This document shows, one piece after another, positions 1 to 64,000 of a stretch of DNA of 64,000 bases (its first letter is position 1; each line of letters starts with the position of its first letter). The position numbers and the translations under genes were made by a program. Source of the DNA: Halogranum rubrum (GTDB lineage Archaea; Halobacteriota; Halobacteria; Halobacteriales; Haloferacaceae); contig NZ_FOTC01000008.1 in NCBI RefSeq assembly GCF_900114455.1, positions 62,001 to 126,000 on the forward strand, read 5' to 3'. The notes below the pieces were generated by a model. The model searched no databases, had not been told where the DNA came from, and worked only from the letters and a program-made list of their open reading frames with translations.

Positions 1-2
1 GC

Positions 3-650
3 CTCGCCGTCGGCAGTCAGTATCTCGACGTTCCCGAGTCGGAGTTCGCCCTCCCTGACCTCGAACCGGGCGAATCGGCCCCGTTCACCTTCGACGTCGA
101 CGTGAGCGACGCCGCGAGCGCCGGGTCCCGTGAGTTCACGTTCGACGTCCGCTATCAGACCGCCCGCGGCGACGTACGCACGAGCGACCCGCTACCTGCC
201 CGCGTCGAAATCGGCCCCGAACGCCCGGTGTTCCTCGTCGAACCGCTCTCAGAACCCATCGCTGCTGGCGAGAGCGACACGCTCGTCTTCCGTGTCACCA
301 ACAACGACGACGAACGCCTGACCGCTATCACGGCGAAGGCGTTCTTCGACGACCCACTCGACAGCGACGACGACGAAGCCTTCGTTCCCGCACTGGACCC
401 CGGGGAGTCGACGAACGTCACCTTCAGCGTGAGCGTGGCGGGCGGGGTGGCGTCGAAGGCCTACCCCGTCTCCGTCGACTTCGAGTACGACACACCCGAC
501 GGTGATACGGAGGTTTCGGAAGCCTACCGCGTCCCCGTCGAGGTGACCGAACGCGAGGGCGGCGGATTCGTCTCGACGACGTCGCTGCTCGGTGTCGGTC
601 TCGTCGCCGCCGTCGTCGTCGCGGGGGCGTGGGTCTGGCGGCGACGCTGA
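3..650 (+). CDS. COG1361-like surface protein, C-terminal part (5' truncated by window)
   Basis: The reading frame is open from the first base, so only the last 215 codons are visible and the true start lies outside the window. The visible part is made of beta-rich, acidic Ig-like repeats of the CARDB/COG1361 kind (conserved phrases such as LEPGES and LDPGES, followed by F-x-V). It ends in one hydrophobic helix and a short basic tail (WRRR), so it is probably anchored in the membrane with its bulk outside the cell. Its TGA overlaps the ATG of the next gene (TGATG), which suggests translational coupling to the RND exporter. Pairs of a COG1361 protein and an RND exporter are a known archaeal arrangement. 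The substrate cannot be told from the sequence. Confidence 0.85.
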   Translation, partial: LAVGSQYLDVPESEFALPDLEPGESAPFTFDVDVSDAASAGSREFTFDVRYQTARGDVRTSDPLPARVEIGPERPVFLVEPLSEPIAAGESDTLVFRVTNNDDERLTAITAKAFFDDPLDSDDDEAFVPALDPGESTNVTFSVSVAGGVASKAYPVSVDFEYDTPDGDTEVSEAYRVPVEVTEREGGGFVSTTSLLGVGLVAAVVVAGAWVWRRR

Positions 651-3145
651 TGCGCGCCGTCCTCCAACGAGCCATCGACCGGGCCGACGCGTGGATCGTC
701 GACCGACCGGGCCGCGTCGTCGCCCTCTTCCTCGTTCTCACGCTCGTCTTCGGCGTCGGCCTGACGAACGTCTCGACCGACAGCGGCACCGAGTCGTTCT
801 CCGAGGACATCCCCGAACAGCAGGCGCTCGACGCCGTCACCGAGCAGTTCGAAGACCCCTTCGACCCCGACCCGCAGACGACCCAACTCATCCAGTCCGG
901 CGAGAACGTCGTCTCGAAACCGGGTCTGCTCCGCATGGCCGAGGCGCAGTATCGACTCGCCGAACGCGAGGACTTGCGAGTCGTCGAGACGAACAGCGCC
1001 GCCTCGATGGTCGCGATGCAGTTGGACCCCTCGGCGACGACGCTCGAAGCCCAACGTGACGTGCTCGAACGAACGCCCTCGGGCGCTATCCGGCAGGCAG
1101 TCCGAGAGACGGCCGCCGAGAACCCCGCGTTCGTTCGTCTGCTGAGTACGGACTTCAACCAACGGAGCGCGAGAGCGTCGGCCACCGTCGCCATCGTCGA
1201 ACACGACATCCCCGGCGACCCCGCCGAGGAAGGCCAAACGGGCGAACTCACCCGCATCCAACGGACGAGCGAACGCGTCGTCGCACCGCTCGGCGGCGAC
1301 ATCCGCGTGTTCGGTGCGGGCATCATCAACGACGAGTTCTCGACGGTCATCGGCGACTCACTGCTCGTCGTGATTCCGGCCGCCGTCGTCCTCCTCGTCG
1401 GGTTCCTGATTATTGCCTACCGTGACTTCGTGGACCTCCTGCTGGGGATGGTCGCACTCGGCACGACCATCGTCTGGACGCTCGGGTTCATGGGTCTCGT
1501 CGGCATCCCCTTCAGTCAGATTCTCATCGCGGTCCCGCCGCTTCTTCTGGCGGTCGGCATCGACTTCGGTATCCACGCCATCAACCGCTTCCGCGAGGAG
1601 AAGGCGGCGGGAGTCGACCGCGAGACGGCGATGCGTCGGACCACCGACCAACTACTCGTCGCCTTCTTCCTCGTCACAGCCACCAGCGTCGTCGGGTTCG
1701 CCTCCAACCTCGCGAGCGGTCTCCTCCCGATTCGGGAGTTCGGTGTCGTCGCGTCCGTCGGCATCGTCTTCGCCTTCCTCGTCTTCGGCGTCTACCTCCC
1801 CGCACTGAAGATGTACACCGACGACCTCAGAGACCGATATCCGCAGATTCCGACGTTCAGTCAAGCCCCCCTCGCCTCCGCGGAGTCTCGCGTCGGCAGC
1901 GTCCTCCAAGTCGGTGTCGTCGTCGCCGAACGCGCGCCACTCGTCCTCGTCGCCGTCGCACTCGTCGTGTCTACGGGTGCGGGCGTCTACGCCACCGGTG
2001 TCGACACCGCGTTCACCCAAGAGCAGTTCCTGCCGCCCGAGGAGACACCCGCGTACCTCGACTCGCTCCCCGAACCGTTCAGGCCGGGCGAGTACACCAT
2101 CACCCGCGACATCAACTTCCTCGAAGACACCTTCGAGGCAAGCGAGGGCGACCAAGTCGTCGTCTACGTCGAAGGACCGATGACGAGCGACGGCGCGCTC
2201 GAATCGATGGCTCGTGCCGGAACGAACCCCCCATCGACGTTCGTCCCCGACGGTCGCCGTGCCGAAGAAGAGAGCATCCTGAGTCTCATCCAGTTCTACG
2301 CCGCACAGGACCCCGCGTTCGCTGCGCTCGTCGAGCGCAACGACGGGAACCGAAACGGCATCCCCGACGAGAACCTCGAACGCATATACGACGCGCTGTT
2401 CACCTCGCCTGCCGGCGATGCGGCCGAGACGTACCTCACCGACGACTACCGGAACGCGCGTGTCCTCTACACCGTCCAAGGCGACGCCGACGACGCCGAA
2501 ATCACCGCCGACACCCGCGACGTCGCCGACAAGTATCGCTTCCGCGCGACGGCGACGGGCGAAATCGTCGTCTTTCAGGCCGTCGCAGACCTCATCTTCG
2601 AGTCGGCTATCGTTAGTCTCGCCCTCGCACTCGTCGGAACCGCCGCCTTCCTCGTCGTCGCCTTCACCGTGCTCGAAGGCCGCCCCTCACTCGGTCTCGT
2701 CAACCTCCTACCTATCGTGATGACCGTCGCGTTCGTCGCGGCGACGATGCGCGTCATCGACTACTCGCTCAACGCCTTCACCGCCACCGTGCTGGCGATG
2801 ACCATCGGACTCGGTATCGACTACTCGGTTCACGTCGTCCACCGGTTCGTCGACGAACTGGCCGTCCGCGGCGACCCCTCGGCGGCGGTGACGGCTACCG
2901 TCGTCGGGACGGGCGGTGCGCTCGCCGGAAGCATGCTCACCACCGTCTTCGGCATCGGCGTGCTCGTCCTCGCCGTCTTCCCCGCCATCGGGCAGTTCGG
3001 CGTGTTGGCCGCTATCAGCGTCGTCTACTCCTTTTTCTCGTCGATGTTGGTGCTTCCCTCGGCGCTCCTGCTCTGGTGTCGGTTCGTGAGGCCGAACACG
3101 AACACCCCTTCGTCGACGAGTCGAGACGCACCGACCGAGGACTAA
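650..3145 (+). CDS. RND/MMPL-family exporter
   Basis: An 831-residue polytopic protein with the duplicated RND layout: one N-terminal helix, a large extracytoplasmic loop, a block of about five helices (protein residues 235-400), a second large loop (about 440-660), and a second helix block near the C terminus. Both halves contain the RND transmembrane signature with GIDFGIHAINRF and GLGIDYSVHVVHRF. The length suits the archaeal HAE3/MMPL-type exporters. A GTG at 629 is in frame, but the ATG at 650, which overlaps the upstream stop, is the better start. The neighbouring COG1361 protein is likely an extracytoplasmic partner. Proton-driven export of a hydrophobic or surface substrate is inferred from the family. 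The stop overlaps the convergent protease gene by four bases. Confidence 0.9.
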   Translation: MRAVLQRAIDRADAWIVDRPGRVVALFLVLTLVFGVGLTNVSTDSGTESFSEDIPEQQALDAVTEQFEDPFDPDPQTTQLIQSGENVVSKPGLLRMAEAQYRLAEREDLRVVETNSAASMVAMQLDPSATTLEAQRDVLERTPSGAIRQAVRETAAENPAFVRLLSTDFNQRSARASATVAIVEHDIPGDPAEEGQTGELTRIQRTSERVVAPLGGDIRVFGAGIINDEFSTVIGDSLLVVIPAAVVLLVGFLIIAYRDFVDLLLGMVALGTTIVWTLGFMGLVGIPFSQILIAVPPLLLAVGIDFGIHAINRFREEKAAGVDRETAMRRTTDQLLVAFFLVTATSVVGFASNLASGLLPIREFGVVASVGIVFAFLVFGVYLPALKMYTDDLRDRYPQIPTFSQAPLASAESRVGSVLQVGVVVAERAPLVLVAVALVVSTGAGVYATGVDTAFTQEQFLPPEETPAYLDSLPEPFRPGEYTITRDINFLEDTFEASEGDQVVVYVEGPMTSDGALESMARAGTNPPSTFVPDGRRAEEESILSLIQFYAAQDPAFAALVERNDGNRNGIPDENLERIYDALFTSPAGDAAETYLTDDYRNARVLYTVQGDADDAEITADTRDVADKYRFRATATGEIVVFQAVADLIFESAIVSLALALVGTAAFLVVAFTVLEGRPSLGLVNLLPIVMTVAFVAATMRVIDYSLNAFTATVLAMTIGLGIDYSVHVVHRFVDELAVRGDPSAAVTATVVGTGGALAGSMLTTVFGIGVLVLAVFPAIGQFGVLAAISVVYSFFSSMLVLPSALLLWCRFVRPNTNTPSSTSRDAPTED

Positions 3146-5304
3146 TCGTCACTCGTTCGACTCTCCGCCGACGTCACGGTCACATCGAGTGTGTACGGGC
3201 CGGTCGAATCCTCGAATCCGACGACGCTGACGTAGAGGCTCTGTCGGGTGTCGGAGACGTACTCGACTCGTTCGGAGTCGCTCGTCGAGACGCTCTGGTC
3301 GAGCGGCACTCCGTCGGCGTCGTAGAGGACGAGGTCGAGGTCGCCTCGGTCGTGGCTGAACGCCATGTCGGCGACGACGCTGTCACTCGCGCCGACGTCG
3401 AGGCGGTAGAAGTCGACGTCACGGCTGGGCTCGATTTGGCTCTCGACGGGTGTACCGGGCGTCAGCGGTGTCGCCTCGTTGGCTGCGTCGTTCGGTTCAT
3501 CTCGGTTCGTCTCCGAGTCGAGGGGACGCACCGCGAGTTCGTAGCCGCCCGTTCCGCCGTCGGTACCGCTTCGGACGTGGACGAAGGTGGTTCCGGTCGG
3601 GAACGTAACCGTCCCACTGACCGACTCGTTCGATTCGACTGCCACCGTCGGGTGTTTCAGTGACCACGCGGCGGAGCCGGTCGCGACGAGACTCGCTTCG
3701 AGCGTTCCAGTCCCACCGACACGCTCGAAGTCGACGGTGACTGGACTCCCGTTCGCTTCAACACGGAACCAGTCTGTGTCCGTCGAACTGCTCACGATAC
3801 CCTGCACCGGTGTTCCCTCGACGAGTGTCGCCGTCTCCGGTTCGTCGTTCGGTTCGTTCGCGTCGGGTTGGCTCGCCGCTCGTGCCGTTGCCGCCCGAGC
3901 GTTCACGATACCGTCGCCCGCTCTCGTCTGGTTCTGCTCGGCCGTCGTGGCCGTCTCGGCGAGAATGACTCTGACCTCTGCGGGCGTGAGCGGGCGCTCG
4001 GCGGCCGAGAGCATGAGTGCGACCGTCCCCGAGACGTGTGGCGTCGCCATACTCGTCCCGGAGGCTTCTCCGTACTCTCCTGCCGGGAGACTACTCTGTA
4101 CGTCGACACCAGGTGCTGACACCCGTGGAACGGTGTACGTTTCGGGCCACGTCGATGGCGCGGTTTCGTCCCATACCCGTTCCGTCTCGATGCGCTCGCT
4201 ACTGGAGAAGGAGGCGACGGTACCATCGTCGTCGACTGCACCGACACTGACCGATTCGAAGACGTTGCCGGGCGAGATACTCTGGTCGGGACCGAAGTTC
4301 CCACCGGCGGCGACGACGACCACACCCGCCGACTCTGCGCTCTTGACAGGGCGGATGAACTCGGGGTGATGACCGATTGCCCCGATGCTCATGCTCATCA
4401 CGTCGGCGTCGGATTCGACGGCCCACTGCATCCCGGCGATGATTTGGAAGAACGTCCCCGACCCGTCGTCGTTCAACACCTTTCCGACCAGCAGTGTCGA
4501 CTCGGGTGCAACACCGATTGCAGTACCGCTCTCGTCACTCCCGGCGACCGTTCCACTGACGTGCGTTCCGTGCCCGTTTGGGTCGTGCGGTGTCGACTCT
4601 TCGAGTTCGACGCCGATGCTGTTGAACTCGGCCCACCCACCCGGGTAGGTCGGGTCCGACGCGTCCGTCGTGTGAAGGCTGATGTCGGGGTGAGTCGCAT
4701 CCACACCCGTATCGAGTACAGCGACGCGAACTCCTGCTCCCTGTGTGCTGGACTCTCGCCATGCCGTCGGTGCATCGATGGCTGCGAGACCAGGGGTTAC
4801 GTTCACGCCGGACGCGGTTCGGACACCGCTCGGCCGTCCCATCGGTGTCACCGTCTCCAACTCGACTGTGTAGACGTAGTTCGGATGAACCGACTCGACT
4901 GCCGGTAGTTCGGTGAGGTCTGCGGTGACGACAGTCGGGTCGCTCGGTTCGTCCACTTCGACCAACATCGCGTTCGTCAACCAGAGACTGTTGACGACGG
5001 CTACCCCGTCGTGCTGTTCGGCGTAGTCGTGTACCGACGTCTGCGTCGCCGCCGCGTGTGAGACGAGGGTTTCTTGCGCTTCGGCGGCGGAGTCTGCTCC
5101 AGTAGGATTCGGGCTGCTGAGTCGTACGACTAGCGTCGTGTTCGTCTCGTTCGATGCTGACGTGGCCGAGGTAGACCAGTCTCCGTCCGTCTCACCGACT
5201 CGCTCTGTGTACGTTGGCGGGGCAGTCGCGGTGACGACGCCGCTCGCTGCTGCCATCAACACTAACACCGCGAGTGTCAGGGTCAGGGGCCTGTTAGGGG
5301 ACAT
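3142..5304 (-). CDS. Secreted subtilisin-like serine protease (S8) with two PPC domains
   Basis: A 720-residue extracellular protease. The start at 5304 (MSPNRPL) gives a signal peptide at residues 1-27; the longer frame upstream has no such sequence at its start. Residues about 57-150 look like an I9-type propeptide. The S8 catalytic domain follows, with Asp198 (VLDTG), His245 (NGHGTH), oxyanion Asn336 (GGN) and Ser418 (GTSMA). Two C-terminal PPC (pre-peptidase C-terminal) beta domains each open with an EPND motif. The triad is complete, so activity is expected. No twin-arginine pair is seen in the signal, unlike halolysins, which suggests Sec export. It stands alone, convergent with the RND gene, and could process or turn over surface proteins. 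Confidence 0.92.
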   Translation of the reverse strand: MSPNRPLTLTLAVLVLMAAASGVVTATAPPTYTERVGETDGDWSTSATSASNETNTTLVVRLSSPNPTGADSAAEAQETLVSHAAATQTSVHDYAEQHDGVAVVNSLWLTNAMLVEVDEPSDPTVVTADLTELPAVESVHPNYVYTVELETVTPMGRPSGVRTASGVNVTPGLAAIDAPTAWRESSTQGAGVRVAVLDTGVDATHPDISLHTTDASDPTYPGGWAEFNSIGVELEESTPHDPNGHGTHVSGTVAGSDESGTAIGVAPESTLLVGKVLNDDGSGTFFQIIAGMQWAVESDADVMSMSIGAIGHHPEFIRPVKSAESAGVVVVAAGGNFGPDQSISPGNVFESVSVGAVDDDGTVASFSSSERIETERVWDETAPSTWPETYTVPRVSAPGVDVQSSLPAGEYGEASGTSMATPHVSGTVALMLSAAERPLTPAEVRVILAETATTAEQNQTRAGDGIVNARAATARAASQPDANEPNDEPETATLVEGTPVQGIVSSSTDTDWFRVEANGSPVTVDFERVGGTGTLEASLVATGSAAWSLKHPTVAVESNESVSGTVTFPTGTTFVHVRSGTDGGTGGYELAVRPLDSETNRDEPNDAANEATPLTPGTPVESQIEPSRDVDFYRLDVGASDSVVADMAFSHDRGDLDLVLYDADGVPLDQSVSTSDSERVEYVSDTRQSLYVSVVGFEDSTGPYTLDVTVTSAESRTSDD

Positions 5305-5440
5305 AGCAACACCGTGAGTACCACACTCACATTCCCATACAGAGACGTGCGAATCGGTGATAAACCAGTCATATCGTCGACCAGAACGTCCACAAAGCCA
5401 GTGTACCCTCCCCGACGGTTCGAGCGCAGTGTGGAGTGGC

Positions 5441-6298
5441 TCAGTCGGTCCACACCCGCGTGAACGAGTCGAAGAACTCGTCACCCGTGTCGATGGGGAC
5501 GTAGACGGCCCCGCGGTCCTGGCACTCGTCGGCGACGGCGGTGACGTGCGCCGACAGTCGCTCGCGGTACCGGTTACGGAGGCGCGACCCGAAGTAGGTG
5601 CGCAGTTGCTGTGGCGACTCGACGTCTTCGAACCGAGTGTCGCCGGCGGCGGACGGGTTCCACTCGTCGGGCGTCAGTACGCCCGCGACGACGAGATGGT
5701 GCGTCGCCAGCGCGTCCAGCGCCTCGCCGAACACCGCGGGGTCGGTCAGACAGTCGCTCGCGACGAGGACGAGCGACTTGGTGTGGATGGTGGCGGCGTA
5801 CTCCTCGAATGACGTCACGAAGTCCGTCTGTGCCGTCGGCGTCCGCTCGTTGAGTAGTTCCACGAGTTCCAGTATCGCCCCGCGGTTCGACCGCCCGCCG
5901 TCGAGTCGCTCGGCGGACTCGCCAAAGACGGCGAATCGAAAGTCGTTGCCCTCGGCGGCGGTCAGATACGAGAAGCCGAGGCCGAGTTTCGCCGCGTAGT
6001 CGTACTTGTTCGTCTCGCCCTCGCCGAACGCCATCGACGCGCTCTCGTCCAAGAGGACGTGGACGGTCAGGTTGCGCTCGGCCTCGTACTGCTTGATGAA
6101 CAGGTCGTCCGTCCGCGCGTACACCCTCCAGTCGATGAGGCGCGTGTCGTCACCCGGCGCGTAGGGTCGGTAGTCTTTGAACGTCAGCCCTTCGCCGACC
6201 ATCGGGGCGGCCTGTTCGCCCTGAAAGATGGCGCTGATACGGCGCTTCTTCGCCGTCGCGAACGCTTCGATTTCGTCGAGGAACTCCGGGGTAATCAT
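5441..6298 (-). CDS. DUF58 domain protein (MoxR-operon type)
   Basis: A 285-residue soluble protein. The DUF58 core motif is clear in the N-terminal part (FKDYRPYAPGDDTRLIDW), followed by a von Willebrand A-like fold with the MIDAS-type sequence LLDESASM. It is the last gene of a six-gene minus-strand operon and starts 16 bases after the stop of the MoxR gene. Known families: DUF58 proteins nearly always sit next to MoxR AAA+ ATPases and are thought to be partner or adaptor proteins in chaperone-like assemblies. A second DUF58 gene of a different, membrane-anchored type lies at 20.7-22.0 kb. Confidence 0.92.
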   Translation of the reverse strand: MITPEFLDEIEAFATAKKRRISAIFQGEQAAPMVGEGLTFKDYRPYAPGDDTRLIDWRVYARTDDLFIKQYEAERNLTVHVLLDESASMAFGEGETNKYDYAAKLGLGFSYLTAAEGNDFRFAVFGESAERLDGGRSNRGAILELVELLNERTPTAQTDFVTSFEEYAATIHTKSLVLVASDCLTDPAVFGEALDALATHHLVVAGVLTPDEWNPSAAGDTRFEDVESPQQLRTYFGSRLRNRYRERLSAHVTAVADECQDRGAVYVPIDTGDEFFDSFTRVWTD

Positions 6299-6314
6299 AG
6301 CTCTCTCCTTCGCC

Positions 6315-7352
6315 TCACAGCAGGTCGGCGACGATGGCGTCCGCCGTCGTCCCCTGGCGCTCGGCGCGGAAGTCGAGGATGAGACGGTGTCGGAGGACGG
6401 GAACGGCCATCGCCTCGATATCTTCTCGTTTCACGTGCGTCCGTCCGTCGAGCAACGCTCGTGCCTTCGCGGCGACGACGAGACCCATGCTCGCGCGCGG
6501 ACTCGCCCCGAACTCGACGTGGTCGGCGTCGCGCGTCCGCCGGACGAGTTCGATGGCCGAGCGTTGCAGGTCGTCGGCGATGGGCACCTGTCGCGTGAGT
6601 TCCTGGACCTGTCGTAACTCGCCGGCCGACAACACCCGCTCGATTGGGATGTCTGGATAGAGACGCCGCGTGTAGCGGTTGACTATCTCCTCTTCGTCGT
6701 CGAGTTCCGGATAGTCGACGAGAATCTTCATCAGGAACCGGTCGGACTGCGCCTCCGGGAGCGGGTAGGTCCCCTCCTGGTCGATGGGGTTCTGCGTCGC
6801 GAGCAGGAAGAACGGCCGCGGCAACTCGTAGGTTTCGCCGCCGACCGTGACCTGTTTCTCCTGCATCGCTTCGAGTAACGCCGCCTGCGTCTTCGGCGTC
6901 GCCCGGTTTATCTCGTCGGCGAGGACGACGTTGGCGAACACCGGCCCGCGCTCGAAGACGAACTCTCGCCCGCGCTGTGTCTCGCGGATGATCTCGGTCC
7001 CCGTGATGTCCGAGGGCATCAAGTCGGGCGTGTTCTGGATACGCGAGAACGAGAGGTCCGTCACCGACGACAGCGTCCGGACCAAGAGCGTCTTCCCCAG
7101 CCCCGGATTCGACTCCAAGAGGGCGTTGCCGTCGCAGAGCAGGCAGACCAACAACTGCTCGACGACCGCCTCTTGACCGACGATTCGCTTTCCGACCTCC
7201 GTCCGAACTCGGTCGAGCGTCCGGGCGACGGCGGCGAGGTCGACGTCCTCACTGCTCACGTCGGCCGTCGGGAGGTGACTGTCACCTTCCACCGTGAACT
7301 CGCGTTCGTCGACCCATGCCTCACCGCCGTTCTCTCTCGTCTCGTCAGTCAT
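6315..7352 (-). CDS. MoxR-family AAA+ ATPase
   Basis: A 345-residue AAA+ ATPase of the MoxR class. Walker A is at residues 82-88 (NPGLGKT, Lys87) and Walker B at about 142-147 (VVLADE), followed by INRATPKTQAALLEAM; the FLLATQNPIDQEGTYPLPEAQ sensor region is typical of MoxR. The start at 7352 (MTDETREN) is the first plausible Met; the longer open frame upstream lies inside the previous gene. It overlaps that gene by eight bases, so the two are probably co-translated. MoxR proteins act as chaperones that insert cofactors or mature complexes together with VWA proteins. The operon supplies two VWA proteins and a DUF58 protein, making this the only visible ATP-driven component of the system. Confidence 0.95.
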   Translation of the reverse strand: MTDETRENGGEAWVDEREFTVEGDSHLPTADVSSEDVDLAAVARTLDRVRTEVGKRIVGQEAVVEQLLVCLLCDGNALLESNPGLGKTLLVRTLSSVTDLSFSRIQNTPDLMPSDITGTEIIRETQRGREFVFERGPVFANVVLADEINRATPKTQAALLEAMQEKQVTVGGETYELPRPFFLLATQNPIDQEGTYPLPEAQSDRFLMKILVDYPELDDEEEIVNRYTRRLYPDIPIERVLSAGELRQVQELTRQVPIADDLQRSAIELVRRTRDADHVEFGASPRASMGLVVAAKARALLDGRTHVKREDIEAMAVPVLRHRLILDFRAERQGTTADAIVADLL

Positions 7353-8229
7353 CGTCCTCTCGTATCTCCAAGTTGTACTCGCGGATGAGGTCCGCATCCT
7401 CCAGCACCTCGCCGGGGGCGTACCCCGCTCGTTGCGCCTCGACGGTCGTGTCGCTGTCGAACCCACCCGTGTTGTAGGCGCGTTCTTCGGTGCCGCTGCC
7501 GCCGCTTCCGACGTCGACGGAGACGGGAACTTCTTCGCTCCCCGCCTGCACGTCCTCGGGTTCACCGAGCACCAACGACCCGTCACGGAGTTCCTCGTCT
7601 CCGTCTCCAGACTCCGAGGGCGGGGCGTCGCTCCCCGAACCCCCGCTCTCGCCGCCGTCGCCCCCGCCGCCGAGCGACGTGCTCACGTCGAAGTCGCTCA
7701 CGTCGAGTCCGATGACAGTCGCGTGCGCCGTCAACAGCGAGAGGACGAACAGGAGGACGAGACTAACGGCTAGTCGACGACTGTTCACCAATCTCCTGCT
7801 CGACGTGTTGTGGAGTCGAGCCAACACGTCGGCGTACAGTGCGCTCGCCATCGGTCCCTTCTCGCCGCGGGCCCGCACGTCGCGGGCCGTCCGCAACGAC
7901 TCGTGGACCGGCGGGTTCACCCGCTCGAAGCGCTCGACCAGCGGACGACGCACGCGAAGCCAGTAGCCGAGACTGAATGCGACGAGCGTCACCCCGGCGA
8001 CGGCGACGAGTCGCACCTCACGCTCAACGGGCGACCCGGTCGTCTCCAACAGGAAGTTGGCCAGGAGTCCGGCGAGCGCCGCTTCTGCGACGGCGTGGAC
8101 GAGCGCCGCCTTCTTGCCTTCGCGCCGAACCTGCCGAATCGCCGCCCCGACCTGCGTGACGGCGTCCCGTCGACTCTCGGCCGTCGTCTGACTACGGACT
8201 CGCCCCGACTCAGACACCTCGTTGCTCAC
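7345..8229 (-). CDS. Membrane protein of the MoxR/VWA operon
   Basis: A 294-residue protein with no family I can name with certainty. Residues 1-40 are charged and probably cytoplasmic. Two hydrophobic segments lie near residues 48-65 and 72-90, and a third near 155-172. The C-terminal 120 residues form a Gly/Ser- and acid-rich, low-complexity stretch that ends in a charged tail (REDDD). It is encoded between the coiled-coil gene and moxR, with an ATGA overlap upstream and an eight-base overlap downstream, so it belongs to the same transcript. The position suggests a membrane partner of the MoxR-VWA assembly; this is inference from context only. Confidence 0.8.
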   Translation of the reverse strand: MSNEVSESGRVRSQTTAESRRDAVTQVGAAIRQVRREGKKAALVHAVAEAALAGLLANFLLETTGSPVEREVRLVAVAGVTLVAFSLGYWLRVRRPLVERFERVNPPVHESLRTARDVRARGEKGPMASALYADVLARLHNTSSRRLVNSRRLAVSLVLLFVLSLLTAHATVIGLDVSDFDVSTSLGGGGDGGESGGSGSDAPPSESGDGDEELRDGSLVLGEPEDVQAGSEEVPVSVDVGSGGSGTEERAYNTGGFDSDTTVEAQRAGYAPGEVLEDADLIREYNLEIREDDD

Positions 8230-8864
8230 AGCGGCACCTCCGCGAGGCGGCTACTCGCACTGTTACTCCGCTCGGCGGCGAGGGCGTCTTCCAGTTGTCG
8301 GATACGGTCTTGCAGGTCGGCGTTCTGCTGTTCTAACGATTGCACCTCGCCGTCCAACTGGCTGACCTCCCCTTCCAGTTGGGCGTTCTGGTCCTCCAGG
8401 TCGTCGTTGCGGTCGGTGAGCGCGTCGTTGACGTTCTCCAAGTCGCTGTTCTCGCGTTCGAGTTCGAGCCGTTGCCGTTCGAGGTCGTCCACACGGCTCT
8501 CTAACGCCGCCACTTGCGCGCGGAGTCGAACGATCTCTGACTGCGCCGCTTGGAGGCTCTCGCGGGTCTCTTCGAGGTTCCCCTCCGTCTGTCGGAGTTC
8601 GTCACCGACCTGCTGGAGGTCGCTCTGTCGGGTTTCGAGACTCTGGTTGAGTTCCGAAAGCTGGCCGCTGGCCCCTTCGAGTTCGCTCTCTCGGGCGGCG
8701 AGGCTGTCTCGTAGGGCTTCGTTCTCCGCTTCGAGTCGTTCGTTGCGTTCGACGAGTTCGTCGACGGACTCTTGGTAGTACATCGTCGCACCGGCGGTAC
8801 CGACGACTGCGAGGGCGACGAGAAAGACGAACGTGAAGTTGATGGTCCGACCGATGAACGTCAT
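8226..8864 (-). CDS. Membrane-anchored coiled-coil protein
   Basis: A 212-residue protein. The start at 8864 (MTFIGRTIN) is chosen because it overlaps the upstream stop (ATGA) and gives an N-terminal membrane helix at residues 8-27; the longer open frame upstream is antisense-like, Arg-rich and lies within the VWA gene. From about residue 35 to 205 it is one long coiled coil, rich in Glu, Gln, Leu, Arg and Ser with heptad spacing and few prolines or glycines. It resembles a membrane-tethered spacer or scaffold. No enzymatic motif is present. Its place between a VWA protein and a membrane protein of a MoxR operon suggests a structural role in that complex. Confidence 0.85.
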   Translation of the reverse strand: MTFIGRTINFTFVFLVALAVVGTAGATMYYQESVDELVERNERLEAENEALRDSLAARESELEGASGQLSELNQSLETRQSDLQQVGDELRQTEGNLEETRESLQAAQSEIVRLRAQVAALESRVDDLERQRLELERENSDLENVNDALTDRNDDLEDQNAQLEGEVSQLDGEVQSLEQQNADLQDRIRQLEDALAAERSNSASSRLAEVPL

Positions 8865-11245
8865 CGTCCCCCTCCAATAGGCGCGCCACCGTAGTATAGG
8901 TTGAGTCTCCGTCCCGCCACGTCGACGAGGTAGACGACGAGCGCGACGCTCAGAAACACCCACGCCAGCGACTCGCGGACGACGCGCACCTTCGTCGCGC
9001 GCTCCTTCGCGAACGTCGCGATGGCCTGCCCCTCGTCCGCCGCGAACACCCGCCCGTCCGTCGTCTCGGCGACGCTCGAAAGCGTCGGGGACGGACCGAA
9101 GGCGACGTACTCGCGCTCTGCGTTCACCGCGTACTCGGCGTCGCGGAGGGTCACGAACCCTACTTCGTCGGGAACGACCGTCGCCTCGTATCGACTCTCG
9201 CTCACGCGGACGAACTGAACGTCCGGCGTAGTCGGGCGCTCGCTGCCGACGTACGTCGCCGTGACCGCCTCGCCGACGCGGGTGTCTGGCACGTCGACGA
9301 CGTTCGTGACCGTCCGTTCGGGGTCGCCGATGGCCCAGTTGACCCCTTTCGTCAGCACGAGCGAGTCCGGTCGCGCGAGCAGGCCGTCGAGCGTCCCGTC
9401 GCTTCCGTACGCCGTCACCGTCAACACGCGCCCGAGTCCGTAGCGCCACGCAGCGATGGCGGGGTCGCCCGTCCCCGACGCGACGAGGTAGTCCGCCCCG
9501 GGGCGGACGCTCACGTCGTGGCTCTCCGATGGGTTGGACTGCAGCGTCACGCCCGAGGTGACGAAGTGCGTGTCGTCGACGACGGTCAGTACGTTCGACG
9601 AGAACGGACGCGACTCGTCTCGGAAGAGCAGTCGAAGACGGTTCGTCTCGTCGGCGCGAACGTACGCGCCGCCGGTCGTCTCCGCGACGATGCGCAGGAG
9701 CGACTCGTCTATCTCACTGCCGACGCCGACAGCGATGACCCGGGTGTCCCGCGCGGCGAGTCGGTCGGCCGCCGCGAGCGTCGTCGGCGTCTGCCCGATA
9801 CCGTCCGAGATGAGGATGACGCTGCCGCCCTCCTCGCCGAGGAGGTCCGCCGCGCCGACGAGGCCCGCACCGATGTTGGTCCCGCCCCCGGCTTGGAGTC
9901 GTCTGATAGTGTCCTCGATGGACGCGCGCGACGTACCCAACGGGGCGGGTTCGGAGACGAGGTAGGCGGCGTCGTTGAACGCGACGACGCCCACGCGTTG
10001 GTCGTCGCCGAGTTGGTCGAGCACGTCGAGCGCGAGCGCCTTCTGGACGCGCATCCCCGACGACGCACTCCCCGACACGTCGACGAGCAGGACGATGGTC
10101 GCCGCGTCGTCGTCGCCCGCCTCGCCGGACTGGACCGGGAGCATCCCGCTGAGCGGCGAGGTGTCGTAGCCGCCGTTCTCGAAGGCGTTGCGCCCGCCGA
10201 CCACGACCAGACCGTTGCCGTCGATGACGAACCGCTGGAGTGCGGCGACGTCGCCGAGGTCCTCGGCGGCGACGTCCTGTATCACGACGGCGGTGTACGG
10301 GCTGAGGTCAGACGGGACCGACTCCGCCCGCGTCACGTCGTAGAGTTCGTCGAGTAGGGTCGCGAGCGGGTACTCGCCGCGCGAGACGTACAGCACCGCC
10401 GGACGCTCGACCACGCGAACCGAGTGTCTGTACACGTCGTTCTCGGCGTAGACGTCGTCGCCTTCGAGCGTCGCGACGACGCGGTGGTCACCCGTCGTCT
10501 CGAACTGGTGGGTGAACTCGACTGCCTCGTCTTCTTCGCTGACCGCCTGACTCAGGACCGTCCGGCCGTCGACGGTGACGGTCACCGTTCTCGACTCGCC
10601 CTCGCCGACGCCCGTCACGCGCACGAGGAAGGCGTTCTCGACGCCGACGCTCGTCTTCGGCGGCCCGGCCACGCTGACGGCGCGTTCGACGCCCGACGGT
10701 TCCAACGCGAGGACGTTGACCGTCGTGTTCGCGCCGCGGGCTACCTCCGCCGCGGCGTCGAGACTCCGGCCACCCGTCACGCGCCCGTCGGAGACCAACA
10801 CGAGACTGCCGTCGGGCCGACTGTTGGCGACGACGGCCTCACCCACTCGGGAGTCCGTCCCGCGAGCGACGGTGACGACGTTGACGGGGACACCGCCCGC
10901 CTCGATGTCGCGGGCGAGTTGCGCCGTGTCGGTCGGTGTGAGCGCCATGCTGTCGGATTCGTCGACGAGCAACGTCACCTGCGGGTCGCCCGGCGTCTCG
11001 CGGACGGCGACGGCCGTCGGTCCCGCCGCGGCGACGAGCAGACAGCCGACGACGACGAGGCGCGTGAGGAACATGAGCCGACGCTCTCCTCGTTTCGCCG
11101 TCGTCGGCCCCCTCGTCTCCTGGTTAGAGCGTCGAAAGAGCAGCAGCCACAGCAGGAGTATCGCGAGCGGAATCCCGACGAGGACGAGCGGTCGGTCGAA
11201 CCCCAACTCGAAGTCGAAGGGGAGCGGAATCTGGACCAGTTGCAT
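8861..11245 (-). CDS. Large VWA-domain membrane protein (BatA/BatB-like)
   Basis: A 794-residue protein with two N-terminal helices (residues about 20-37 and 58-80) and a third near the C terminus (about 750-770). It contains two von Willebrand A-like regions: one starting near residue 90 with a degenerate MIDAS sequence (DESDSM) and a second near residue 388 with the canonical DVSGSAS and downstream GGTNIG. Between them lies a beta-rich segment and a glutamine-amidotransferase-like fold (VIQDVAAEDL, GGRNAFENGGY), a layout seen in large membrane VWA proteins. It overlaps both neighbours (TGATG upstream, ATGA downstream). As the main VWA subunit it is the likely client-binding partner of the MoxR ATPase. 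Confidence 0.9.
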   Translation of the reverse strand: MQLVQIPLPFDFELGFDRPLVLVGIPLAILLLWLLLFRRSNQETRGPTTAKRGERRLMFLTRLVVVGCLLVAAAGPTAVAVRETPGDPQVTLLVDESDSMALTPTDTAQLARDIEAGGVPVNVVTVARGTDSRVGEAVVANSRPDGSLVLVSDGRVTGGRSLDAAAEVARGANTTVNVLALEPSGVERAVSVAGPPKTSVGVENAFLVRVTGVGEGESRTVTVTVDGRTVLSQAVSEEDEAVEFTHQFETTGDHRVVATLEGDDVYAENDVYRHSVRVVERPAVLYVSRGEYPLATLLDELYDVTRAESVPSDLSPYTAVVIQDVAAEDLGDVAALQRFVIDGNGLVVVGGRNAFENGGYDTSPLSGMLPVQSGEAGDDDAATIVLLVDVSGSASSGMRVQKALALDVLDQLGDDQRVGVVAFNDAAYLVSEPAPLGTSRASIEDTIRRLQAGGGTNIGAGLVGAADLLGEEGGSVILISDGIGQTPTTLAAADRLAARDTRVIAVGVGSEIDESLLRIVAETTGGAYVRADETNRLRLLFRDESRPFSSNVLTVVDDTHFVTSGVTLQSNPSESHDVSVRPGADYLVASGTGDPAIAAWRYGLGRVLTVTAYGSDGTLDGLLARPDSLVLTKGVNWAIGDPERTVTNVVDVPDTRVGEAVTATYVGSERPTTPDVQFVRVSESRYEATVVPDEVGFVTLRDAEYAVNAEREYVAFGPSPTLSSVAETTDGRVFAADEGQAIATFAKERATKVRVVRESLAWVFLSVALVVYLVDVAGRRLNLYYGGAPIGGGR

Positions 11246-13059
11246 CAGAGGTCCCCCCGGCGGCGCAGGAACAGCAACTCGCCAGCGACGACGGCCAAGA
11301 CGACGGCGACGACGGCGGGCGTCAGGTCGAACGGCACCGACGCGGTGGCGGCCGTTCCGGTCGTCCCGCCCGCGACGGTTTCGCTCGTCACGAGCGGTGC
11401 CTCCACGTCGGATTCGGTGGCGTCGAGCAGCGAGGCCCCGACTCGATTCTCGTCGCCGTCGGCAGTGTAGAACCCCGCCTGCGAGAGCGGGACTGTCGTC
11501 CCCGTGAGTCGCCCACTCGGCGTCGTCACCGTCGTCTCGTCGGCGAACGTCAGGCGCTCGCCGGTCCGGTAGTTCAGGTCGTCGAGCGAGGCTCTCCCTG
11601 CCAACGAGAGTATCGCTCGTTTCCAGAACACTGGATAGAGATAGTTGAATCGGAACGCCGAGTCGCGTTCGAGGTAGCCGTAGTAGAGCACCTGTCCGCC
11701 GCCGCCGTCGCCGCTGTCGGCGACGGCGACGAGCGGCGTCCCGTCGCTGGCAGTGACGAGCGGTCGGCCGGCCGTCAACGTTCCCTCGACGTACTCGCCC
11801 TCGCTGAAGTCGATACCGTCGACGAGTGGGTCGTCTCCGACCGTCGCACTCGTCGTCGTTCCGACCTCGCGACTCGCCTCCAGCAGCAAGAGGTCGCCGT
11901 ACCGGAGTTGTGCGAGGTCGTCCTGTGCGAGGACGGCGACGCCGCCGCCGTCGGCGAGCGTCTCACGGGCGAGTTCGAGGTCACCGCGGAGGAGTCGTTG
12001 TGGTTCGACGTTCGAGAAGATGACTACGTCGTACTCGCCTCGGACGGCGGTCGGCGGAGTGACGACGGTGAGGTCGACTTCGTCGACGAGTCCGAGCGCA
12101 GTGGTGAGATAGGTGTTCTCGTCGTTGGTCAAGAGGAGGACGCGGACCTGCTCGGTCCCCGGCGCGGCGACGTAGGCCACGTCGTCCGTAGCGAACGAAT
12201 CACCGGGCGTGAGTCGGAGTATCCCCCCACCTGTCGGTACGTCGAACGTCTCGACGGCGACGTCGCCGGGGGCGAGTTCGATGCGTCGCTGTTCTCCTCC
12301 CTCGAACCCGAGCGTCCGTGTCGCGCTCGCGGTTCCCGCGTTTCGGACCGTCGCCGTCACGCGCCCGTCGTCGAACGAGAGGTCGACGATGCCGACGGTG
12401 TCCGTCCCGCCGTCGCGGAACTGCTGGAGTTCGACCGCTCGCCCGCTCGCGCGGGCCTCCTCAACGGCCGTCTGCCAGCCCTCGCCCGCGAAGTCGCTGA
12501 CGACGACGAGACGGGCGTCTTCACTCGCGAGCGTCGCCGCGGCCGTCACCGCCGCACCGAGGTCACCGGGCGTGTCTGTCACTCGAAGTTCGCCGAGCGT
12601 TCCCCGCGCGGCCGCTTCGGACCCGTCGCGGAGGACGATTCGCGGCGTCGACTCGGCGACGACGACGGTGGTCGCCCCGCCGACCTCGTCGGTTGCGGCG
12701 TCGACAGCGCGGTCGAACCGAGTCTCTCCGCCGCTCTGCGTCGCCATACTCGCACTCGCGTCGACGACGAGCACCGTCTCTTCGGCGACGGCGGCGCTCG
12801 GTACCGAGAGGTACGGCGTCGCCAGCGCGAGCGAGACGCCGACGAGGACGACGAGTTGGAAGAGAAACAGCGCGTCCCGTCGGAATCGCTCCAGGAACCG
12901 GTGTCGCGTCGCCTGGTCGGTGTCGACGCTGAGGAACGCGAACGTCGGTAACCGAACCAGTGACGGTCGCGGGCGGAGCAGGTAGAGGAGGACCAACGGA
13001 AGTACCGACGCGAGGGCCAGCAGTCCCATCGGGGTGAGGAAGGCGTCCCCGAGTGCCAT
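11245..13059 (-). CDS. VWA-domain membrane protein (BatA-like, N-terminal BatA/DUF1550-type region)
   Basis: A 604-residue protein and the first gene of the operon. The start at 13059 (MALGDAFLT) is preceded by an AGGTGG stretch that can act as a Shine-Dalgarno site; the frame further upstream is Arg-rich non-coding sequence. The N terminus has the BatA hallmark, a membrane helix followed by LLYLLRPRP and LPTFAFL, then a second helix (residues 65-82). A VWA domain follows with VVDASASM (Asp100). The C terminus has a further helix near residues 575-595 and a basic tail. Together with the next gene it forms a VWA pair, as is common in MoxR-VWA operons. Confidence 0.9.
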   Translation of the reverse strand: MALGDAFLTPMGLLALASVLPLVLLYLLRPRPSLVRLPTFAFLSVDTDQATRHRFLERFRRDALFLFQLVVLVGVSLALATPYLSVPSAAVAEETVLVVDASASMATQSGGETRFDRAVDAATDEVGGATTVVVAESTPRIVLRDGSEAAARGTLGELRVTDTPGDLGAAVTAAATLASEDARLVVVSDFAGEGWQTAVEEARASGRAVELQQFRDGGTDTVGIVDLSFDDGRVTATVRNAGTASATRTLGFEGGEQRRIELAPGDVAVETFDVPTGGGILRLTPGDSFATDDVAYVAAPGTEQVRVLLLTNDENTYLTTALGLVDEVDLTVVTPPTAVRGEYDVVIFSNVEPQRLLRGDLELARETLADGGGVAVLAQDDLAQLRYGDLLLLEASREVGTTTSATVGDDPLVDGIDFSEGEYVEGTLTAGRPLVTASDGTPLVAVADSGDGGGGQVLYYGYLERDSAFRFNYLYPVFWKRAILSLAGRASLDDLNYRTGERLTFADETTVTTPSGRLTGTTVPLSQAGFYTADGDENRVGASLLDATESDVEAPLVTSETVAGGTTGTAATASVPFDLTPAVVAVVLAVVAGELLFLRRRGDL

Positions 13060-13584
13060 ACCACCTACACGTCGCCGGAGAGCATCAATCACCGCGTCGG
13101 TTACACGGCCACCCCGACGGTCGCGTCCCACGCACTGTCGCCGTCGCCACCACCCGCTCGTCCGCCGCGAGGTGGGACACTCCCAACGACCTGTTTCGTC
13201 CCCGAGTGTCAACCGACCAGTTTGCTTGTCTCGTCACCGGCATACGAATGGCGGACGGCGACGGGGCGAGACGGAATCACGTTACAAACGTAGCGTTGTA
13301 ACAGACACACCCAGCCAACGAGACGAATCTCGGGTCACAACAGAACGTTTCGGCCCGTCTCGTCGGGTGACTTCGTGTCGTGGAGAGGGGTGGCGTCTGG
13401 TGGGTGATGGATGCGAGTCGATACGTGTCGTGTTGCTCGCGAGGACGCTTTCGCAACGTCGAGATGACTCCAAAAACCGCCAGCCTGCGGCCGGTTTACC
13501 ACAAGAGATATGCTCTATCTGACTGAACTACCACTCGTCTTACGCCCCGGCGGAGCCCCCGTTCCGGAGCAGAGCGTCTCGCCC
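13060..13584. other. Intergenic region between divergent VWA operon and surface-protein gene
   Basis: No supported gene; the open frames here are Arg-rich shadows. It must hold the promoter of the minus-strand operon and that of the plus-strand gene at 13585. A 7-base inverted repeat (GTTACAA at 13281-13287, TTGTAAC at 13296-13302) may be an operator. A smaller hairpin (CGAGA/TCTCG) lies about 13319-13332. A weak TATA-like stretch (CGGTTTACCAC) at about 13491-13502 fits a start of transcription some 60 bases before the plus-strand gene. Confidence 0.5.
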
Positions 13585-15210
13585 ATGCCGCCTTCCAGCC
13601 TCTCCACGACACTTGCCCGTCTCGCGGTCGTCGCCGTCCTCGTGTTCGCAACCGTCGTTGCGACACCGGGCGTCCTCGCCGCGGATGCGACCGTCACGTT
13701 CGACGCCGAGACGTACTCGGCTACCCGCGGTGCCATCGTCCCACTCACCATCTCGCTCGATGGTGCACAGAGCGCCACCGTCACACTCACGGAGACGACC
13801 GGCGCATACGCGGCCACCGTCACTGTCGTCGACGCCGACGAAGACGGAACGGTCCGTCTCGAACTCGACACGTTCGCCGCGGGGTCGGGCAACGACTTCC
13901 ACGCGTACCGCGCCACCGACGGCGACCAACTGGTCTCGGTGACGCGTCTCACGCCCGCGCGTTCGGACCCCCTCCCGGCCGGGACGTACGCGCTCGTCGC
14001 CGTCGCAGGCGAGTCACGAGACGACGCGACGCTCACACTCTCTCCGTTCTCACTCGGCGCAGTCACCGTCGAGACGGCCCCACACGTCTACTCGCCGTTC
14101 GGTGAGACGCCAACCGTCAGCGACACCGTCGCCAGCGGCGACTGGGTTATCCTTCGGTTCGACGCACCCGGCCTGTCCGGTGTCGTCGACACCGACCGGC
14201 CACCCGTCTCGGCGCTCGTCTACGCCGACCCGAGTACGCCGCGTGCACGCTCGACGCACACCGTCCGCGCTCCCGTCGCCGACGCGCTACACGGCGTCCC
14301 ACTCCGCAGTCTCGTCGTCGATTACGAAGGTGAGACCGACGCCCGCCCGTGGCAACTCACGCCCGGGGCGGACGCCGCCATCGTGGGCGTCGACCACGAC
14401 AGTGACGGTACCCTCGACACCGACCTCACCGAGACGCTCGTCTCCGTCAGTACGTACAGCGACGGACGCTATCGGCTCCAGTTCGACGGAGCGTACGCTC
14501 TCGCCTCCGGTGACGAACTCGTCGTCCAGTACGAACTCCACAACCCCGATACCACCGGTTCCGACCCGGTCGCCGTCCGCATCAACGACGAGACCGAACT
14601 CGTCGGCGTAGCGACCTACGGTCCCGCCGGACAGGGGACGCTCGGTAACGGCGTGACGCTCGACCTCGTCCGGGTGGTGGACGACGAAGCAGTCCCCGTC
14701 TCGCTCGCGAACGCACACTATCGCGTCGACTTGGAGACGGAGGAACTCGTCGTCGCCACCATCGCACCCGAACTCGCCGAAGACGAGACGAGTGCCGAGT
14801 ACGTCGCGACGCTCTCGGTCTCTCCGGACAGTGCGTACGCGGACGATATCGACGACAGCGTGGTCGCACGGTACACCGTCGTCCCGCGGATGGCGAGCAT
14901 CGACGGTGTCTCGGACGGCACGCTCTCGGTCGACCAGCACCAGCAGCGACTCTCCGGGACGACCACCGTGGCTCCCGGCAGTAGACTCGTCGTCTACGCC
15001 GTCCGATACGACGACCCCCGCTCGTTCATCCAAGCCCGGCTAGTGACCGTCTCGGCGGACGGTTCTTGGGAGGCCGACTTCGAGTTCAGTGACATCGAAC
15101 CGGGGTCCCAGTTCGACGTCGCAGTGTACGACCTCGAACGCGGTGGAATCACGGCCTCGGCTGAACTCACTCCCACCGCCGTCCCTGCCGTCGTCACGTC
15201 CGCTACGTAG
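13585..15210 (+). CDS. Secreted BGTF/S-layer-like beta-domain protein without C-terminal anchor
   Basis: A 541-residue secreted protein. The start at 13585 (MPPSSLSTT) gives a signal peptide ending near residue 33 (VLAAD). The mature protein is all-beta and acidic, with an N-terminal domain (VTFDAETYSATRG), a second domain opening with ASGDWVILRFD, and a C-terminal domain with the phrase GTTTVAPGSRL. The same three phrases occur in the protein at 23506-25077, so the two are paralogues. That one ends in a Thr/Pro-rich linker and PGF-CTERM anchor; this one stops after the last beta domain, and no such anchor is encoded in any frame just downstream. It may be released or bound through other surface proteins. 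Function unknown. Confidence 0.82.
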   Translation: MPPSSLSTTLARLAVVAVLVFATVVATPGVLAADATVTFDAETYSATRGAIVPLTISLDGAQSATVTLTETTGAYAATVTVVDADEDGTVRLELDTFAAGSGNDFHAYRATDGDQLVSVTRLTPARSDPLPAGTYALVAVAGESRDDATLTLSPFSLGAVTVETAPHVYSPFGETPTVSDTVASGDWVILRFDAPGLSGVVDTDRPPVSALVYADPSTPRARSTHTVRAPVADALHGVPLRSLVVDYEGETDARPWQLTPGADAAIVGVDHDSDGTLDTDLTETLVSVSTYSDGRYRLQFDGAYALASGDELVVQYELHNPDTTGSDPVAVRINDETELVGVATYGPAGQGTLGNGVTLDLVRVVDDEAVPVSLANAHYRVDLETEELVVATIAPELAEDETSAEYVATLSVSPDSAYADDIDDSVVARYTVVPRMASIDGVSDGTLSVDQHQQRLSGTTTVAPGSRLVVYAVRYDDPRSFIQARLVTVSADGSWEADFEFSDIEPGSQFDVAVYDLERGGITASAELTPTAVPAVVTSAT

Positions 15211-15366
15211 CGCGGTGTCTCGCGTCCGTGTACTCGGCGTCATATCTCGCCGACTCCCGTTTTCGCTGCCGTCTCGTCGTACAGCGTCGACTCGACGAAG
15301 TTCCGTACTCGTCGCCGTTACCAACGCCGCTCGACTCTCGTGACCGGTTCGGCCACTGCCGGACAC

Positions 15367-15413
15367 AGAAAGTATTTACCACCTCGTTCTGCTCTCGGAG
15401 AAAGTATATACCA
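15367..15413 (+). promoter_or_regulatory. Duplicated TATA promoters of the S-layer gene
   Basis: Two copies of a 15-base element, AGAAAGTATTTACCA (15367-15381) and AGAAAGTATATACCA (15399-15413), identical at 14 positions and 32 bases apart. Each has a purine-rich BRE-like stretch followed by an archaeal TATA box. Expected transcription starts are near 15401 and 15433. Tandem promoters are known upstream of some haloarchaeal S-layer genes; use of both here is inferred. Confidence 0.7.
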
Positions 15414-15433
15414 GTCCGGGCAGTTCTTTCTCT

Positions 15434-15795
15434 TGCTCATACCAGTGTGAGGTTTGGACCTCACGTTGGCCCTCTCGGACGCACGGACACCGTGTCCGCA
15501 GCTGTTCGGGTCCAGCCGACCGTCGCGTCGACCGCATCTCGCGGTCGGTGTGCGGCCCTCGAACCCGTACGAGCGCATTCGACCGCTAGTCGAGAGACTA
15601 GAGAGCCACGGCTATGCGGCCGTCGGCGACGGTCAGCGGTCCCGGGTCTGACTCGACGCTCACCCGAGTGTCGAGTCCGGCATGAGCAGTTTGCACACGA
15701 AAGGGAACCAAAACACCCCAACATCGTACCGAACCCCCGCACCGCCCGTGGCAACACGAAACTCCCACACAACAGACCCAAACACAACACAGTCT
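15434..15795 (+). promoter_or_regulatory. Long structured 5' leader of the S-layer mRNA
   Basis: If transcription starts after the second TATA box, the mRNA has a leader of about 360 bases. The first 245 bases hold five clear stem-loops: 15447-15464 (7 bp, 4-base loop), 15484-15498 (7 bp, one-base centre), 15530-15546 (6 bp), 15586-15601 (6 bp, 4-base loop) and 15650-15677 (12 bp with one G-U pair, 4-base loop). The last 75 bases before the start codon (15721-15795) are about four-fifths A and C and should be unpaired. A 23-codon open frame (15614-15685) lies inside and ends in an ATGA overlap with an ATG at 15682 that is in frame with the S-layer protein. Confidence 0.6.
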
Positions 15796-18687
15796 ATGTT
15801 TACAACAACGAACCGTAACCGAAAGATACGGGCGCTGGTCCTCGCGACCCTGATGGTTACCTCCCTCTTCGCAGGGACGGTAGCGCTGACGGGACTCGCC
15901 GCGTCACAGGAACTGCCGCCCCTCTCCGAAGCCCCCGCGGGCACCATCTTTTCACAGGTGCAACGTGGCGGCAACGCCGATGATACAGAACGCATCGGCC
16001 TGATAAAGCGTGGTAACTCCGAGAACTTCCTGTACAACCCTTCCACCGACAGAACGACCCTCAACGAAGGTGACGTGCTCGTCGTCCGCGGCGGTGCACA
16101 GCGGTTCCTCGTCACTGCGGACAGTGCTCGCACCTACGCCGGTAGTGCCGGTTTCGCCGGCCCAGGTGCGACCGTCTTCCAAGGTGAACAGGACACGTCC
16201 GCCGTCGGTTTCAACACCGAGACGCTCGTCGGTGTCGAGAACGGTGGGGCAGAAGGTGAGACACTCGACCTGAACCAGGCGATTCCGCGCAATCAGGATA
16301 CGGGTATCTACTCCGACACCGGTGCCCGTGACGGGAACACCCTGACGATTCAGGAACCCCGCGTCAGCCGCTTCGAAGTGCTCAACCAGAACGGAGAGCG
16401 CATCGACGCTGGCGGCTCAATCGAGGAAGACGAGTTCGTCATCGTCCGCGCCGATACCAACTTCCTGGCTGCCGAGCGCGCCGAGATCAAGCTCGTCGAC
16501 CCGGCCTCTGGTGGTGCCATCACGGACGGCCTCCTGAGCATCGACGAGGCCCGCGAACAGTTCGGTGACCGCCCGGTCTTCGACGAGATCGAAGACGACG
16601 CCGGTAACGAACTGTCCGACAGATCGCTTGGCAAAGAGGGCGACCCGGACGGACTCGACCGCTCGCTGTTCAACCCGAACATCGCCCCGGCCGACACCAT
16701 CGTCCTCGTGCAGGACCTGGGTGAAGTCGAGAAGGCAGGCGACTACGAGTACGAAGTCATCAGTGAAGACGACGAACCGTTCGGTGACCTCGACGTTCGC
16801 GAGACCACCGAACTCACCATCGCCTCCTCCGACGACCCGGTTCTCAGCTTCGCCGCAGAGAACCGCTCTATCGTTCAGGGTGAGTTCGCCGAGTACGAAA
16901 TCGACCGTTCGACCGCTGGCGACTACCACGTCGTCGCGCTCTCCGCAGACGACCTCCGGACGAGACCATCGGGCGACACGGACGTCGGTGAAGTGACCGA
17001 CGTCTTCCGTGAGTTCAACGACGGTGGTTTCCTCTCCGGTGTGCTCGTGAACACCGGCGACGGTGAACTCGTCGCTGTCCTCGAAGACGGCCGCGTCTTC
17101 AGCAACGGCGAAGACGTGACGGACGAGTTCCCGGAACTGGCGAACGGCACTGTCCCCGGTGGTGACATCGAGGACGTCTTCACGCTCGTCGAAATCGACT
17201 CCGACGGACTGGGCATCAACCAGATCGATACGGGTCGTCTCGACGACTCCAGTATCGACCTCAACCTCTACGACGGCTTCCCGAACCCGGCCGAAGCAGT
17301 CGCTGACTACGAGACCAACGACGGCGACGACGACACCGACGAAGTCACCTTCAGTGTGGCTGAAGCGACCGAAGGCCTCGCGATTACCTCGCCCGGTGCG
17401 GCCTACGTCGCCGGTGACGATATCGACGTCGAGGGTACTGCCGACCCGGCACTCGACGCCGTGTCTGTCTACGCCCGCGACGACGGTGACTGGGAACTCA
17501 TCGAAGAGCTCGACCGCGTCTCCGTCGACGCTGACGGTACCTGGGACGAGACGGACGTCACGCTCTCGCAAGTGAGCGACGTCCTCAGAGTCCCCGGCAC
17601 CTACCGCATCGGTGTCATCGACTTCGAAGATGCCGATGTCGACGGTGACGGACAAGCGGACGCGACGCTGGAAACCTCCGACTTCAGCACGGGAACGAGT
17701 GTCCAGCGCGGCCTCCGCGTCACCGACCAGGCACTCGACGGCCAGATGGTGACTTACAACGGCCAGGTTGCCGTTGAAGACGCCACCATCAACGTCTCTG
17801 GTGTCGCCCCCGGTGCCGACGAAGTCGTGGTCATCTTCGTTGGTGACCGCGGTGGAATCGTCGTCAACACCGACTCGGTCGACGACGAAGACGTCTTCGA
17901 CAACGAAGACACCGACCTCGCCGACGCCAACGGGACGCTCGAAGAGGGTACCACGCGTGGCTTCATCATCAGCCCCGCCCGTGACGGCGTCTTCGGCGGT
18001 GAGAACGAACGCTCGCCTGACGCGTTCGCCTCCTACGTCAGAGGACTCGAAGCACGCGGTCTGACGCAAGCGCAGGCCGTCGAGCTGATTCGACAGGCCT
18101 CTGTCGACGACGACGGTTCCGACGACCTACTCGTCGAGACCGAATTCGAGATCACCGACGCCGACACGGTCATCGACAACGTCTACGCCGAAGGCGCAGA
18201 CGGCAACGCCTCGGGCATCCAACCGATTGCCCTCGGCGAGACGATGGTCATCGAAGGGACGACCAACCTCCGTCCCGACGACAACACTATCGTCCTCGAG
18301 ATGATTCGCGGCCCGAGCGCCGAGAGCTTCGACGTCGGTATCGCCGAAGACTGGGGTACCGACGGCACGTGGTCCGCCACCGTGCCCGTCCCCTCGGACG
18401 CCGAGGCTGGCACGTACGCACTCCGCGCCGACGACGGTGAGACGATCACTACCGTGAACGTCGAAATCGTCGAACAGCGCGAAGAAGAGACCACGGACGA
18501 ACCGACCGAAGAGACCGAAGAGCCCACGACGACGGCGACGGCCGAACCGACGACCGAAGAGCCGACGCCGACGCCCGAGCCAACGCCCGAACCGACGACC
18601 ACCGACACTGAGTCGCCTGGCTTCGGTATCGCCGTTGCCCTCGTCGCTCTCATCGCTGCCGCCTTGCTGGCGATGCGTCGCCGCTAG
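15796..18687 (+). CDS. S-layer glycoprotein (PGF-CTERM), probably the major one
   Basis: A 963-residue surface protein. The start at 15796 (MFTTTNRNRK) gives a signal peptide cleaved near residue 36 (LAASQ). The mature protein is very acidic and beta-rich with several Asn-X-Ser/Thr sequons. A C-terminal domain (residues about 650-895) begins TYNGQVAVED and includes IFVGDRGG and LTQAQAVELI. It is followed by a Thr/Glu/Pro-rich linker (about 897-938), likely O-glycosylated, and the PGF-CTERM signal (PGF at 941-943, hydrophobic helix, RRR end), the known substrate of archaeosortase A. Strong duplicated promoters, a long leader and a terminator all point to high expression. The C-terminal domain recurs in a broken gene downstream and in the gene at 40370. 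Confidence 0.9.
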   Translation: MFTTTNRNRKIRALVLATLMVTSLFAGTVALTGLAASQELPPLSEAPAGTIFSQVQRGGNADDTERIGLIKRGNSENFLYNPSTDRTTLNEGDVLVVRGGAQRFLVTADSARTYAGSAGFAGPGATVFQGEQDTSAVGFNTETLVGVENGGAEGETLDLNQAIPRNQDTGIYSDTGARDGNTLTIQEPRVSRFEVLNQNGERIDAGGSIEEDEFVIVRADTNFLAAERAEIKLVDPASGGAITDGLLSIDEAREQFGDRPVFDEIEDDAGNELSDRSLGKEGDPDGLDRSLFNPNIAPADTIVLVQDLGEVEKAGDYEYEVISEDDEPFGDLDVRETTELTIASSDDPVLSFAAENRSIVQGEFAEYEIDRSTAGDYHVVALSADDLRTRPSGDTDVGEVTDVFREFNDGGFLSGVLVNTGDGELVAVLEDGRVFSNGEDVTDEFPELANGTVPGGDIEDVFTLVEIDSDGLGINQIDTGRLDDSSIDLNLYDGFPNPAEAVADYETNDGDDDTDEVTFSVAEATEGLAITSPGAAYVAGDDIDVEGTADPALDAVSVYARDDGDWELIEELDRVSVDADGTWDETDVTLSQVSDVLRVPGTYRIGVIDFEDADVDGDGQADATLETSDFSTGTSVQRGLRVTDQALDGQMVTYNGQVAVEDATINVSGVAPGADEVVVIFVGDRGGIVVNTDSVDDEDVFDNEDTDLADANGTLEEGTTRGFIISPARDGVFGGENERSPDAFASYVRGLEARGLTQAQAVELIRQASVDDDGSDDLLVETEFEITDADTVIDNVYAEGADGNASGIQPIALGETMVIEGTTNLRPDDNTIVLEMIRGPSAESFDVGIAEDWGTDGTWSATVPVPSDAEAGTYALRADDGETITTVNVEIVEQREEETTDEPTEETEEPTTTATAEPTTEEPTPTPEPTPEPTTTDTESPGFGIAVALVALIAAALLAMRRR

Positions 18688-18725
18688 GTCGGTAGCTCGA
18701 CCTCTCGTTCGTCCCCTCATTTTTT
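18686..18725 (+). terminator. Terminator after the S-layer gene
   Basis: A 6-bp stem (AGGTCG at 18686-18691, CGACCT at 18698-18703, 6-base loop) starts on the stop codon and is followed by a run of six T at 18720-18725. The T-run is the usual archaeal termination signal. Confidence 0.6.
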
Positions 18726-18897
18726 GGCACTCGTGACCCGTAGCGAGCGCCAGCCTCGTCTACATCTGGCAAACGTATTTGCCACTGCTCCACAACATAG
18801 GGAGTATCCGTGCTCTCGGCAGCGAGCGACTGGTGACCTGTCTCGTCCCCGTCGACTACCACTGGATGTCTCGCCGGGAGGCGGAGGAGCGTCTGTC

Positions 18898-19982
18898 ATG
18901 CGTGTTCTAAGAGCTTCGAAACGTTCGGGAGATACCAAGAATCGTACCATCGTGGTCACCCTCCTACTCGTCGGCGTCGTCGCCGGTAGCACCGTCTCAC
19001 TCGCCGTGGCGGGTGCACCGTTCGCTACGCCGATACTGCTGGTGTCGGCACAGGAAGACGAGTCGACACCACTCTCTGCGACCGTCGAGACGTACGACGG
19101 ACAGGTGGCCGCCGAAGACGGTGACGTCACCGTGACCGGGTCGGCGTCGACGGACGGGGACGTCGTCGTCGTCTTCGTCGGCAGTAGAGGAACCGTCGTC
19201 GCTTCGACGCTCCCCGTCACCGACGACCGCTTTTTCACCTCCATCGACCTCGACGAGATGGAGAACGGGTTCGTCGACGGCATCGTCGTCTCGCCGAGTA
19301 CGTCAACACCCTCTCGGGTCGCGACCTGACACAGGACCAGATTCGTGAGGTACTCCTCGAGGTGACCGTCGACGGCGACGCCTCGGATGACCTCGCTACC
19401 GACGTCCCGTTCGTCCTGGCACAGGGCAACCTCCGTCTCACCGATGTCGTCCCCAACGGTAACCGACAGGCATCTGGCGTGCGGCCGATTGCCGCCGGTG
19501 AGACGATGCTCGTCCGCGGTCTGACGAACCGTCAGCCAAGCGGCGTCCTCGTCGAGGTGACTGTCGAGGGGCCGAACGAGACGCTCGGTCCCGTGGCTGC
19601 CGAGGACTGGGAGACGGACGGCGTGTGGACGGCCACACTCGACGTGCCGAGCGATGCCACACCCGGCACGTACACCGTCATCGCCGACGACGGCGAACAG
19701 TCCGCCGACGTCGACGTGGAAGTCGTCGCTCAGCGAGCAGAACCGACGGCGAGTGAGACGACTGGGGCGGCCGAGGACGGTGAGAGCCCGACCGCGACGG
19801 CAACGGCCACGCCGACGCCGGCGTCCACACAGTCGACGACCGACCCCACGCCGGAACCGACCCCGGAGCCGTCACCCGAACCGACGACGACCGAGACGCA
19901 ATCGCCCGGCTTCGGACCGTTGGTCGGACTGGCTGGACTGTTCGGACTCCTCGTACTTGCGAGAGTTGTCCGTCGGCAGTAG
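18898..19982 (+). pseudogene. Frameshifted paralogue of the S-layer C-terminal domain (PGF-CTERM)
   Basis: The first frame (18898-19329) has a signal peptide or anchor helix (residues about 18-38), then TYDGQVAAED and VFVGSRG, matching the S-layer protein, and reaches DGIVVSPS before stopping. From about 19293 the homology continues in another frame (AEYVNTL, LTQDQIREVLLEV, DGDASDDL) and runs to 19982, ending in a Thr/Pro-rich linker and a PGF-CTERM anchor. At the switch about 17 residues present in the S-layer protein (between ISPA and ASYV) are missing. A deletion of 3n+1 bases between short CGCC/GCC repeats explains both the loss and the shift. The downstream part could still start at a GTG (19362) but would lack a signal peptide. 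A sequencing error alone would not remove the missing segment. Confidence 0.75.
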
Positions 19983-20010
19983 CGCTCTACTCTCCGTTTC
20001 AATTCCAGTT

Positions 20011-20739
20011 TCAGTTTCGGAGTGCGATGCCGAACAGCACCATGGCGAGGACGAGCACGACGAACGAGGGAAACGAGAGCGTCGGTGTCCCGAGACCGCT
20101 GACGAGGAGTCCGACGGCGACGGCGACGGCACCGACGAAGAGACTCGCCGCGAGGTGTGTCAGTTCTACGCGCGTCGTCGGCGCGGTTCGGCCGAGTTGT
20201 TCGCCGAGACCGATTGCGTGTTCACCGACGTCCCACACGAGGAGCGCAGCGACGGCACCGACGAGCAGCGTCGACAGCGGCCCGAGCGACACTAACCCGC
20301 CGAGAAGGACGCTGACGAACAGGATGGAGGCGCCGACTTTGAGCAGGCGACGCGACCACCGGTCGACGACGGGGACGACGGCGACGGCGACGAGGAACGC
20401 GGCGACGGTGCCGACGAGGAGCCACACCCGGACGCCCACGTCACTCGGTTCGGTGACCGCGAGGCCGAACGAGACGGCGACGACGACCAGACCCGTGGCC
20501 GTGACCGCGTGTCCGGCTACTCCCTGATTTTTCGTCCGGAGTCCGCGGCCGAGTGCGAGCAGTGTGAGGCCGACGCCCTCGACGAACAGCGTGACCCAGA
20601 CGATGCCCGAGCGGTCGAGTTCCCCCAGTACCGCAACGGCGGCGAGCGCAGTCATCGCGAGCAGGACGGCGGCCGCACCGCTGAGGCGGGCCGGGCGACG
20701 GTTGACGTCGATGGCCGTCGGTGTCGGTGTCGCCGTCAC
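20011..20739 (-). CDS. Polytopic membrane protein of the second DUF58 operon
   Basis: A 242-residue, highly hydrophobic protein with about seven predicted membrane helices and short loops. It starts at a GTG (20739) that overlaps the stop of the DUF58 gene (GTGA); the longer frame upstream is an Arg-rich shadow of that gene. It is the last gene of a four-gene operon and converges with the frameshifted surface-protein gene. No catalytic motif is visible. The position suggests a membrane subunit working with the DUF58 and DUF4129 proteins; I do not recognise a characterised family. Confidence 0.78.
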   Translation of the reverse strand: MTATPTPTAIDVNRRPARLSGAAAVLLAMTALAAVAVLGELDRSGIVWVTLFVEGVGLTLLALGRGLRTKNQGVAGHAVTATGLVVVAVSFGLAVTEPSDVGVRVWLLVGTVAAFLVAVAVVPVVDRWSRRLLKVGASILFVSVLLGGLVSLGPLSTLLVGAVAALLVWDVGEHAIGLGEQLGRTAPTTRVELTHLAASLFVGAVAVAVGLLVSGLGTPTLSFPSFVVLVLAMVLFGIALRN

Positions 20740-21998
20740 GGTTCGACCTCCGTCGCCGACGCCGAGAGCGCCGTCGCCAGCGGCGTACTCGGCCGCCACT
20801 CGACGACGGGAATCCCCACCGCTCGAAGCGCGGCGATGCAGTTCTGACGGTCCATCGCCGCGAGTCGCTGTCCGAGCGTCTCGTCGCTCGTGACGTCCGG
20901 GCTGATGACGGTCACGTGGTGGCCGTAGACTTCGAAGGTGCGGGCCGCTCTGGTGATTTCGGGGTCGCACATCGGCGTCAGTAGGATGACCTGCGTCGAC
21001 GCTCCGAGACGGCCGAGGAGGGTGTCGACCTGCTCATCCAACGCGGGTTCGTCGTCGGGGTCGTGCGGCATCGCACTGAACGTCTCGTGTGTGATGAGAT
21101 GCCGTCGGGCGCGGACCCGGTGTTGCGGGCCGCGTCCCGGTTCGAGCCAACAGTCGTCACAGCCGAGTGCAGCGAGACCGACGTCGTTGTGCGCGTCCAG
21201 CAACCCTTCGAGCAGGTCTTCCGCCGCGGCGACGCTGTAGGCGACACCGTGCGGTCGATTCGGCGGTGCGCGGTACGCCACTCGCCGAGCGTCCACGAGC
21301 AAGACGAGACGGGCCGACTGCTCGACCTGGTACTCGATGGTCGTCTCCTCGCGAGTGCGAGCGTAACGCTTCCAGTCGAACTGCGACAGCGGGTCGCCGT
21401 GGCGGTAGTCGCGGCTACTGTGGAACTCGATACCCTGTCCGCCTCGGTTGGTCGCAATCTTGCCGATGCAGTCGATAGTGTGGCGGCGGAGGCGGGCGTC
21501 TGCGGGAAGCGCCCGACAGACGAGTTCCGTCTCCTCGACGACGCTCGTCTCGACTTCGTACGCGCCGCTCGGGTCACGGGCGACGACGATGGTCGGTTCG
21601 AAGGCGTGCGTGCCGTGCGTCGCCTCGACGCTGTAGCTGAACTGCTGTGTCTCGCCCGGTCGGAGTGCCGTCCCGCACCGGGGTGAGCCGTCGGTGACCA
21701 CCAGCGAGGCGGGGACGCCGTCGACGACGCGGAGGTCGAACAGCGGTTTCGACCCGACGTTGGTGAGACTGACCGTCACGCGGACGGCCTCACCGAAGTT
21801 CGGCGTCGGGTTGTCGACGCGGCGGTCCAGTTTCAGGTCGGGTGTCGGCGGCGAGAAGACACGCGGGTACACCGCGAAGACGACGCCGACGACGCCGACG
21901 AGGAGCAACGACGGCCGCGCGGAGAGCAGTCCGACGGCCCCGGCGAGCAGCGCGGTGCCGCCGACGCCGCGCCAGCGGTTCGTCTCGTGTTCGCTCAC
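20736..21998 (-). CDS. Membrane-anchored DUF58 protein
   Basis: A 420-residue protein starting at a GTG (21998) that overlaps the upstream stop (GTGA). Two N-terminal helices (residues about 12-45) are followed by an extracytoplasmic-type beta domain (about 55-160: FGEAVRVTVSLTN, LRPGETQQFSY). The DUF58 motif follows (FHSSRDYRHGDPLSQFDWKRYAR) and then a degenerate VWA-like fold with LLVDARR in place of a canonical MIDAS. This larger, anchored architecture differs from the soluble DUF58 protein at 5441. It belongs to the class found next to DUF4129 or transglutaminase-like genes. A MoxR partner is expected but is not in this operon; the one at 6315 is the only copy in the window. Confidence 0.9.
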   Translation of the reverse strand: MSEHETNRWRGVGGTALLAGAVGLLSARPSLLLVGVVGVVFAVYPRVFSPPTPDLKLDRRVDNPTPNFGEAVRVTVSLTNVGSKPLFDLRVVDGVPASLVVTDGSPRCGTALRPGETQQFSYSVEATHGTHAFEPTIVVARDPSGAYEVETSVVEETELVCRALPADARLRRHTIDCIGKIATNRGGQGIEFHSSRDYRHGDPLSQFDWKRYARTREETTIEYQVEQSARLVLLVDARRVAYRAPPNRPHGVAYSVAAAEDLLEGLLDAHNDVGLAALGCDDCWLEPGRGPQHRVRARRHLITHETFSAMPHDPDDEPALDEQVDTLLGRLGASTQVILLTPMCDPEITRAARTFEVYGHHVTVISPDVTSDETLGQRLAAMDRQNCIAALRAVGIPVVEWRPSTPLATALSASATEVEP

Positions 21999-22588
21999 GA
22001 CTCGCCTCCCGCGTTCGAGACGACGAGCAGCGCCTCCATCGTCCGAGACGCCTGCATTCGGAACCACGGGTCACCGCGGAGGAGCGCCGCCAACTCCGTC
22101 GTCAGCGGTGGCTGTGGCGGACGGTCGGTCCGGAGGAACGTCGCAGCGTCGTCGTCGGTCGTCCAGTCGCCGCGTTCGAGGTGGGCGAGCGCCTCCGCTC
22201 GACTGCAGTGGTCGACACGACAGAGCGTCCTGATGGCGACGTCGCGCAGGTCCGCGTGGAGTCGACGGCGCGCGGCGCGCCCGACGACGGGGACGTGTAT
22301 CCGTGTCGTCGCCAGCGACTCGTCGAACTCGTCGCCGAGCGGTCGGACGGTGACGGGGCGTTCGGGGTCGGGCATCGTCGCCTGTTGGATGGTCGACGTT
22401 CGGCCCGCGTAGAACCGCCCGATGGCGGCGAGAAGACCGAGTCCGGCGACGACGGCGACGACGAGATAGTCGTTTCCGACGGCCGCGATTGCGTCGTCCA
22501 GTGCGTCTGCCGGGAGTACCGTCGTCAGTGCGACGACGAGGGCGACGAGGCCTGCCGCGCCGACGAGTCGGGTGAGACTGTCGCGCAT
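21995..22588 (-). CDS. Small membrane protein of the second DUF58 operon
   Basis: A 197-residue protein with two N-terminal helices (residues about 8-28 and 42-60) and a soluble C-terminal part of about 130 residues rich in Arg and Leu, including RTLCRVDHCSRAEALAHLERGDW. The start at 22588 (MRDSLTRL) lies two bases after the upstream stop, and the end overlaps the DUF58 start (GTGA). It is therefore almost certainly co-translated with both. No enzymatic motif is visible. Similar small two-helix proteins accompany DUF58 genes in other haloarchaea, so a structural role in the same complex is likely. Confidence 0.8.
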   Translation of the reverse strand: MRDSLTRLVGAAGLVALVVALTTVLPADALDDAIAAVGNDYLVVAVVAGLGLLAAIGRFYAGRTSTIQQATMPDPERPVTVRPLGDEFDESLATTRIHVPVVGRAARRRLHADLRDVAIRTLCRVDHCSRAEALAHLERGDWTTDDDAATFLRTDRPPQPPLTTELAALLRGDPWFRMQASRTMEALLVVSNAGGES

Positions 22589-22590
22589 CG

Positions 22591-23406
22591 TCAGTGCTCC
22601 TGTCCGTGTGCTCCGTGTCGTCGCTGCTGTGTCTCGTGAATCCGTTCGACGGCGGCGCGCACTTGGGCGACGAGTTCGTCCGTCACTGGCTGGTCGCCGT
22701 AGCGAACGCGCTGGAACGCCTCGGTGACGACGGCGACGACTGCGGGGTCGTGTCCGGCGTCGACGGCGGCGGCCGCACACTCGTCGGGCGTCTTCGACTG
22801 CTCGCGGTCGAGGCCGAGACAACAGACCATCTCGTACCACGCCCGGGCCACTTCGTTCTGACACGTGGGCGGAGTCGCGCTTCGGTCGAGTGGCTCGTCG
22901 GTCGTCTGCTCGCCGAGGCCGAGTCGGTCGAGCAACGCCGCCAACAGCGCGCGAAGTTTCTCGCGGTTCCGTCCGGCGACGACGCCGGTCACCACTGCGC
23001 CGAGCGCACCGACGACGACGAGTGCGACGAGGAGCAGACGCTGCAGGAGCCACTGCAGCCAGTCGACTTCGGGGCTGGTTCCCTGCTGGCTCTCGCTCCC
23101 GCCACCCGATTGGACCGTAGCGGCCCCTGCACCGAGTTGCTTCCGTTCCACTCGACGGTCGGACTGGCCGGTGGCCGCGTCCTCTCGCTCTCTCTCGCCG
23201 CCGTCACCGCTCGGTGCCTTCGGTTTGACGACTTCCCGTTTCAGGTCGCCGACTTCGTCTGCACCGACGGGGAGGAGGTGGGTGTCGAGGTCGACGACGT
23301 CGTTCGGGTCGGTCGTCATCGCGCCGTCCATCGCCGCGGCGCTCACGCCGAAAGCGACGACTAACGCGAGTGCGAACCCGACGTCGAGTAGTTTGTCCAA
23401 TCTCAT
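22591..23406 (-). CDS. DUF4129 domain membrane protein
   Basis: A 271-residue protein and the first gene of the second DUF58 operon. It has an N-terminal signal or anchor helix (residues 8-27), an extracytoplasmic charged linker, a second helix (about 120-142), and a cytoplasmic C-terminal DUF4129 region with the family pattern EVARAWYEMV, TPDECAAAAV, FQRVRYG. DUF4129 domains are often fused to or encoded beside transglutaminase-like and DUF58 proteins. A likely TATA element on the minus strand lies near 23456-23470, about 55 bases before the ATG. Confidence 0.85.
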   Translation of the reverse strand: MRLDKLLDVGFALALVVAFGVSAAAMDGAMTTDPNDVVDLDTHLLPVGADEVGDLKREVVKPKAPSGDGGEREREDAATGQSDRRVERKQLGAGAATVQSGGGSESQQGTSPEVDWLQWLLQRLLLVALVVVGALGAVVTGVVAGRNREKLRALLAALLDRLGLGEQTTDEPLDRSATPPTCQNEVARAWYEMVCCLGLDREQSKTPDECAAAAVDAGHDPAVVAVVTEAFQRVRYGDQPVTDELVAQVRAAVERIHETQQRRHGAHGQEH

Positions 23407-23505
23407 CGAATCACCGCTCTCGGGAGAGTCACACGACCTGTCTGCTGTCCGGGGCGATAATTACTCACCACACAACACGGTGTCAACAGAGTGTTTACCA
23501 CCGTG

Positions 23506-25077
23506 TCATCGCACCCGGGAGGCGAGGACGGCGGCACCGAGCAGTACGACCAGTGCAACCAGTGCGGAGACGAGACCGAACCCGGGCGACTGACTCTGGG
23601 TCTGGGTCGCCGCTGCATCTCCGGTTCCTTCGCCACCGCTCTCACCGGTTCCCATCGCGCCGTCGCTCGTCGTGGTCGGTGCTGGTGTCGGTTCTGGCGT
23701 CGGCGTCGACGCCGACTCGGTCGTGGTCGGTTCGGCCGTCGACTCCGAGTCACTCGTCGTCGTCTCCGCGTCGTCTTCGACCGGTTGCGTGACGACGCCC
23801 GTCGCGTTCCCGATGACCTCGTCGTTCCAGACGACCGAGGCGGTCACGTTCGTGCCGTTGGGGACGTCCGAGAGGTCGAGCGACCCGTCGAACGTGCCGT
23901 CGTCAGCGACGGTGACAGTCTGACTCGTCGGCAGTGCATCCGTCTCGGTCTCGTTCGTGCTGTTGAGTTCGAGTGTCAGCCGACTGCCGGGGGCGACACT
24001 CGTCGTCCCGCGGAGCGTGGTGTTCGCCGACTGCGGGAACGTCCCGTCGGTCTGGAGCGTCGCGTCTCGGTCGACGACGGCGAACGTCGCCGAGACCGAC
24101 TCGCCGTCTTCCTCGTCGGGGTCGCTGTCGGCGACGAGCGCGTTCGTCTCGTTCCGTTGGAACGTCGCCTGGTAGGCCGTGTTGGGGACGAACGTGTCCG
24201 TGTTCGTGTTCACGACGAGGAACATCGTGTCGTTGGCTTCGTCGACGACGAGCACGTTGTCGCGACTCGACAGGTCGACGCGTCGTACCTCCTCGCTCGT
24301 CTCCGGGTTCACCTCGTAGATGTCGAGCGAGAGGCCGCTGTCCTCGCCGAACTCGTCGATGCCCATGAGGTCGTGTCGGGTCGACACCTGTCCGTAGATG
24401 CCGGAGGCGTCGACTTGCACGACGAGGTAGTCGCCGGCGGCGATACGGTCCGTCTCGGTGACGGACGATTCGAGGCCGCTCTGTCCGACCTCTTCGACGA
24501 ACTCCTCGCGCGTGTCGAACGAGAGAAGCCCGTAGGGTGCGGTCCAGATTCGCATCCCGTCGATGCTCCCGGCTTCGAGCGTCACCTCCATCGTGTCTTG
24601 CTCGTCGGCGAGTTCGTTCCCGTCGAGTTCCGTGCCGACGGCGACGTCGTACGTACCGACCGGGAGCGGCGACTGCGCGTCGCTCGGCGTCGTGACGTCG
24701 ACGACGGTGACCTCGTCGCCGGCCGCTTCGCTCTCGTCGGTCAGGCCGACCCCGGCCGTCTCGTCGTTCATCCGCGCGTAGTGCGTGTTGAGGGTGAGGC
24801 CGACGTGGCCGTCTTCGTCGCCGTCGACGACTTCGACGAGGACGCCGTACCGGTCTTCGCGCGTCATCGAGACGTAGGCCGTCGTGGTGTTGTTCAACTC
24901 GACGTCGACGGTGACGACGTCGCCACGCTGTTCGGTGAGACTGTCCTGTGGCAGTTCGGCACTCTCGTGTTCGTCCGCTCCGACGACGCCAGTGAGTACG
25001 ACACTCCCTGCGACGACCGAGAGGACGAGGAGTACGACGAGACCGACTGCCTGCGTAGTGGTGTGTTCTGCTGTCAT
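23506..25077 (-). CDS. PGF-CTERM surface protein, BGTF/S-layer-like
   Basis: A 523-residue surface protein (start at 25077, MTAEHTT; an in-frame ATG at 25089 would add four residues). A signal peptide ends near residue 33 (VVGAD). The mature part has the same beta-domain series as the protein at 13585: LPVGTYDVAV, IAAGDYLVVQVD and GTTSVAPGSRL occur in the same order. It then has a long Thr/Ser/Pro-rich linker and a PGF-CTERM signal (SPGFG, helix, SRVR), so it should be processed by archaeosortase and lipid-anchored. Many Asn-X-Thr sequons suggest N-glycosylation. A strong TATA element at about 25200-25213 lies upstream with a leader of roughly 90 bases. Probably a minor S-layer or S-layer-associated protein. 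Confidence 0.85.
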   Translation of the reverse strand: MTAEHTTTQAVGLVVLLVLSVVAGSVVLTGVVGADEHESAELPQDSLTEQRGDVVTVDVELNNTTTAYVSMTREDRYGVLVEVVDGDEDGHVGLTLNTHYARMNDETAGVGLTDESEAAGDEVTVVDVTTPSDAQSPLPVGTYDVAVGTELDGNELADEQDTMEVTLEAGSIDGMRIWTAPYGLLSFDTREEFVEEVGQSGLESSVTETDRIAAGDYLVVQVDASGIYGQVSTRHDLMGIDEFGEDSGLSLDIYEVNPETSEEVRRVDLSSRDNVLVVDEANDTMFLVVNTNTDTFVPNTAYQATFQRNETNALVADSDPDEEDGESVSATFAVVDRDATLQTDGTFPQSANTTLRGTTSVAPGSRLTLELNSTNETETDALPTSQTVTVADDGTFDGSLDLSDVPNGTNVTASVVWNDEVIGNATGVVTQPVEDDAETTTSDSESTAEPTTTESASTPTPEPTPAPTTTSDGAMGTGESGGEGTGDAAATQTQSQSPGFGLVSALVALVVLLGAAVLASRVR

Positions 25078-25400
25078 AGTTCGCCCCATAGATGGCCCGA
25101 GTCTCCTAGCCGTTCGACGAGCGTGAGCGGGTGACTGCCGTCTAACTCGCCAACCGACCGACTCGAAGCCGCTATCCACTCGCAAGCCGGTTCTTCGCAT
25201 ATATATACTTTTTGTTACCGTGGCTCACGTTGTCACGTATCACGACCCTGTATGGTACGACTCTATACATCGATGTCGCTTTGTGTCCGTCGACTGGCCA
25301 GACCACCGTCTTCGCTCGGAAGACAGTCGTGTCGAACGTGCTCTCGCAAGGAGAGGTCTCAGCAACAGCTTTCCTCTCGTGTGCGAAACTGCCACTTGCT
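25078..25400. promoter_or_regulatory. Divergent promoter region
   Basis: Separates the minus-strand PGF-CTERM gene from the plus-strand membrane protein gene. A long AT stretch at 25198-25214 reads on the minus strand as AAAAAGTATATATATG, a strong BRE/TATA element for the surface-protein gene. For the plus strand a weaker TATA-like CTCTATACATC lies near 25261-25271, implying a leader of about 110 bases. No gene is supported inside. Confidence 0.55.
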
Positions 25401-25868
25401 ATGTCGTCAGCCACTGAGACTGCGGCAGAGGTGAATGTCACGGGCAGCGAGTGGCAAGCAGGTGTCCTCGGTGGCCTGTTCGGCGGCGCACTGATGGGTG
25501 TCTTGCTCTCGGTGTCGATGACGCCGGTCATCCAGAACGCGATTCCCGCGTTGTGGGGACTCTCCGGCGGCGTCGCTGGGTGGACCGTCCACATGGCTAC
25601 CGCGGCGATTCTCGGCGTCGTCTTCGCCGCACTCTCCAAGGAGCTCCCGCAGTACTCGTCGTCGGTCGGCCAGAGTACCGCCTTGGGTGCGATTTACGGC
25701 GTCGTGCTCTGGGTCGTCCTCGCGGCGCTCGTCATGCCGGTGTGGCTCTCGGCGGTCGGGTTCGCCGGTGCGCCGTCGCTTCCGAACTTCGACCCGACGA
25801 GCCTCGTCGCGCACCTCGTGTACGGTGTCGCACTCGGTGCGACGTACCCACTCGTCCTCCGCCGTTGA
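25401..25868 (+). CDS. Four-helix membrane protein of unknown function
   Basis: A 155-residue protein. The start at 25401 (MSSATETAAE) is the last Met before the hydrophobic part; the open frame further upstream has no protein-like composition. Four membrane helices with small-residue packing (GVLGGLFGGALMGVLL, GLSGGVAGW, GAIYGVVLW, YGVALGATYPLVLRR) and a conserved HMA in the second. Similar proteins are widespread in haloarchaea and are sometimes labelled histidine kinase without any kinase motif; none is present here. It stands alone. Confidence 0.75.
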   Translation: MSSATETAAEVNVTGSEWQAGVLGGLFGGALMGVLLSVSMTPVIQNAIPALWGLSGGVAGWTVHMATAAILGVVFAALSKELPQYSSSVGQSTALGAIYGVVLWVVLAALVMPVWLSAVGFAGAPSLPNFDPTSLVAHLVYGVALGATYPLVLRR

Positions 25869-26158
25869 GGGGTCGTGGTCACGACCATCCAACCACTCAC
25901 TGGGCTTCGATACCGTCCGACGCAACGGGACATTACCGCCTCGTCCAAACAGCCCGTTCGGTGGCACATTCGCGACACTGAGACTGTTTCTGGGGCGATT
26001 CGACGGAAACGATGCTCAACTATTTACCCTCGGTGAGTTATCTGTAAAGACATGCTCAGGTGTCCCGCATCGAGCACGATTGCCTGACATTCACTATCCC
26101 CGAAACGCACTCGCGCTCGCCGGTTAGACAACTGAGCGACCATCCAGAGGAATACACG

Positions 26159-27364
26159 ATGTCAATCTCACAGGAGGGGCAGCGAGTGTCGAGCGAAGCG
26201 GGAGAAACGGTTCACCCGTCGACACCTGTCACGCCCACCCCGTTACAACAGCCACAGGTATCGACCGACCCGGCGCTCTCCGACCCCGTCGTCACACTCG
26301 TGATGCCGACGATGAACGAAGCCGACGGTATCGCCGACTGTATCGCCAGTGCGACGACGGCGTTCGAGGCACTCGGCGTCCCCGGCGAGATTCTCGTCAG
26401 CGACAGTTCGACCGACGCGACACCGGACATCGCTCGCGCGCTCGGCGCACGAGTCGTCACGCCGGACCGTCGCGGCTACGGCTACGCCTACCGGTACGCG
26501 TTCAGGCACGCACGCGGCGAGTACGTCGTCATCGGCGACGCCGACACCACCTACGACTTCACGGAGATTCCGCGGCTGCTCACTGCGCTCCAGCGCGAAG
26601 ACGCCGATATGGTGCTCGGCAGTCGATTCGACGGCGAGATTCTCCCCGGAGCGATGCCGCCGCTCCACCAGTACCTCGGTAACCCGGGGCTGACCGCCGT
26701 CTTGAACCTTCTCTATCGGAGCGACGTCTCGGACGCGCACAGCGGCTTCCGCATCCTGCGGCGTGATGCACTCGAGCAACTGGACCTCCGCTCGGAGGGG
26801 ATGGAGTTCGCCTCGGAGATGATCATGGAGGCGACGGCCAAGGGACTGCACATCGTCGAGGTGCCCATCACCTACCACGTCCGGCGGGGAGAGGCGACAC
26901 TCGCCAGTTTCCCCGACGGGTGGCGACACGTCCGGTTCATGTTGGTCAACGCGCCGGGCGCGCTCTTCTCGACACCGGGGACGGTCTCTGCGGCGCTCGG
27001 TATCGCCGTCGTCGCACTCGGCCTGACGGGCGTGACGCCGTCGCTCGCGACGGTGCTCCTCGGGTCGTTTCTCCTCCTCGGCGGCGTCCACCTCGTCGGC
27101 ATGGCGTTCGTCGTCCGTGCGACGGGGCGGCCGATTCGCGCTCCGAACGGCCCGGTGATGCATTGGCTCGGCCGACTGTTCACCGTCGAGCGTGGCCTCG
27201 TCGTCGGGGCGACGCTCGCCGCCGTCGGCGTGGTTCCGACACTCGGGCTTCTCTCCGCGCCGGCGACGCTGTCCGCCGCGGGACTCGTCGGCCTGACACT
27301 GCTCGCACTCGGCGGGTACGTCGCCTCGGTCTCACTGTTCGTCGCCGCCCTCGAACGACGCTGA
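26159..27364 (+). CDS. Family 2 glycosyltransferase with membrane C terminus (dolichyl-phosphate hexosyltransferase-like)
   Basis: A 401-residue protein. The GT2 catalytic domain runs from about residue 40 to 270: VTLVMPTMNEADGI for nucleotide-sugar binding, DSSTDAT, the DAD metal-binding triad in IGDADTTYDF, and the SGFRILRR segment typical of dolichyl-phosphate-glucose/mannose synthases. Four hydrophobic helices form the C-terminal 120 residues. The start at 26159 (MSISQEG) was chosen over upstream alternatives on composition. A TATA-like CTATTTACC lies near 26029-26038. It likely transfers a sugar from a nucleotide donor to dolichyl phosphate on the cytoplasmic face, supplying the glycan cluster that follows. 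Confidence 0.88.
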   Translation: MSISQEGQRVSSEAGETVHPSTPVTPTPLQQPQVSTDPALSDPVVTLVMPTMNEADGIADCIASATTAFEALGVPGEILVSDSSTDATPDIARALGARVVTPDRRGYGYAYRYAFRHARGEYVVIGDADTTYDFTEIPRLLTALQREDADMVLGSRFDGEILPGAMPPLHQYLGNPGLTAVLNLLYRSDVSDAHSGFRILRRDALEQLDLRSEGMEFASEMIMEATAKGLHIVEVPITYHVRRGEATLASFPDGWRHVRFMLVNAPGALFSTPGTVSAALGIAVVALGLTGVTPSLATVLLGSFLLLGGVHLVGMAFVVRATGRPIRAPNGPVMHWLGRLFTVERGLVVGATLAAVGVVPTLGLLSAPATLSAAGLVGLTLLALGGYVASVSLFVAALERR

Positions 27365-27378
27365 GAAGGGAAAGAACG

Positions 27379-28530
27379 CTACGCTACTCTTCTTGCGGTC
27401 GGTGCACCGTGTTCGCCGGCTATCGCTCGCTCGTAACTCTCGACGGTCTGTTCGGCGACGACGTCCCAGTCGTAGGCCGCCGCTGCCGTCACGCAGTCTC
27501 GACTCCCGAGGTCACGTGCCGCGTCGAGTGCCGTCGCGAACGCCGCCGGAGTGACTGAACTCACCACGCCGGTCACCCCGTCGTCGACGAGGTCGGCGGC
27601 GGCGTTCATCGGCGCGCGAACCGTCACGACGGGCGTCCCGCACGCCTGCGCTTCGAGCGCGGTGATGCCGAACCCCTCGCGCCGAGAGGGGAGCGCGAAG
27701 ACGTCCGCCGCCTTCATCAGCGCGTACACGTCCGTCGAGTCGGGGAGAAACCCGCTCATCTCGACCTGTTCGCGCAGGCCGAGCGTCGCCACCAACCGCC
27801 GTATTCGCTCCTCTTCCGGCCCCTCTCCGACGATGCGACACCGCACGTCGGGGCGCTCTGCCGCGAGGCGGGCGACCGCTCGAACGAGCAACGAGACGTT
27901 CTTCTCGGGGATGAGTCGTCCCACGTAGAGCACGTCGACGTGGTCACGTGCGGGAGCGACCGCCCGAATCGCGTCGAGGTCGATGCCGTTCGGTATCAGT
28001 TCTACCGGGTCGCCGGTGAGCGCACTCGTGCGACGCTGCGTGAGCGGTGAGACGGCGACGTGGCTGTCGGCGAGTCTGCCGACGCTCCACTCGGCGGCCT
28101 TTCCGGCGACACCGGCCGGACCGAGATACTCGTCCCAGTAGTCGCCCCACACCTCGTGCCACGTGACGACGAGTGGTGTCTCGTGTCGGCGTGCGGCGAG
28201 CGCGCAGGGGAAGATTGGCAGGTACGGAAACTCCTGGAAGTCGATGACGTCGAAGCGCTCGGCGGCCAGTGGTCTCGTCAGGTGGCGGGTGAACGAGAGT
28301 GCCTGACGAATCGACCGCCGTCCGTCGACGTAGAGCGGCGTCGGCGGCGCGACGCCGTGGAGGGTGACACCGTCGTGTTCGACGACGGGCGGGCCGTCCC
28401 AGGCGTGTGCGCCGAACCAGTGAACTTCGTGGCCGTCGTCACCGAGTCGTCGCCCGAGTTCGGCGACGCGTCGTTGTATACCGCCCGGTACCCACGGATA
28501 GACTGCGTCGTAGACGTACGCGATTCGCAT
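27379..28530 (-). CDS. Family 4 glycosyltransferase
   Basis: A 383-residue GT-B enzyme of the GT4 family. The N-terminal Rossmann domain carries the acceptor-side signature (YDAVYPWVPGGIQRRV). The C-terminal domain has YVGRLIPEKNVSLLVRAV and the family's EX7E motif in SRREGFGITALEAQACGTPVV, which binds the nucleotide sugar and retains anomeric configuration. It converges with the GT2 gene (14-base gap) and diverges from the pyruvyl transferase gene. Expected to be cytoplasmic and to add a hexose to a lipid-linked glycan or polysaccharide; the exact sugar cannot be told. Confidence 0.9.
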   Translation of the reverse strand: MRIAYVYDAVYPWVPGGIQRRVAELGRRLGDDGHEVHWFGAHAWDGPPVVEHDGVTLHGVAPPTPLYVDGRRSIRQALSFTRHLTRPLAAERFDVIDFQEFPYLPIFPCALAARRHETPLVVTWHEVWGDYWDEYLGPAGVAGKAAEWSVGRLADSHVAVSPLTQRRTSALTGDPVELIPNGIDLDAIRAVAPARDHVDVLYVGRLIPEKNVSLLVRAVARLAAERPDVRCRIVGEGPEEERIRRLVATLGLREQVEMSGFLPDSTDVYALMKAADVFALPSRREGFGITALEAQACGTPVVTVRAPMNAAADLVDDGVTGVVSSVTPAAFATALDAARDLGSRDCVTAAAAYDWDVVAEQTVESYERAIAGEHGAPTARRVA

Positions 28531-28617
28531 AGGTCCCTTCCTACGTCGGCAAACCGCATAACTCGTCTCTCTCCCACAAGCTTATACAGGTTTCCGACGT
28601 TGTATCAACGACGTTCG
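28531..28617. promoter_or_regulatory. Compact divergent promoter, GT4 and pyruvyl transferase genes
   Basis: The plus-strand TATA-like GCTTATACAG (about 28579-28588) is 30-39 bases before the ATG at 28618. On the minus strand AGTTATGCGG (about 28544-28553) is about 20 bases before the ATG at 28530. The spacing implies leaderless or nearly leaderless mRNAs in both directions. Confidence 0.5.
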
Positions 28618-29781
28618 ATGTCAGACACTCATCTCCGAGCCACGGCGTCAGTGACGACCCGTTCGGCTCCTTCCGACGCCGGGCTACCGTTCCCGTCCGT
28701 CGCCGGACACGTTCTCCTGATTGGCGGCTACGGTGCCGGAAACCTCGGCGACGAGGCGATTCTCTGCGGCTTGCTGTCGGCGGTGCCGCCGACGGTTTCG
28801 ACGCTCACCGTCGTCTCACACGACCCCGCGGCGACCGTCCGTGACCACACGCCCGACACACCGGACGGCGTCGTCCTCCGCGCGATTTCGCCGACGCCGA
28901 GCGCACTCCTCACCCACCTTCGTACCGTCGACGCCGTCGTCGTCGGCGGCGGCGGCATCTTCTCACGCTACATGGGACCGTACGCGGCGAAACTCCCGCT
29001 GTTCGCGCTCCTCGTCTCGGCGCTCGGGATACCCCTCCACTGGACCGCCATCGGTGTCTACGACTCCACGCCGAGACGCGTCGTTCCGCTCCTTCGTCTT
29101 GCACTCGCTCGTTCGGACTCTCTCACCGTCCGCGACGCGGCCAGTCTCGACACGCTGACCCGGTGGGGCGTCTCGAACGCCAGACTCGTCGACGACCCGG
29201 CGACGTGGCTGTCGGCCTCGCCCACTCACGGCCGGACCGTTCTGGCCGCCGCCGGTGTCGACCCCACGCGTCCCGTCCTCGCTATCGCGGCGAGACGTGT
29301 CGTCGACTCGGCGGCGAACGACCGCCTCTTCGACGCCTACCGGTCGGTTGCGATGGCGTACCGAGCGCGCGGTTGGCAACTCGTCTACCTGCCGTTCTGT
29401 CGCCATCCCACGGAGACGGTCGAACAGGACCAGCGGGTCTGCGTCGCACTCGCCGCGCGGTGCGGCGGCACGGTGTTGACGCCGTCGACGGCCCCCGACC
29501 TCCTCGATACGGTCGCCGCCTGTGACGCACTCGTGGCGACGCGACTCCACGCGATGCTGTTCGCCCACGTCGCCGAGACGCCGTTCGTCGCCGTCGCCTA
29601 CGCCACGAAAGTCCAGTCCCTCCTCGACGAACTCGGTCACGCCGACTCCGGTGTCTCGCTGACCGACGTCGACGGCGAGACGCTCCTCGCGGGACTCGAC
29701 CGAGCGACTGCGAGTACGACTGCTGGTGATGGACGCGGGCACGACGAGTACGACAGAGACGAGGAGGTCGACGCGCCGTGA
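28618..29781 (+). CDS. Polysaccharide pyruvyl transferase family protein
   Basis: A 387-residue protein of the CsaB/WcaK family. The N-terminal glycine-rich motif GGYGAGNLGDEAIL, the following VVVGGGGIF, and the C-terminal ATRLHAMLFAH are all family signatures. These enzymes transfer pyruvate from phosphoenolpyruvate to sugars as a ketal, adding negative charge to surface glycans. The start at 28618 fits the promoter spacing. The last 25 residues are charged low complexity. Its GTGA stop overlaps the flippase-like gene, so the next three genes form one operon. Confidence 0.88.
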   Translation: MSDTHLRATASVTTRSAPSDAGLPFPSVAGHVLLIGGYGAGNLGDEAILCGLLSAVPPTVSTLTVVSHDPAATVRDHTPDTPDGVVLRAISPTPSALLTHLRTVDAVVVGGGGIFSRYMGPYAAKLPLFALLVSALGIPLHWTAIGVYDSTPRRVVPLLRLALARSDSLTVRDAASLDTLTRWGVSNARLVDDPATWLSASPTHGRTVLAAAGVDPTRPVLAIAARRVVDSAANDRLFDAYRSVAMAYRARGWQLVYLPFCRHPTETVEQDQRVCVALAARCGGTVLTPSTAPDLLDTVAACDALVATRLHAMLFAHVAETPFVAVAYATKVQSLLDELGHADSGVSLTDVDGETLLAGLDRATASTTAGDGRGHDEYDRDEEVDAP

Positions 29782-30710
29782 GTCGTCGCCGCCTCACGCT
29801 CGTCGCGCGCGTCGTCGTCACCGTCACGCTCCTCGCCGTCGTCGCACGTTCGCTCGACGGCGCGGCCGTATTCGGGACCGTCCGCCGGTTCGCACCCGAG
29901 TGGGTCCTCGTCGCACTCGCGCTCCAGTTCGCCGGTGTCGTCGCCAGCACGCTCGCGTGGCAGTCGTTGCTCGCGCCGGTCGAGGACCGCCGCAGAGACT
30001 TCGGTACGCTCTTTCGGCTCTACCTCGTCAGTCGGTTCTTCACGCTCGTCGGCCCCGGAACCGTCGTCGGCGACGCGACGCGAGTGTATCAGACCCGCCG
30101 CGACGCGGCGACCCACCGCGGCGCACTGGCGACGCCGACGGCGGCCGTCGTCGCGGAGAAGGCGCTCTACGCGGGGGCGCTCGTCGCCGTCGCGGCCGTC
30201 GCCAGTCGGTTCGTCACGCTCCCCGCATCCGCACTCGACGGTCTCCGCCTCGTCGGGGTCGCCCTCGTCGTCGGTGCAGTCGGCGTCGTCGTCGGTGCCG
30301 TCGCCGTCGACCGCATCCCGTCTTCGGGGCTCGTCGACGCGGTCCGCGGCGTCGTCGACGGCTACGCCGACCGCCCGGCCGCACTGTTCCTCGCCGGGGT
30401 GGCGAGTCTCGCTACCGTCGCCGCGACGGTGCTCTCGACGTGGGCGCTCGTGACCGCACTCGGTCTCTCGGTTCCGCACGTCTACCTCTGGGCGACGGTG
30501 CCGCTCGTCGCCGTCCTCGTCGCGCTGCCCATCTCGGTACAGGGACTCGGCGTCCGCGAGGGTGCCTACGTCTTCCTGCTCGGCTACGTCGGCGTCGCAC
30601 CCGAGGCAGCGCTGGCCATCAGCGTGACGAACTTCGGTCTCTCACTCGTCGTCGCCGCCGTGGGCGCGACGTGTTACCTGGCCGGTCGACGGGAGGCGAC
30701 GCCGGCATGA
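29778..30710 (+). CDS. Lysylphosphatidylglycerol synthase/UPF0104-type membrane protein (flippase-like)
   Basis: A 310-residue polytopic protein with about eight helices. It has the family's recognisable pieces: YLVSRFFTLVGPGTVVGDATRVY, EKALYAG, and PISVQGLGVREGAYVFLLGYVGV near the C terminus. Archaeal members, such as the AglD-neighbouring ones, are proposed to help move lipid-linked sugars across the membrane. It starts at a GTG overlapping the upstream stop and ends in an ATGA overlap with the next gene. In this setting transfer of a pyruvylated, lipid-linked glycan across the membrane is a reasonable inference. Confidence 0.88.
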   Translation: MSRRRLTLVARVVVTVTLLAVVARSLDGAAVFGTVRRFAPEWVLVALALQFAGVVASTLAWQSLLAPVEDRRRDFGTLFRLYLVSRFFTLVGPGTVVGDATRVYQTRRDAATHRGALATPTAAVVAEKALYAGALVAVAAVASRFVTLPASALDGLRLVGVALVVGAVGVVVGAVAVDRIPSSGLVDAVRGVVDGYADRPAALFLAGVASLATVAATVLSTWALVTALGLSVPHVYLWATVPLVAVLVALPISVQGLGVREGAYVFLLGYVGVAPEAALAISVTNFGLSLVVAAVGATCYLAGRREATPA

Positions 30711-32575
30711 GCGGGTCGCTGTCCTCGCTGTTCTCGACACGGCTGTTCACCCGCCTGTTCGGTCGCACCGCGACGGTCGGCGACTACCGAACGGTCCTCG
30801 TCCTCTCGCTCGTCACGCTGCTCAACTGCTGGATCGTCGGGAGTCGTCTCCTCGCGTCGACGTTCCCGCCGAACGACTCGAAACACTGGCTGCTCCGAGC
30901 GCGGTACTACGCGGGGCTGCCGATGCCGACGTCGGAACTCCCGGGGCAGTTCGCGACCCACCCGTTCTCGATTCTCCTGCTGGCGGTCGTCCTCGTGGTC
31001 GTCGGCGTACCCATCATCGCGGCCAAACTGTGGACGCTCGGGGCGTATCTCGGGGCGACGGCGGCCGTCTACGTCACCGCCCGGGAGCTGTTCTCTCGAC
31101 GTGTCGCACTCGTCGCGTACGTCGCCGTGAGCTGCGGTCAGTACCTCTACTTCGACCTCCTCTCGTGGGGCGGTATTCCGAATCTCATCGCCGTCGGCTT
31201 GCTCACGCTCGCCGTCGGCGCACTCGCTCGGGCACGTCGAACCGAGACGCTCCGAGACCGGGTACTGCTCGGCGTCGTCGTCGGGTTCGGCCTGTTCGCC
31301 CACCCGCCGAGTTCGCCGGTTCTCGTCGCAGGACTGGGCTGTGCCGGCGTGGGTCTCGCGCTCGCGACGCGCGACCACGGCGTCCTCACGCGGACGCTCG
31401 TCGACGTCGCGCTCCCCGTGACGGTGTTTCTGGTCTACGTCGCGAGCCTCTGGCAGATATTCGTCACGTACACCGACAGTACGGGTGGCCACTCCATCGT
31501 CGTCATCTGGCGGATGCTCCTCCGAAATCCACCGATGTTTCTCGCGTTCGCTATCGCACTCGCCGGTCTCCCGATTCTCTTCCTCCGGCCAGTGACCGAC
31601 GACGGCGCGCCCGACGACACGACTGCGACGGAGGGACCCGGGTCCGCCGCCGTCGGCGGACTCACACTCGGGTGGCTCGTCGGCCCTGTCGTGCTCGCGG
31701 GAGTCGTCACGCTTCTCCCGTCGGTGCAGACGGAACTGGCGAGAGTGACGTACTACCTCGCCGCGCCGATGTGCGTCCTCGTCGCCGTCTACGTCGACAC
31801 ACTCGCCCAGGCGTTCACCGAGCGAACGGCCGATACGGATTGGGAACTTCGACTCCCCGGGGTGTCGTCGAGCGGAGTGGCCGTCGCTGTCGTCGTGTTT
31901 CTCCTCATCACGCCGGCGTTCTTCGTCTCCGTGACCTTCTACGACAACGCTCTCTCCTACTACGCTGTCGACAACCAGGAGTCGGTCCTCGCCGTCGTGC
32001 AGTGGATCGACGGGCAACAACCGTTCGAGGGGCGGGTCGCCGGGTCGTTCGGTATCGTCCCGTGGGTGAAGGCGCTGACTGGACAAGACGGGTTGACACC
32101 GACGCCAGCGTCGGGGTCGTACCGTCCGGACGAGGCGGCCGAACGCGAGGCGTTTCTGACCCTCGAACGCGTGCGGACGGAGGGTGACACACCGGAGAAC
32201 CTCGCGGCCGCAAGCGCCGTCATCGAGGAGTACGACGTCCACTATCTCATCGCGCCGAACAACTGGCGAGCCAGTCGGTACGGAACACTCGGTGCCCGTG
32301 TCTACGAGACGGACGCGCTGGTAATCGTCGACTTCACCGCACCGCCAGAACGATCACAGCCACTGGCCGCCGAGTCGGACGCGAACGCTCACAACGACGG
32401 CGTGGTTTCACTCGCCGACGCACAGACGAGTGACTTCGGCGTGGGCGGGGAGACGGCCTCCGACTTCGACTGGGAAGAGCTTCGTGCAACTGTCCAGCCG
32501 CAGAGAGTGACTGGTGAGGATGAAGACGAGAACGAGAGCGAGCGGAGCCTTCCGGTCGTCCGTCACGCTCGATAA
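30707..32575 (+). CDS. Polytopic GT-C-like membrane protein
   Basis: A 622-residue protein, about 10-12 predicted helices in residues 25-420, then a soluble extracytoplasmic domain of about 200 residues. The first loop holds NDSKHW, a place where GT-C enzymes keep acidic catalytic residues, and the helices have the ArnT/PMT-like pattern (SWGGIPNLIAVGLLTLAVG). The C-terminal part contains the phrase VIEEYDVHYLIAP, as in many membrane glycosyltransferases of this layout. The ATG at 30707 overlaps the previous stop (ATGA). It probably uses a lipid-linked sugar outside the cell, completing the cluster. No sequence gives the acceptor. Ends in an acidic tail. Confidence 0.8.
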   Translation: MSGSLSSLFSTRLFTRLFGRTATVGDYRTVLVLSLVTLLNCWIVGSRLLASTFPPNDSKHWLLRARYYAGLPMPTSELPGQFATHPFSILLLAVVLVVVGVPIIAAKLWTLGAYLGATAAVYVTARELFSRRVALVAYVAVSCGQYLYFDLLSWGGIPNLIAVGLLTLAVGALARARRTETLRDRVLLGVVVGFGLFAHPPSSPVLVAGLGCAGVGLALATRDHGVLTRTLVDVALPVTVFLVYVASLWQIFVTYTDSTGGHSIVVIWRMLLRNPPMFLAFAIALAGLPILFLRPVTDDGAPDDTTATEGPGSAAVGGLTLGWLVGPVVLAGVVTLLPSVQTELARVTYYLAAPMCVLVAVYVDTLAQAFTERTADTDWELRLPGVSSSGVAVAVVVFLLITPAFFVSVTFYDNALSYYAVDNQESVLAVVQWIDGQQPFEGRVAGSFGIVPWVKALTGQDGLTPTPASGSYRPDEAAEREAFLTLERVRTEGDTPENLAAASAVIEEYDVHYLIAPNNWRASRYGTLGARVYETDALVIVDFTAPPERSQPLAAESDANAHNDGVVSLADAQTSDFGVGGETASDFDWEELRATVQPQRVTGEDEDENESERSLPVVRHAR

Positions 32576-32694
32576 CGGATTCCACTCGAACGCTGTCGCG
32601 CTCGTGGGTGCCGTTCGGTTGTCGGAGGAAAGAGTCTGATACAATCGTCCATTACTCCAGGAACAGACTCGAAATCAACCGTTGTGAATCTGTG

Positions 32695-33690
32695 TCATTC
32701 CATTACAAACGTATGTCTGTAATGGTAACTCGGTACAGTCGAGAGACTGGCAGTGAAGACAGACTCGTTGTCGGAACTGAATTCGGACGAGCGGAGACCG
32801 TAGTGAAACTCCTTGAAGATTCGAGCGGTCGGTCGGTCGATGTAGGCGACGATGGTGCCGTCGGTGTACTCGAACTCGACGTACAGCAAGTCAGCGTCGA
32901 TGCGTCGAATCGTGTAGCCCGTTCGATTCTCCCACTCGGTGGGATACGTCGTAGCGATGAGGTCCGTCACCCCTTCGATGGTCGCCGGTTCGTCGGCGGT
33001 CGCGTCGAGATAGCCTGCGTCGTACCGCTCGACGATGGTGTCGGTGCCAGCGCGGGTCTCGAGAGTGAGGCTCTGTGCCGACGCCTCCACCGAGACGACG
33101 CTCTCGTTGGCGGCACCGACGGCCACATCGGCGACCTGCGCTCGCACCGGTCCTTGGAGCGTCATCAGGTCTGCACGGAGTTTCCACGTATCGACGCCGG
33201 TCGCCGAGAGGTCGTCGAGACGGGTGACGGCGGCGGTGTGGCGATGTTCGAGTTGTTGTGCGGAGGCGTCGATACGCGCGAGTTCGTAGAGTAACTCTTC
33301 TGTCGTCACGTTGTGGAGAGCGTGTCGTTCGAGAACCTCCGCCTCTCGCGTGGTAAGCTGATTCGTCTCTTTACGAATCGTCCGAAGCTCGTCCGTCAGT
33401 ACGGTGGTCTGGTTCGTCGAGGTGCCGGAGGCGAGTTGCTCTCTCTGTGCGAGTGTCGCGAGTCGGTCGTCGAGTGCGTCGTTCCGGAGCGTCAACCCGA
33501 CGGCGGCGTTCGTTTCGACGGTGAGTGTCTGCGACCGCGTCCCGTTCAGCGTGCGCAACGGCTCAGCCGCAGTCTCGTGATTGTCGACAGGTGAGAGCGC
33601 GACACCGGTACCTGCGAATCCGCTCAAGAGGAGCATCGAGACGGCGACGACGGCAGCCAACTGCGGTCGCTTCGTACGCTCTGCGTTCAT
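32695..33690 (-). CDS. Secreted protein of unknown function
   Basis: A 331-residue protein with a clear signal peptide (residues about 10-32, cleavage near GVALS). The mature part starts with a predicted helical region rich in Glu, Leu and Thr (about 60-160: QREQL, ELRTIRKETNQLTTREAEVLERHAL), followed by a beta region with an aromatic-rich end (YDAGYLDATADEP, YPTEWENRTGYTI). Similar signal-peptide-plus-helical proteins occur singly in haloarchaea. It is convergent with the glycan cluster and has no operon partner. I do not recognise a named family. Confidence 0.7.
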   Translation of the reverse strand: MNAERTKRPQLAAVVAVSMLLLSGFAGTGVALSPVDNHETAAEPLRTLNGTRSQTLTVETNAAVGLTLRNDALDDRLATLAQREQLASGTSTNQTTVLTDELRTIRKETNQLTTREAEVLERHALHNVTTEELLYELARIDASAQQLEHRHTAAVTRLDDLSATGVDTWKLRADLMTLQGPVRAQVADVAVGAANESVVSVEASAQSLTLETRAGTDTIVERYDAGYLDATADEPATIEGVTDLIATTYPTEWENRTGYTIRRIDADLLYVEFEYTDGTIVAYIDRPTARIFKEFHYGLRSSEFSSDNESVFTASLSTVPSYHYRHTFVME

Positions 33691-33891
33691 GGGGATGTGA
33701 TGTGTCTACGCGGGCGACGAGCGTTCGTGCGCACTCGAAGGATCGACTGACATGAGCGGGAACTCGTCGCCGGTATCAATCCGAAGAGACGCGCGCAGCG
33801 GGAATAAAGCTATGTTGACGTGGTGGCGTCCAACGGCACTGCTGACTCGATAGTGGCTGCTCTCGGCCTCCTCGTCTCGTCGCATCGTCGG

Positions 33892-34089
33892 CTACTCGCT
33901 GTGGTCGGCCGTCGGATACGAGACGAGGACGAGGTGAAGTTCCTCTCTTTCGTGTGTTCGGACGACGTAAGCTTCCGGTGACCGGATGAGAAGCTGTAGC
34001 GTTCCACGTTCGAGTTCGAGTTGGAGGTTCCGTTCGGACCAATCGCGACCGTCCGGGGCGACCCACCGGCCGCGGTTCTCTGTGTTCAT
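33892..34089 (-). CDS. Small conserved-looking protein (65 residues)
   Basis: A 65-residue acidic protein with the phrase RGRWVAPDGRDW and a beta-strand-like core (NLQLELERGTLQLLI, LHLVLVSY). An upstream ATG at 34131 is in frame, but it lies inside the promoter TATA element (AGAAAGTATA, 34131-34140, minus strand); with transcription starting about 26 bases on, only the ATG at 34089 (MNTENRG) can be used. No domain is recognised. The gene is divergent from the helix-turn-helix gene at 34285. Confidence 0.6.
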   Translation of the reverse strand: MNTENRGRWVAPDGRDWSERNLQLELERGTLQLLIRSPEAYVVRTHEREELHLVLVSYPTADHSE

Positions 34090-34130
34090 CTCTTCGTCTC
34101 CACTGTCCAGAGGTAGTCCCGGGAGCGACA

Positions 34131-34140
34131 TATACTTTCT
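34131..34140 (-). promoter_or_regulatory. TATA promoter of the 65-residue protein gene
   Basis: AGAAAGTATA on the minus strand, the same core as the duplicated S-layer promoters. Its position rules out the upstream in-frame ATG and predicts a leader of about 20 bases. Confidence 0.6.
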
Positions 34141-34284
34141 ATCGGCGTCTGCCGGCGACGTGGGCTAACTCACCGAACTCACTCCCTCTAATCTGCTATT
34201 AGTCTCCGCCAACGATTTATTCCTTGGGAGTGTATACCCCGGTAGAGGAATCGTCAACTCCACGACGATTGAGAGAACCTGCGT

Positions 34285-34740
34285 ATGAACTCCATCGAGA
34301 CGACAGCAGCGCCTTCAGACACAGTCTTAGCCGAGAACACGGTGTACCAACTCATCGGCAATAGCCGCCGCCGTGCCGTCATCAACATCCTGTTGTCGGA
34401 GAACCAGCCCATCGCTCTGAGCGAACTCGCTCGCCAGACGGCCGAAGTGACGAGCGAACACGAGGGGATGAAACCCAGCGATATCTACAAGAGTGTGTAC
34501 GTCTCGCTGCAACAGAACCACCTTCCGAAACTCGACAAACACGACGTCGTCGTCTACGACGTCGACGCGGGGTCTGTCGCTCCGGGTCCGCAGTTGCACC
34601 GGTTCGTCCCGTACGTTCGCCGCCAGCGCGCTACCACCGTCGACCAACTCAGACGGCTCGACCCGACGCTCGTCGTCGCCCTCGTGGCACTCGGCGTCGT
34701 CCTCGGTCTCTTGCTCGCCTTCGTCGTCGGCCTCGTCTGA
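34285..34740 (+). CDS. Winged-helix protein with C-terminal membrane helix
   Basis: A 151-residue protein. Residues about 18-105 form a winged helix of the type common in haloarchaeal membrane-linked regulators: YQLIGNSRRRAVINILL, ALSELARQTAE as the recognition region, and SVYVSLQQNHLPKLDKHDVVVYD as the wing. Residues about 127-150 are one hydrophobic helix, so the DNA-binding part would be held at the membrane. A TATA-like GTGTATACCC (about 34229-34238) gives a leader of about 25 bases. Targets are unknown; adjacent genes encode secreted or small proteins that it might control. Confidence 0.82.
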   Translation: MNSIETTAAPSDTVLAENTVYQLIGNSRRRAVINILLSENQPIALSELARQTAEVTSEHEGMKPSDIYKSVYVSLQQNHLPKLDKHDVVVYDVDAGSVAPGPQLHRFVPYVRRQRATTVDQLRRLDPTLVVALVALGVVLGLLLAFVVGLV

Positions 34741-34998
34741 CGGCTCCGCGAGAGAAAGTATTTGCTCGTAGCAGCGGTCGTCTCATACGCTGGACCATCG
34801 ACGAAGCGACCCGTTCGGTCGGCCCTCGGTCGGTTCGAGCGGCAGGGATACACGCGATGCCAGCGATGGCCGGAACGGTGGTCGAACCACGGTTCTGGTC
34901 GCGATAGACGAGTGTCTGCACGTTCGGTTGGGTGACACGACGGAACGCCCCTCGTGTCGCCATCCGACTCGGAAACGACTGTACCACCCTCACCCACC

Positions 34999-35553
34999 AT
35001 GTTCGATACACCACACCCTGTCTTCGTTCTCGCGGCCGTCGCCCTCCTCGGAACGGTCGGGCTCGAATACGGAATCGGCGGTGCTGTTCTCGCCACGTCC
35101 ACCGTCCCTCAGCCACTCGACACTGTCCTCGACGACACACCTGTCTCTCTCACGCCATCGCCGACAGACACTACATCCCCGGCGAACACCGTGGCGTCGC
35201 CACGTGAGCGAGAGTCTAAACCACCAGGCGTCCGGATGGATGTCGGGCGCGTCGAGTCCTGCGGGTCGACCTGTCGCGACGTCACCGCCCACCTCTACAA
35301 CGAGGAGACGGTCGACCTGACGAACGTCGAAGTGTACACGACCATCTACGCCGGTGACGAAATCGTGTGGGTCGACGCCGAACGCGCCGGTACCATCGCC
35401 GCGGGCGACGTCTACACGACGACGAAGCGCGTGAACGTCGGCCCCAGTGAGATTTCGAAGATTCACTCCAACGGCGGTTCCGTCACCGTCGAGACGGTCA
35501 TCGAGTTCGACCAAGGGTCGACCGTCGTGACCGAGAACGTCGACGTCGTGTAG
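34999..35553 (+). CDS. Membrane-anchored small extracytoplasmic protein
   Basis: A 184-residue protein. The start at 34999 (MFDTPHPVF) puts a single hydrophobic helix at residues 6-30. A Thr/Ser/Pro-rich linker (residues about 45-80) leads to a beta-sandwich-like domain (about 80-184: VESCGSTCRDVTAHLYNEE, LTNVEVYTTIYAGDEI, IAAGDVYTTTKRV). This resembles FxLYD-type domains, which are often surface-exposed. Two Cys in the CGSTC stretch could form a disulfide or bind a metal. An AGAAAGTATTT element at about 34753-34763 could be its promoter, which would give a leader of about 215 bases. Confidence 0.68.
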   Translation: MFDTPHPVFVLAAVALLGTVGLEYGIGGAVLATSTVPQPLDTVLDDTPVSLTPSPTDTTSPANTVASPRERESKPPGVRMDVGRVESCGSTCRDVTAHLYNEETVDLTNVEVYTTIYAGDEIVWVDAERAGTIAAGDVYTTTKRVNVGPSEISKIHSNGGSVTVETVIEFDQGSTVVTENVDVV

Positions 35554-35633
35554 CCGTCTTCGTCACCACGTCGGGAACCGACCTCGAACTCCTCGAACTC
35601 CGTGACTCGCTCGAACAACTCGAACTCCTCGTT

Positions 35634-36488
35634 TTACTCGTTCTGGACGCCCGCTCCTACACCGCCGACGTCGATTGCAACTCGGTCTGTTCCGTGGACG
35701 TCGACCGACACTGGACAGTCGAACGACTCGTCGCGCCGACGGTGCCAGTTGGGGTAGATTCGGTCGCCGTGCCAATCCGTGAGCGTAATCTCGTCGAACA
35801 GTGTCCCGCCGGGGAGGTAGCTACAGTTGTTCGGGTCGTAGGCGCGGTTGGCCTCCATCGTGAGGTAGGTGTATCTGAACCGCTGGTCGAGGCGGTGAGA
35901 GTGACTGACCGTCACCTCGCCCGTCGTCGTGTTCCGCATCTCCAGATACCACTCTCCGGGCAGCGAGTCGGGTCGCTGGATGACCGCTCGGAGTTCGTCA
36001 CCCGGTGAGACCGAAACGAGTTTCGAGTGGGTGAACCCGTGGGCCGAAGAACCGCTCCACGTTCCAATCTCCCACTGGCCTGAGCCACCCCAGTTCCACG
36101 CCAACACTGGCTGGAGGATGTACCCGTTTCGACCTCCTCTCCCACTGTAACTCTGAAACGCCGGGAAGTAGAAGAAGACGATTCGGCCGTCGTGGTCGAG
36201 CGGTGCACAGGGGACGTGCAGCGTCGACTCGTAGCGCCCGAACCCCGCGTCGTGTTTCGCCCACGCGAAGGCGAGCCAGTGGTTGCCACCTTCGTCGGCG
36301 GCGTCGACTCCGTCGGACTGCAGTGGCCGTGTCTGCTTCTCTCGTGTACCCGTCGAACACGTGTCACAGCACTCGGCGCTCGTCTGTGTGCGCTGTGTGG
36401 ACTGGCGTGCCCCCGACCCGACGAACGAGAGTCCGGTCACAGCACTCGCCGAGAGAAACGTTCGACGAGAGACACGCCGGTCACTCAT
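35634..36488 (-). CDS. Tat-secreted concanavalin A-like beta-sandwich protein
   Basis: A 284-residue protein with a twin-arginine signal (RRTFLS, Arg8-Arg9) and a small hydrophobic region, so it is exported folded. The mature part is rich in Trp, Tyr and Gly with the pattern ILQPVLAWNWG, W-x-I-x-x-W, VSPGDEL, and C-x-x-LPGG-x-x-F, which I associate with secreted beta-sandwich proteins of fungi and bacteria. That points to a carbohydrate-binding or glutamic-peptidase-like fold; I could not place a catalytic residue. A CCDTC cluster lies just after the signal. It stands alone, converging with the gene at 34999. Confidence 0.72.
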   Translation of the reverse strand: MSDRRVSRRTFLSASAVTGLSFVGSGARQSTQRTQTSAECCDTCSTGTREKQTRPLQSDGVDAADEGGNHWLAFAWAKHDAGFGRYESTLHVPCAPLDHDGRIVFFYFPAFQSYSGRGGRNGYILQPVLAWNWGGSGQWEIGTWSGSSAHGFTHSKLVSVSPGDELRAVIQRPDSLPGEWYLEMRNTTTGEVTVSHSHRLDQRFRYTYLTMEANRAYDPNNCSYLPGGTLFDEITLTDWHGDRIYPNWHRRRDESFDCPVSVDVHGTDRVAIDVGGVGAGVQNE

Positions 36489-36994
36489 CGAGGCGCGCTC
36501 ACCCCGTCCGCCTCGGCGACGCCGAAATAGTCGGTTGAACCAGTTCGCAGTCGCTTTCTTCGGGGGTCGCCGTCCCCCGTGCCCGGCCCGTCTCGGCGTG
36601 TGCGACTCATATTCTGGAGTTCCAGACTCGGGGATAAATAAATGTTGACTTAACCCGACTTTGTTATCTGCATTGTAGTGTATTCTCCTCCAAAATTATC
36701 TGTCTGTTTGGGTAATAAGCGTCTTACCGGTCGGACTCTGTCAAAACATACTGTTTCAGTCGTGTGGTTTGGTCGCCGACCACGAAGACTCACGTTCGTC
36801 TCAGACATCCGGTAGCTCCGGACGGTCCTCTCGGCGGATGTCTACTGTCGCGTGGACGCTCGCGAAAATCCAGTGACTGCACGAACCTAACATTTATCGT
36901 GAGAAGAGTGTATATCTTTGGTATAGTTCGTCTAGCCACCTAGAGACACGCTTCTTGTGCGTTCGTGTTCCCACATAAGTGTACGGGAATACTA
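36489..36994. other. Intergenic region upstream of tfb, no gene seen
   Basis: Partly AT-rich. A 14-base perfect palindrome TCTGGAGTTCCAGA lies at 36613-36626, next to a TATA-like GGATAAATAAATG. Two smaller inverted repeats (TGGTCG-C-CGACCA near 36768, TCCGG-TAGCT-CCGGA near 36808) follow. A TATA-like GTGTATATCTTT at about 36908-36919 probably drives the tfb gene, leaving a leader of about 55 bases. Open frames here are short and not protein-like. Confidence 0.45.
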
Positions 36995-37978
36995 ATGGGT
37001 GGGAACCAAAATACGACGGAGCGAGAAGAGGCAGAGTCGACCGAGAACGACTCGGTAGTGAACAACCAGTGCCCAGAGTGTCACTCGACGGCGCTGGTAC
37101 GAAGTACCGACCGGGGCGAACTCGTCTGTGACGACTGTGGCCTCGTCGTCGACGACAACGTCGTCGACCACGGGCCCGAGTGGCGTGCGTTCGACCACTC
37201 CGAGCGCCAGTCGAAGTCACGCGTGGGCGCGCCCGTCACACAGACGATGCACGACAAAGGGTTGACGACGACTATCGACTGGAAGAACCAGGACTCGGCG
37301 GGGCATCTCCTCTCCTCGGAGAAACGAAACCAGATGCACAGACTCAGAAAGTGGCAAGAGCGCATCCGGACGAAAGACGCCGGTGAGCGTAACCTGCAGT
37401 TCGCCCTGAGCGAAATCGACCGGATGGCCTCCGCACTGGGCGTCCCTCGGTCGGTCCGAGAGGTGGCTGCCGTCATCTATCGCCGGGCACTCGACACCGA
37501 CCTCATCCGTGGTCGCTCTATCGAGGGTGTCGCCACGAGTGCACTCTACATCGCCTGCCGACAGGAGGGCATCCCGCGAAGCCTCGAAGAGGTGTCGTCG
37601 GTCGCGCGCGTCGACCGACGCGAAATCGGGCGGACGTACCGCTACATCGCCCACGAACTCGGACTCCCGATGTCACCGGTCGACCCGAAGCAGTACCTCC
37701 CGCGGTTCTGCTCGGAACTCGAACTCAGTGAGGACGTCCAGCAACGTGCCACGACCATCATCGAGCGGACGACCGCAGAGGGGTTGCACTCGGGGAAGTC
37801 GCCGACGGGATTCGCCGCCGCCGCCATCTACACGGCCGCACTGCTCTGCAACGAGAAACGGACACAGCGAGACATCGCGAAGGTCGCACAGGTGACCGAA
37901 GTGACGATTCGGAACCGCTACCGCGAACAGTTGGAAGTCGTCGGACTCGACTTCGACGAGTTACTCTCGTACCGGTAG
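36995..37978 (+). CDS. tfb: Transcription initiation factor TFB (copy 1)
   Basis: A 327-residue archaeal TFIIB homologue. Zinc ribbon with Cys26, Cys29, Cys45 and Cys48; B-finger region ending GPEWRAFDH and SRVGAP; then two cyclin folds with RIRTKDAGERNLQFALSEIDRMASALG and KSPTGFAAAAIYTAALLCNE, the second ending in the DNA-binding helix VTEVTIRNRY. It recognises BRE/TATA-bound TBP and recruits RNA polymerase. The start at 36995 is the first Met after the proposed promoter; an ATG ten codons upstream is also in frame. A second copy lies at 60936. Haloarchaea keep several TFBs that serve different promoter sets. Confidence 0.95.
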   Translation: MGGNQNTTEREEAESTENDSVVNNQCPECHSTALVRSTDRGELVCDDCGLVVDDNVVDHGPEWRAFDHSERQSKSRVGAPVTQTMHDKGLTTTIDWKNQDSAGHLLSSEKRNQMHRLRKWQERIRTKDAGERNLQFALSEIDRMASALGVPRSVREVAAVIYRRALDTDLIRGRSIEGVATSALYIACRQEGIPRSLEEVSSVARVDRREIGRTYRYIAHELGLPMSPVDPKQYLPRFCSELELSEDVQQRATTIIERTTAEGLHSGKSPTGFAAAAIYTAALLCNEKRTQRDIAKVAQVTEVTIRNRYREQLEVVGLDFDELLSYR

Positions 37979-38089
37979 CTTCCGGGGGTGTGAAGTTCCG
38001 ACCGGCGAGAACTTCCAACCGACGCGTCTCGGTGCGCCCCTTCGCCTTTTGACACTCGTCCGAACGTCCGATGCGGACGATTCACGTCT

Positions 38090-38497
38090 CTACTGACCAG
38101 GTGACTCTGACTCGATGACGGCGGCCAGTTTGTCGAGTTCGGCGGCGAGGAGTCGGACGAAGTCGTCGAGCGTAACGATGCCGACCAGTTCGCCCCGTTC
38201 GAGCACCGGCACGCGCCGTACCTTCCGCTCGTGCATCTCGTCGATGACGGTGAAGACGTCCGCGTCGACGTCGACGGTGAAGAGGTCTTCTGCCATGACG
38301 TTCCGTGCGGTCAGCGAGTCGTCGTCCATCGCGTAGAGGACGAGGTCTCGGTCGGTGACGATTCCTCTCGGTTTGTCGCCGTCGACGACGACGACGGACC
38401 CCACGTTGCGTGTTCGCATCGCCTCGACGACGTCGTCGACGGTATCGTCGACGTCCACGGTGACGACGTCGGTTCGAGCGAGTCTGTCGAGCGTCAT
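38090..38497 (-). CDS. Two-CBS-domain protein
   Basis: A 135-residue protein consisting of two CBS repeats: VDDTVDDVVEAMRTRNVGSVVVVD with GIVTDRDL, and VDADVFTVIDEMHERKVRRVPVLE with GIVTLDDF. Such pairs bind adenine nucleotides or related ligands at the domain interface. No catalytic domain is attached. It starts nine bases after the dodecin stop and should be co-transcribed with it, so a shared response to cofactor or energy state is possible but unproven. Confidence 0.92.
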   Translation of the reverse strand: MTLDRLARTDVVTVDVDDTVDDVVEAMRTRNVGSVVVVDGDKPRGIVTDRDLVLYAMDDDSLTARNVMAEDLFTVDVDADVFTVIDEMHERKVRRVPVLERGELVGIVTLDDFVRLLAAELDKLAAVIESESPGQ

Positions 38498-38506
38498 GCG
38501 AATACC

Positions 38507-38713
38507 TCACTCGTTTTGGACGGGAAACGCGATTTCGACAGTCGCTTTGTACGCCGTTATCTCCCCGTCTTCGACGCTCGCCGTCCAGTCTTCGATTTCG
38601 ATACCACTGATGTTCTCGACGGTACTCGACGCCTGCGCCACGGCTTCGCGCGCCGCGTCTTCCCACGATTCGGTGGACGTTCCAAGTACTTTGATGATTT
38701 TCACAGCTGCCAT
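38507..38713 (-). CDS. Dodecin-family protein
   Basis: A 68-residue protein of the dodecin family: MAAVKIIKVLGTSTESWEDA with a strand-helix-strand layout, a conserved Trp43 in EDWTAS, and YKATVEIAF at the end. Dodecins assemble into hollow 12-mers; archaeal ones store or protect riboflavin and flavins, with an aromatic residue stacking on the ring. The start at 38713 matches the family length; a longer frame would add ten unusual residues. First gene of a pair with the CBS protein. Confidence 0.92.
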   Translation of the reverse strand: MAAVKIIKVLGTSTESWEDAAREAVAQASSTVENISGIEIEDWTASVEDGEITAYKATVEIAFPVQNE

Positions 38714-38854
38714 TGCACCGTCTATGACGTCGAACGGCGGCAAATAGCTATGTACGACTGCGTGTCACGTGTGTCCCACGAACACTTTTCGTCCACTCAC
38801 GCGTCTCTCTAGTCGACGTGCGACGCTGAACGACCTCTCGCATCATCTCCACCC

Positions 38855-39493
38855 ATGTTCCGAAACCGAACCGACGCTGGCCGTAGACTCGCAACGCTCC
38901 TCCGCGAGCGGGACATCGACGCGGACGTCGTCCTCGCTGTCCCGCGCGGTGGACTCCCCGTCGGACGCGCCGTTGCCGACGAACTCGGTCTTCCGCTCGA
39001 CGTCGTCGTCGCTCGAAAGATTGGCGCACCCGCGAACCCGGAACTCGCTGTCGGTGCCGTCGCCAGCGACGGGACGCTGTGGCTGAACGACTCACTCATC
39101 GACACACTGGGCGTCGGTAGCGAGTACATCGAGCGACAGCAGCGTGAGGAGGCTGCCGCCGCCGCCGACAAACTCAACCGCTACCGACGCGGGCGACCAC
39201 CGTTGGACCTACACGGAAAAGCCGTTCTCGTCGTCGACGACGGCGTCGCTACGGGAGCGACGACCGTCGCCTGCCTCCGACAGGTCCGTGCTGCCGGAGC
39301 GAAGCGAACACTCCTCGCGGTACCCGTCGCGCCACCTGAGACTCTCTCGCGTCTTCGCATGGAAGCCGACGCCGTGTTCTGTGCCGAGACGCCGCGGTAC
39401 TTCGGCGCAGTGGGTGCCTTCTACGACGACTTCGGACAGGTGAGCGACGCCGAGGCGATGTCGTATCTCGGTGACGACGGCGCGAGCGTCTGA
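38855..39493 (+). CDS. Phosphoribosyltransferase-like protein
   Basis: A 212-residue type I PRTase fold. The PRPP-binding loop is present (VLVVDDGVATGATTVA), as are an N-terminal LAVPRGGLPVG and the KIGAPANPELAVGAVASDG stretch typical of stand-alone PRTase-domain proteins often annotated with alpha/beta hydrolases or erythromycin-type esterases. Likely cytoplasmic. The substrate is not defined; these proteins are distinct from hpt and upp. It is divergent from the dodecin gene across a 140-base gap. Confidence 0.85.
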   Translation: MFRNRTDAGRRLATLLRERDIDADVVLAVPRGGLPVGRAVADELGLPLDVVVARKIGAPANPELAVGAVASDGTLWLNDSLIDTLGVGSEYIERQQREEAAAAADKLNRYRRGRPPLDLHGKAVLVVDDGVATGATTVACLRQVRAAGAKRTLLAVPVAPPETLSRLRMEADAVFCAETPRYFGAVGAFYDDFGQVSDAEAMSYLGDDGASV

Positions 39494-39577
39494 ACGACAG
39501 GAACTCTCGTCTTCGATACGGAGTTGTCGCTGACGAGTGGCACTTCGGGTTCTGCGTGTAGATGTAGAGTTCGACCG

Positions 39578-39745
39578 TTATTCGGGAGCGATGACGAGTG
39601 TGTCGTGGTCGTCGCCGTCGGTACGGTGCCCACAGAACGGACACCAGTCGTAGCAGTACATCCCGTTTTTCACGTTGTACCCGCCGGTTCGTTCACAAGA
39701 GAGACGCGTTCGGACGGCCGATTGGTGGGAAACTCGCGATTTCAT
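39578..39745 (-). CDS. Cys/His zinc-finger microprotein (55 residues)
   Basis: A 55-codon frame read from the ATG at 39745 to a TAA at 39578. It contains Cys17, Cys31, Cys35, Cys38 and His40 (MYCYDWCPFCGH), enough for a zinc site, and an acidic tail. A TATA-like ACATATAC lies about 16 bases before the ATG. The Cys/His spacing is unlikely in random GC-rich sequence. Divergent from another Cys-rich microprotein gene at 39825. Haloarchaea carry many such small zinc-finger proteins; the role is unknown. Confidence 0.6.
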   Translation of the reverse strand: MKSRVSHQSAVRTRLSCERTGGYNVKNGMYCYDWCPFCGHRTDGDDHDTLVIAPE

Positions 39746-39824
39746 TTGTTAGTGGTATATGTTACCGAATGTCGGGTTGAGACTCATACTACATAAAAAC
39801 TCCGAGAGACTCCCGGCCGAGTAG

Positions 39825-39953
39825 ATGTCGGAGCGTGAGACGTCGAAGCCGCGGTCGTGCCGTGGTCAGCGTGACGCGAACCGTGTTGAACGCTGGCTGT
39901 TCGTGTGCGACGAGTGTGGGTCGGTGTCGATGGTGCAATGCTTTCGGGAGTGA
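39825..39953 (+). CDS. Cys-rich microprotein (42 residues)
   Basis: A 42-codon frame from the ATG at 39825 to a TGA at 39951. It holds Cys12, Cys28, Cys31 and Cys39, with the middle pair as CDEC in FVCDECGSVSM, so a single zinc site can be formed. A TATA-like CTACATAAAAAC lies at about 39789-39800, the right distance for a leaderless mRNA. Shorter than usual gene-calling limits, hence moderate confidence. Confidence 0.45.
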   Translation: MSERETSKPRSCRGQRDANRVERWLFVCDECGSVSMVQCFRE

Positions 39954-40369
39954 GAGTCTCTCTCGTCTGGGCTGATGGCTAGTGTTATGCCCGTTGCTGA
40001 CGACTCTATCTGTACAATAGTCGAAAGGCTAGTGCCTCGAATCGGACGAATTCCGGTGATTGCGGTGTCTGACTGGATGGTGTCGTTTCGGTCGACTCGG
40101 TTGGGACGCACGACCCCCGTTCGACACGCCCGAAACTGCAGTTCACTATACGGAGTTCGAACGTACAACACACAGTGGAAACACGATCACTCATGCCAAC
40201 ACAGGAATTTCACGGCCGAATCAGCCGAACGTACAACGAGTCCGAACAGTGGTGACTAGAACTGCCACGGTCACCGGATACTGCACCGACCGTCTCCGTG
40301 GTCGTCCTCGGCGAGTCACGTCGAATTTCGATGCACCGCCGAACAGTCGACCGATAGCGAGAGACAGCA
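39954..40369. other. Intergenic region, only a short gene remnant seen
   Basis: No full gene is supported in this stretch of over 400 bases. It contains a 20-codon frame at 40193-40255 described separately and must hold the promoter of the gene at 40370. Other frames are short and lack protein-like composition. Confidence 0.45.
40193..40255 (+). pseudogene. Possible remnant of an arylsulfatase N terminus
   Basis: A 20-codon frame (MPTQEFHGRI, then RTYNESEQW) that resembles the N-terminal leader of arylsulfatases, where F-x-G-x-I-x-x-T-x-x-E-S-x-x-W precedes the catalytic domain. It ends at a TGA, and no sulfatase catalytic motif follows in any frame before the next gene. It may be the stub of a deleted gene or a chance match; the resemblance is from memory of the family. 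Confidence 0.25.
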
Positions 40370-41491
40370 ATGAAACGTTCTGACGTGGGTCGCTCGTGGG
40401 TCGTCGCCCTCCTCGTCCTCGTAGTGGTCGTGCTCGCGGCGACGGCAGTGTGGTCACTGTGGTCACCGACGCCGCTCCCGTCGTCCGACGTTTCGTCACC
40501 GTCCGACCCGACAGCGCCACCCGCGTCACCGCAGGCCAGTCAGGGGGACGACCAACGAGCCACCGCGGCCGCCTCGACACGCGCCCAGACTGCAACGACA
40601 CCGCAGGTGACAGCGACACCGACGAGTCCGTCTCCACAACCCGTGGCACCTGTCGATAGCACGGTCATCCTCGACATCAACGAACAGGTGGCGACTGAGG
40701 ACGGAACGGTCGCCGTCCGTGGCGTCGCTCGTGGTCCAGACCGAGTGCTCGTCTTCTTCGTCGACCGACGCGGAGGCTACGCGTCTACCGTCCTCACCGT
40801 CGACGAGAACGACGAGTTCGAAGACGACGACGTTGCACTCGTTACGCTCCGTGGAGAACCGATGGCGGAGGGACTCGTCGTCGCCGGTGTCTTCGCTGCC
40901 GGTCGCGACGGTGTCGTCGGCGACGGTGAGATTCGTGGCTTCACCCGAGCAGATATCGAAGCACTCGACGAGAACACTCGCCAGCGGATTCTCGCTGATA
41001 GCAGTGGCCGACTCACTGGCCCAGGCCTTACGCAACGACAAGTGTTAGAAGTCCTGTTCGCCGAGAGCGTCGGCGAGGACGGCAGCGACGACCTGTCGGT
41101 CGAAGACGTGTTCGTCCTCACGGACGGTCGAACGACCATCGAGACGGTCACCGCTTTGTCGCCTGGGAACACGAACGCGACTACTGTTCGCTCGTTCTCG
41201 CCAGGTGAGACGATAGTCGTACAGGGACTGACCAACCGCAAACCCGTCGATACGACGATATTCGTCGACGTCGTCGACGGCCCGAACGCCTCGCTGTTCG
41301 AGTTCACTTCGACCGACGAGTGGGGAACCGACGGGGTGTGGTCGGTCAGTATCCCAGTTCCGGCCGACGCAGAGGCAGGTACGTACACGATTCGGGCCGA
41401 CGACGGCGACGAGACGGACAGCGTCGAAGTGACGATACTACGGTCAAGGGGTAATACGACCGCGAGTGGAAACAGCAGTTCGAGGCCGTGA
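40370..41491 (+). CDS. Membrane-anchored paralogue of the S-layer C-terminal domain
   Basis: A 373-residue protein with an N-terminal membrane helix (residues about 10-30), a Thr/Ser/Pro-rich linker (about 35-90), and a C-terminal domain (about 95-360) that matches the S-layer protein and the frameshifted gene: DINEQVATEDGTVAV, VFFVDRRGG, LTQRQVLEVLF, DGSDDLSVED, FSPGETIVVQGLTNR, DEWGTDGVWS and AEAGTYTIRADDGD. Unlike the other two it has no PGF-CTERM signal; the anchor is at the other end and the linker sits between anchor and domain. The domain would face outward beneath the S-layer. The 3' end converges with the dioxygenase-like gene. Confidence 0.85.
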   Translation: MKRSDVGRSWVVALLVLVVVVLAATAVWSLWSPTPLPSSDVSSPSDPTAPPASPQASQGDDQRATAAASTRAQTATTPQVTATPTSPSPQPVAPVDSTVILDINEQVATEDGTVAVRGVARGPDRVLVFFVDRRGGYASTVLTVDENDEFEDDDVALVTLRGEPMAEGLVVAGVFAAGRDGVVGDGEIRGFTRADIEALDENTRQRILADSSGRLTGPGLTQRQVLEVLFAESVGEDGSDDLSVEDVFVLTDGRTTIETVTALSPGNTNATTVRSFSPGETIVVQGLTNRKPVDTTIFVDVVDGPNASLFEFTSTDEWGTDGVWSVSIPVPADAEAGTYTIRADDGDETDSVEVTILRSRGNTTASGNSSSRP

Positions 41492-41556
41492 GTGGCCGTG
41501 CTGTGACGCCCTTTCGAGAGAATACGACGTTCTGCGCGCACTGACGGACTGGTCGT

Positions 41557-42510
41557 TCAGTCCGTGTTCAGGGGGGGCAGCATCTCTTCGATGCGTTCGA
41601 CGTCGACGTCGAGCCACGCCGGAACTCGAAGCTGTTTGCCGAACTCTTCGGGGTCTTCGTCCAAGGTGAACCCGGGACCCATCGTCGCGTACTCGAAGAT
41701 TGCTCCACCGGGTTCGGTGATGTACCGCGAGTGGAAGTAATCTCTATCTTTCGTCGACGTGGTGATGTAGCCGTTCTCACGCAGGCGGTCACTGACTTCG
41801 TTTTGCTCCCAGTCGTTCTCGACTTGGAACGCGACGTGGAGGTACGTCCCGACACCCATGACGCCGTTCGGGGCGTTCGGTCGGATGAGTACGTCGACCG
41901 TGTCGGCACACGGTGAGCCACTGGGGGCCCGATACCGAATCCGGTCACCGGCCTGTGAGTGCGTCGCCTCGCCGACCCGGTCCCAGCCCATCACTTCGAG
42001 GACGTTCATCGTGCCAGCGGGGTCCGACGAGTGGAGCGTCACGTTGTACATCCCACGAATCCCGTGTTCGGCGGGGACGTCGCCGCCGTCCCACGGTTCG
42101 ATATCCGACTCGCCGGTCACCAACTCGTAGGGGATGCCGTCGGGGTCGGTGAAGCCGACGACCGTCTCGTCGAAGCGTTCCTCGACGGTGTACTCCATGT
42201 CGTGTTCCTCGAAGCGGTCGGTCCAGTAGTCGACGGAGCCATCGGGAATCGTCAGTCCGACCGCGCTCATCATCCCCTTTCCGACCAACCCCTCTTCCAT
42301 GGGCATGTTCGTCATCGGGAAGTACGTGATGACTGTCCCAGGTGTCCCCATCTCGTCGCCGTAGTAGAGGTGATAGATCTTCTCGGGGACGTCGAAGCGA
42401 ACCGTTCGCTTCACGAACCGAAGTCCGAGGACGCCGGTGAAGAAGTCGTAGTTCTCCTGTGGGTCGTCACAGAAGGCCGTGACGTGATGGATTCCATTGA
42501 TTTCTGGCAT
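41557..42510 (-). CDS. VOC-family ring-cleaving dioxygenase-like protein (MhqO type)
   Basis: A 317-residue protein with two glyoxalase/VOC modules. The first opens with GIHHVTAFCDDPQENYDFFTGVLGLRFVKRTVRFD, a hallmark of the MhqO/LinE-like ring-cleaving dioxygenases; the second has YLHVAFQV and IFEYAT, supplying His and Glu metal ligands. Such proteins are Fe(II)-dependent and act on hydroquinones or catechols, or detoxify quinones. It is divergent from an alpha/beta hydrolase gene; a 150-base gap separates them. Cytoplasmic. Substrate inferred only from the family. Confidence 0.85.
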   Translation of the reverse strand: MPEINGIHHVTAFCDDPQENYDFFTGVLGLRFVKRTVRFDVPEKIYHLYYGDEMGTPGTVITYFPMTNMPMEEGLVGKGMMSAVGLTIPDGSVDYWTDRFEEHDMEYTVEERFDETVVGFTDPDGIPYELVTGESDIEPWDGGDVPAEHGIRGMYNVTLHSSDPAGTMNVLEVMGWDRVGEATHSQAGDRIRYRAPSGSPCADTVDVLIRPNAPNGVMGVGTYLHVAFQVENDWEQNEVSDRLRENGYITTSTKDRDYFHSRYITEPGGAIFEYATMGPGFTLDEDPEEFGKQLRVPAWLDVDVERIEEMLPPLNTD

Positions 42511-42660
42511 GATACCTTACCGCATGTCTGTATGGATTGTCACTAAAAATAGTTTGTGTTAGGGGAACGATGCGATATCGAACCGTCTCTCTCTATCGGT
42601 GTCGACGATAGACGCACGGGCGCAAGAGTCAAGCGTCCGCTTCGGGTGGTCTCTCTTGTC

Positions 42661-43470
42661 ATGCGAACACACACTATCCACGGTGGGGACGACGTCGCTC
42701 TCAACGTACAGGAGGCTGGGAGCGGACGCCCGGTGTTGTTCGTCCACGGTCTCTCACAGAGTGTGATGTCGTGGCGACACCAGTTCGAGTCGGACCTCAC
42801 AGACGAGTTTCGACTCGTCGCACTTGACAACCGCGGCCACGGTGAGTCCGAGAAACCGCGAGACGCCTACGGCGACTCGAAACTCTGGGCACAGGATATC
42901 CACGCCGTCGTCACCGAACTCGAACTCGACGACGTCGTCCTCGTCGGCTGGTCCTACGGCGGCGTCGTCGCCCTCGACTACCTCGATTCGTTCGGCACCG
43001 ACCACGTTGCGGGGCTGAACTTCGTCGGCGGGGTCTCGGCGCTCGGCAGTGAGACTGCGACGGCGCGACTCGGGTCGGAGTACGTGGACCTCGTCTCCGG
43101 GTTCGTCTCCACCGACGCCGAGGAGAGTATCGAGACCATGCGGCAGTTCGTCGACCTCTGCGTCTTCGAGGAACTCTCGCCGGCCGACCGCTACTACATG
43201 CTCGGCTACAACGTCGTCGTCCCACCACACGTGCGCGACAGCCTCCGTGACCGCGTCGTCTCTCACGACGACACGCTGGCCTCGCTCGACGTTCCCGTTC
43301 TGGTGACCCACGGCGAAGAGGACGCCGTCGTGGTCCCTGACGCCGCTCGCACGTACGCCGAACTCGTCGAGAGTGAAGTCTCGTGGTACCCCAACACGGG
43401 CCACTCGCCGTTCTGGGAGCGACCGGAACGGTTCAACCGCGAACTCCGAGCGTTTGTCCACGAGCTGTAA
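42661..43470 (+). CDS. Alpha/beta hydrolase
   Basis: A 269-residue enzyme with all alpha/beta-hydrolase elements: oxyanion-hole HGLSQS, nucleophile Ser in GWSYGG, acid Asp in EEDAVV and catalytic His in NTGHSPFWERP. The start at 42661 (MRTHTIHGG) is the first that gives the standard N-terminal strand. The sequence resembles ester or C-C bond hydrolases such as 3-oxoadipate enol-lactonase and meta-cleavage product hydrolases. Placed between the dioxygenase-like gene and a TatD-type hydrolase gene, it likely acts in the same degradative route. Confidence 0.88.
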   Translation: MRTHTIHGGDDVALNVQEAGSGRPVLFVHGLSQSVMSWRHQFESDLTDEFRLVALDNRGHGESEKPRDAYGDSKLWAQDIHAVVTELELDDVVLVGWSYGGVVALDYLDSFGTDHVAGLNFVGGVSALGSETATARLGSEYVDLVSGFVSTDAEESIETMRQFVDLCVFEELSPADRYYMLGYNVVVPPHVRDSLRDRVVSHDDTLASLDVPVLVTHGEEDAVVVPDAARTYAELVESEVSWYPNTGHSPFWERPERFNRELRAFVHEL

Positions 43471-43537
43471 CCGCTCTCTGGCTTGTCTCCTCTTCCGCAG
43501 CGACTAGGTTCAAGTCGCCGTAGTGTGTGGTCGGGAT

Positions 43538-44572
43538 ATGCCTTCGGACCCCTCGCATTCGGTGTCTCCGACGCGCCGCCCCACGGACGAAGCGTACCTC
43601 GACGACGACCCGTTCGACCCACCTTCGTCGCTTCTCACGCTTCCGTGGGCGGACTGCCACAACCACGCACACACGCTGTCGTGGGAGGACCGCGAGCGGT
43701 ACGCCATCTCCGGCTGTCGGGCGATGGTGATGGTCGCGTCGGGCTACCACTGGACACCGTACAAACCCGTCGACGCCGCCGACGTCCAGTTTCTCTGGGA
43801 CGACGTCGTCAACCGTCGGCGCGCCATCGAGCGAAACCACTTCTTCGAGACGGGTCTCGCACTCGGCATCCACACCGGGGTCCGTATCACCAACCCCGAC
43901 GACCTGCTGGCGCTGATGGAGGAGTACTGCGAACTCGACGAAGTCGTCGCTCTCGGTGAGACGGGTATCACCCCCGCCCAACACGCCGAGTCGTGGGGAC
44001 TCGACGAACAGCGCGCGGTGGTACAGGCACAGATGGAACTCGCCGACACGTACGACCTGCCGGTGCTCCTCCACACGCCGAACCAGATCGAGGACGGTCC
44101 GGACTACCGCCCCGGCGTCGGCCTCCCGGGGTTCGAGAGCAACACGTCGCTGGGACAGGACCCGGTGCTCACTGGCGACAACCCCGAACTGGAAGCGGTG
44201 AAGATGGACGTCGAAGCGGCCGCCGACGCCGGGTTGGCCGAGGAGCGAATCGTCGCCTCCCACGCCGACTCGAACAACGTCGACTACCTCTTGGGTGAGA
44301 CGGACTGCTACGCCAGTTTCACCGTCGGCTACCCGTGGCTGACGGGTGTGACTGCCACCGACGTCGCCGAGGCGATTCACGAGTACGGCCCCGACCGAGT
44401 GTTGATGGACACCGACTGCGCGAACATCCTCAAGACGGACGTCTTCTCGGTCAAGAAGGCCATCTTCGAACTCTATCGTCTGGGAATCGACGTCGACGAC
44501 ATCCGACAGGTCGTCTGGGAGAATCCGAGAGGGCTCTTCGGTTTCGACGACTTCGAGGACGAAGACTACTGA
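43538..44572 (+). CDS. TatD-like metal-dependent hydrolase
   Basis: A 344-residue TIM-barrel amidohydrolase. Metal ligands are visible: the N-terminal DCHNHAH (H-x-H), Glu in LGETGI, His in LLHTPNQ, His in ASHADSNNV and Asp in LMDTDCAN. The start at 43538 (MPSDPSHS) is the ATG after the gap; a GTG-like start upstream is less likely. TatD-family members cleave DNA or small molecules; this haloarchaeal type with an N-terminal extension is uncharacterised. It follows the alpha/beta hydrolase gene with a 67-base gap and overlaps the convergent FAA hydrolase gene by seven bases. Confidence 0.83.
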   Translation: MPSDPSHSVSPTRRPTDEAYLDDDPFDPPSSLLTLPWADCHNHAHTLSWEDRERYAISGCRAMVMVASGYHWTPYKPVDAADVQFLWDDVVNRRRAIERNHFFETGLALGIHTGVRITNPDDLLALMEEYCELDEVVALGETGITPAQHAESWGLDEQRAVVQAQMELADTYDLPVLLHTPNQIEDGPDYRPGVGLPGFESNTSLGQDPVLTGDNPELEAVKMDVEAAADAGLAEERIVASHADSNNVDYLLGETDCYASFTVGYPWLTGVTATDVAEAIHEYGPDRVLMDTDCANILKTDVFSVKKAIFELYRLGIDVDDIRQVVWENPRGLFGFDDFEDEDY

Positions 44573-45459
44573 CGCTGCGTCCGACAGCGGTTGGTCAGTT
44601 CGCCGAGACCGTCGACACCGACGGTTACCTCGTCATCGTCACCGAGGAGCACCGGCGGGTCGCGAAACACGCCGACGCCCGGCGGCGTCCCGGTGAAGAT
44701 GAGGTCGCCGGGTGAGAGCGTGAACGCGCGGCTACAGAAGGCGACGAGTTCGTCGAGCCCGAAGATGAGGTTCGCCGTCGTGGAGTCCTGCACTCGCTCG
44801 CCGTTCACGTCGGCCCAGATTCCGAGGTCGTGTGGGTCGTCGAGTTCGTCCAGCGTCACGATGTCCGGACCGATGGGGGCGAACGTGTCGAGGCTCTTGC
44901 CGCGAACCCACTGGTCGTCTCGCTCTTGTAAGTCTCGGGCCGAGATGTCGTTGCCGACGGTGAGTCCGGCGACGTAGTCCCACGCGTCGTCGACAGCGAC
45001 GTTGCGGGCCTCGCGGCCGACGACCACCACGACTTCTGCCTCGTAGTCGACCTGCTCGGTGTAGGTCGGGTCCCACACGACGTCACTCTCCGGCCCCGTG
45101 ATGCTGGTCGGGAACTTCGAGAAGAGGACGGGTTCGTCGGGGATGGGAAAGCCACCCTCTTCGGCGTGGTCTCGGTAGTTCAACCCGACGCAGACGACCT
45201 TCTGTGGGTCGCTCACGGGTTCGCGTCGCGTGAGCGTGTCGACCGGTTCGAGTGCCGCCTCGTGGTCGAGTGCGTACTCGACTGCCAGCGACACCTTCTC
45301 TTGCCAGTTCCACTGCTCGAAGAGCGCCGTCGTCGTCTGCGGTATCTCGACGCCCGCTGCCGACCCGGCCTCTGCGAGGTTGACTACGGTGTCGTCGTCG
45401 ACGAGTGCCCCGCACCACGGCAACCCCGACGCTGTCGCACTGAACTGTCCTATGCGCAT
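44566..45459 (-). CDS. Fumarylacetoacetate hydrolase (FAA) family protein
   Basis: A 297-residue FAH-fold enzyme: VCVGLNYRDHAEE, LFSKFPTSITGP, YEAEVVVVVGREA and NDISARDLQERDDQWVRGKS carry the metal-binding Glu and Asp residues of the FAH catalytic domain. Such enzymes cleave acylpyruvates or act as hydratases and decarboxylases in aromatic breakdown. A TATA element at 45481-45490 lies about 26 bases before the ATG at 45459, so this start gives a leaderless mRNA; a GTG three codons earlier would not. Confidence 0.9.
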   Translation of the reverse strand: MRIGQFSATASGLPWCGALVDDDTVVNLAEAGSAAGVEIPQTTTALFEQWNWQEKVSLAVEYALDHEAALEPVDTLTRREPVSDPQKVVCVGLNYRDHAEEGGFPIPDEPVLFSKFPTSITGPESDVVWDPTYTEQVDYEAEVVVVVGREARNVAVDDAWDYVAGLTVGNDISARDLQERDDQWVRGKSLDTFAPIGPDIVTLDELDDPHDLGIWADVNGERVQDSTTANLIFGLDELVAFCSRAFTLSPGDLIFTGTPPGVGVFRDPPVLLGDDDEVTVGVDGLGELTNRCRTQRQ

Positions 45460-45480
45460 CGCTCTCACTACTCAGTGGGT

Positions 45481-45490
45481 GCATATAAGC
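45481..45490 (-). promoter_or_regulatory. TATA box of the FAA hydrolase gene
   Basis: GCTTATATGC on the minus strand, centred about 26 bases before the ATG at 45459, the spacing of a leaderless archaeal promoter. It fixes the gene start. Confidence 0.65.
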
Positions 45491-45767
45491 TCAGTTGCTC
45501 GGTGTCGTCGGGAGTGTAGAGCTCTCACGCCCGAGATAGGGGGCCTCCCTGTCTGAGGCTGTTGTGACCATACCGCTTTGAACGTCTAGAAACTTCAGCG
45601 GCACAGAATTAATATTGCAATATACGGTTTATAGCACAGCGATTTGCTCGTATTCGTGGGCGAGAGTCCCTGAGACGACTGAACAATCAAAAGAAGTAGT
45701 ACTCTTGATTACTTCAATAGTCAAGAGTAGTTTTTAGTAGGTCGGCGTCGTCGGCCACAGACACGCG
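45491..45767. other. AT-rich intergenic region with inverted repeats
   Basis: Contains a perfect 12-base palindrome ATATTGCAATAT (45612-45623) next to CGGTTTATAGC, then the two-arm inverted repeat at 45700-45729, and a TATA-like GTTTTTAGT at about 45730-45738. No protein-coding frame is supported. Much lower in GC than its surroundings. Confidence 0.5.
45700..45729. repeat. Inverted-arm site, 11-8-11, upstream of the recombinase operon
   Basis: Left arm TACTCTTGATT (45700-45710), 8-base spacer (45711-45718), right arm AGTCAAGAGTA (45719-45729). The right arm is the reverse complement of the left at 10 of 11 positions. The arm-spacer-arm plan matches core sites of tyrosine recombinases (lox, dif). 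It also abuts the TATA-like element of the operon, so it could be an operator. Confidence 0.55.
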
Positions 45768-45821
45768 ATGAACACCGCACACAACCCGGGTTCGAGGGTC
45801 GAAAGCGAGGTCGAACGATGA
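45768..45821 (+). CDS. 17-codon leader frame coupled to the recombinase operon
   Basis: ATG at 45768, TGA at 45819-45821, overlapping the ATG of the next gene (ATGA). The TATA-like element at 45730-45738 puts the transcription start close to this ATG, so it would be the first frame translated on the mRNA. The 17-residue product is polar and has no domain. Confidence 0.35.
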   Translation: MNTAHNPGSRVESEVER

Positions 45822-46174
45822 GTCGCCGGTTCGTCGATACGCTCCCAGACCGGCAGGTCGAAGCAGACCTCGCCGACGAACTCGAAGATCTGGACGGCAT
45901 TGAACAGTGCGTCGCCGTCCGCGGGAACTACGAAGGTGAGCAGATGGCCTACCAACTGCTCGTCAACGTCACCGACCGTGGTCTGCTCGCGCTCCACTAC
46001 CGGGAGTCGGGCTGGCAAGTCGTCTACGATTCGGCTGAAGATGGCGATATCGAGTCCTCCGAAGAACTCTACCGGCGAGCACACGACGCGCTCTACACGC
46101 ACGCCGACCCGGACCCGGACTCGAATCACTACGAGACGACGCCGCCGTTCTGGACGGCCCCCGACGAGGAATGA
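45818..46174 (+). CDS. Small acidic protein coupled to tyrosine recombinase
   Basis: A 118-residue acidic soluble protein (RQVEADLADELEDLDGIEQCVAV, YQLLVNVTDRGLLALHYRESGWQVVYDSAEDG). It shows a regular strand-helix pattern but no domain I know. Its ATG overlaps a 17-codon leader frame and its stop overlaps the recombinase start (both ATGA), so the three are likely translated together. A role as an accessory or inhibitor of the recombinase is possible from context. Confidence 0.7.
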   Translation: MSRRFVDTLPDRQVEADLADELEDLDGIEQCVAVRGNYEGEQMAYQLLVNVTDRGLLALHYRESGWQVVYDSAEDGDIESSEELYRRAHDALYTHADPDPDSNHYETTPPFWTAPDEE

Positions 46175-47355
46175 CCCCCGGTCCGAGCGACACTACCGTC
46201 GCCGAACCGCTCGACGCGTTCCTCCGCTCGAAGGCGAAGGGAGGGACCGAGAGCGGAAACTACCGCCGCAACTGCGAGCGCGTGGTCCGAGAGTTCCTCG
46301 AGTGGCTCGACCGCCGGGGAGAGGCGACGACGTTCGCCGACCTCGACCCGCGCACGTTCCGCCGGTTCGCCCGCGACTTGACCACCCACGACCCGACGGC
46401 CGAAGAACCGCTCTGCCGTCGGGAACTCACGGCCGGAACCGTTCGTACCTACTACGCACAGGTGAGTGCCTACATCGGGTGGTGTGTGCGCGAAGGCTAC
46501 CTCGACCGAAACCCGGCCCAGCAGAACGTCGCCAAGGAACCACTGCCGGACGACGATGGCCGCCGTAGCGGCGACCAACAGGCGTGGACCGACGACCACC
46601 GTCGCGCGATAACGACGCACGTCGACCGAGCGGTGAGCGAGGCGCTCGACGGAATTAGCGACGACGGTGAGTTGTTCGAGGCCGTCAAACCCTACCGAGA
46701 CAGGGCGCTGGTGTACGTCCTCTGTTACTCCGGCGTCCGCGGCGGCGAACTCGTCGCCGACCCGAAAGACGACCGACGGGTCGGACTCCGATGGGAGGAC
46801 GTCTCACTCGCCGACAGCACGCTCACGGTCTTCTCGAAGAACCAACGGTGGTCGGACCGGTCGTTACCGTCACAGGCACTCGCTGCCGTCGACCGATACC
46901 GAACCGTCCTCGACCCGCACCCCGACTGGCCGGTGTTTCCGACGCTCCACTACCCGTCGCTCTACGAGGTGATTCGTACAGGACTCAGCGCAGACGGATG
47001 GGCCGAGTCGTCCGTCGAGGAGTACGTCGACGACCTATCCGGTCATCCGGCCATCTTCGAGACCCTGCGCGAGTACGATCTCTCGCCGCCGTCGATGACG
47101 ACTGACGGTGTTCGGCGGACGATGCGGCGACTCTGCGCCGACGCCGACATCGAACTCGACGACAGACACGGCTATCTCGCGCCGCACGGTGGTCGCCGCG
47201 GCGTCGGCGAGGTGATGGTACGCCAGCGTGGGTTCACCGCTGCTGCCCGCCTCCTCGACAACTCCGAGGCGATGGTCAGAGAACACTACTCCCACATCGA
47301 GGCGAAAGACCTCGCGGCGGACGCCGGGTCGGCCTTCGAAGAACACGACGGCTGA
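46171..47355 (+). CDS. Tyrosine recombinase (XerC/D- or phage-integrase-type)
   Basis: A 394-residue protein. Residues about 10-125 match the SAM-like N-terminal DNA-binding domain; the catalytic domain follows with Arg190 (SGVRGGEL), Lys223 (SKNQRW), His339 and Arg342 (HGGR) and Tyr373 (EHYSHIE). The usual second His/Trp before the Tyr (GH) is Asn364 here (LLDNSE), so the box is slightly altered. Unlike most phage integrases it is not beside a tRNA gene or phage genes. The lox-like repeat at 45700-45729 is a candidate site. It may serve chromosome-dimer resolution or a local DNA inversion; both are inferences. Confidence 0.85.
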   Translation: MTPGPSDTTVAEPLDAFLRSKAKGGTESGNYRRNCERVVREFLEWLDRRGEATTFADLDPRTFRRFARDLTTHDPTAEEPLCRRELTAGTVRTYYAQVSAYIGWCVREGYLDRNPAQQNVAKEPLPDDDGRRSGDQQAWTDDHRRAITTHVDRAVSEALDGISDDGELFEAVKPYRDRALVYVLCYSGVRGGELVADPKDDRRVGLRWEDVSLADSTLTVFSKNQRWSDRSLPSQALAAVDRYRTVLDPHPDWPVFPTLHYPSLYEVIRTGLSADGWAESSVEEYVDDLSGHPAIFETLREYDLSPPSMTTDGVRRTMRRLCADADIELDDRHGYLAPHGGRRGVGEVMVRQRGFTAAARLLDNSEAMVREHYSHIEAKDLAADAGSAFEEHDG

Positions 47356-47468
47356 ATCCATCCGTTGCAGACCGTTGCTGGAGTTATCTGGTGTGAAAAC
47401 GTCTAACGTTCGCAGCATTAACAGCTCTATAGTGATACCCTGTGGGTCTGTAGACAGGAGTGAAGACT

Positions 47469-47675
47469 ATGGCCGTAAAGAAACCACATCACGTTCAACT
47501 CGTCGAAGCGTGTCCGGGCTGTGGCGAGGACACAGAGCACCAAGTACGCCTCCAGATCATGGAGGAGAACACGGGGCCCGACGACGAGAGTCGGTCCTTC
47601 TCACGCGAACCGTACCGTGTGAGTGAGTGTTCGGTCTGCGGAGAGACCGAGACGATGCGGATGAACAACGCTTGA
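47469..47675 (+). CDS. Zinc-ribbon microprotein (68 residues)
   Basis: A 68-residue protein with two CxxC knuckles, Cys15/Cys18 and Cys54/Cys57, separated by a charged beta-like stretch, forming a zinc beta-ribbon. The start at 47469 (MAVKKPHHVQ) is preceded by an AGGAG Shine-Dalgarno site (47457-47461) and a TATA-like CTATAG about 40 bases upstream. Similar small zinc-ribbon proteins are conserved in haloarchaea; they may bind RNA or ribosomes, but that is not established for this one. Monocistronic, after the recombinase gene. Confidence 0.82.
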   Translation: MAVKKPHHVQLVEACPGCGEDTEHQVRLQIMEENTGPDDESRSFSREPYRVSECSVCGETETMRMNNA

Positions 47676-47840
47676 GCACGTACTCGACGTCTCGATAGTC
47701 GCTGCGGGTCTATTTGTGCAGTATTAGCAGTCCGTTAACAAGAATGATAACAGAATGACAGAACGTTTTAACGAACTATGACAGTGCTACGTGTGTAACG
47801 GAACTCGTCGAAGTAGCCGACGACGGTGAGATGCGCAGTC

Positions 47841-48656
47841 TCAGACGAAATCCGGGAGATCGGACCCGCTCTCGGCCATATTGATGTTGACCTCGATGAC
47901 GTTGGCCGTGTTGGTGACCTTCTCGACTATCATCTCGTGGTAAGCGTCTTCTTTCATCCGCCGGCGCGGTCCGGAGACGGAGAGTGACCCGAGAACCGTC
48001 CCGTGTCGAGTCAACACGGGTGCGCCGACCGCCTGCAACCCCTCTATCTCCTCTTCGTCGTTGTAGGCGTAGCCCCGTTCGCGGATGCGAGCGAGTTCGT
48101 CGAACAGGTCGTCGCGGTCAGTGAGGGTGTTCGCCGTCTTCCGAACGAGTCCGTAGCGGTCGATGATGTCGTCGACGCGCTCTTCAGACAGGTGTGCGAG
48201 AATCGACTTCCCCGTCGCCGAAAAGTGGAGGTAGTCCGGTTTCTGGAGTTTACTCGTCTGGTACTCGCTTCCGACGGCCTTCTCGCCTCGGACCTTGTAG
48301 AGGTTCACACCGAGTCCGTGCTGTTCTGTCGAGAGGTGAGCGTACTCGCCCGTCTCCTCTGCCAGACTCTCTAACTCTGCTTTCCCAAACTTGTACAGTC
48401 GGTGTTGGTTCCGGACGTACTCTCCCATGAGGAGAAACTGCAGCGACAGCGAGTACGTGTTCTCCTCTTTGACGACGAACTTGTTGTCCTGTAGTGTCAT
48501 CAAGTGGTTGTACACTGCACTCTTCGACATGTCCAGATGGTCAGCTAATTCGGTGACTCGTGCTCCGTCGAGTGCTTCGAGCGCACGAACGACGTCGAGC
48601 GAGCGAGCGACAGTCTTCAACAACCGCGGCGAGTCGGCGGGCGGGCGGTCTGTCAT
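47841..48656 (-). CDS. IclR-family transcriptional regulator
   Basis: A 271-residue regulator. N-terminal winged helix (residues about 13-75: ARSLDVVRALEALDGARVTELADHLDMSKSAVYNHLMTL) and a C-terminal IclR effector domain (LHFSATGKSILAHLSEERVDDII, RGYAYNDEEEIEGLQAVGAPV). The start at 48656 (MTDRPPAD) is used because the frame upstream has an atypical start. It lies downstream of the carbamoylase gene on the same strand, a convincing candidate to control the amidohydrolase and the divergent ABC transporter operon. Confidence 0.92.
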   Translation of the reverse strand: MTDRPPADSPRLLKTVARSLDVVRALEALDGARVTELADHLDMSKSAVYNHLMTLQDNKFVVKEENTYSLSLQFLLMGEYVRNQHRLYKFGKAELESLAEETGEYAHLSTEQHGLGVNLYKVRGEKAVGSEYQTSKLQKPDYLHFSATGKSILAHLSEERVDDIIDRYGLVRKTANTLTDRDDLFDELARIRERGYAYNDEEEIEGLQAVGAPVLTRHGTVLGSLSVSGPRRRMKEDAYHEMIVEKVTNTANVIEVNINMAESGSDLPDFV

Positions 48657-49174
48657 ACGTTCACGTACCAACTGAATCGGTTTAGGCGTTTGTATTTGGT
48701 GCACAGTTCACAGAGAGTGCTCAAAGTCCCCGTTACAGTGCTCGTTGCCGCTGTTCTTCGATTATCTTCACAGTACAATCGTTTTGAAGCGGCTGAAAAC
48801 GGCCGTTTCAGCGAATATTCACACATTCATCGCTAAGCATCTGTTCTCGATTGATGCACGGGAGATAGTACACGATACCGACCAAAACACGCAGATATCG
48901 CTACCTACGAGAGCTTACTCTCCGTAGTGTCGAGAAGTGGGAGAGCTCGTGGAGGCTGTACGAGAGAGACTGTTCTCTTCTGAGACACAGTAGCGTCACA
49001 ACTCGACGCGAAGTGAACTATTGCATTTTTAGCGTCTCAGAGAAGATACTTCGAGGGAATCTAGTCGGATCTACGTCTCGTCACTACTCGGTGTAGCCAG
49101 TTATACCTCTCCCGTCGTCTGATTTCGTGGTGTCGAATCTGTGTCGCGCTCGAGAACAGCGTCTCTCGCTCGGT
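48657..49174. other. Intergenic region between IclR and amidohydrolase genes
   Basis: About 520 bases with no supported gene. Holds the IclR promoter and a near-perfect palindrome at 48792-48812 (GCTGAAA, one extra A, CGGCCGTTTCAGC), an operator or hairpin. The rest is AT-richer than coding sequence, with scattered T-runs near 49025-49030 that could end the amidohydrolase transcript. Confidence 0.45.
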
Positions 49175-50425
49175 TCACTCGGTGGCGAGCGTCCGAAGCG
49201 CACCGGCGAGAACGTCGGTCGCCGCCGCGCAGTCGTCCCAGTCGGTCCACTCTCGCGGATTGTGTGAGATGCCGTCGCGAGACGGGGCAAAGAGAAGAGC
49301 GGCGTCGGTGACGGCGGCGATGTTCATCGTGTCGTGTGCCGCGCCGGAGTGGAGGTCCATCGTCGCAATCTCCGCCTCTTCACCGGCAGCGTGCATGGCG
49401 TCGCGACACCGCTCGCTCATCTCGACCGGCGCACGGTGCCACGGCCGTTCGAACGTCGTGGTCACGTCGCGTGAGGACTCGATCAGTTCGAGACTCTGCT
49501 GCGCACAGTCGACGATAGTCTCGATGGAGTCGGCCTCGACGTCGCGGACGTCGACGGTGAGTTCCGTCTGGCCGGCGATGACGTTCGGCGCGTTCGGTGT
49601 GACACTCGCCCACCCGACGGTGGCGACGGCCGTCTCCGACGAGAACTCGACGACGTCCTGTGCGGCCGCCTCGACGTCGAGGATGAACTCGCTCGCGGCG
49701 GCGAGTGCGTCCGAGCGGTCGCCCATCAGCGTCGACCCGGCGTGGTTCGCCTCGCCGACGAACTCGACGGCACACCGTGTCAGCCCGGTGATGGTCGTGA
49801 CGACACCGGCAGGGACGTCGGCGTCTTCGAGTCGCTCGCTCTGTTCGATGTGAAGTTCGAGCCACGCATCCCACTCGCTGGCGTCGACGACGCCCTCGCC
49901 GCGGAAGCCGATGTCGTCGAGCGCCGTTTCGAGGGTGACACCTTCGGCGTCTTCGAGTGCGAGTGCGTCGTCGACGCTCATCTCGCCAGTCGCGACGGTA
50001 GACCCGAGTAGACCACCGTCGAACCGCTGGCCTTCTTCTTCGGTGAGACAGACCACGTCGACGGGACGGACCGGTTCGACACCTGCGTCCTGCATCGCCC
50101 GAACGCTCTCCAGTGCAGCGTAGACACCGAGTGGACCGTCGAAGATGCCACCCTCGGGAACGGAGTCGAGATGACTGCCGGCGGCGACGGGCGCCGCCGC
50201 CGAGTCGGCGCTCTCGGGGTCCCACCGGCCGACGATGTTGCCGACGGCGTCGATTTGGACGTCGAGTTCCGCGTCACGGAGTCGGTCACAGAACTGTTCG
50301 CGGGCCCGTCGGTCCGCGTCGGTTCCGGTGAGAACGGTTCGCCCGCGGCCCGTGTCGACCGCAATCTCGCCGAACTCGGCGTTCGCTTCGATATCTCTTC
50401 GGAGACGGCGCTGGCTCGTCTGCAT
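49175..50425 (-). CDS. M20-family amidohydrolase (N-carbamoyl-amino acid hydrolase/allantoate amidohydrolase type)
   Basis: A 416-residue enzyme of the Zn-dependent hydantoinase/carbamoylase class. Start at 50425 (MQTSQRRL). Metal and catalytic residues are all visible: GSHLDSV, GIFDGPLGV, TEEEGQRF, LELHIEQ and the C-terminal SHNPREW. The dimerisation domain lies in the middle (about residues 200-320). The family removes the N-carbamoyl group from amino acids or opens allantoate, releasing CO2 and ammonia. It is divergent from an oligopeptide ABC transporter operon across 157 bases, suggesting uptake and cleavage of one substrate. Cytoplasmic. Confidence 0.88.
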   Translation of the reverse strand: MQTSQRRLRRDIEANAEFGEIAVDTGRGRTVLTGTDADRRAREQFCDRLRDAELDVQIDAVGNIVGRWDPESADSAAAPVAAGSHLDSVPEGGIFDGPLGVYAALESVRAMQDAGVEPVRPVDVVCLTEEEGQRFDGGLLGSTVATGEMSVDDALALEDAEGVTLETALDDIGFRGEGVVDASEWDAWLELHIEQSERLEDADVPAGVVTTITGLTRCAVEFVGEANHAGSTLMGDRSDALAAASEFILDVEAAAQDVVEFSSETAVATVGWASVTPNAPNVIAGQTELTVDVRDVEADSIETIVDCAQQSLELIESSRDVTTTFERPWHRAPVEMSERCRDAMHAAGEEAEIATMDLHSGAAHDTMNIAAVTDAALLFAPSRDGISHNPREWTDWDDCAAATDVLAGALRTLATE

Positions 50426-50582
50426 GTTGAGTACGCCATGGTTTCCCAACACACTACTTGACTGTTTCCGTCGATAGTGTACGGTACGACCGACAGTGAA
50501 TATTACCATCCTTATATTGGGAGAGGTTGGTGTGAGTGTAGTTAACAAAAGTTTTATCAAGGACAACTGGGACCGTAGTCGT
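50426..50582. promoter_or_regulatory. Divergent promoter of amidohydrolase and ABC transporter operon
   Basis: Contains TATA-like CTTATATTGG (about 50511-50520) and GTTAACAAAAG downstream for the plus strand. The minus-strand element is less clear. A regulator such as the neighbouring IclR protein could bind here. Confidence 0.5.
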
Positions 50583-52247
50583 ATGTCACGGGATAGCAAT
50601 AGCGACTCCAGTGAGGACGACTCGCCTCGCTCCTCGACTGGACAGGCGCTCGACCGCCGGAAGTTCCTCGCTGCGACGGCAGCAGGCGTGCCAGTCGCAC
50701 TCGCAGGATGTACGGGCGGCGGCGACGGTGGGTCAGGTAGTGGTGGCGGAGACGGAAGCGGCGGCAGCGGCGGAGGGACGAGCGCAGGGTCCAGCGGCGA
50801 CCCGGTCTCCGGTGGGACGCTGCGCTGGGGCGGGGCCGTCCCGGTGCAGGGACTCGACCCGCACTTGGAGAGCGCGGCGGCGACCAACCGCGTCTTGGAG
50901 AACATCACCGAGCCACTCATCCAACTCGACTTCGACTACTCGCTGAAACCCCATCTCGCGAAAGAGTGGACGACGTCGGAAGACAACACGACACTCACCT
51001 TCGAACTCAACGAGGGCGTGACGTTCCACAACGGCAAGGAGATGACCTCCGCCGACGTGCTCGCGTCCTACGAGCGTATCGCCAACGGCGAGTTCCTCGC
51101 TACTGGGTTCTTCGAGTTCGTCGACTCGATGGAGACGCCGGACGACTACACGTTCATCATCAACCTCTCGGAACCGTTCGCGCCGTTCCTCTCTCGGATG
51201 GCGACGGGCGAGATGCACATCCTCCCCGAGGAACAGACCTCCGAGCAGAAGGTCGCAGAACCCATCGGAACCGGCCCGTACCAGTTCGACAGTCGCGAAA
51301 TCGAGACGTCGTTCACGATGACGAAGTTCGAGGACTACTGGGACGCCAGCGACGAGAACGGCCCGTTCCTCGACAAGATCGTCAAGAGCGAGATTTCCGA
51401 CCCGAGCGTCCGTCTCCAGTCGTTCCGCGCCGGTGAGTACGACTTCATCAACGGCATCCCGCCGAAAGACGTCGAGTCCGTCAAGACCGACTCGAACATC
51501 CGCTTCGAGAAGCAGTTCCCGAAGGCGCTCATCTACCTCGGATTGAACTGCAACAAAGAGCCGTTCAACAACAAAGACGCGCGCCTCGCACTCGACTACG
51601 CCCTCGACAAGAAACAGATTACCGAAGCCGCACTCTACGGGACGGGACAGGCGACGGCGACGCCCGCCGCACCCGACAGCCCGTGGGAACACCCCGACAT
51701 CGAGCCACGTCCCCGTGACCTCGACAAGGCACAGGAACATCTCGACAAGGCGGGACTCTCCGACGGCTTCGAAGTCTCGTTCAAGATTCCGCAATCGTAC
51801 CCCAACCAGGTGCAGGGAGCGAAGGTCATCGCCGACCAGGCGTCCGACGCCGGTATCACCCTGAACATCCAGCAGATTACGTGGAGTACGTGGCTCTCGG
51901 ACGTCTACTCGAAGCAGAACTTCGAGGCGACTACGTCGAGTTACCTCGCGCTCTACTACCCCGACGTCTCGTTCTACAAGTTCCTCCACCCCGACGGTGC
52001 GTTCTTCTTCACCGGGTGGGAGAACGAGGAGTACAACAAACTCGTAGAGGAGGCCAGACACATGTACGACGAGGACAAGCGCGTCGAGCGCTACCACAAG
52101 GCGACGGAAATTCTCCACGAGGAGCGTGCTGGCCACCTGTTCCTCTGGTGGCAGGCGAATCTCTACGGGTCGGCGACGAACTACAAGGGCAAGATTGGCG
52201 CACCGGACGGTTCGACGCTCCGTTTCAGAGACAACTGGCTCGAATAA
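50583..52247 (+). CDS. ABC transporter substrate-binding lipoprotein (SBP family 5)
   Basis: A 554-residue binding protein. A twin-arginine signal (DRRKFL, Arg25-Arg26) and a lipobox with Cys43 (LAGC) are typical of haloarchaeal Tat lipoproteins. A Gly/Ser linker leads to an SBP_bac_5 domain (GTLRWGGAVPVQGLDPHLESA, TEPLIQLD, TFELNEGVTFHNGKEMTSADVL). This family binds di- and oligopeptides or other polar solutes. First gene of a four-gene transport operon with short gaps and overlaps. The start at 50583 is preferred to an upstream ATG without a signal. Confidence 0.92.
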   Translation: MSRDSNSDSSEDDSPRSSTGQALDRRKFLAATAAGVPVALAGCTGGGDGGSGSGGGDGSGGSGGGTSAGSSGDPVSGGTLRWGGAVPVQGLDPHLESAAATNRVLENITEPLIQLDFDYSLKPHLAKEWTTSEDNTTLTFELNEGVTFHNGKEMTSADVLASYERIANGEFLATGFFEFVDSMETPDDYTFIINLSEPFAPFLSRMATGEMHILPEEQTSEQKVAEPIGTGPYQFDSREIETSFTMTKFEDYWDASDENGPFLDKIVKSEISDPSVRLQSFRAGEYDFINGIPPKDVESVKTDSNIRFEKQFPKALIYLGLNCNKEPFNNKDARLALDYALDKKQITEAALYGTGQATATPAAPDSPWEHPDIEPRPRDLDKAQEHLDKAGLSDGFEVSFKIPQSYPNQVQGAKVIADQASDAGITLNIQQITWSTWLSDVYSKQNFEATTSSYLALYYPDVSFYKFLHPDGAFFFTGWENEEYNKLVEEARHMYDEDKRVERYHKATEILHEERAGHLFLWWQANLYGSATNYKGKIGAPDGSTLRFRDNWLE

Positions 52248-52259
52248 TCGGAGAGACAC

Positions 52260-53219
52260 ATGTCTATGTACAACTATCTGGTCAGGCGGTTGGGGTTCAT
52301 GCTCCTGACCCTGCTGTTCGTGACGGTCATCACGTTCGCCGTCACGAACATTCTCCCTGGCGACGTCGCGTTGCTCATCCTCGGGCCGAACGCGACCGAC
52401 CAGTCCATCCAGGCGCTGCAGGCGCAACTCGGGCTGGACAAGCCGCTCTACGTCCAGTACATCGACTGGGTGTTGGGACTCCTACAGGGCGATATGGGAA
52501 CCTCGCTCCGGTTCGACGAACCGGTCGCACAGCTCATCGGCGAGAAACTCGGTCGCTCGCTGCTGCTCGCGACGGCCGCGACGGCCATCGCCGTGTTCTT
52601 CGCACTACCGCTCGGCGTCGTCGCCGCGGTCAAGCAGAACGAACTGCCGGACCTCTTCGCGTCGATGTTCGGTTTCATCGGCATCTCGATTCCCATCTTC
52701 CTCTGGGGACTGGTGTTCATCCTCGTCTTCGCCGTCTGGTTGGGGCTGTTCCCGACGGGCGGGTACGTTCCGCCCTCCGAGGACCCGATAGGGACGCTCA
52801 CGCACCTCGTCTTACCCGCCTCGGCGATGGGGTTCGCGCTCACCGCCTACATCATGCGGATGACTCGCTCCTCGATGCTGGAGGTGCTGAGCGAGGAGTA
52901 CATCAAACTCGCTCGCGCGAAGGGGATGACCCAGCGCGTCGTCGTCCTGAAGCACGCACTCCAGAACGCCATCATCCCGGTCATCACCGTCGTCGCCTTC
53001 CAGTTCAGCTACGCCTTCGGCGGCGTCGTCGTCTTGGAGGAAGTGTTCTTCTGGCCGGGCATCGGTCGACTCACGCTCACGGCCATCCAGAGTCGCGACA
53101 TCCCGCTGCTTCAAGGCTGTATCATCGTCGTCGCGCTCATCTACATGCTGTCGAATCTCACCGCCGACCTCCTGTACGGCTACTTCGACCCACGCATCCG
53201 CTACGGAGGTGACGACTGA
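52260..53219 (+). CDS. ABC transporter permease (DppB/OppB type)
   Basis: A 319-residue permease with six helices. N-terminal YLVRRLGFMLLTLLFVTVITF, the family loop GDMGTSLRF, and the EAA loop (EEYIKLARAKGMTQRVVVLKH), which contacts the ATPase, are present. It follows the binding-protein gene by 12 bases and ends one base into the next permease gene. Confidence 0.92.
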   Translation: MSMYNYLVRRLGFMLLTLLFVTVITFAVTNILPGDVALLILGPNATDQSIQALQAQLGLDKPLYVQYIDWVLGLLQGDMGTSLRFDEPVAQLIGEKLGRSLLLATAATAIAVFFALPLGVVAAVKQNELPDLFASMFGFIGISIPIFLWGLVFILVFAVWLGLFPTGGYVPPSEDPIGTLTHLVLPASAMGFALTAYIMRMTRSSMLEVLSEEYIKLARAKGMTQRVVVLKHALQNAIIPVITVVAFQFSYAFGGVVVLEEVFFWPGIGRLTLTAIQSRDIPLLQGCIIVVALIYMLSNLTADLLYGYFDPRIRYGGDD

Positions 53220-54100
53220 TGGCGACGTCGACGCTCTCCATCACGTCCGCCCGCAAAGAGCGGATGGAGCGCTTCGTTCGGAAGTTCCGCAACAACACGA
53301 AGGCGATGATCGGACTCACCATCGTGGTGTTGCTCGTCCTCGTCGCCATCTTCGCGCCCGTCATCGCGCCGTACGAGATAGACACGACGTCGGTCGAAGA
53401 CCGCTCTGAGGCACCGTCGGTCGCCCACCCGTTCGGCACCGACGACCTCGGCCGCGACATCTTCAGCCGCGTCGTCATGGGGAGTCGAATCTCCCTCTAC
53501 GTCGGGTTCGGTGCGATTAGCGCGGCGTTGCTCGTCGGGACCGTCATCGGCGTCGTCTCCGGCTACTACGGCGGGATGGTCGACGAGTTACTCATGCGTC
53601 TGATGGACGCGGCGATGTCGTTTCCGCCCATCCTGCTCGCACTGACACTGATGGTCGTCCTCGGGCCGGACTTGAACAACGTCATCCTCGCGTTGGCGTT
53701 CGTCTACACGCCGTACATCGCCCGCGTCGGGCGGAGTGCGACGCTCTCGGAGACCAACGAGGCCTACGTCGAGTCCGCTATCGCACGCGGCGAGAGCAGC
53801 GGTCGAATCATCTTCAGCGAAGTGCTGCCGAACACGACGGCACCGCTCCTCGTGCAGGGGTCTCTGAACATCGCCTTCGCGATGCTCGCCGAGGCGAGTC
53901 TGTCGTTCCTCGGACTGGGCGCACAGCCACCGACGCCGTCGTGGGGGCTGATGATAGACACCGGTCGCGGGTTCATGCAATCTGCGCCGTGGATGATCAT
54001 CTTCCCCGGTCTGGCCATCGCAATCACCGTCATCGGCTTCAACATGCTCGGTGACGGTCTCCGAGACATCCTCGACCCCAAGGTGGACGCGATAGAATGA
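53219..54100 (+). CDS. ABC transporter permease (DppC/OppC type)
   Basis: A 293-residue permease partner. N-terminal helix preceded by a basic stretch (KAMIGLTIVVLLVLVAIFAPV), the family motif HPFGTDDLGRDIFSRVVMGSR, and an EAA loop (EAYVESAIARGESSGRIIFSEVLPN). It ends in an ATGA overlap with the ATPase gene. Confidence 0.92.
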   Translation: MATSTLSITSARKERMERFVRKFRNNTKAMIGLTIVVLLVLVAIFAPVIAPYEIDTTSVEDRSEAPSVAHPFGTDDLGRDIFSRVVMGSRISLYVGFGAISAALLVGTVIGVVSGYYGGMVDELLMRLMDAAMSFPPILLALTLMVVLGPDLNNVILALAFVYTPYIARVGRSATLSETNEAYVESAIARGESSGRIIFSEVLPNTTAPLLVQGSLNIAFAMLAEASLSFLGLGAQPPTPSWGLMIDTGRGFMQSAPWMIIFPGLAIAITVIGFNMLGDGLRDILDPKVDAIE

Positions 54101-56256
54101 GTACCACGACACCCACACACGACGACCCGAGTTCGAGTTCGCCCCTGTTGGAGGTGCGGAACCTCCGGACGCAGTTCCACACAGAGAGCGGCACCGTCGT
54201 CGCCGCCAACGACGTCTCGTTCTCGCTCGACGCAGGCGAGACAATGGGACTCGTCGGCGAGTCCGGCGCGGGTAAGAGCGTCACCGCTCGCTCGCTGCTC
54301 CAACTCATCGACCCGCCCGGCGAAATCGCTGGCGGCGAGGTCATCTTCGAGGGCGAGAACCTGCTCGACTACTCCGAAAAGCAGATACAGAGAGTTCGCG
54401 GAAACAAGATTGCGCTCGTCCCACAGGACCCGATGTCGTCGCTCAACCCGGTGTTGACCGTCGGCGAGCAGATAATCGAGACCATCACGCACCATCAGGG
54501 GATGGAACGCGACGAGGCGAGAGCGCAGGCCATCGACGCGATGACCGACGTGGGAATCCCGGACGCCGCAGAGCGTATCGACGACTACCCCCACGAGTTC
54601 TCCGGCGGGATGCGGCAACGCGTCCTCATCGCCATCGGCCTGTCCTGCCAACCCGACCTCATCATCGCCGACGAACCGACGACGGCGCTCGACGTGACGA
54701 CGCAGGCGAAGATTCTCGACTTACTCAACGAGTTACAGGAAGAGAAGGGGATGGGTATCCTGATGATCACCCACAACCTCGGCGTCGTCGCCCAGACGTG
54801 TGACACAGTCGGCGTGATGTACGCGGGCAACCTCGTCGAGACGGCGGAGATGCACGAACTGTTCCGCCACCCGCAACACCCCTACACGCGCGGCCTCATC
54901 GACTCCATCCCGCAGATAGACACGGCGTACGACGAGTTACCGACGCTCGACGGGGCGATGCCGGACCTGACGGACCTGCCACAGGGCTGTAACTTCGCCC
55001 CGCGATGTGAGTACGCCACCGACGCGTGTCGAACCGGCGGCGACCCGGCGCTCGAACCGGCCGGGCCGGGGTCGTCGCGCGCGGCGTGTATCCGGACCGA
55101 CGAGATAGACCTGCGCCAGGGCTACGTCCCCGACGACGTCGAACGTACCGAGAAACAGGTCGACCGTAGCGGCGACCCGCTGTTCGAGGTGAAGAACCTG
55201 AAGAAGTACTTCTCGGCGGGCGACGGCGTCATCGGAAACCTGTCGTTGTCGCGGAACGGTGGTGGGATACCGAAACTCGAACGCCGATACGTGAAAGCTG
55301 TCGACGGCATCAGCTTCGACATCTACGAGGGCGAGACGGTCGGTCTCGTCGGCGAATCCGGCTGTGGGAAGTCCACCGTCGCGCGCACGGCGCTGAAGCT
55401 ACTCGAACCGACGGACGGCGAGGTGTACTTCGACGGCCAGCCGATGCACGAGATGGGCGACAGCGAAGTTCGGAGCCTGCGCCGCGAGATGCAGATGGTG
55501 TTTCAGGACCCGCACAGTTCGCTCAACCCCCGGAAGACCGTCGGCCAGATCGTCGGGCGCGCGATGGAGAAACACGACATCGCCACGGGTGAGGAGAAAC
55601 GCCAGCGCGTGCGGGAGTTGCTCGAACGCGTCGGACTCTCGGCGTCGGCGGCGGGGAAGTACCCTCACGAGTTCTCCGGCGGCCAACAGCAGCGCATCGC
55701 CATCGCACACGCGCTCGCGGTCGAACCGAAACTCATCGTCTGCGACGAACCCGTCTCCGCGCTCGACGTGAGTGTGCAGGCGCAGATACTGAACCTGCTG
55801 AACGAGATTCAAGCGGAGTTCGGCCTCTCCTATCTCTTTATCTCGCACAACATTGGCGTCGTCCGGCACATCTGTGACCGACTCGCCGTGATGTACCTCG
55901 GCAAAATCGTCGAGTTCGGGAGTATCGAGCAGGTGTTCGACACGCCGTTCCACCCTTACACGGAGAGTCTGCTCTCGGCCGTCCCACACGCCGACCCGAC
56001 GCGGAAGTCCGAGCGCATCTTCCTCGAAGGGAGCGTCCCGAGTCCGCTGGACCCGCCGTCTGGCTGTCCGTTCCAGACGCGGTGTCCGAAGAAGATTGGC
56101 GAGGAGTGCGAGACGGTCGTTCCGGACCTCGAAGAGAAAGAGGCGGGAACCGGACACTACCTCTCGTGTCACCTCTCGATCGAGGAGATGAGTGAGCACG
56201 CCGGGTTCGTGCAGTCGGAACAGGCCGAACAGTCGGAAGCACAGCACGGCGACTAG
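54097..56256 (+). CDS. Fused dipeptide/oligopeptide ABC ATPase (DppD-DppF in one chain)
   Basis: A 719-residue protein carrying two full ABC domains. First domain: Walker [11 protein letters not shown], signature FSGGMRQRV, Walker [13 protein letters not shown], and an OppD-type C-terminal region with the Cys-rich [11 protein letters not shown]. Second domain: Walker [11 protein letters not shown], signature FSGGQQQRI, Walker [11 protein letters not shown], again ending [11 protein letters not shown]. In most bacteria these are two genes (dppD, dppF). Here a linker around residues 335-355 joins them. It powers import by the two permeases. Confidence 0.95.
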
Positions 56257-56321
56257 TCGCTTCGGCCGCCCGACTCGGTCCACCCGGGGACCACCGTCGC
56301 GAATGTAACTGTCGACGGACG

Positions 56322-56822
56322 CTACTCGAACTGTCCGTCCTGTTTGTACTGCTGGCCGAGTTCGACGTAGTGTTCGTGGACGCGCGAAATCTCGTCGAGT
56401 TGGTCGTCGGTGAGCGGTTTCGTCTTCGCCGGCGTGCCGTAGGCGAGATGGCCTTCCGGAATCGTCTGGTCTTGGAGGACGATTGCCCCGGCGGCGACGA
56501 TGCAGTTCGACTCCACCGTCGCACCCCTTAGGACGGCACTCTGCATCCCGACGAGCGAGTGGTCTTCGACCGTCGCGTAGTCGACGACGACGCTGTGGCC
56601 GACGGTCACCTCGTCGCCCAACACTGCGCCGTGGAGCATCGTGAACTCCTGCACGTTGGTCTCGCGGCCGACGACGGTCGTCGCGCCGTCTGCCCGGAGA
56701 CAGGTGAAGGGCCACAGACTGGCCCGTTCGTCGACCATCACGTCGCCGACGAGGTAGGACTGTTCGGAGACGAACGCCGACTCGGCAATCGTGGGCATCT
56801 GGCCGTCGAGTGGTCGTTTCAT
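56322..56822 (-). CDS. Gamma-carbonic anhydrase-like hexapeptide-repeat protein
   Basis: A 166-residue left-handed beta-helix protein. Hexapeptide repeats run through residues 15-130 and a short C-terminal helix follows. Two metal-binding histidines of the family are present: His64 (TMLHG) and His76 (TVGHS). The third, which should be five residues later, is Asp81 instead of His. It may still bind metal but with altered activity; non-catalytic gamma-CA-like proteins are known. Converges with the ABC operon and diverges from the malic enzyme gene. Confidence 0.85.
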   Translation of the reverse strand: MKRPLDGQMPTIAESAFVSEQSYLVGDVMVDERASLWPFTCLRADGATTVVGRETNVQEFTMLHGAVLGDEVTVGHSVVVDYATVEDHSLVGMQSAVLRGATVESNCIVAAGAIVLQDQTIPEGHLAYGTPAKTKPLTDDQLDEISRVHEHYVELGQQYKQDGQFE

Positions 56823-56937
56823 GCTCTGATGCCGCGGGGTGACCCCATAGTGTTATCGCCGGGTAGTACGACAAAGATGTCAGTTTGACTACCAGCGAGC
56901 GAAGGTGATACCTACCTCCCCTACGAGGGACCGACCA

Positions 56938-59190
56938 ATGACGCTCGAAGACGACGCGCGGGACTATCACCGGCGTACCCCGCCGGGCAAGGTAGAGATA
57001 TCGACGACCAAACCGACGAACACCCAACGTGACCTCTCGCTGGCGTACTCGCCGGGTGTCGCGGCCCCGTGTCTCGACATCGCCGAGGACGAAGAACAGG
57101 CGTACAACTACACGGCGAAGGGGAACCTCGTCGGCGTCGTCTCGAACGGGTCGGCCGTTCTCGGACTCGGCGATATCGGCGCACAGGCCTCGAAACCCGT
57201 CATGGAGGGGAAAGGCGTGCTCTTCAAACGCTTCGCCGACATCGACGTGTTCGACGTCGAACTGGACCTCGAAGACCCCGACGCGTTCACCGAGGCCGTC
57301 GCCGCGATGGAACCGACGTTCGGTGGCATCAACCTCGAAGACATCAAAGCGCCCGAGTGTTTCGCTATCGAGTCCGACCTCTCCGAGCAGATGGACATCC
57401 CCGTCTTCCACGACGACCAACACGGCACGGCCATCATCTCCGGGGCGGCGCTCCGCAACGCCGTCGACATCGTCGGAAAGGACGTAGAGAACCTTCACGT
57501 CACCTTCGCGGGCGCGGGCGCGGCGGCGACGGCGACGGCGCGGTTCTACGTCTCACTCGGTATCCCTCGCGAGAACATCACGATGTGCGACATCAACGGC
57601 GTGCTCTCGGAGGCGCGCGCCGAGGCGGGTGACCTCAACGAGTTCACCGAACCGTTCGCCCGCGGCGAAGCAGACGGCGAACTCGAAGACGCGATGGCGG
57701 GTGCGGACGTGTTCGTCGGTCTCTCGGTCGGCGGCATCGTCAGCCAAGAGATGGTGCGGTCGATGGCCGACGACCCTATCATCTTCGCGATGGCCAACCC
57801 CGACCCCGAAATCACCTATCAGGACGCCAAAGACGCCCGCGACGATACCGTCATCATGGCGACGGGACGCTCTGACTACCCTAACCAAGTGAACAACGTC
57901 CTCGGCTTCCCGTTCATCTTCCGCGGCGCACTCGACGTGCGTGCCACCGAGATAAACGAGGAGATGAAAGTCGCCGCCGCCGACGCCCTCGCCGAACTCG
58001 CCCGGCAGGACGTCCCGGACGCCGTCGTCAAAGCCTACGGCGACGACCCACTGCAGTTCGGTCCCGACTACCTCATCCCGAAACCGTTGGACCAGCGTGT
58101 TCTCTACGAAGTGACGCCCGCCGTCGCGAAGGCGGCGATGGACAGCGGCGCGGCACGGAAAGAACTGGACGTCGACGAGTACCGCGAGGAGTTAGAAGCG
58201 CGTCTCGGCAAGTCTCGCGAGATGATGCGCGTCGTCCTGAACAAGGCGAAGTCCGAACCGAAGCGCGTCGCCCTCGCCGAGGGAGAAGACGAGAAGATGA
58301 TTCGCGCGGCGAACCAAATCGCCGAGGACGGCATCGCCGAACCCATCCTCATCGGGCGGACGAAACGTATCCTCCGCAAAGCCGAGGAGTTGGGACTGGA
58401 CTTCGACCCGGTCATCGCCAACCCCCACGACGGCGAGTGGAACCACTACGTCGACCACCTCTACGAGCGACGACAGCGGAAAGGGCTGACGCGGACGGAA
58501 GCGACCGAACTCATCCGACAGGACTCGAACTACTTCGCCAGCGTGATGGTCGGACTGGGTGACGCCGACGCGATGCTGACGGGACTGACCCACCACTACC
58601 CGTCGGCACTCCGCCCGCCGCTGCAGGTCATCGGGACGGCCGAAGACGCGAACTACGCGGCCGGTGTCTACATGCTGACGTTCAAGAACCGCGTCGTCTT
58701 CTGTGCCGACGCGACGGTCAACCTCGACCCCGACGAGGACGTCCTCGCGGAAGTGACGAAACACACCGCCGAGTTGGCGCGAAGCTTCAACGTCGAACCG
58801 CGCGCGGCACTCCTCTCGTACTCGGACTTCGGCAGCGTCGACAACGAAGGCGTCCGCAAGCCGCGGGACGCGGTGAAACGCCTGCACGACGACCCGGACG
58901 TCGACTTCCCCGTCGACGGAGAGATGCAGGCCGACACCGCTCTCGTCGAAGAGATGTTGTCCGACACCTACGAGTTCGCCGAACTCGACGGCCCGGCGAA
59001 CGTGCTCGTCTTCCCGAACCTCGAAGCGGGCAACATCGGCTACAAACTGCTCCAGCGTCTCGGCGGCGCGGAAGCAATCGGCCCGATGCTCGTCGGCATG
59101 GACAAACCGGTCCACGTCGTCCAGCGGGGTGACGAGGTCAAAGACATCGTCAACCTCGCGAGCGTCGCCGTCGTCGACGCCCAAGAGTAA
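56938..59190 (+). CDS. maeB: NADP-type malic enzyme fused to phosphotransacetylase domain
   Basis: A 750-residue two-domain enzyme. Residues about 1-425 form the malic enzyme part ([25 protein letters not shown](P)-binding [42 protein letters not shown]). Residues about 430-750 are the phosphotransacetylase-like domain ([35 protein letters not shown]), which in MaeB homologues binds acetyl-CoA as a regulatory unit. It makes pyruvate and CO2 from malate with reduced nucleotide. The start at 56938 (MTLEDDAR) suits the family; an ATG eleven codons upstream is also in frame. Confidence 0.95.
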
Positions 59191-59196
59191 GCGAAC

Positions 59197-59221
59197 TGGA
59201 GAGCAAATTTCTCCAATTTTT
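59197..59221 (+). terminator. Terminator after malic enzyme gene
   Basis: A 6-bp stem (TGGAGA at 59197-59202, TCTCCA at 59210-59215, 7-base loop) followed by a T-run at 59217-59221, seven bases after the stop codon. Confidence 0.6.
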
Positions 59222-59583
59222 GTAGAAGTAATTGTATGAAATTCGGGATAGGGAGGTAGTCACAGTGTTCAGAATTTTTACAATGTTTACAAATTGTAGA
59301 ATGTCTAGTCTGAGCGGAGGGGATAAAAGCATTCGTGGCCCGTCGAGACAGTGAGTGGCTCCGGTAGAGCAGCAACTCGTCTCTAAACGTGTCTTCATAT
59401 TCAGAGTAGATGGATAAAGAAGTCCAAGAAGAAATCTACACGAAGGTGGCTCGACGTGTCGGCGAGACTGCCGCCTCGACGTAGCCACTCGGTGACTTTT
59501 CGGCTGTGCTGTCTCCGCCACAACCGTGTGGCATGGTGACCCCAACCGTGAACGTTAAACGCTTACACGCAAACGAGTAAATA
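59222..59583. other. AT-rich intergenic region
   Basis: No supported gene. A 6-base inverted repeat TACAAT/ATTGTA (59279-59298) with two TTTACAA direct copies lies near the middle. A 24-codon frame at about 59410 is too short to support. The CGTTAAACGC stretch near 59551-59560 sits about 28 bases before the ATG at 59584, a likely leaderless promoter. Confidence 0.45.
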
Positions 59584-59940
59584 ATGAGCAGTACGCAGCG
59601 TACCGACACCGACGTCCGCGACACGCTAGAGGAACTCCGTGCCGGAACCAAAGCCGTCCGTGTGAACGGGATGGGCCCCTTCAACGTCCGAGAGCGTCGC
59701 GAACGGGCGAACTACGCAGGCGAGTACGTCGACACGACAGTCGAACTCATCGGGGAGACCAAACGAATCCGCATCCTCGCGAAAGACCAGGGAGCGCACG
59801 GAACTGGAACACCGGTCGTCTACGAGATCGACCCCGAGGGGAACCGTCTGTCCGACGCCGAACGCGTCGCCGCCATCACCCTCGCCGAGACGATCACCTC
59901 GAACGTGACGGTGCTCGACTACATCGACTCTGTTCAGTAG
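59584..59940 (+). CDS. Hypothetical small acidic protein (118 residues)
   Basis: A 118-residue soluble protein: an N-terminal charged helix, then a beta-rich stretch (TKAVRVNGMGPFNVRER, VDTTVELIGETKRIRILAKDQG, GTPVVYEIDPEGN) and a terminal helix (DAERVAAITLAETI). No family is recognised. The promoter spacing suggests a leaderless mRNA. Its neighbours are unrelated, so no function can be assigned. Confidence 0.7.
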   Translation: MSSTQRTDTDVRDTLEELRAGTKAVRVNGMGPFNVRERRERANYAGEYVDTTVELIGETKRIRILAKDQGAHGTGTPVVYEIDPEGNRLSDAERVAAITLAETITSNVTVLDYIDSVQ

Positions 59941-60009
59941 TGTAGATATTCTCCTAAATTCTGTTATTTGGTGCGACACTTTTTCCGGTTGCAGTCCTGA
60001 CGGGTGGGT

Positions 60010-60270
60010 ATGGCGGCGAACACCAGTCTCGTTCGGGTCACGTGGGAGTGCCCGCTCTGTGGGACACGCCGGTCGAGTATTCAACAGGCCGTCAACGAGC
60101 GCCGGGGGCGAAACGGCCTGTTGAACCACATCAGACATACCGACGACGACGACCACGGTGAGTGGCGGTCGGTTCCCGACTCACTCTCCCAGGAGACGCT
60201 AGAGGCGTGTCTCACCGTCGAGTCGGTCTCACTCGGTGTCTCGGACGCAGACGAAGGCGACGACGCCTAA
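60010..60270 (+). CDS. C2H2-like zinc-finger protein (86 residues)
   Basis: An 86-residue protein with Cys14, Cys17, His40 and His43 (ECPLCG and LLNHIRHTDD), a C2H2-type zinc site with a long 22-residue inner loop rich in Arg. The start at 60010 (MAANTSL) is preferred over a GTG two codons upstream. Such finger proteins are common and small in haloarchaea. It shares the plus strand with the gene at 59584 but has its own TATA-like CTGTTATTTGG. Confidence 0.75.
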   Translation: MAANTSLVRVTWECPLCGTRRSSIQQAVNERRGRNGLLNHIRHTDDDDHGEWRSVPDSLSQETLEACLTVESVSLGVSDADEGDDA

Positions 60271-60281
60271 CGGCTCTCTGT

Positions 60282-60821
60282 TCACTCTGTCATCGCCTCC
60301 GCAACCCGGTGGAGGAGTTCGACCTGTCGGTCGACGTTCTCGGCGAGTTCACCGACGAGTTCGTGGTCCGCGCCGTGACGTCGTCGCTGTTCGTCGAGTG
60401 CTACGAGACTCGTCTCGACCGTCTCGAGGAGGCCGTCGAGGCGAGTCGCCGCGTCGCGGACCTGGTCGGCGTACGCCAGCGTCGGGTCACCCCAGACGTC
60501 GTCGGCGGCAGCGCGTGATTCGTCGAGTGTCGCTCGCCACGTCGCCACCTGTACTATCGGCGCGACCCCCTCGTCGTCGGCAGCGTCGAGTTCGAACGTC
60601 GCGAACTCGTCGACCAACTGAACGATGGTCCCGTAGAGAATCGACGGTCCGATGTTCCGTTCGAGCCACGCTTCGGCCGTCATCCCGTCGTCCGCGGCGA
60701 CGCCACCGAGTTCGTCCAGCACGGACGCGGCGACTTCGATACGTTCACCGCGGACCTGCGCGACGACGTAGCTCGACTCGTCGTCCACGTCGAGCGGTCG
60801 GGTCGGGTCGTCGTCGTTCAC
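60282..60821 (-). CDS. Hypothetical helical protein (179 residues)
   Basis: A 179-residue acidic, largely helical protein (long segments such as AATRLDGLLETVETSLVALDEQRRRHGADHELVGELAENVDRQVELLHRVAEAM). No membrane helix and no known domain. It lies downstream of the second TFB gene on the same strand after a 114-base gap. No function can be given. Confidence 0.65.
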   Translation of the reverse strand: MNDDDPTRPLDVDDESSYVVAQVRGERIEVAASVLDELGGVAADDGMTAEAWLERNIGPSILYGTIVQLVDEFATFELDAADDEGVAPIVQVATWRATLDESRAAADDVWGDPTLAYADQVRDAATRLDGLLETVETSLVALDEQRRRHGADHELVGELAENVDRQVELLHRVAEAMTE

Positions 60822-60935
60822 GGTCGTCTCTACGGAGAGACGAGGTGTATAGCTTCGCCCGCACGGAGTTCGCTCGAACCGAGCGACGAGCGAGTCGCTC
60901 GCTCGGTGAAAATAACGAGAAAACGAGGGGCTGCC

Positions 60936-61895
60936 TCAGTAGAGGCCCATCGCTTCGATCTGCTCTTGGTACCGGTTGCGGATGGTGACTTCGGTGACCT
61001 GCGAGACTTCGGCGACTTCACGCTGGGTCTTCTTCTCGTTGCAGAGCAGCGACGCCGCGTAGAGGGCGGCGGCGGCGAAGCCGGTCGGCGACTTCCCGGA
61101 GAGCAGTCCCTGCTCGGCGGAGACGTCGATAATCTCGTTGGCCTTCTGTTTGACCTCCTCGCTGACGCCGAGTTCCGAGGCGAACCGCGGCACGTACTCT
61201 TTGGGGTCGACCGGCTGCATCTCCAGTTTGAGTTCCTGGGCGATGTAGCGGTAGGTACGGCCGATCTCCTTGTACGGAACACGAGCGACTTCGGTCACTT
61301 CGTCGAGCGAACGCGGGATACCTTCCATCCGGCAGGCCGCGTAGAGACAGCTCGTCGAGACGGCCTCGATGGAACGTCCGCGGATGAGGTCCTCGTTGAG
61401 CGCGCGCCGGTAGAGCACCGACGCGACTTCGCGGGTCGACCGGGGCGCACCGAGTGCGGAGGCCATGCGGTCCATCTCCGAGAGCGCGAACTGGAGGTTA
61501 CGCTCGCCTGCGTCCTTGGTTCGGATTCGCTCCTGCCACTTGCGCAGTCGGTGCATCTGCGAGCGCTTTTCGGACGACAGCGACCGACCGTAGGCGTCCT
61601 TGTTCTTCCAGTCGATCTGGGTGGTCAGCCCCTTGTCGTGCATCGTCTTCGTCGTCGGTGCGCCGACGCGCGATTTCGAATCACGCTCGTTTTGATTGAA
61701 CGCACGCCACTCCGGCCCCCGGTCGATGTTCTGCTCGTCGAGGACGAGCCCACAGTCGTCACAGACGAGTTCGCCGCCGCTGTGGACGATACTGTCGGAC
61801 GAGCACTCCGGACAGGTCTGCTCTTCCGATTCGTTGGACGTCTGTTCGTCCTCGTCGACGCGACGTCGGGATCGTTGCCGGGAGAAATCAGGCAT
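60936..61895 (-). CDS. tfb: Transcription initiation factor TFB (copy 2)
   Basis: A 319-residue TFIIB homologue: zinc ribbon Cys28, Cys31, Cys45, Cys48; B-finger NIDRGPEWRAF and DSKSRVGAPTTKTMHDKGLTT; two cyclin folds with the signatures RTKDAGERNLQFALSEMDRMASALG and KSPTGFAAAALYAASLLCNE. It is very similar to copy 1 at 36995 in the core but has a different N-terminal tail (MPDFSRQRSRRR), a likely place for functional difference. The TATA element at 61919-61930 gives a leader of about five bases. Confidence 0.95.
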   Translation of the reverse strand: MPDFSRQRSRRRVDEDEQTSNESEEQTCPECSSDSIVHSGGELVCDDCGLVLDEQNIDRGPEWRAFNQNERDSKSRVGAPTTKTMHDKGLTTQIDWKNKDAYGRSLSSEKRSQMHRLRKWQERIRTKDAGERNLQFALSEMDRMASALGAPRSTREVASVLYRRALNEDLIRGRSIEAVSTSCLYAACRMEGIPRSLDEVTEVARVPYKEIGRTYRYIAQELKLEMQPVDPKEYVPRFASELGVSEEVKQKANEIIDVSAEQGLLSGKSPTGFAAAALYAASLLCNEKKTQREVAEVSQVTEVTIRNRYQEQIEAMGLY

Positions 61896-61918
61896 TGAGA
61901 TACTTTTTCAGGTGTGAG

Positions 61919-61930
61919 GGTTTAAATATA
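61919..61930 (-). promoter_or_regulatory. TATA box of tfb copy 2
   Basis: TATATTTAAACC on the minus strand, centred about 30 bases before the ATG at 61895. Typical archaeal promoter with a nearly leaderless mRNA. Confidence 0.6.
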
Positions 61931-62091
61931 TGGTGTTTCCGGATTATGGCGCCAATCGGTAGACGGCGTCGGGGTGACCCAGACAACCGGCGGAATTCCC
62001 CTACTTTATCGTGTCGATTTGCCCCCAACCAGTAGAGCTACAAGTGATTTTCAGGAGCCAATTGAAGTTTGTGGGCGACATATGTCACCAT

Positions 62092-64000
62092 ATGACAACA
62101 AGTGGCCCGTTCGGTGCTATCCGGAACCTCGACGTGGGTGAAGAGCAGTATCGAATCGCCGACCTCCACGCGCTCGAAGCGGCAGGGCTCTGTGAACTAG
62201 AGCGACTTCCAGTCAGCATCCGCGTTCTCCTCGAATCCGTCCTCCGCAACGTCGACGGCGAGACCATCACCGAAGACGACGTTCGCAACGCCGCCTCGTG
62301 GCAACCTGACGTCCCCGACGTCGAACTCCCCTTCACACCGTCTCGCGTCGTCCTACAGGACTTGACCGGCGTCCCCGCCGTCGTCGACCTCGCGGCACTC
62401 CGGTCGGCCGCCCAGCGAAAGGGGATGGACCCGACGCTCGTCGAACCCGAGGTTCCCTGTGACCTCGTCATCGACCACAGTGTACAGGTCGACTTCTTCG
62501 GGACCCCCGAAGCCTACGAGCAGAACGTCGAACTGGAGTACGAACGAAACGCCGAACGGTATCGTGCGCTCAAGTGGGCACAGAACGCCTTCGAGACGTT
62601 CCGTGTCGTCCCGCCGGGGACCGGCATCGTTCACCAGGTCAACCTCGAATATCTCGGGCAAGTCGTCCACGCCCGCGAGAGCGATGGCGAACAGTGGCTC
62701 CTCCCCGACACGCTGGTCGGCACCGACAGCCACACGCCGATGATCGGCGGCATCGGCGTCGTCGGGTGGGGCGTCGGCGGTATCGAAGCCGAAGCCGCGA
62801 TGCTCGGCCAGCCAATCACGATGAAACTCCCCGAAGTCGTCGGCGTCCGGTTGACCGGCGAACTCCCCGAAGGAGCCACCGCGACGGACCTCGTCCTCCA
62901 CATCACCGAACGGTTGCGCGAGGTCGGCGTCGTCGACCGGTTCGTCGAGTTCTTCGGCCCCGGCGTCGCGAACCTCACGGTCCCCGACCGGGCGACTATC
63001 GCGAACATGGCTCCCGAACAGGGGTCGACCATCAGCATGTTCCCCGTCGACCAAGCGACGCTCGACTACCTCGCGCTCACAGGACGCGATCCCGACCACA
63101 TCGAACTCGTCCGCGAGTATCTCGACGCACAGGGGCTGTTCGGCGAACACGACCCCGAGTACACCGAGACGGTCGACCTCGACCTCTCGACGGTCGAACC
63201 GAGCCTCGCCGGGCCGAAGCGCCCGCAGGACCGCGTGCCGATGCGGAAGATGCGACGCCACTTCCGCGAACTCCTCCACAGCGAGTTCGAAGACGAGTTG
63301 CCGGACATCAGCGACCGGGCGCTGACCCGGTGGTTGGGCGAAGGCGGGTTCGACGACGACGAGGTGCAACCGGCGGACGAAGACGCACCGACCGACCATC
63401 CCGAGGCCCCGGTCGACCAACTCTCGAAGCGCGTGCCGGTCACGATGCCCGACGGGACGGAGACAGAGTTGACCCACGGCAGCGTCGTCATCAGCGCCAT
63501 CACGAGTTGTACGAACACGTCGAACCCGTCGGTGATGCTCGCGGCCGGGTTGCTCGCACGCAACGCCGTCGAACGCGGCCTGACCGTGCCGCCGCACGTG
63601 AAGACGAGTCTCGCACCCGGAAGCCGCGTCGTCACGGCGTATCTGGAGGAAGCCGGTCTCTTACCGTACCTCGAAGAACTCGGGTACGACGTCGTCGGCT
63701 ACGGCTGTACGACCTGTATCGGCAACGCGGGGCCGCTCCCGGAGCCCATCGAGGAGGCAATCGACGCCGAAGACCTCTGGACGACGAGCGTGCTCAGTGG
63801 GAACCGGAACTTCGAGGCGCGCATCCACCCGAAGATTCGCGCGAACTACCTCGCGAGTCCGCCACTCGTCGTCGCCTACGGACTGGCCGGGCGAATGGAC
63901 ATCGACCTCGACAGGGAACCACTGGGAACCGACAGCGAGGGCGAGAACGTGTTTCTCGCGGACCTCTGGCCCGACGCCGACGAAGTTCGACAGGCCATCC
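62092..64000 (+). CDS. acnA: Aconitate hydratase, AcnA/IRP type (3' end outside window)
   Basis: The first 636 codons of a roughly 900-residue enzyme. Start at 62092 ([10 protein letters not shown]); an ATG ten bases upstream is out of frame. Clear AcnA signatures: [30 protein letters not shown], and the [4Fe-4S] ligands Cys473 (TSCTNTSN), Cys539 and Cys542 (GCTTCIGN). The spacing of the three cysteines (66 and 3 residues) matches AcnA. It interconverts citrate and isocitrate in the TCA cycle. It is divergent from tfb copy 2. The frame stays open to the end of the window, so the C-terminal swivel domain is not seen. Confidence 0.95.

Follow-up and report, generated by a model that had tools for sequence, protein, structure and literature searches.

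Very abundant S-layer mRNAs of bacteria, transcribed from slpA genes in Lactobacillus and Thermus, carry long untranslated leaders which are said to aid stability or translation. No homology between these and a haloarchaeal leader is expected, and bacterial ribosome binding differs. In the haloarchaea, the S-layer gene csg gives the most abundant transcript of Haloferax volcanii (PMC10448506) and is the top protein-coding gene of Haloquadratum (PMC5496347). Stem-loops in 5'-UTRs of Halobacterium salinarum and H. volcanii have a demonstrated role in translational control (PMC2636863). These cases resemble the one proposed here in that stem-loops affect expression, but they concern other genes, and the 3'-UTR is needed too. 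Of the mRNAs of H. volcanii, 72% are leaderless and only 97 UTRs exceed 150 nt (PMC4983044), in agreement with the statement in a preliminary description of the present locus that most haloarchaeal mRNAs have short leaders or none. In H. volcanii, high expression also tends to go with leaderless mRNAs (PMC4983044), so that abundance by itself does not require a leader.

Here we describe an S-layer gene of Halogranum rubrum with a long predicted leader, which consists of a closed folded domain and an open A/C-rich tail. Coordinates refer to the window, the whole 64,000-nucleotide stretch of DNA that was analysed. We think it probable that this leader acts in cis, the folded domain shielding the mRNA 5' end and the open tail giving ribosome entry. 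The computed evidence covers the spacing of the promoter, the structure and the selection on its pairing, the position of the leader and the identity of the gene. The features of the locus are as follows.

15368-15381, + strand: upstream promoter-like box AGAAAGTATTTACC (sequence; kept in the same-genus genome G001; BRE/TATA type used before S-layer genes)
15401-15414, + strand: proximal BRE/TATA box AAAGTATATACCAG (sequence; kept in G001; predicts a transcription start near 15434)
15434-15689, + strand: closed multibranch RNA domain, the leader core (fold z -6.30; homologous and pairing-compatible in G001)
15442-15469, + strand: hairpin 1, CCAGUGUGAGGU/ACCUCACGUUGG (inverted repeat, fold, G001 comparison)
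15474-15501, + strand: hairpin 2 (MFE structure)
15506-15645, + strand: branched arm with several inner hairpins (fold; most conserved part of the leader)
15646-15681, + strand: 3' hairpin with a 12-bp stem at 15650-15677 (inverted repeat, fold, G001 comparison)
15690-15795, + strand: A/C-rich tail up to the start codon (106 nt; 77% A+C; little structure)
15796-18687, + strand: S-layer glycoprotein gene (963 aa; halo_sig_pep signal peptide; PGF-CTERM)

The S-layer gene and its predicted promoter

The gene that follows the leader had been taken for an S-layer gene, and its product scored 495.5 bits with TIGR04216 (curated cut-off 400), which assigns it to the HVO_2072 family of ArtA-dependent S-layer glycoproteins. 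It also matched TIGR04207 (halo_sig_pep; 36.3 versus a cut-off of 24.6) and TIGR04126 (PGF-CTERM; 45.9 versus 24.5). The start codon at 15796 was set by alignment of signal peptides. An in-frame AUG at 15682 was rejected as the start of S-layer translation, as the signal peptides align at 15796 and indels in the tail relative to G001 break the frame. The upstream neighbour on the same strand is a surface protein gene (13510-15210) with DUF7827 and BGTF domains, and between the two genes lie two promoter-like boxes, the folding stretch and the A/C-rich stretch. Downstream of the S-layer gene is a smaller S-layer-like gene (18724-19982) split over two frames (18724-19329 and 19362-19982), either by a frameshift or by a sequencing error; its G001 counterpart is one open frame of 402 aa.

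A scan of the 500 bases upstream of the S-layer start codon gave a sole TATA-like match, at -391, and none between the folded domain and the start codon. With the nearest TATA-like sequence at this distance, the gene does not show the pattern of leaderless transcripts, in which the TATA box lies about 25-30 nt before the start codon. The proximal box at 15401-15414 reads AGAAAG-TATATACC, the same box also being written AGAAAGTATATACC. The distance from TATA box to transcription start is established for archaea, and because of this usual distance and the position of the proximal box, transcription of the S-layer mRNA is predicted to begin near 15434. This predicted 5' end coincides with the first base of the helix that closes the folded domain. 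The leader would then be roughly 360 nt long, as the preliminary description had proposed, a figure that depends on the predicted promoter. Other S-layer genes are preceded by the same element as the upstream box, in the form CACAAAGTATTTACC. The two boxes (15368-15414) stand in tandem, 33 bp apart, and both are kept in G001; they possibly mark two alternative transcription starts.

Structure and conservation of the long leader

Inverted repeats were found at 15442-15453/15458-15469 and at 15650-15661/15666-15677, with others in between. In the 12-bp stem formed by 15650-15661 and 15666-15677 the one Watson-Crick mismatch is a G-U pair, and the 3' hairpin that contains this stem has a pairing probability near 1. 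The whole leader (15434-15795) folded with z = -4.05. The domain 15434-15689 alone, with borders set after the fold was seen, gave z = -6.30 (0 of 200 shuffles), and -4.97 in an independent second run. Background statistics were drawn from the 64-kb window, in which 150 random 256-nt stretches had a mean z of -0.34 and a minimum of -3.45. The hairpin-rich leader first described from this locus is therefore borne out, with its stems present, the 12-bp stem included, and a fold (z -6.3) beyond all of the random stretches. That description had counted five stem-loops; the inverted repeats exist, but the MFE structure is one closed domain rather than five separate hairpins, with two 5' hairpins, the branched arm and the 12-bp hairpin inside. 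In the closing helix, UGCUCAU (15434-15440) pairs with AUGAGCA (15682-15688), with a pairing probability of about 0.8-0.94 when computed on this genome's extended transcript. The in-frame AUG at 15682, which precedes the S-layer start, lies hidden in the 3' strand of this helix, and is GUG in G001.

The tail differs from the core in composition and folding. The 75-base stretch of about four-fifths A and C noted earlier was recovered at 15721-15795 (78.7% A+C), and this region is the only run of 75-base windows with at least 76% A+C on either strand of the 64-kb window. The tail showed no excess structure (z +0.56), and direct reading found no Shine-Dalgarno-like GGAG or GAGG in it.

G001 carries the whole leader (L021), with identities of 84% over the domain, 88% over 15474-15641 and 66% over the tail. 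When its 39 substitutions were placed on the MFE fold of the window, 6 pairs were broken versus 12.5 expected from the same changes placed at random (P = 0.0014), and on G001's own fold 7 pairs were broken versus 14.0 expected (P = 0.001). The antisense strand of the domain folds equally well (z -6.4), but on the antisense-strand fold of the window 14 pairs were broken versus 14.8 expected (P = 0.43). As the + strand pairs are spared and the antisense pairs are not, it is pairing in the mRNA strand that is kept. Three pairs are doubly compensated between the window and G001, two of them in the 3' hairpin. In G001, hairpin 1 shows a change from A-U to G-C and single-side compatible changes, with the loss of two inner pairs. 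The closing helix is conserved in G001, but other partners compete when the G001 downstream sequence is added. The comparison with relatives that had been suggested as a check thus came out in favour of the leader, which is kept with substitutions that spare + strand pairs; the long form is represented by two sequences only, and covariation within it is thin.

These comparisons bear on two other explanations of the folding stretch. It might be mainly a DNA or antisense element, made up of binding sites or of a small RNA gene in its own right between the promoter and the S-layer gene, with the S-layer mRNA starting further downstream. The equally good fold of the antisense strand would fit such an element, and haloarchaea have many antisense and intergenic RNAs, with an antisense start site reported at csg in Halobacterium (PMC6523106). 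However, the substitutions respect the pairs of the + strand but not those of the - strand, the interval between domain and start codon holds no TATA-like match, and other S-layer genes have the promoter directly before the leader. We regard this explanation as improbable. The conservation of the core could also reflect a small upstream protein (such as VRPSNPYERIRPLVERLESHGYAAVGDG..., read in frame with the S-layer gene), with pairing as a by-product of high G+C. Its frame is open in both relatives and the single core indel comprises three bases, but the substitutions fall on all three codon positions (6/4/8), there is no excess of synonymous changes (8 versus 5.4 by chance, P = 0.14) and the stop codons differ between the window and G001. 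In addition, searches for a homologous peptide or a Pfam family gave nothing, and the bias towards preserved pairs is seen only for the + strand RNA. An upstream protein is the least probable of the explanations considered here, and we give it very little weight.

A third genome of the genus, G002, is without the long leader, and its best S-layer gene has the common form described below. A DNA search of 170 genomes of the family with the leader gave short matches in 31 genomes; besides those in its own genome and G001, all were rejected as chance matches inside coding or antisense-coding sequence. A covariance model (R1) of the two long leaders gave weak full-length matches elsewhere (best E 5e-6), which were likewise set aside, the contexts checked not lying before S-layer genes. 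No exact 22-mer of the core was present in viral contigs.

A common S-layer leader in haloarchaea

S-layer genes for comparison were located via their conserved signal peptide, which gave 118 gene starts. Most of these share a leader, in the order of a promoter of the type CACAAAGCATTTATAA, then UACCCCUACC about 38 nt on, a folded part and an A/C-rich end. By strict pattern, UACCCCUACC was found at 95 of the 118 gene starts, where it precedes the AUG by 70 to 190 nt, most often by 115. A covariance model (R2) was built from 30 diverse leaders, the structure set A6. The common structure comprises a 5' CCCCUACC, a closing helix GGUGRCAG/CUGUCGCC, AGUA and GAA strands, a second helix and an apical hairpin. 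The AGUA/GAA strands correspond to the consensus of a bulged-G or loop-E module, which they may form. In A6, covariation beat all 500 shuffles and the slid controls on all five measures, 79% of cells were paired versus 39-55% in slid controls, and both sides change in 7 of the 9 closing-helix pairs. Another 30 R2 matches, most of them unused in building R2 and with an alignment fitted to R2, were 85% paired, and shuffles did as well in 0/500 cases on four measures and in 3/500 on the fifth.

At E<=0.001, R2 matched 173 of 341 genomes and 49 of 81 genera, usually at one to three places per genome. All 20 of the matches sampled are immediately followed by an ORF whose signal peptide is of the S-layer type. 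The H. rubrum genome has one R2 match (G000:C8:471822-471951), before an S-layer-type gene on contig C8 (L155 831-952), and the free fold of this paralog's leader agrees with the comparative structure. No Rfam match was obtained for the common leaders L155, L118 and L117, and none to riboswitches, leaders or sRNAs in 15200-15900 of the window at E<=5. A literature search of open papers found no paper describing a haloarchaeal S-layer leader RNA. Structured 5' leaders are a known kind; what appears to be new and previously undescribed here is the long leader together with an S-layer leader RNA family common to the order.

The long leader itself gave no R2 match, either at 15434-15795 or in G001; the only sizeable match in the window, at 39110, was rejected as it lies inside a phosphoribosyltransferase-like ORF. 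Common leaders are typically about 115 nt long and begin with GUACCCCUACCCAUGG, and the window leader is without this beginning, their closing helix and the AGUA/GAA module. It is three times longer and multibranched, begins with UGCUCAUACCAGUGUG and has another closing helix. What it shares with them is an S-layer gene directly after it, the promoter type, strong structure and an A/C-rich tail before the AUG. The promoter of the common family, an AAAG-TATA type about 38 nt before the conserved 5' motif, is present here as well, with a spacing of 39 nt (AAAG at 15401, UACC at 15440) versus about 41 in the common family. The A/C end is the longest among the 118 S-layer genes (116 nt), followed by that of G001 (96 nt), the rest being <=53 nt.

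The nearest S-layer proteins outside the genus are those with Haloplanus-type leaders (group g17). These leaders have CC-UACCAGUG near the predicted 5' end, as does the window leader (CAUACCAGUG), and their CACGAAAGAGGAAC resembles its CACGAAAGGGAAC. However, they are about 90-110 nt long with two hairpins. Within g17 (e.g. L103, L106, L111, L158), CCCCUACC and the A/C end are kept with a different, two-hairpin fold, in which GGCA/UGCC exchanges with GACA/UGUC. We do not claim homology of the window leader to Haloplanus-type or common leaders, since despite UACCAGUG at the same spacing and a similar CACGAAAG-GGAAC the local alignment scores were not above those of shuffles. The window leader is best seen as a lineage-specific, oversized leader which occupies the same place and probably works like the common leader, and we have not filed it as a member. 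It had been said to stand out; this holds for its size and its different fold, which are exceptional, but not for its presence, as S-layer genes in this group generally have structured leaders.

Proposed function of the leader

We propose that the S-layer mRNA would start near 15434 with a leader made up of a 256-nt closed domain and a 106-nt open A/C-rich tail. By pairing the very 5' end into a helix, the closed domain could shield a very abundant mRNA from 5'-to-3' decay, and it may keep its own structure away from the coding region. The unpaired tail, without a Shine-Dalgarno sequence, would offer the small ribosomal subunit a free landing strip. Besides the transcription start, we infer the high expression of this S-layer copy and both functional steps.

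The main rival of this shielding role is a regulatory switch. Here the domain would be the target of a small molecule or a protein, perhaps a factor in S-layer export or assembly, and binding would set S-layer output, for instance by hiding or exposing the tail or the in-frame upstream AUG at 15682 in the closing helix. Unpaired and junction positions of the core are strongly conserved in G001, and the unpaired CCCCUACC and AGUA/GAA of the common family are near-invariant, as in a binding site. However, neither a second conserved fold nor an anti-structure involving the start codon was found, there was no Rfam riboswitch match, and the upstream AUG is GUG in G001. We consider a switch rather unlikely, and favour a shielding domain with an open tail.

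The S-layer gene encodes the most abundant surface protein of haloarchaea, and it carries a structured leader across the order, outsized in this case. This contrasts with the conclusion of a genome-wide study, in which regulation through structured leaders was judged untypical of haloarchaea (PMC4983044). The long leader provides a defined RNA on which to study the stability of the most abundant archaeal mRNAs and their translation in the absence of a Shine-Dalgarno sequence, and is a candidate part for expression vectors. More tentatively, the common leaders may form an order-wide cis-acting RNA family whose loop-E-like AGUA/GAA module binds a protein or ligand and so controls S-layer output, and certain lineages, this one included, may have swapped in a different, much larger fold at the same place. 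If so, position and task would be conserved while the RNA architecture is exchangeable.
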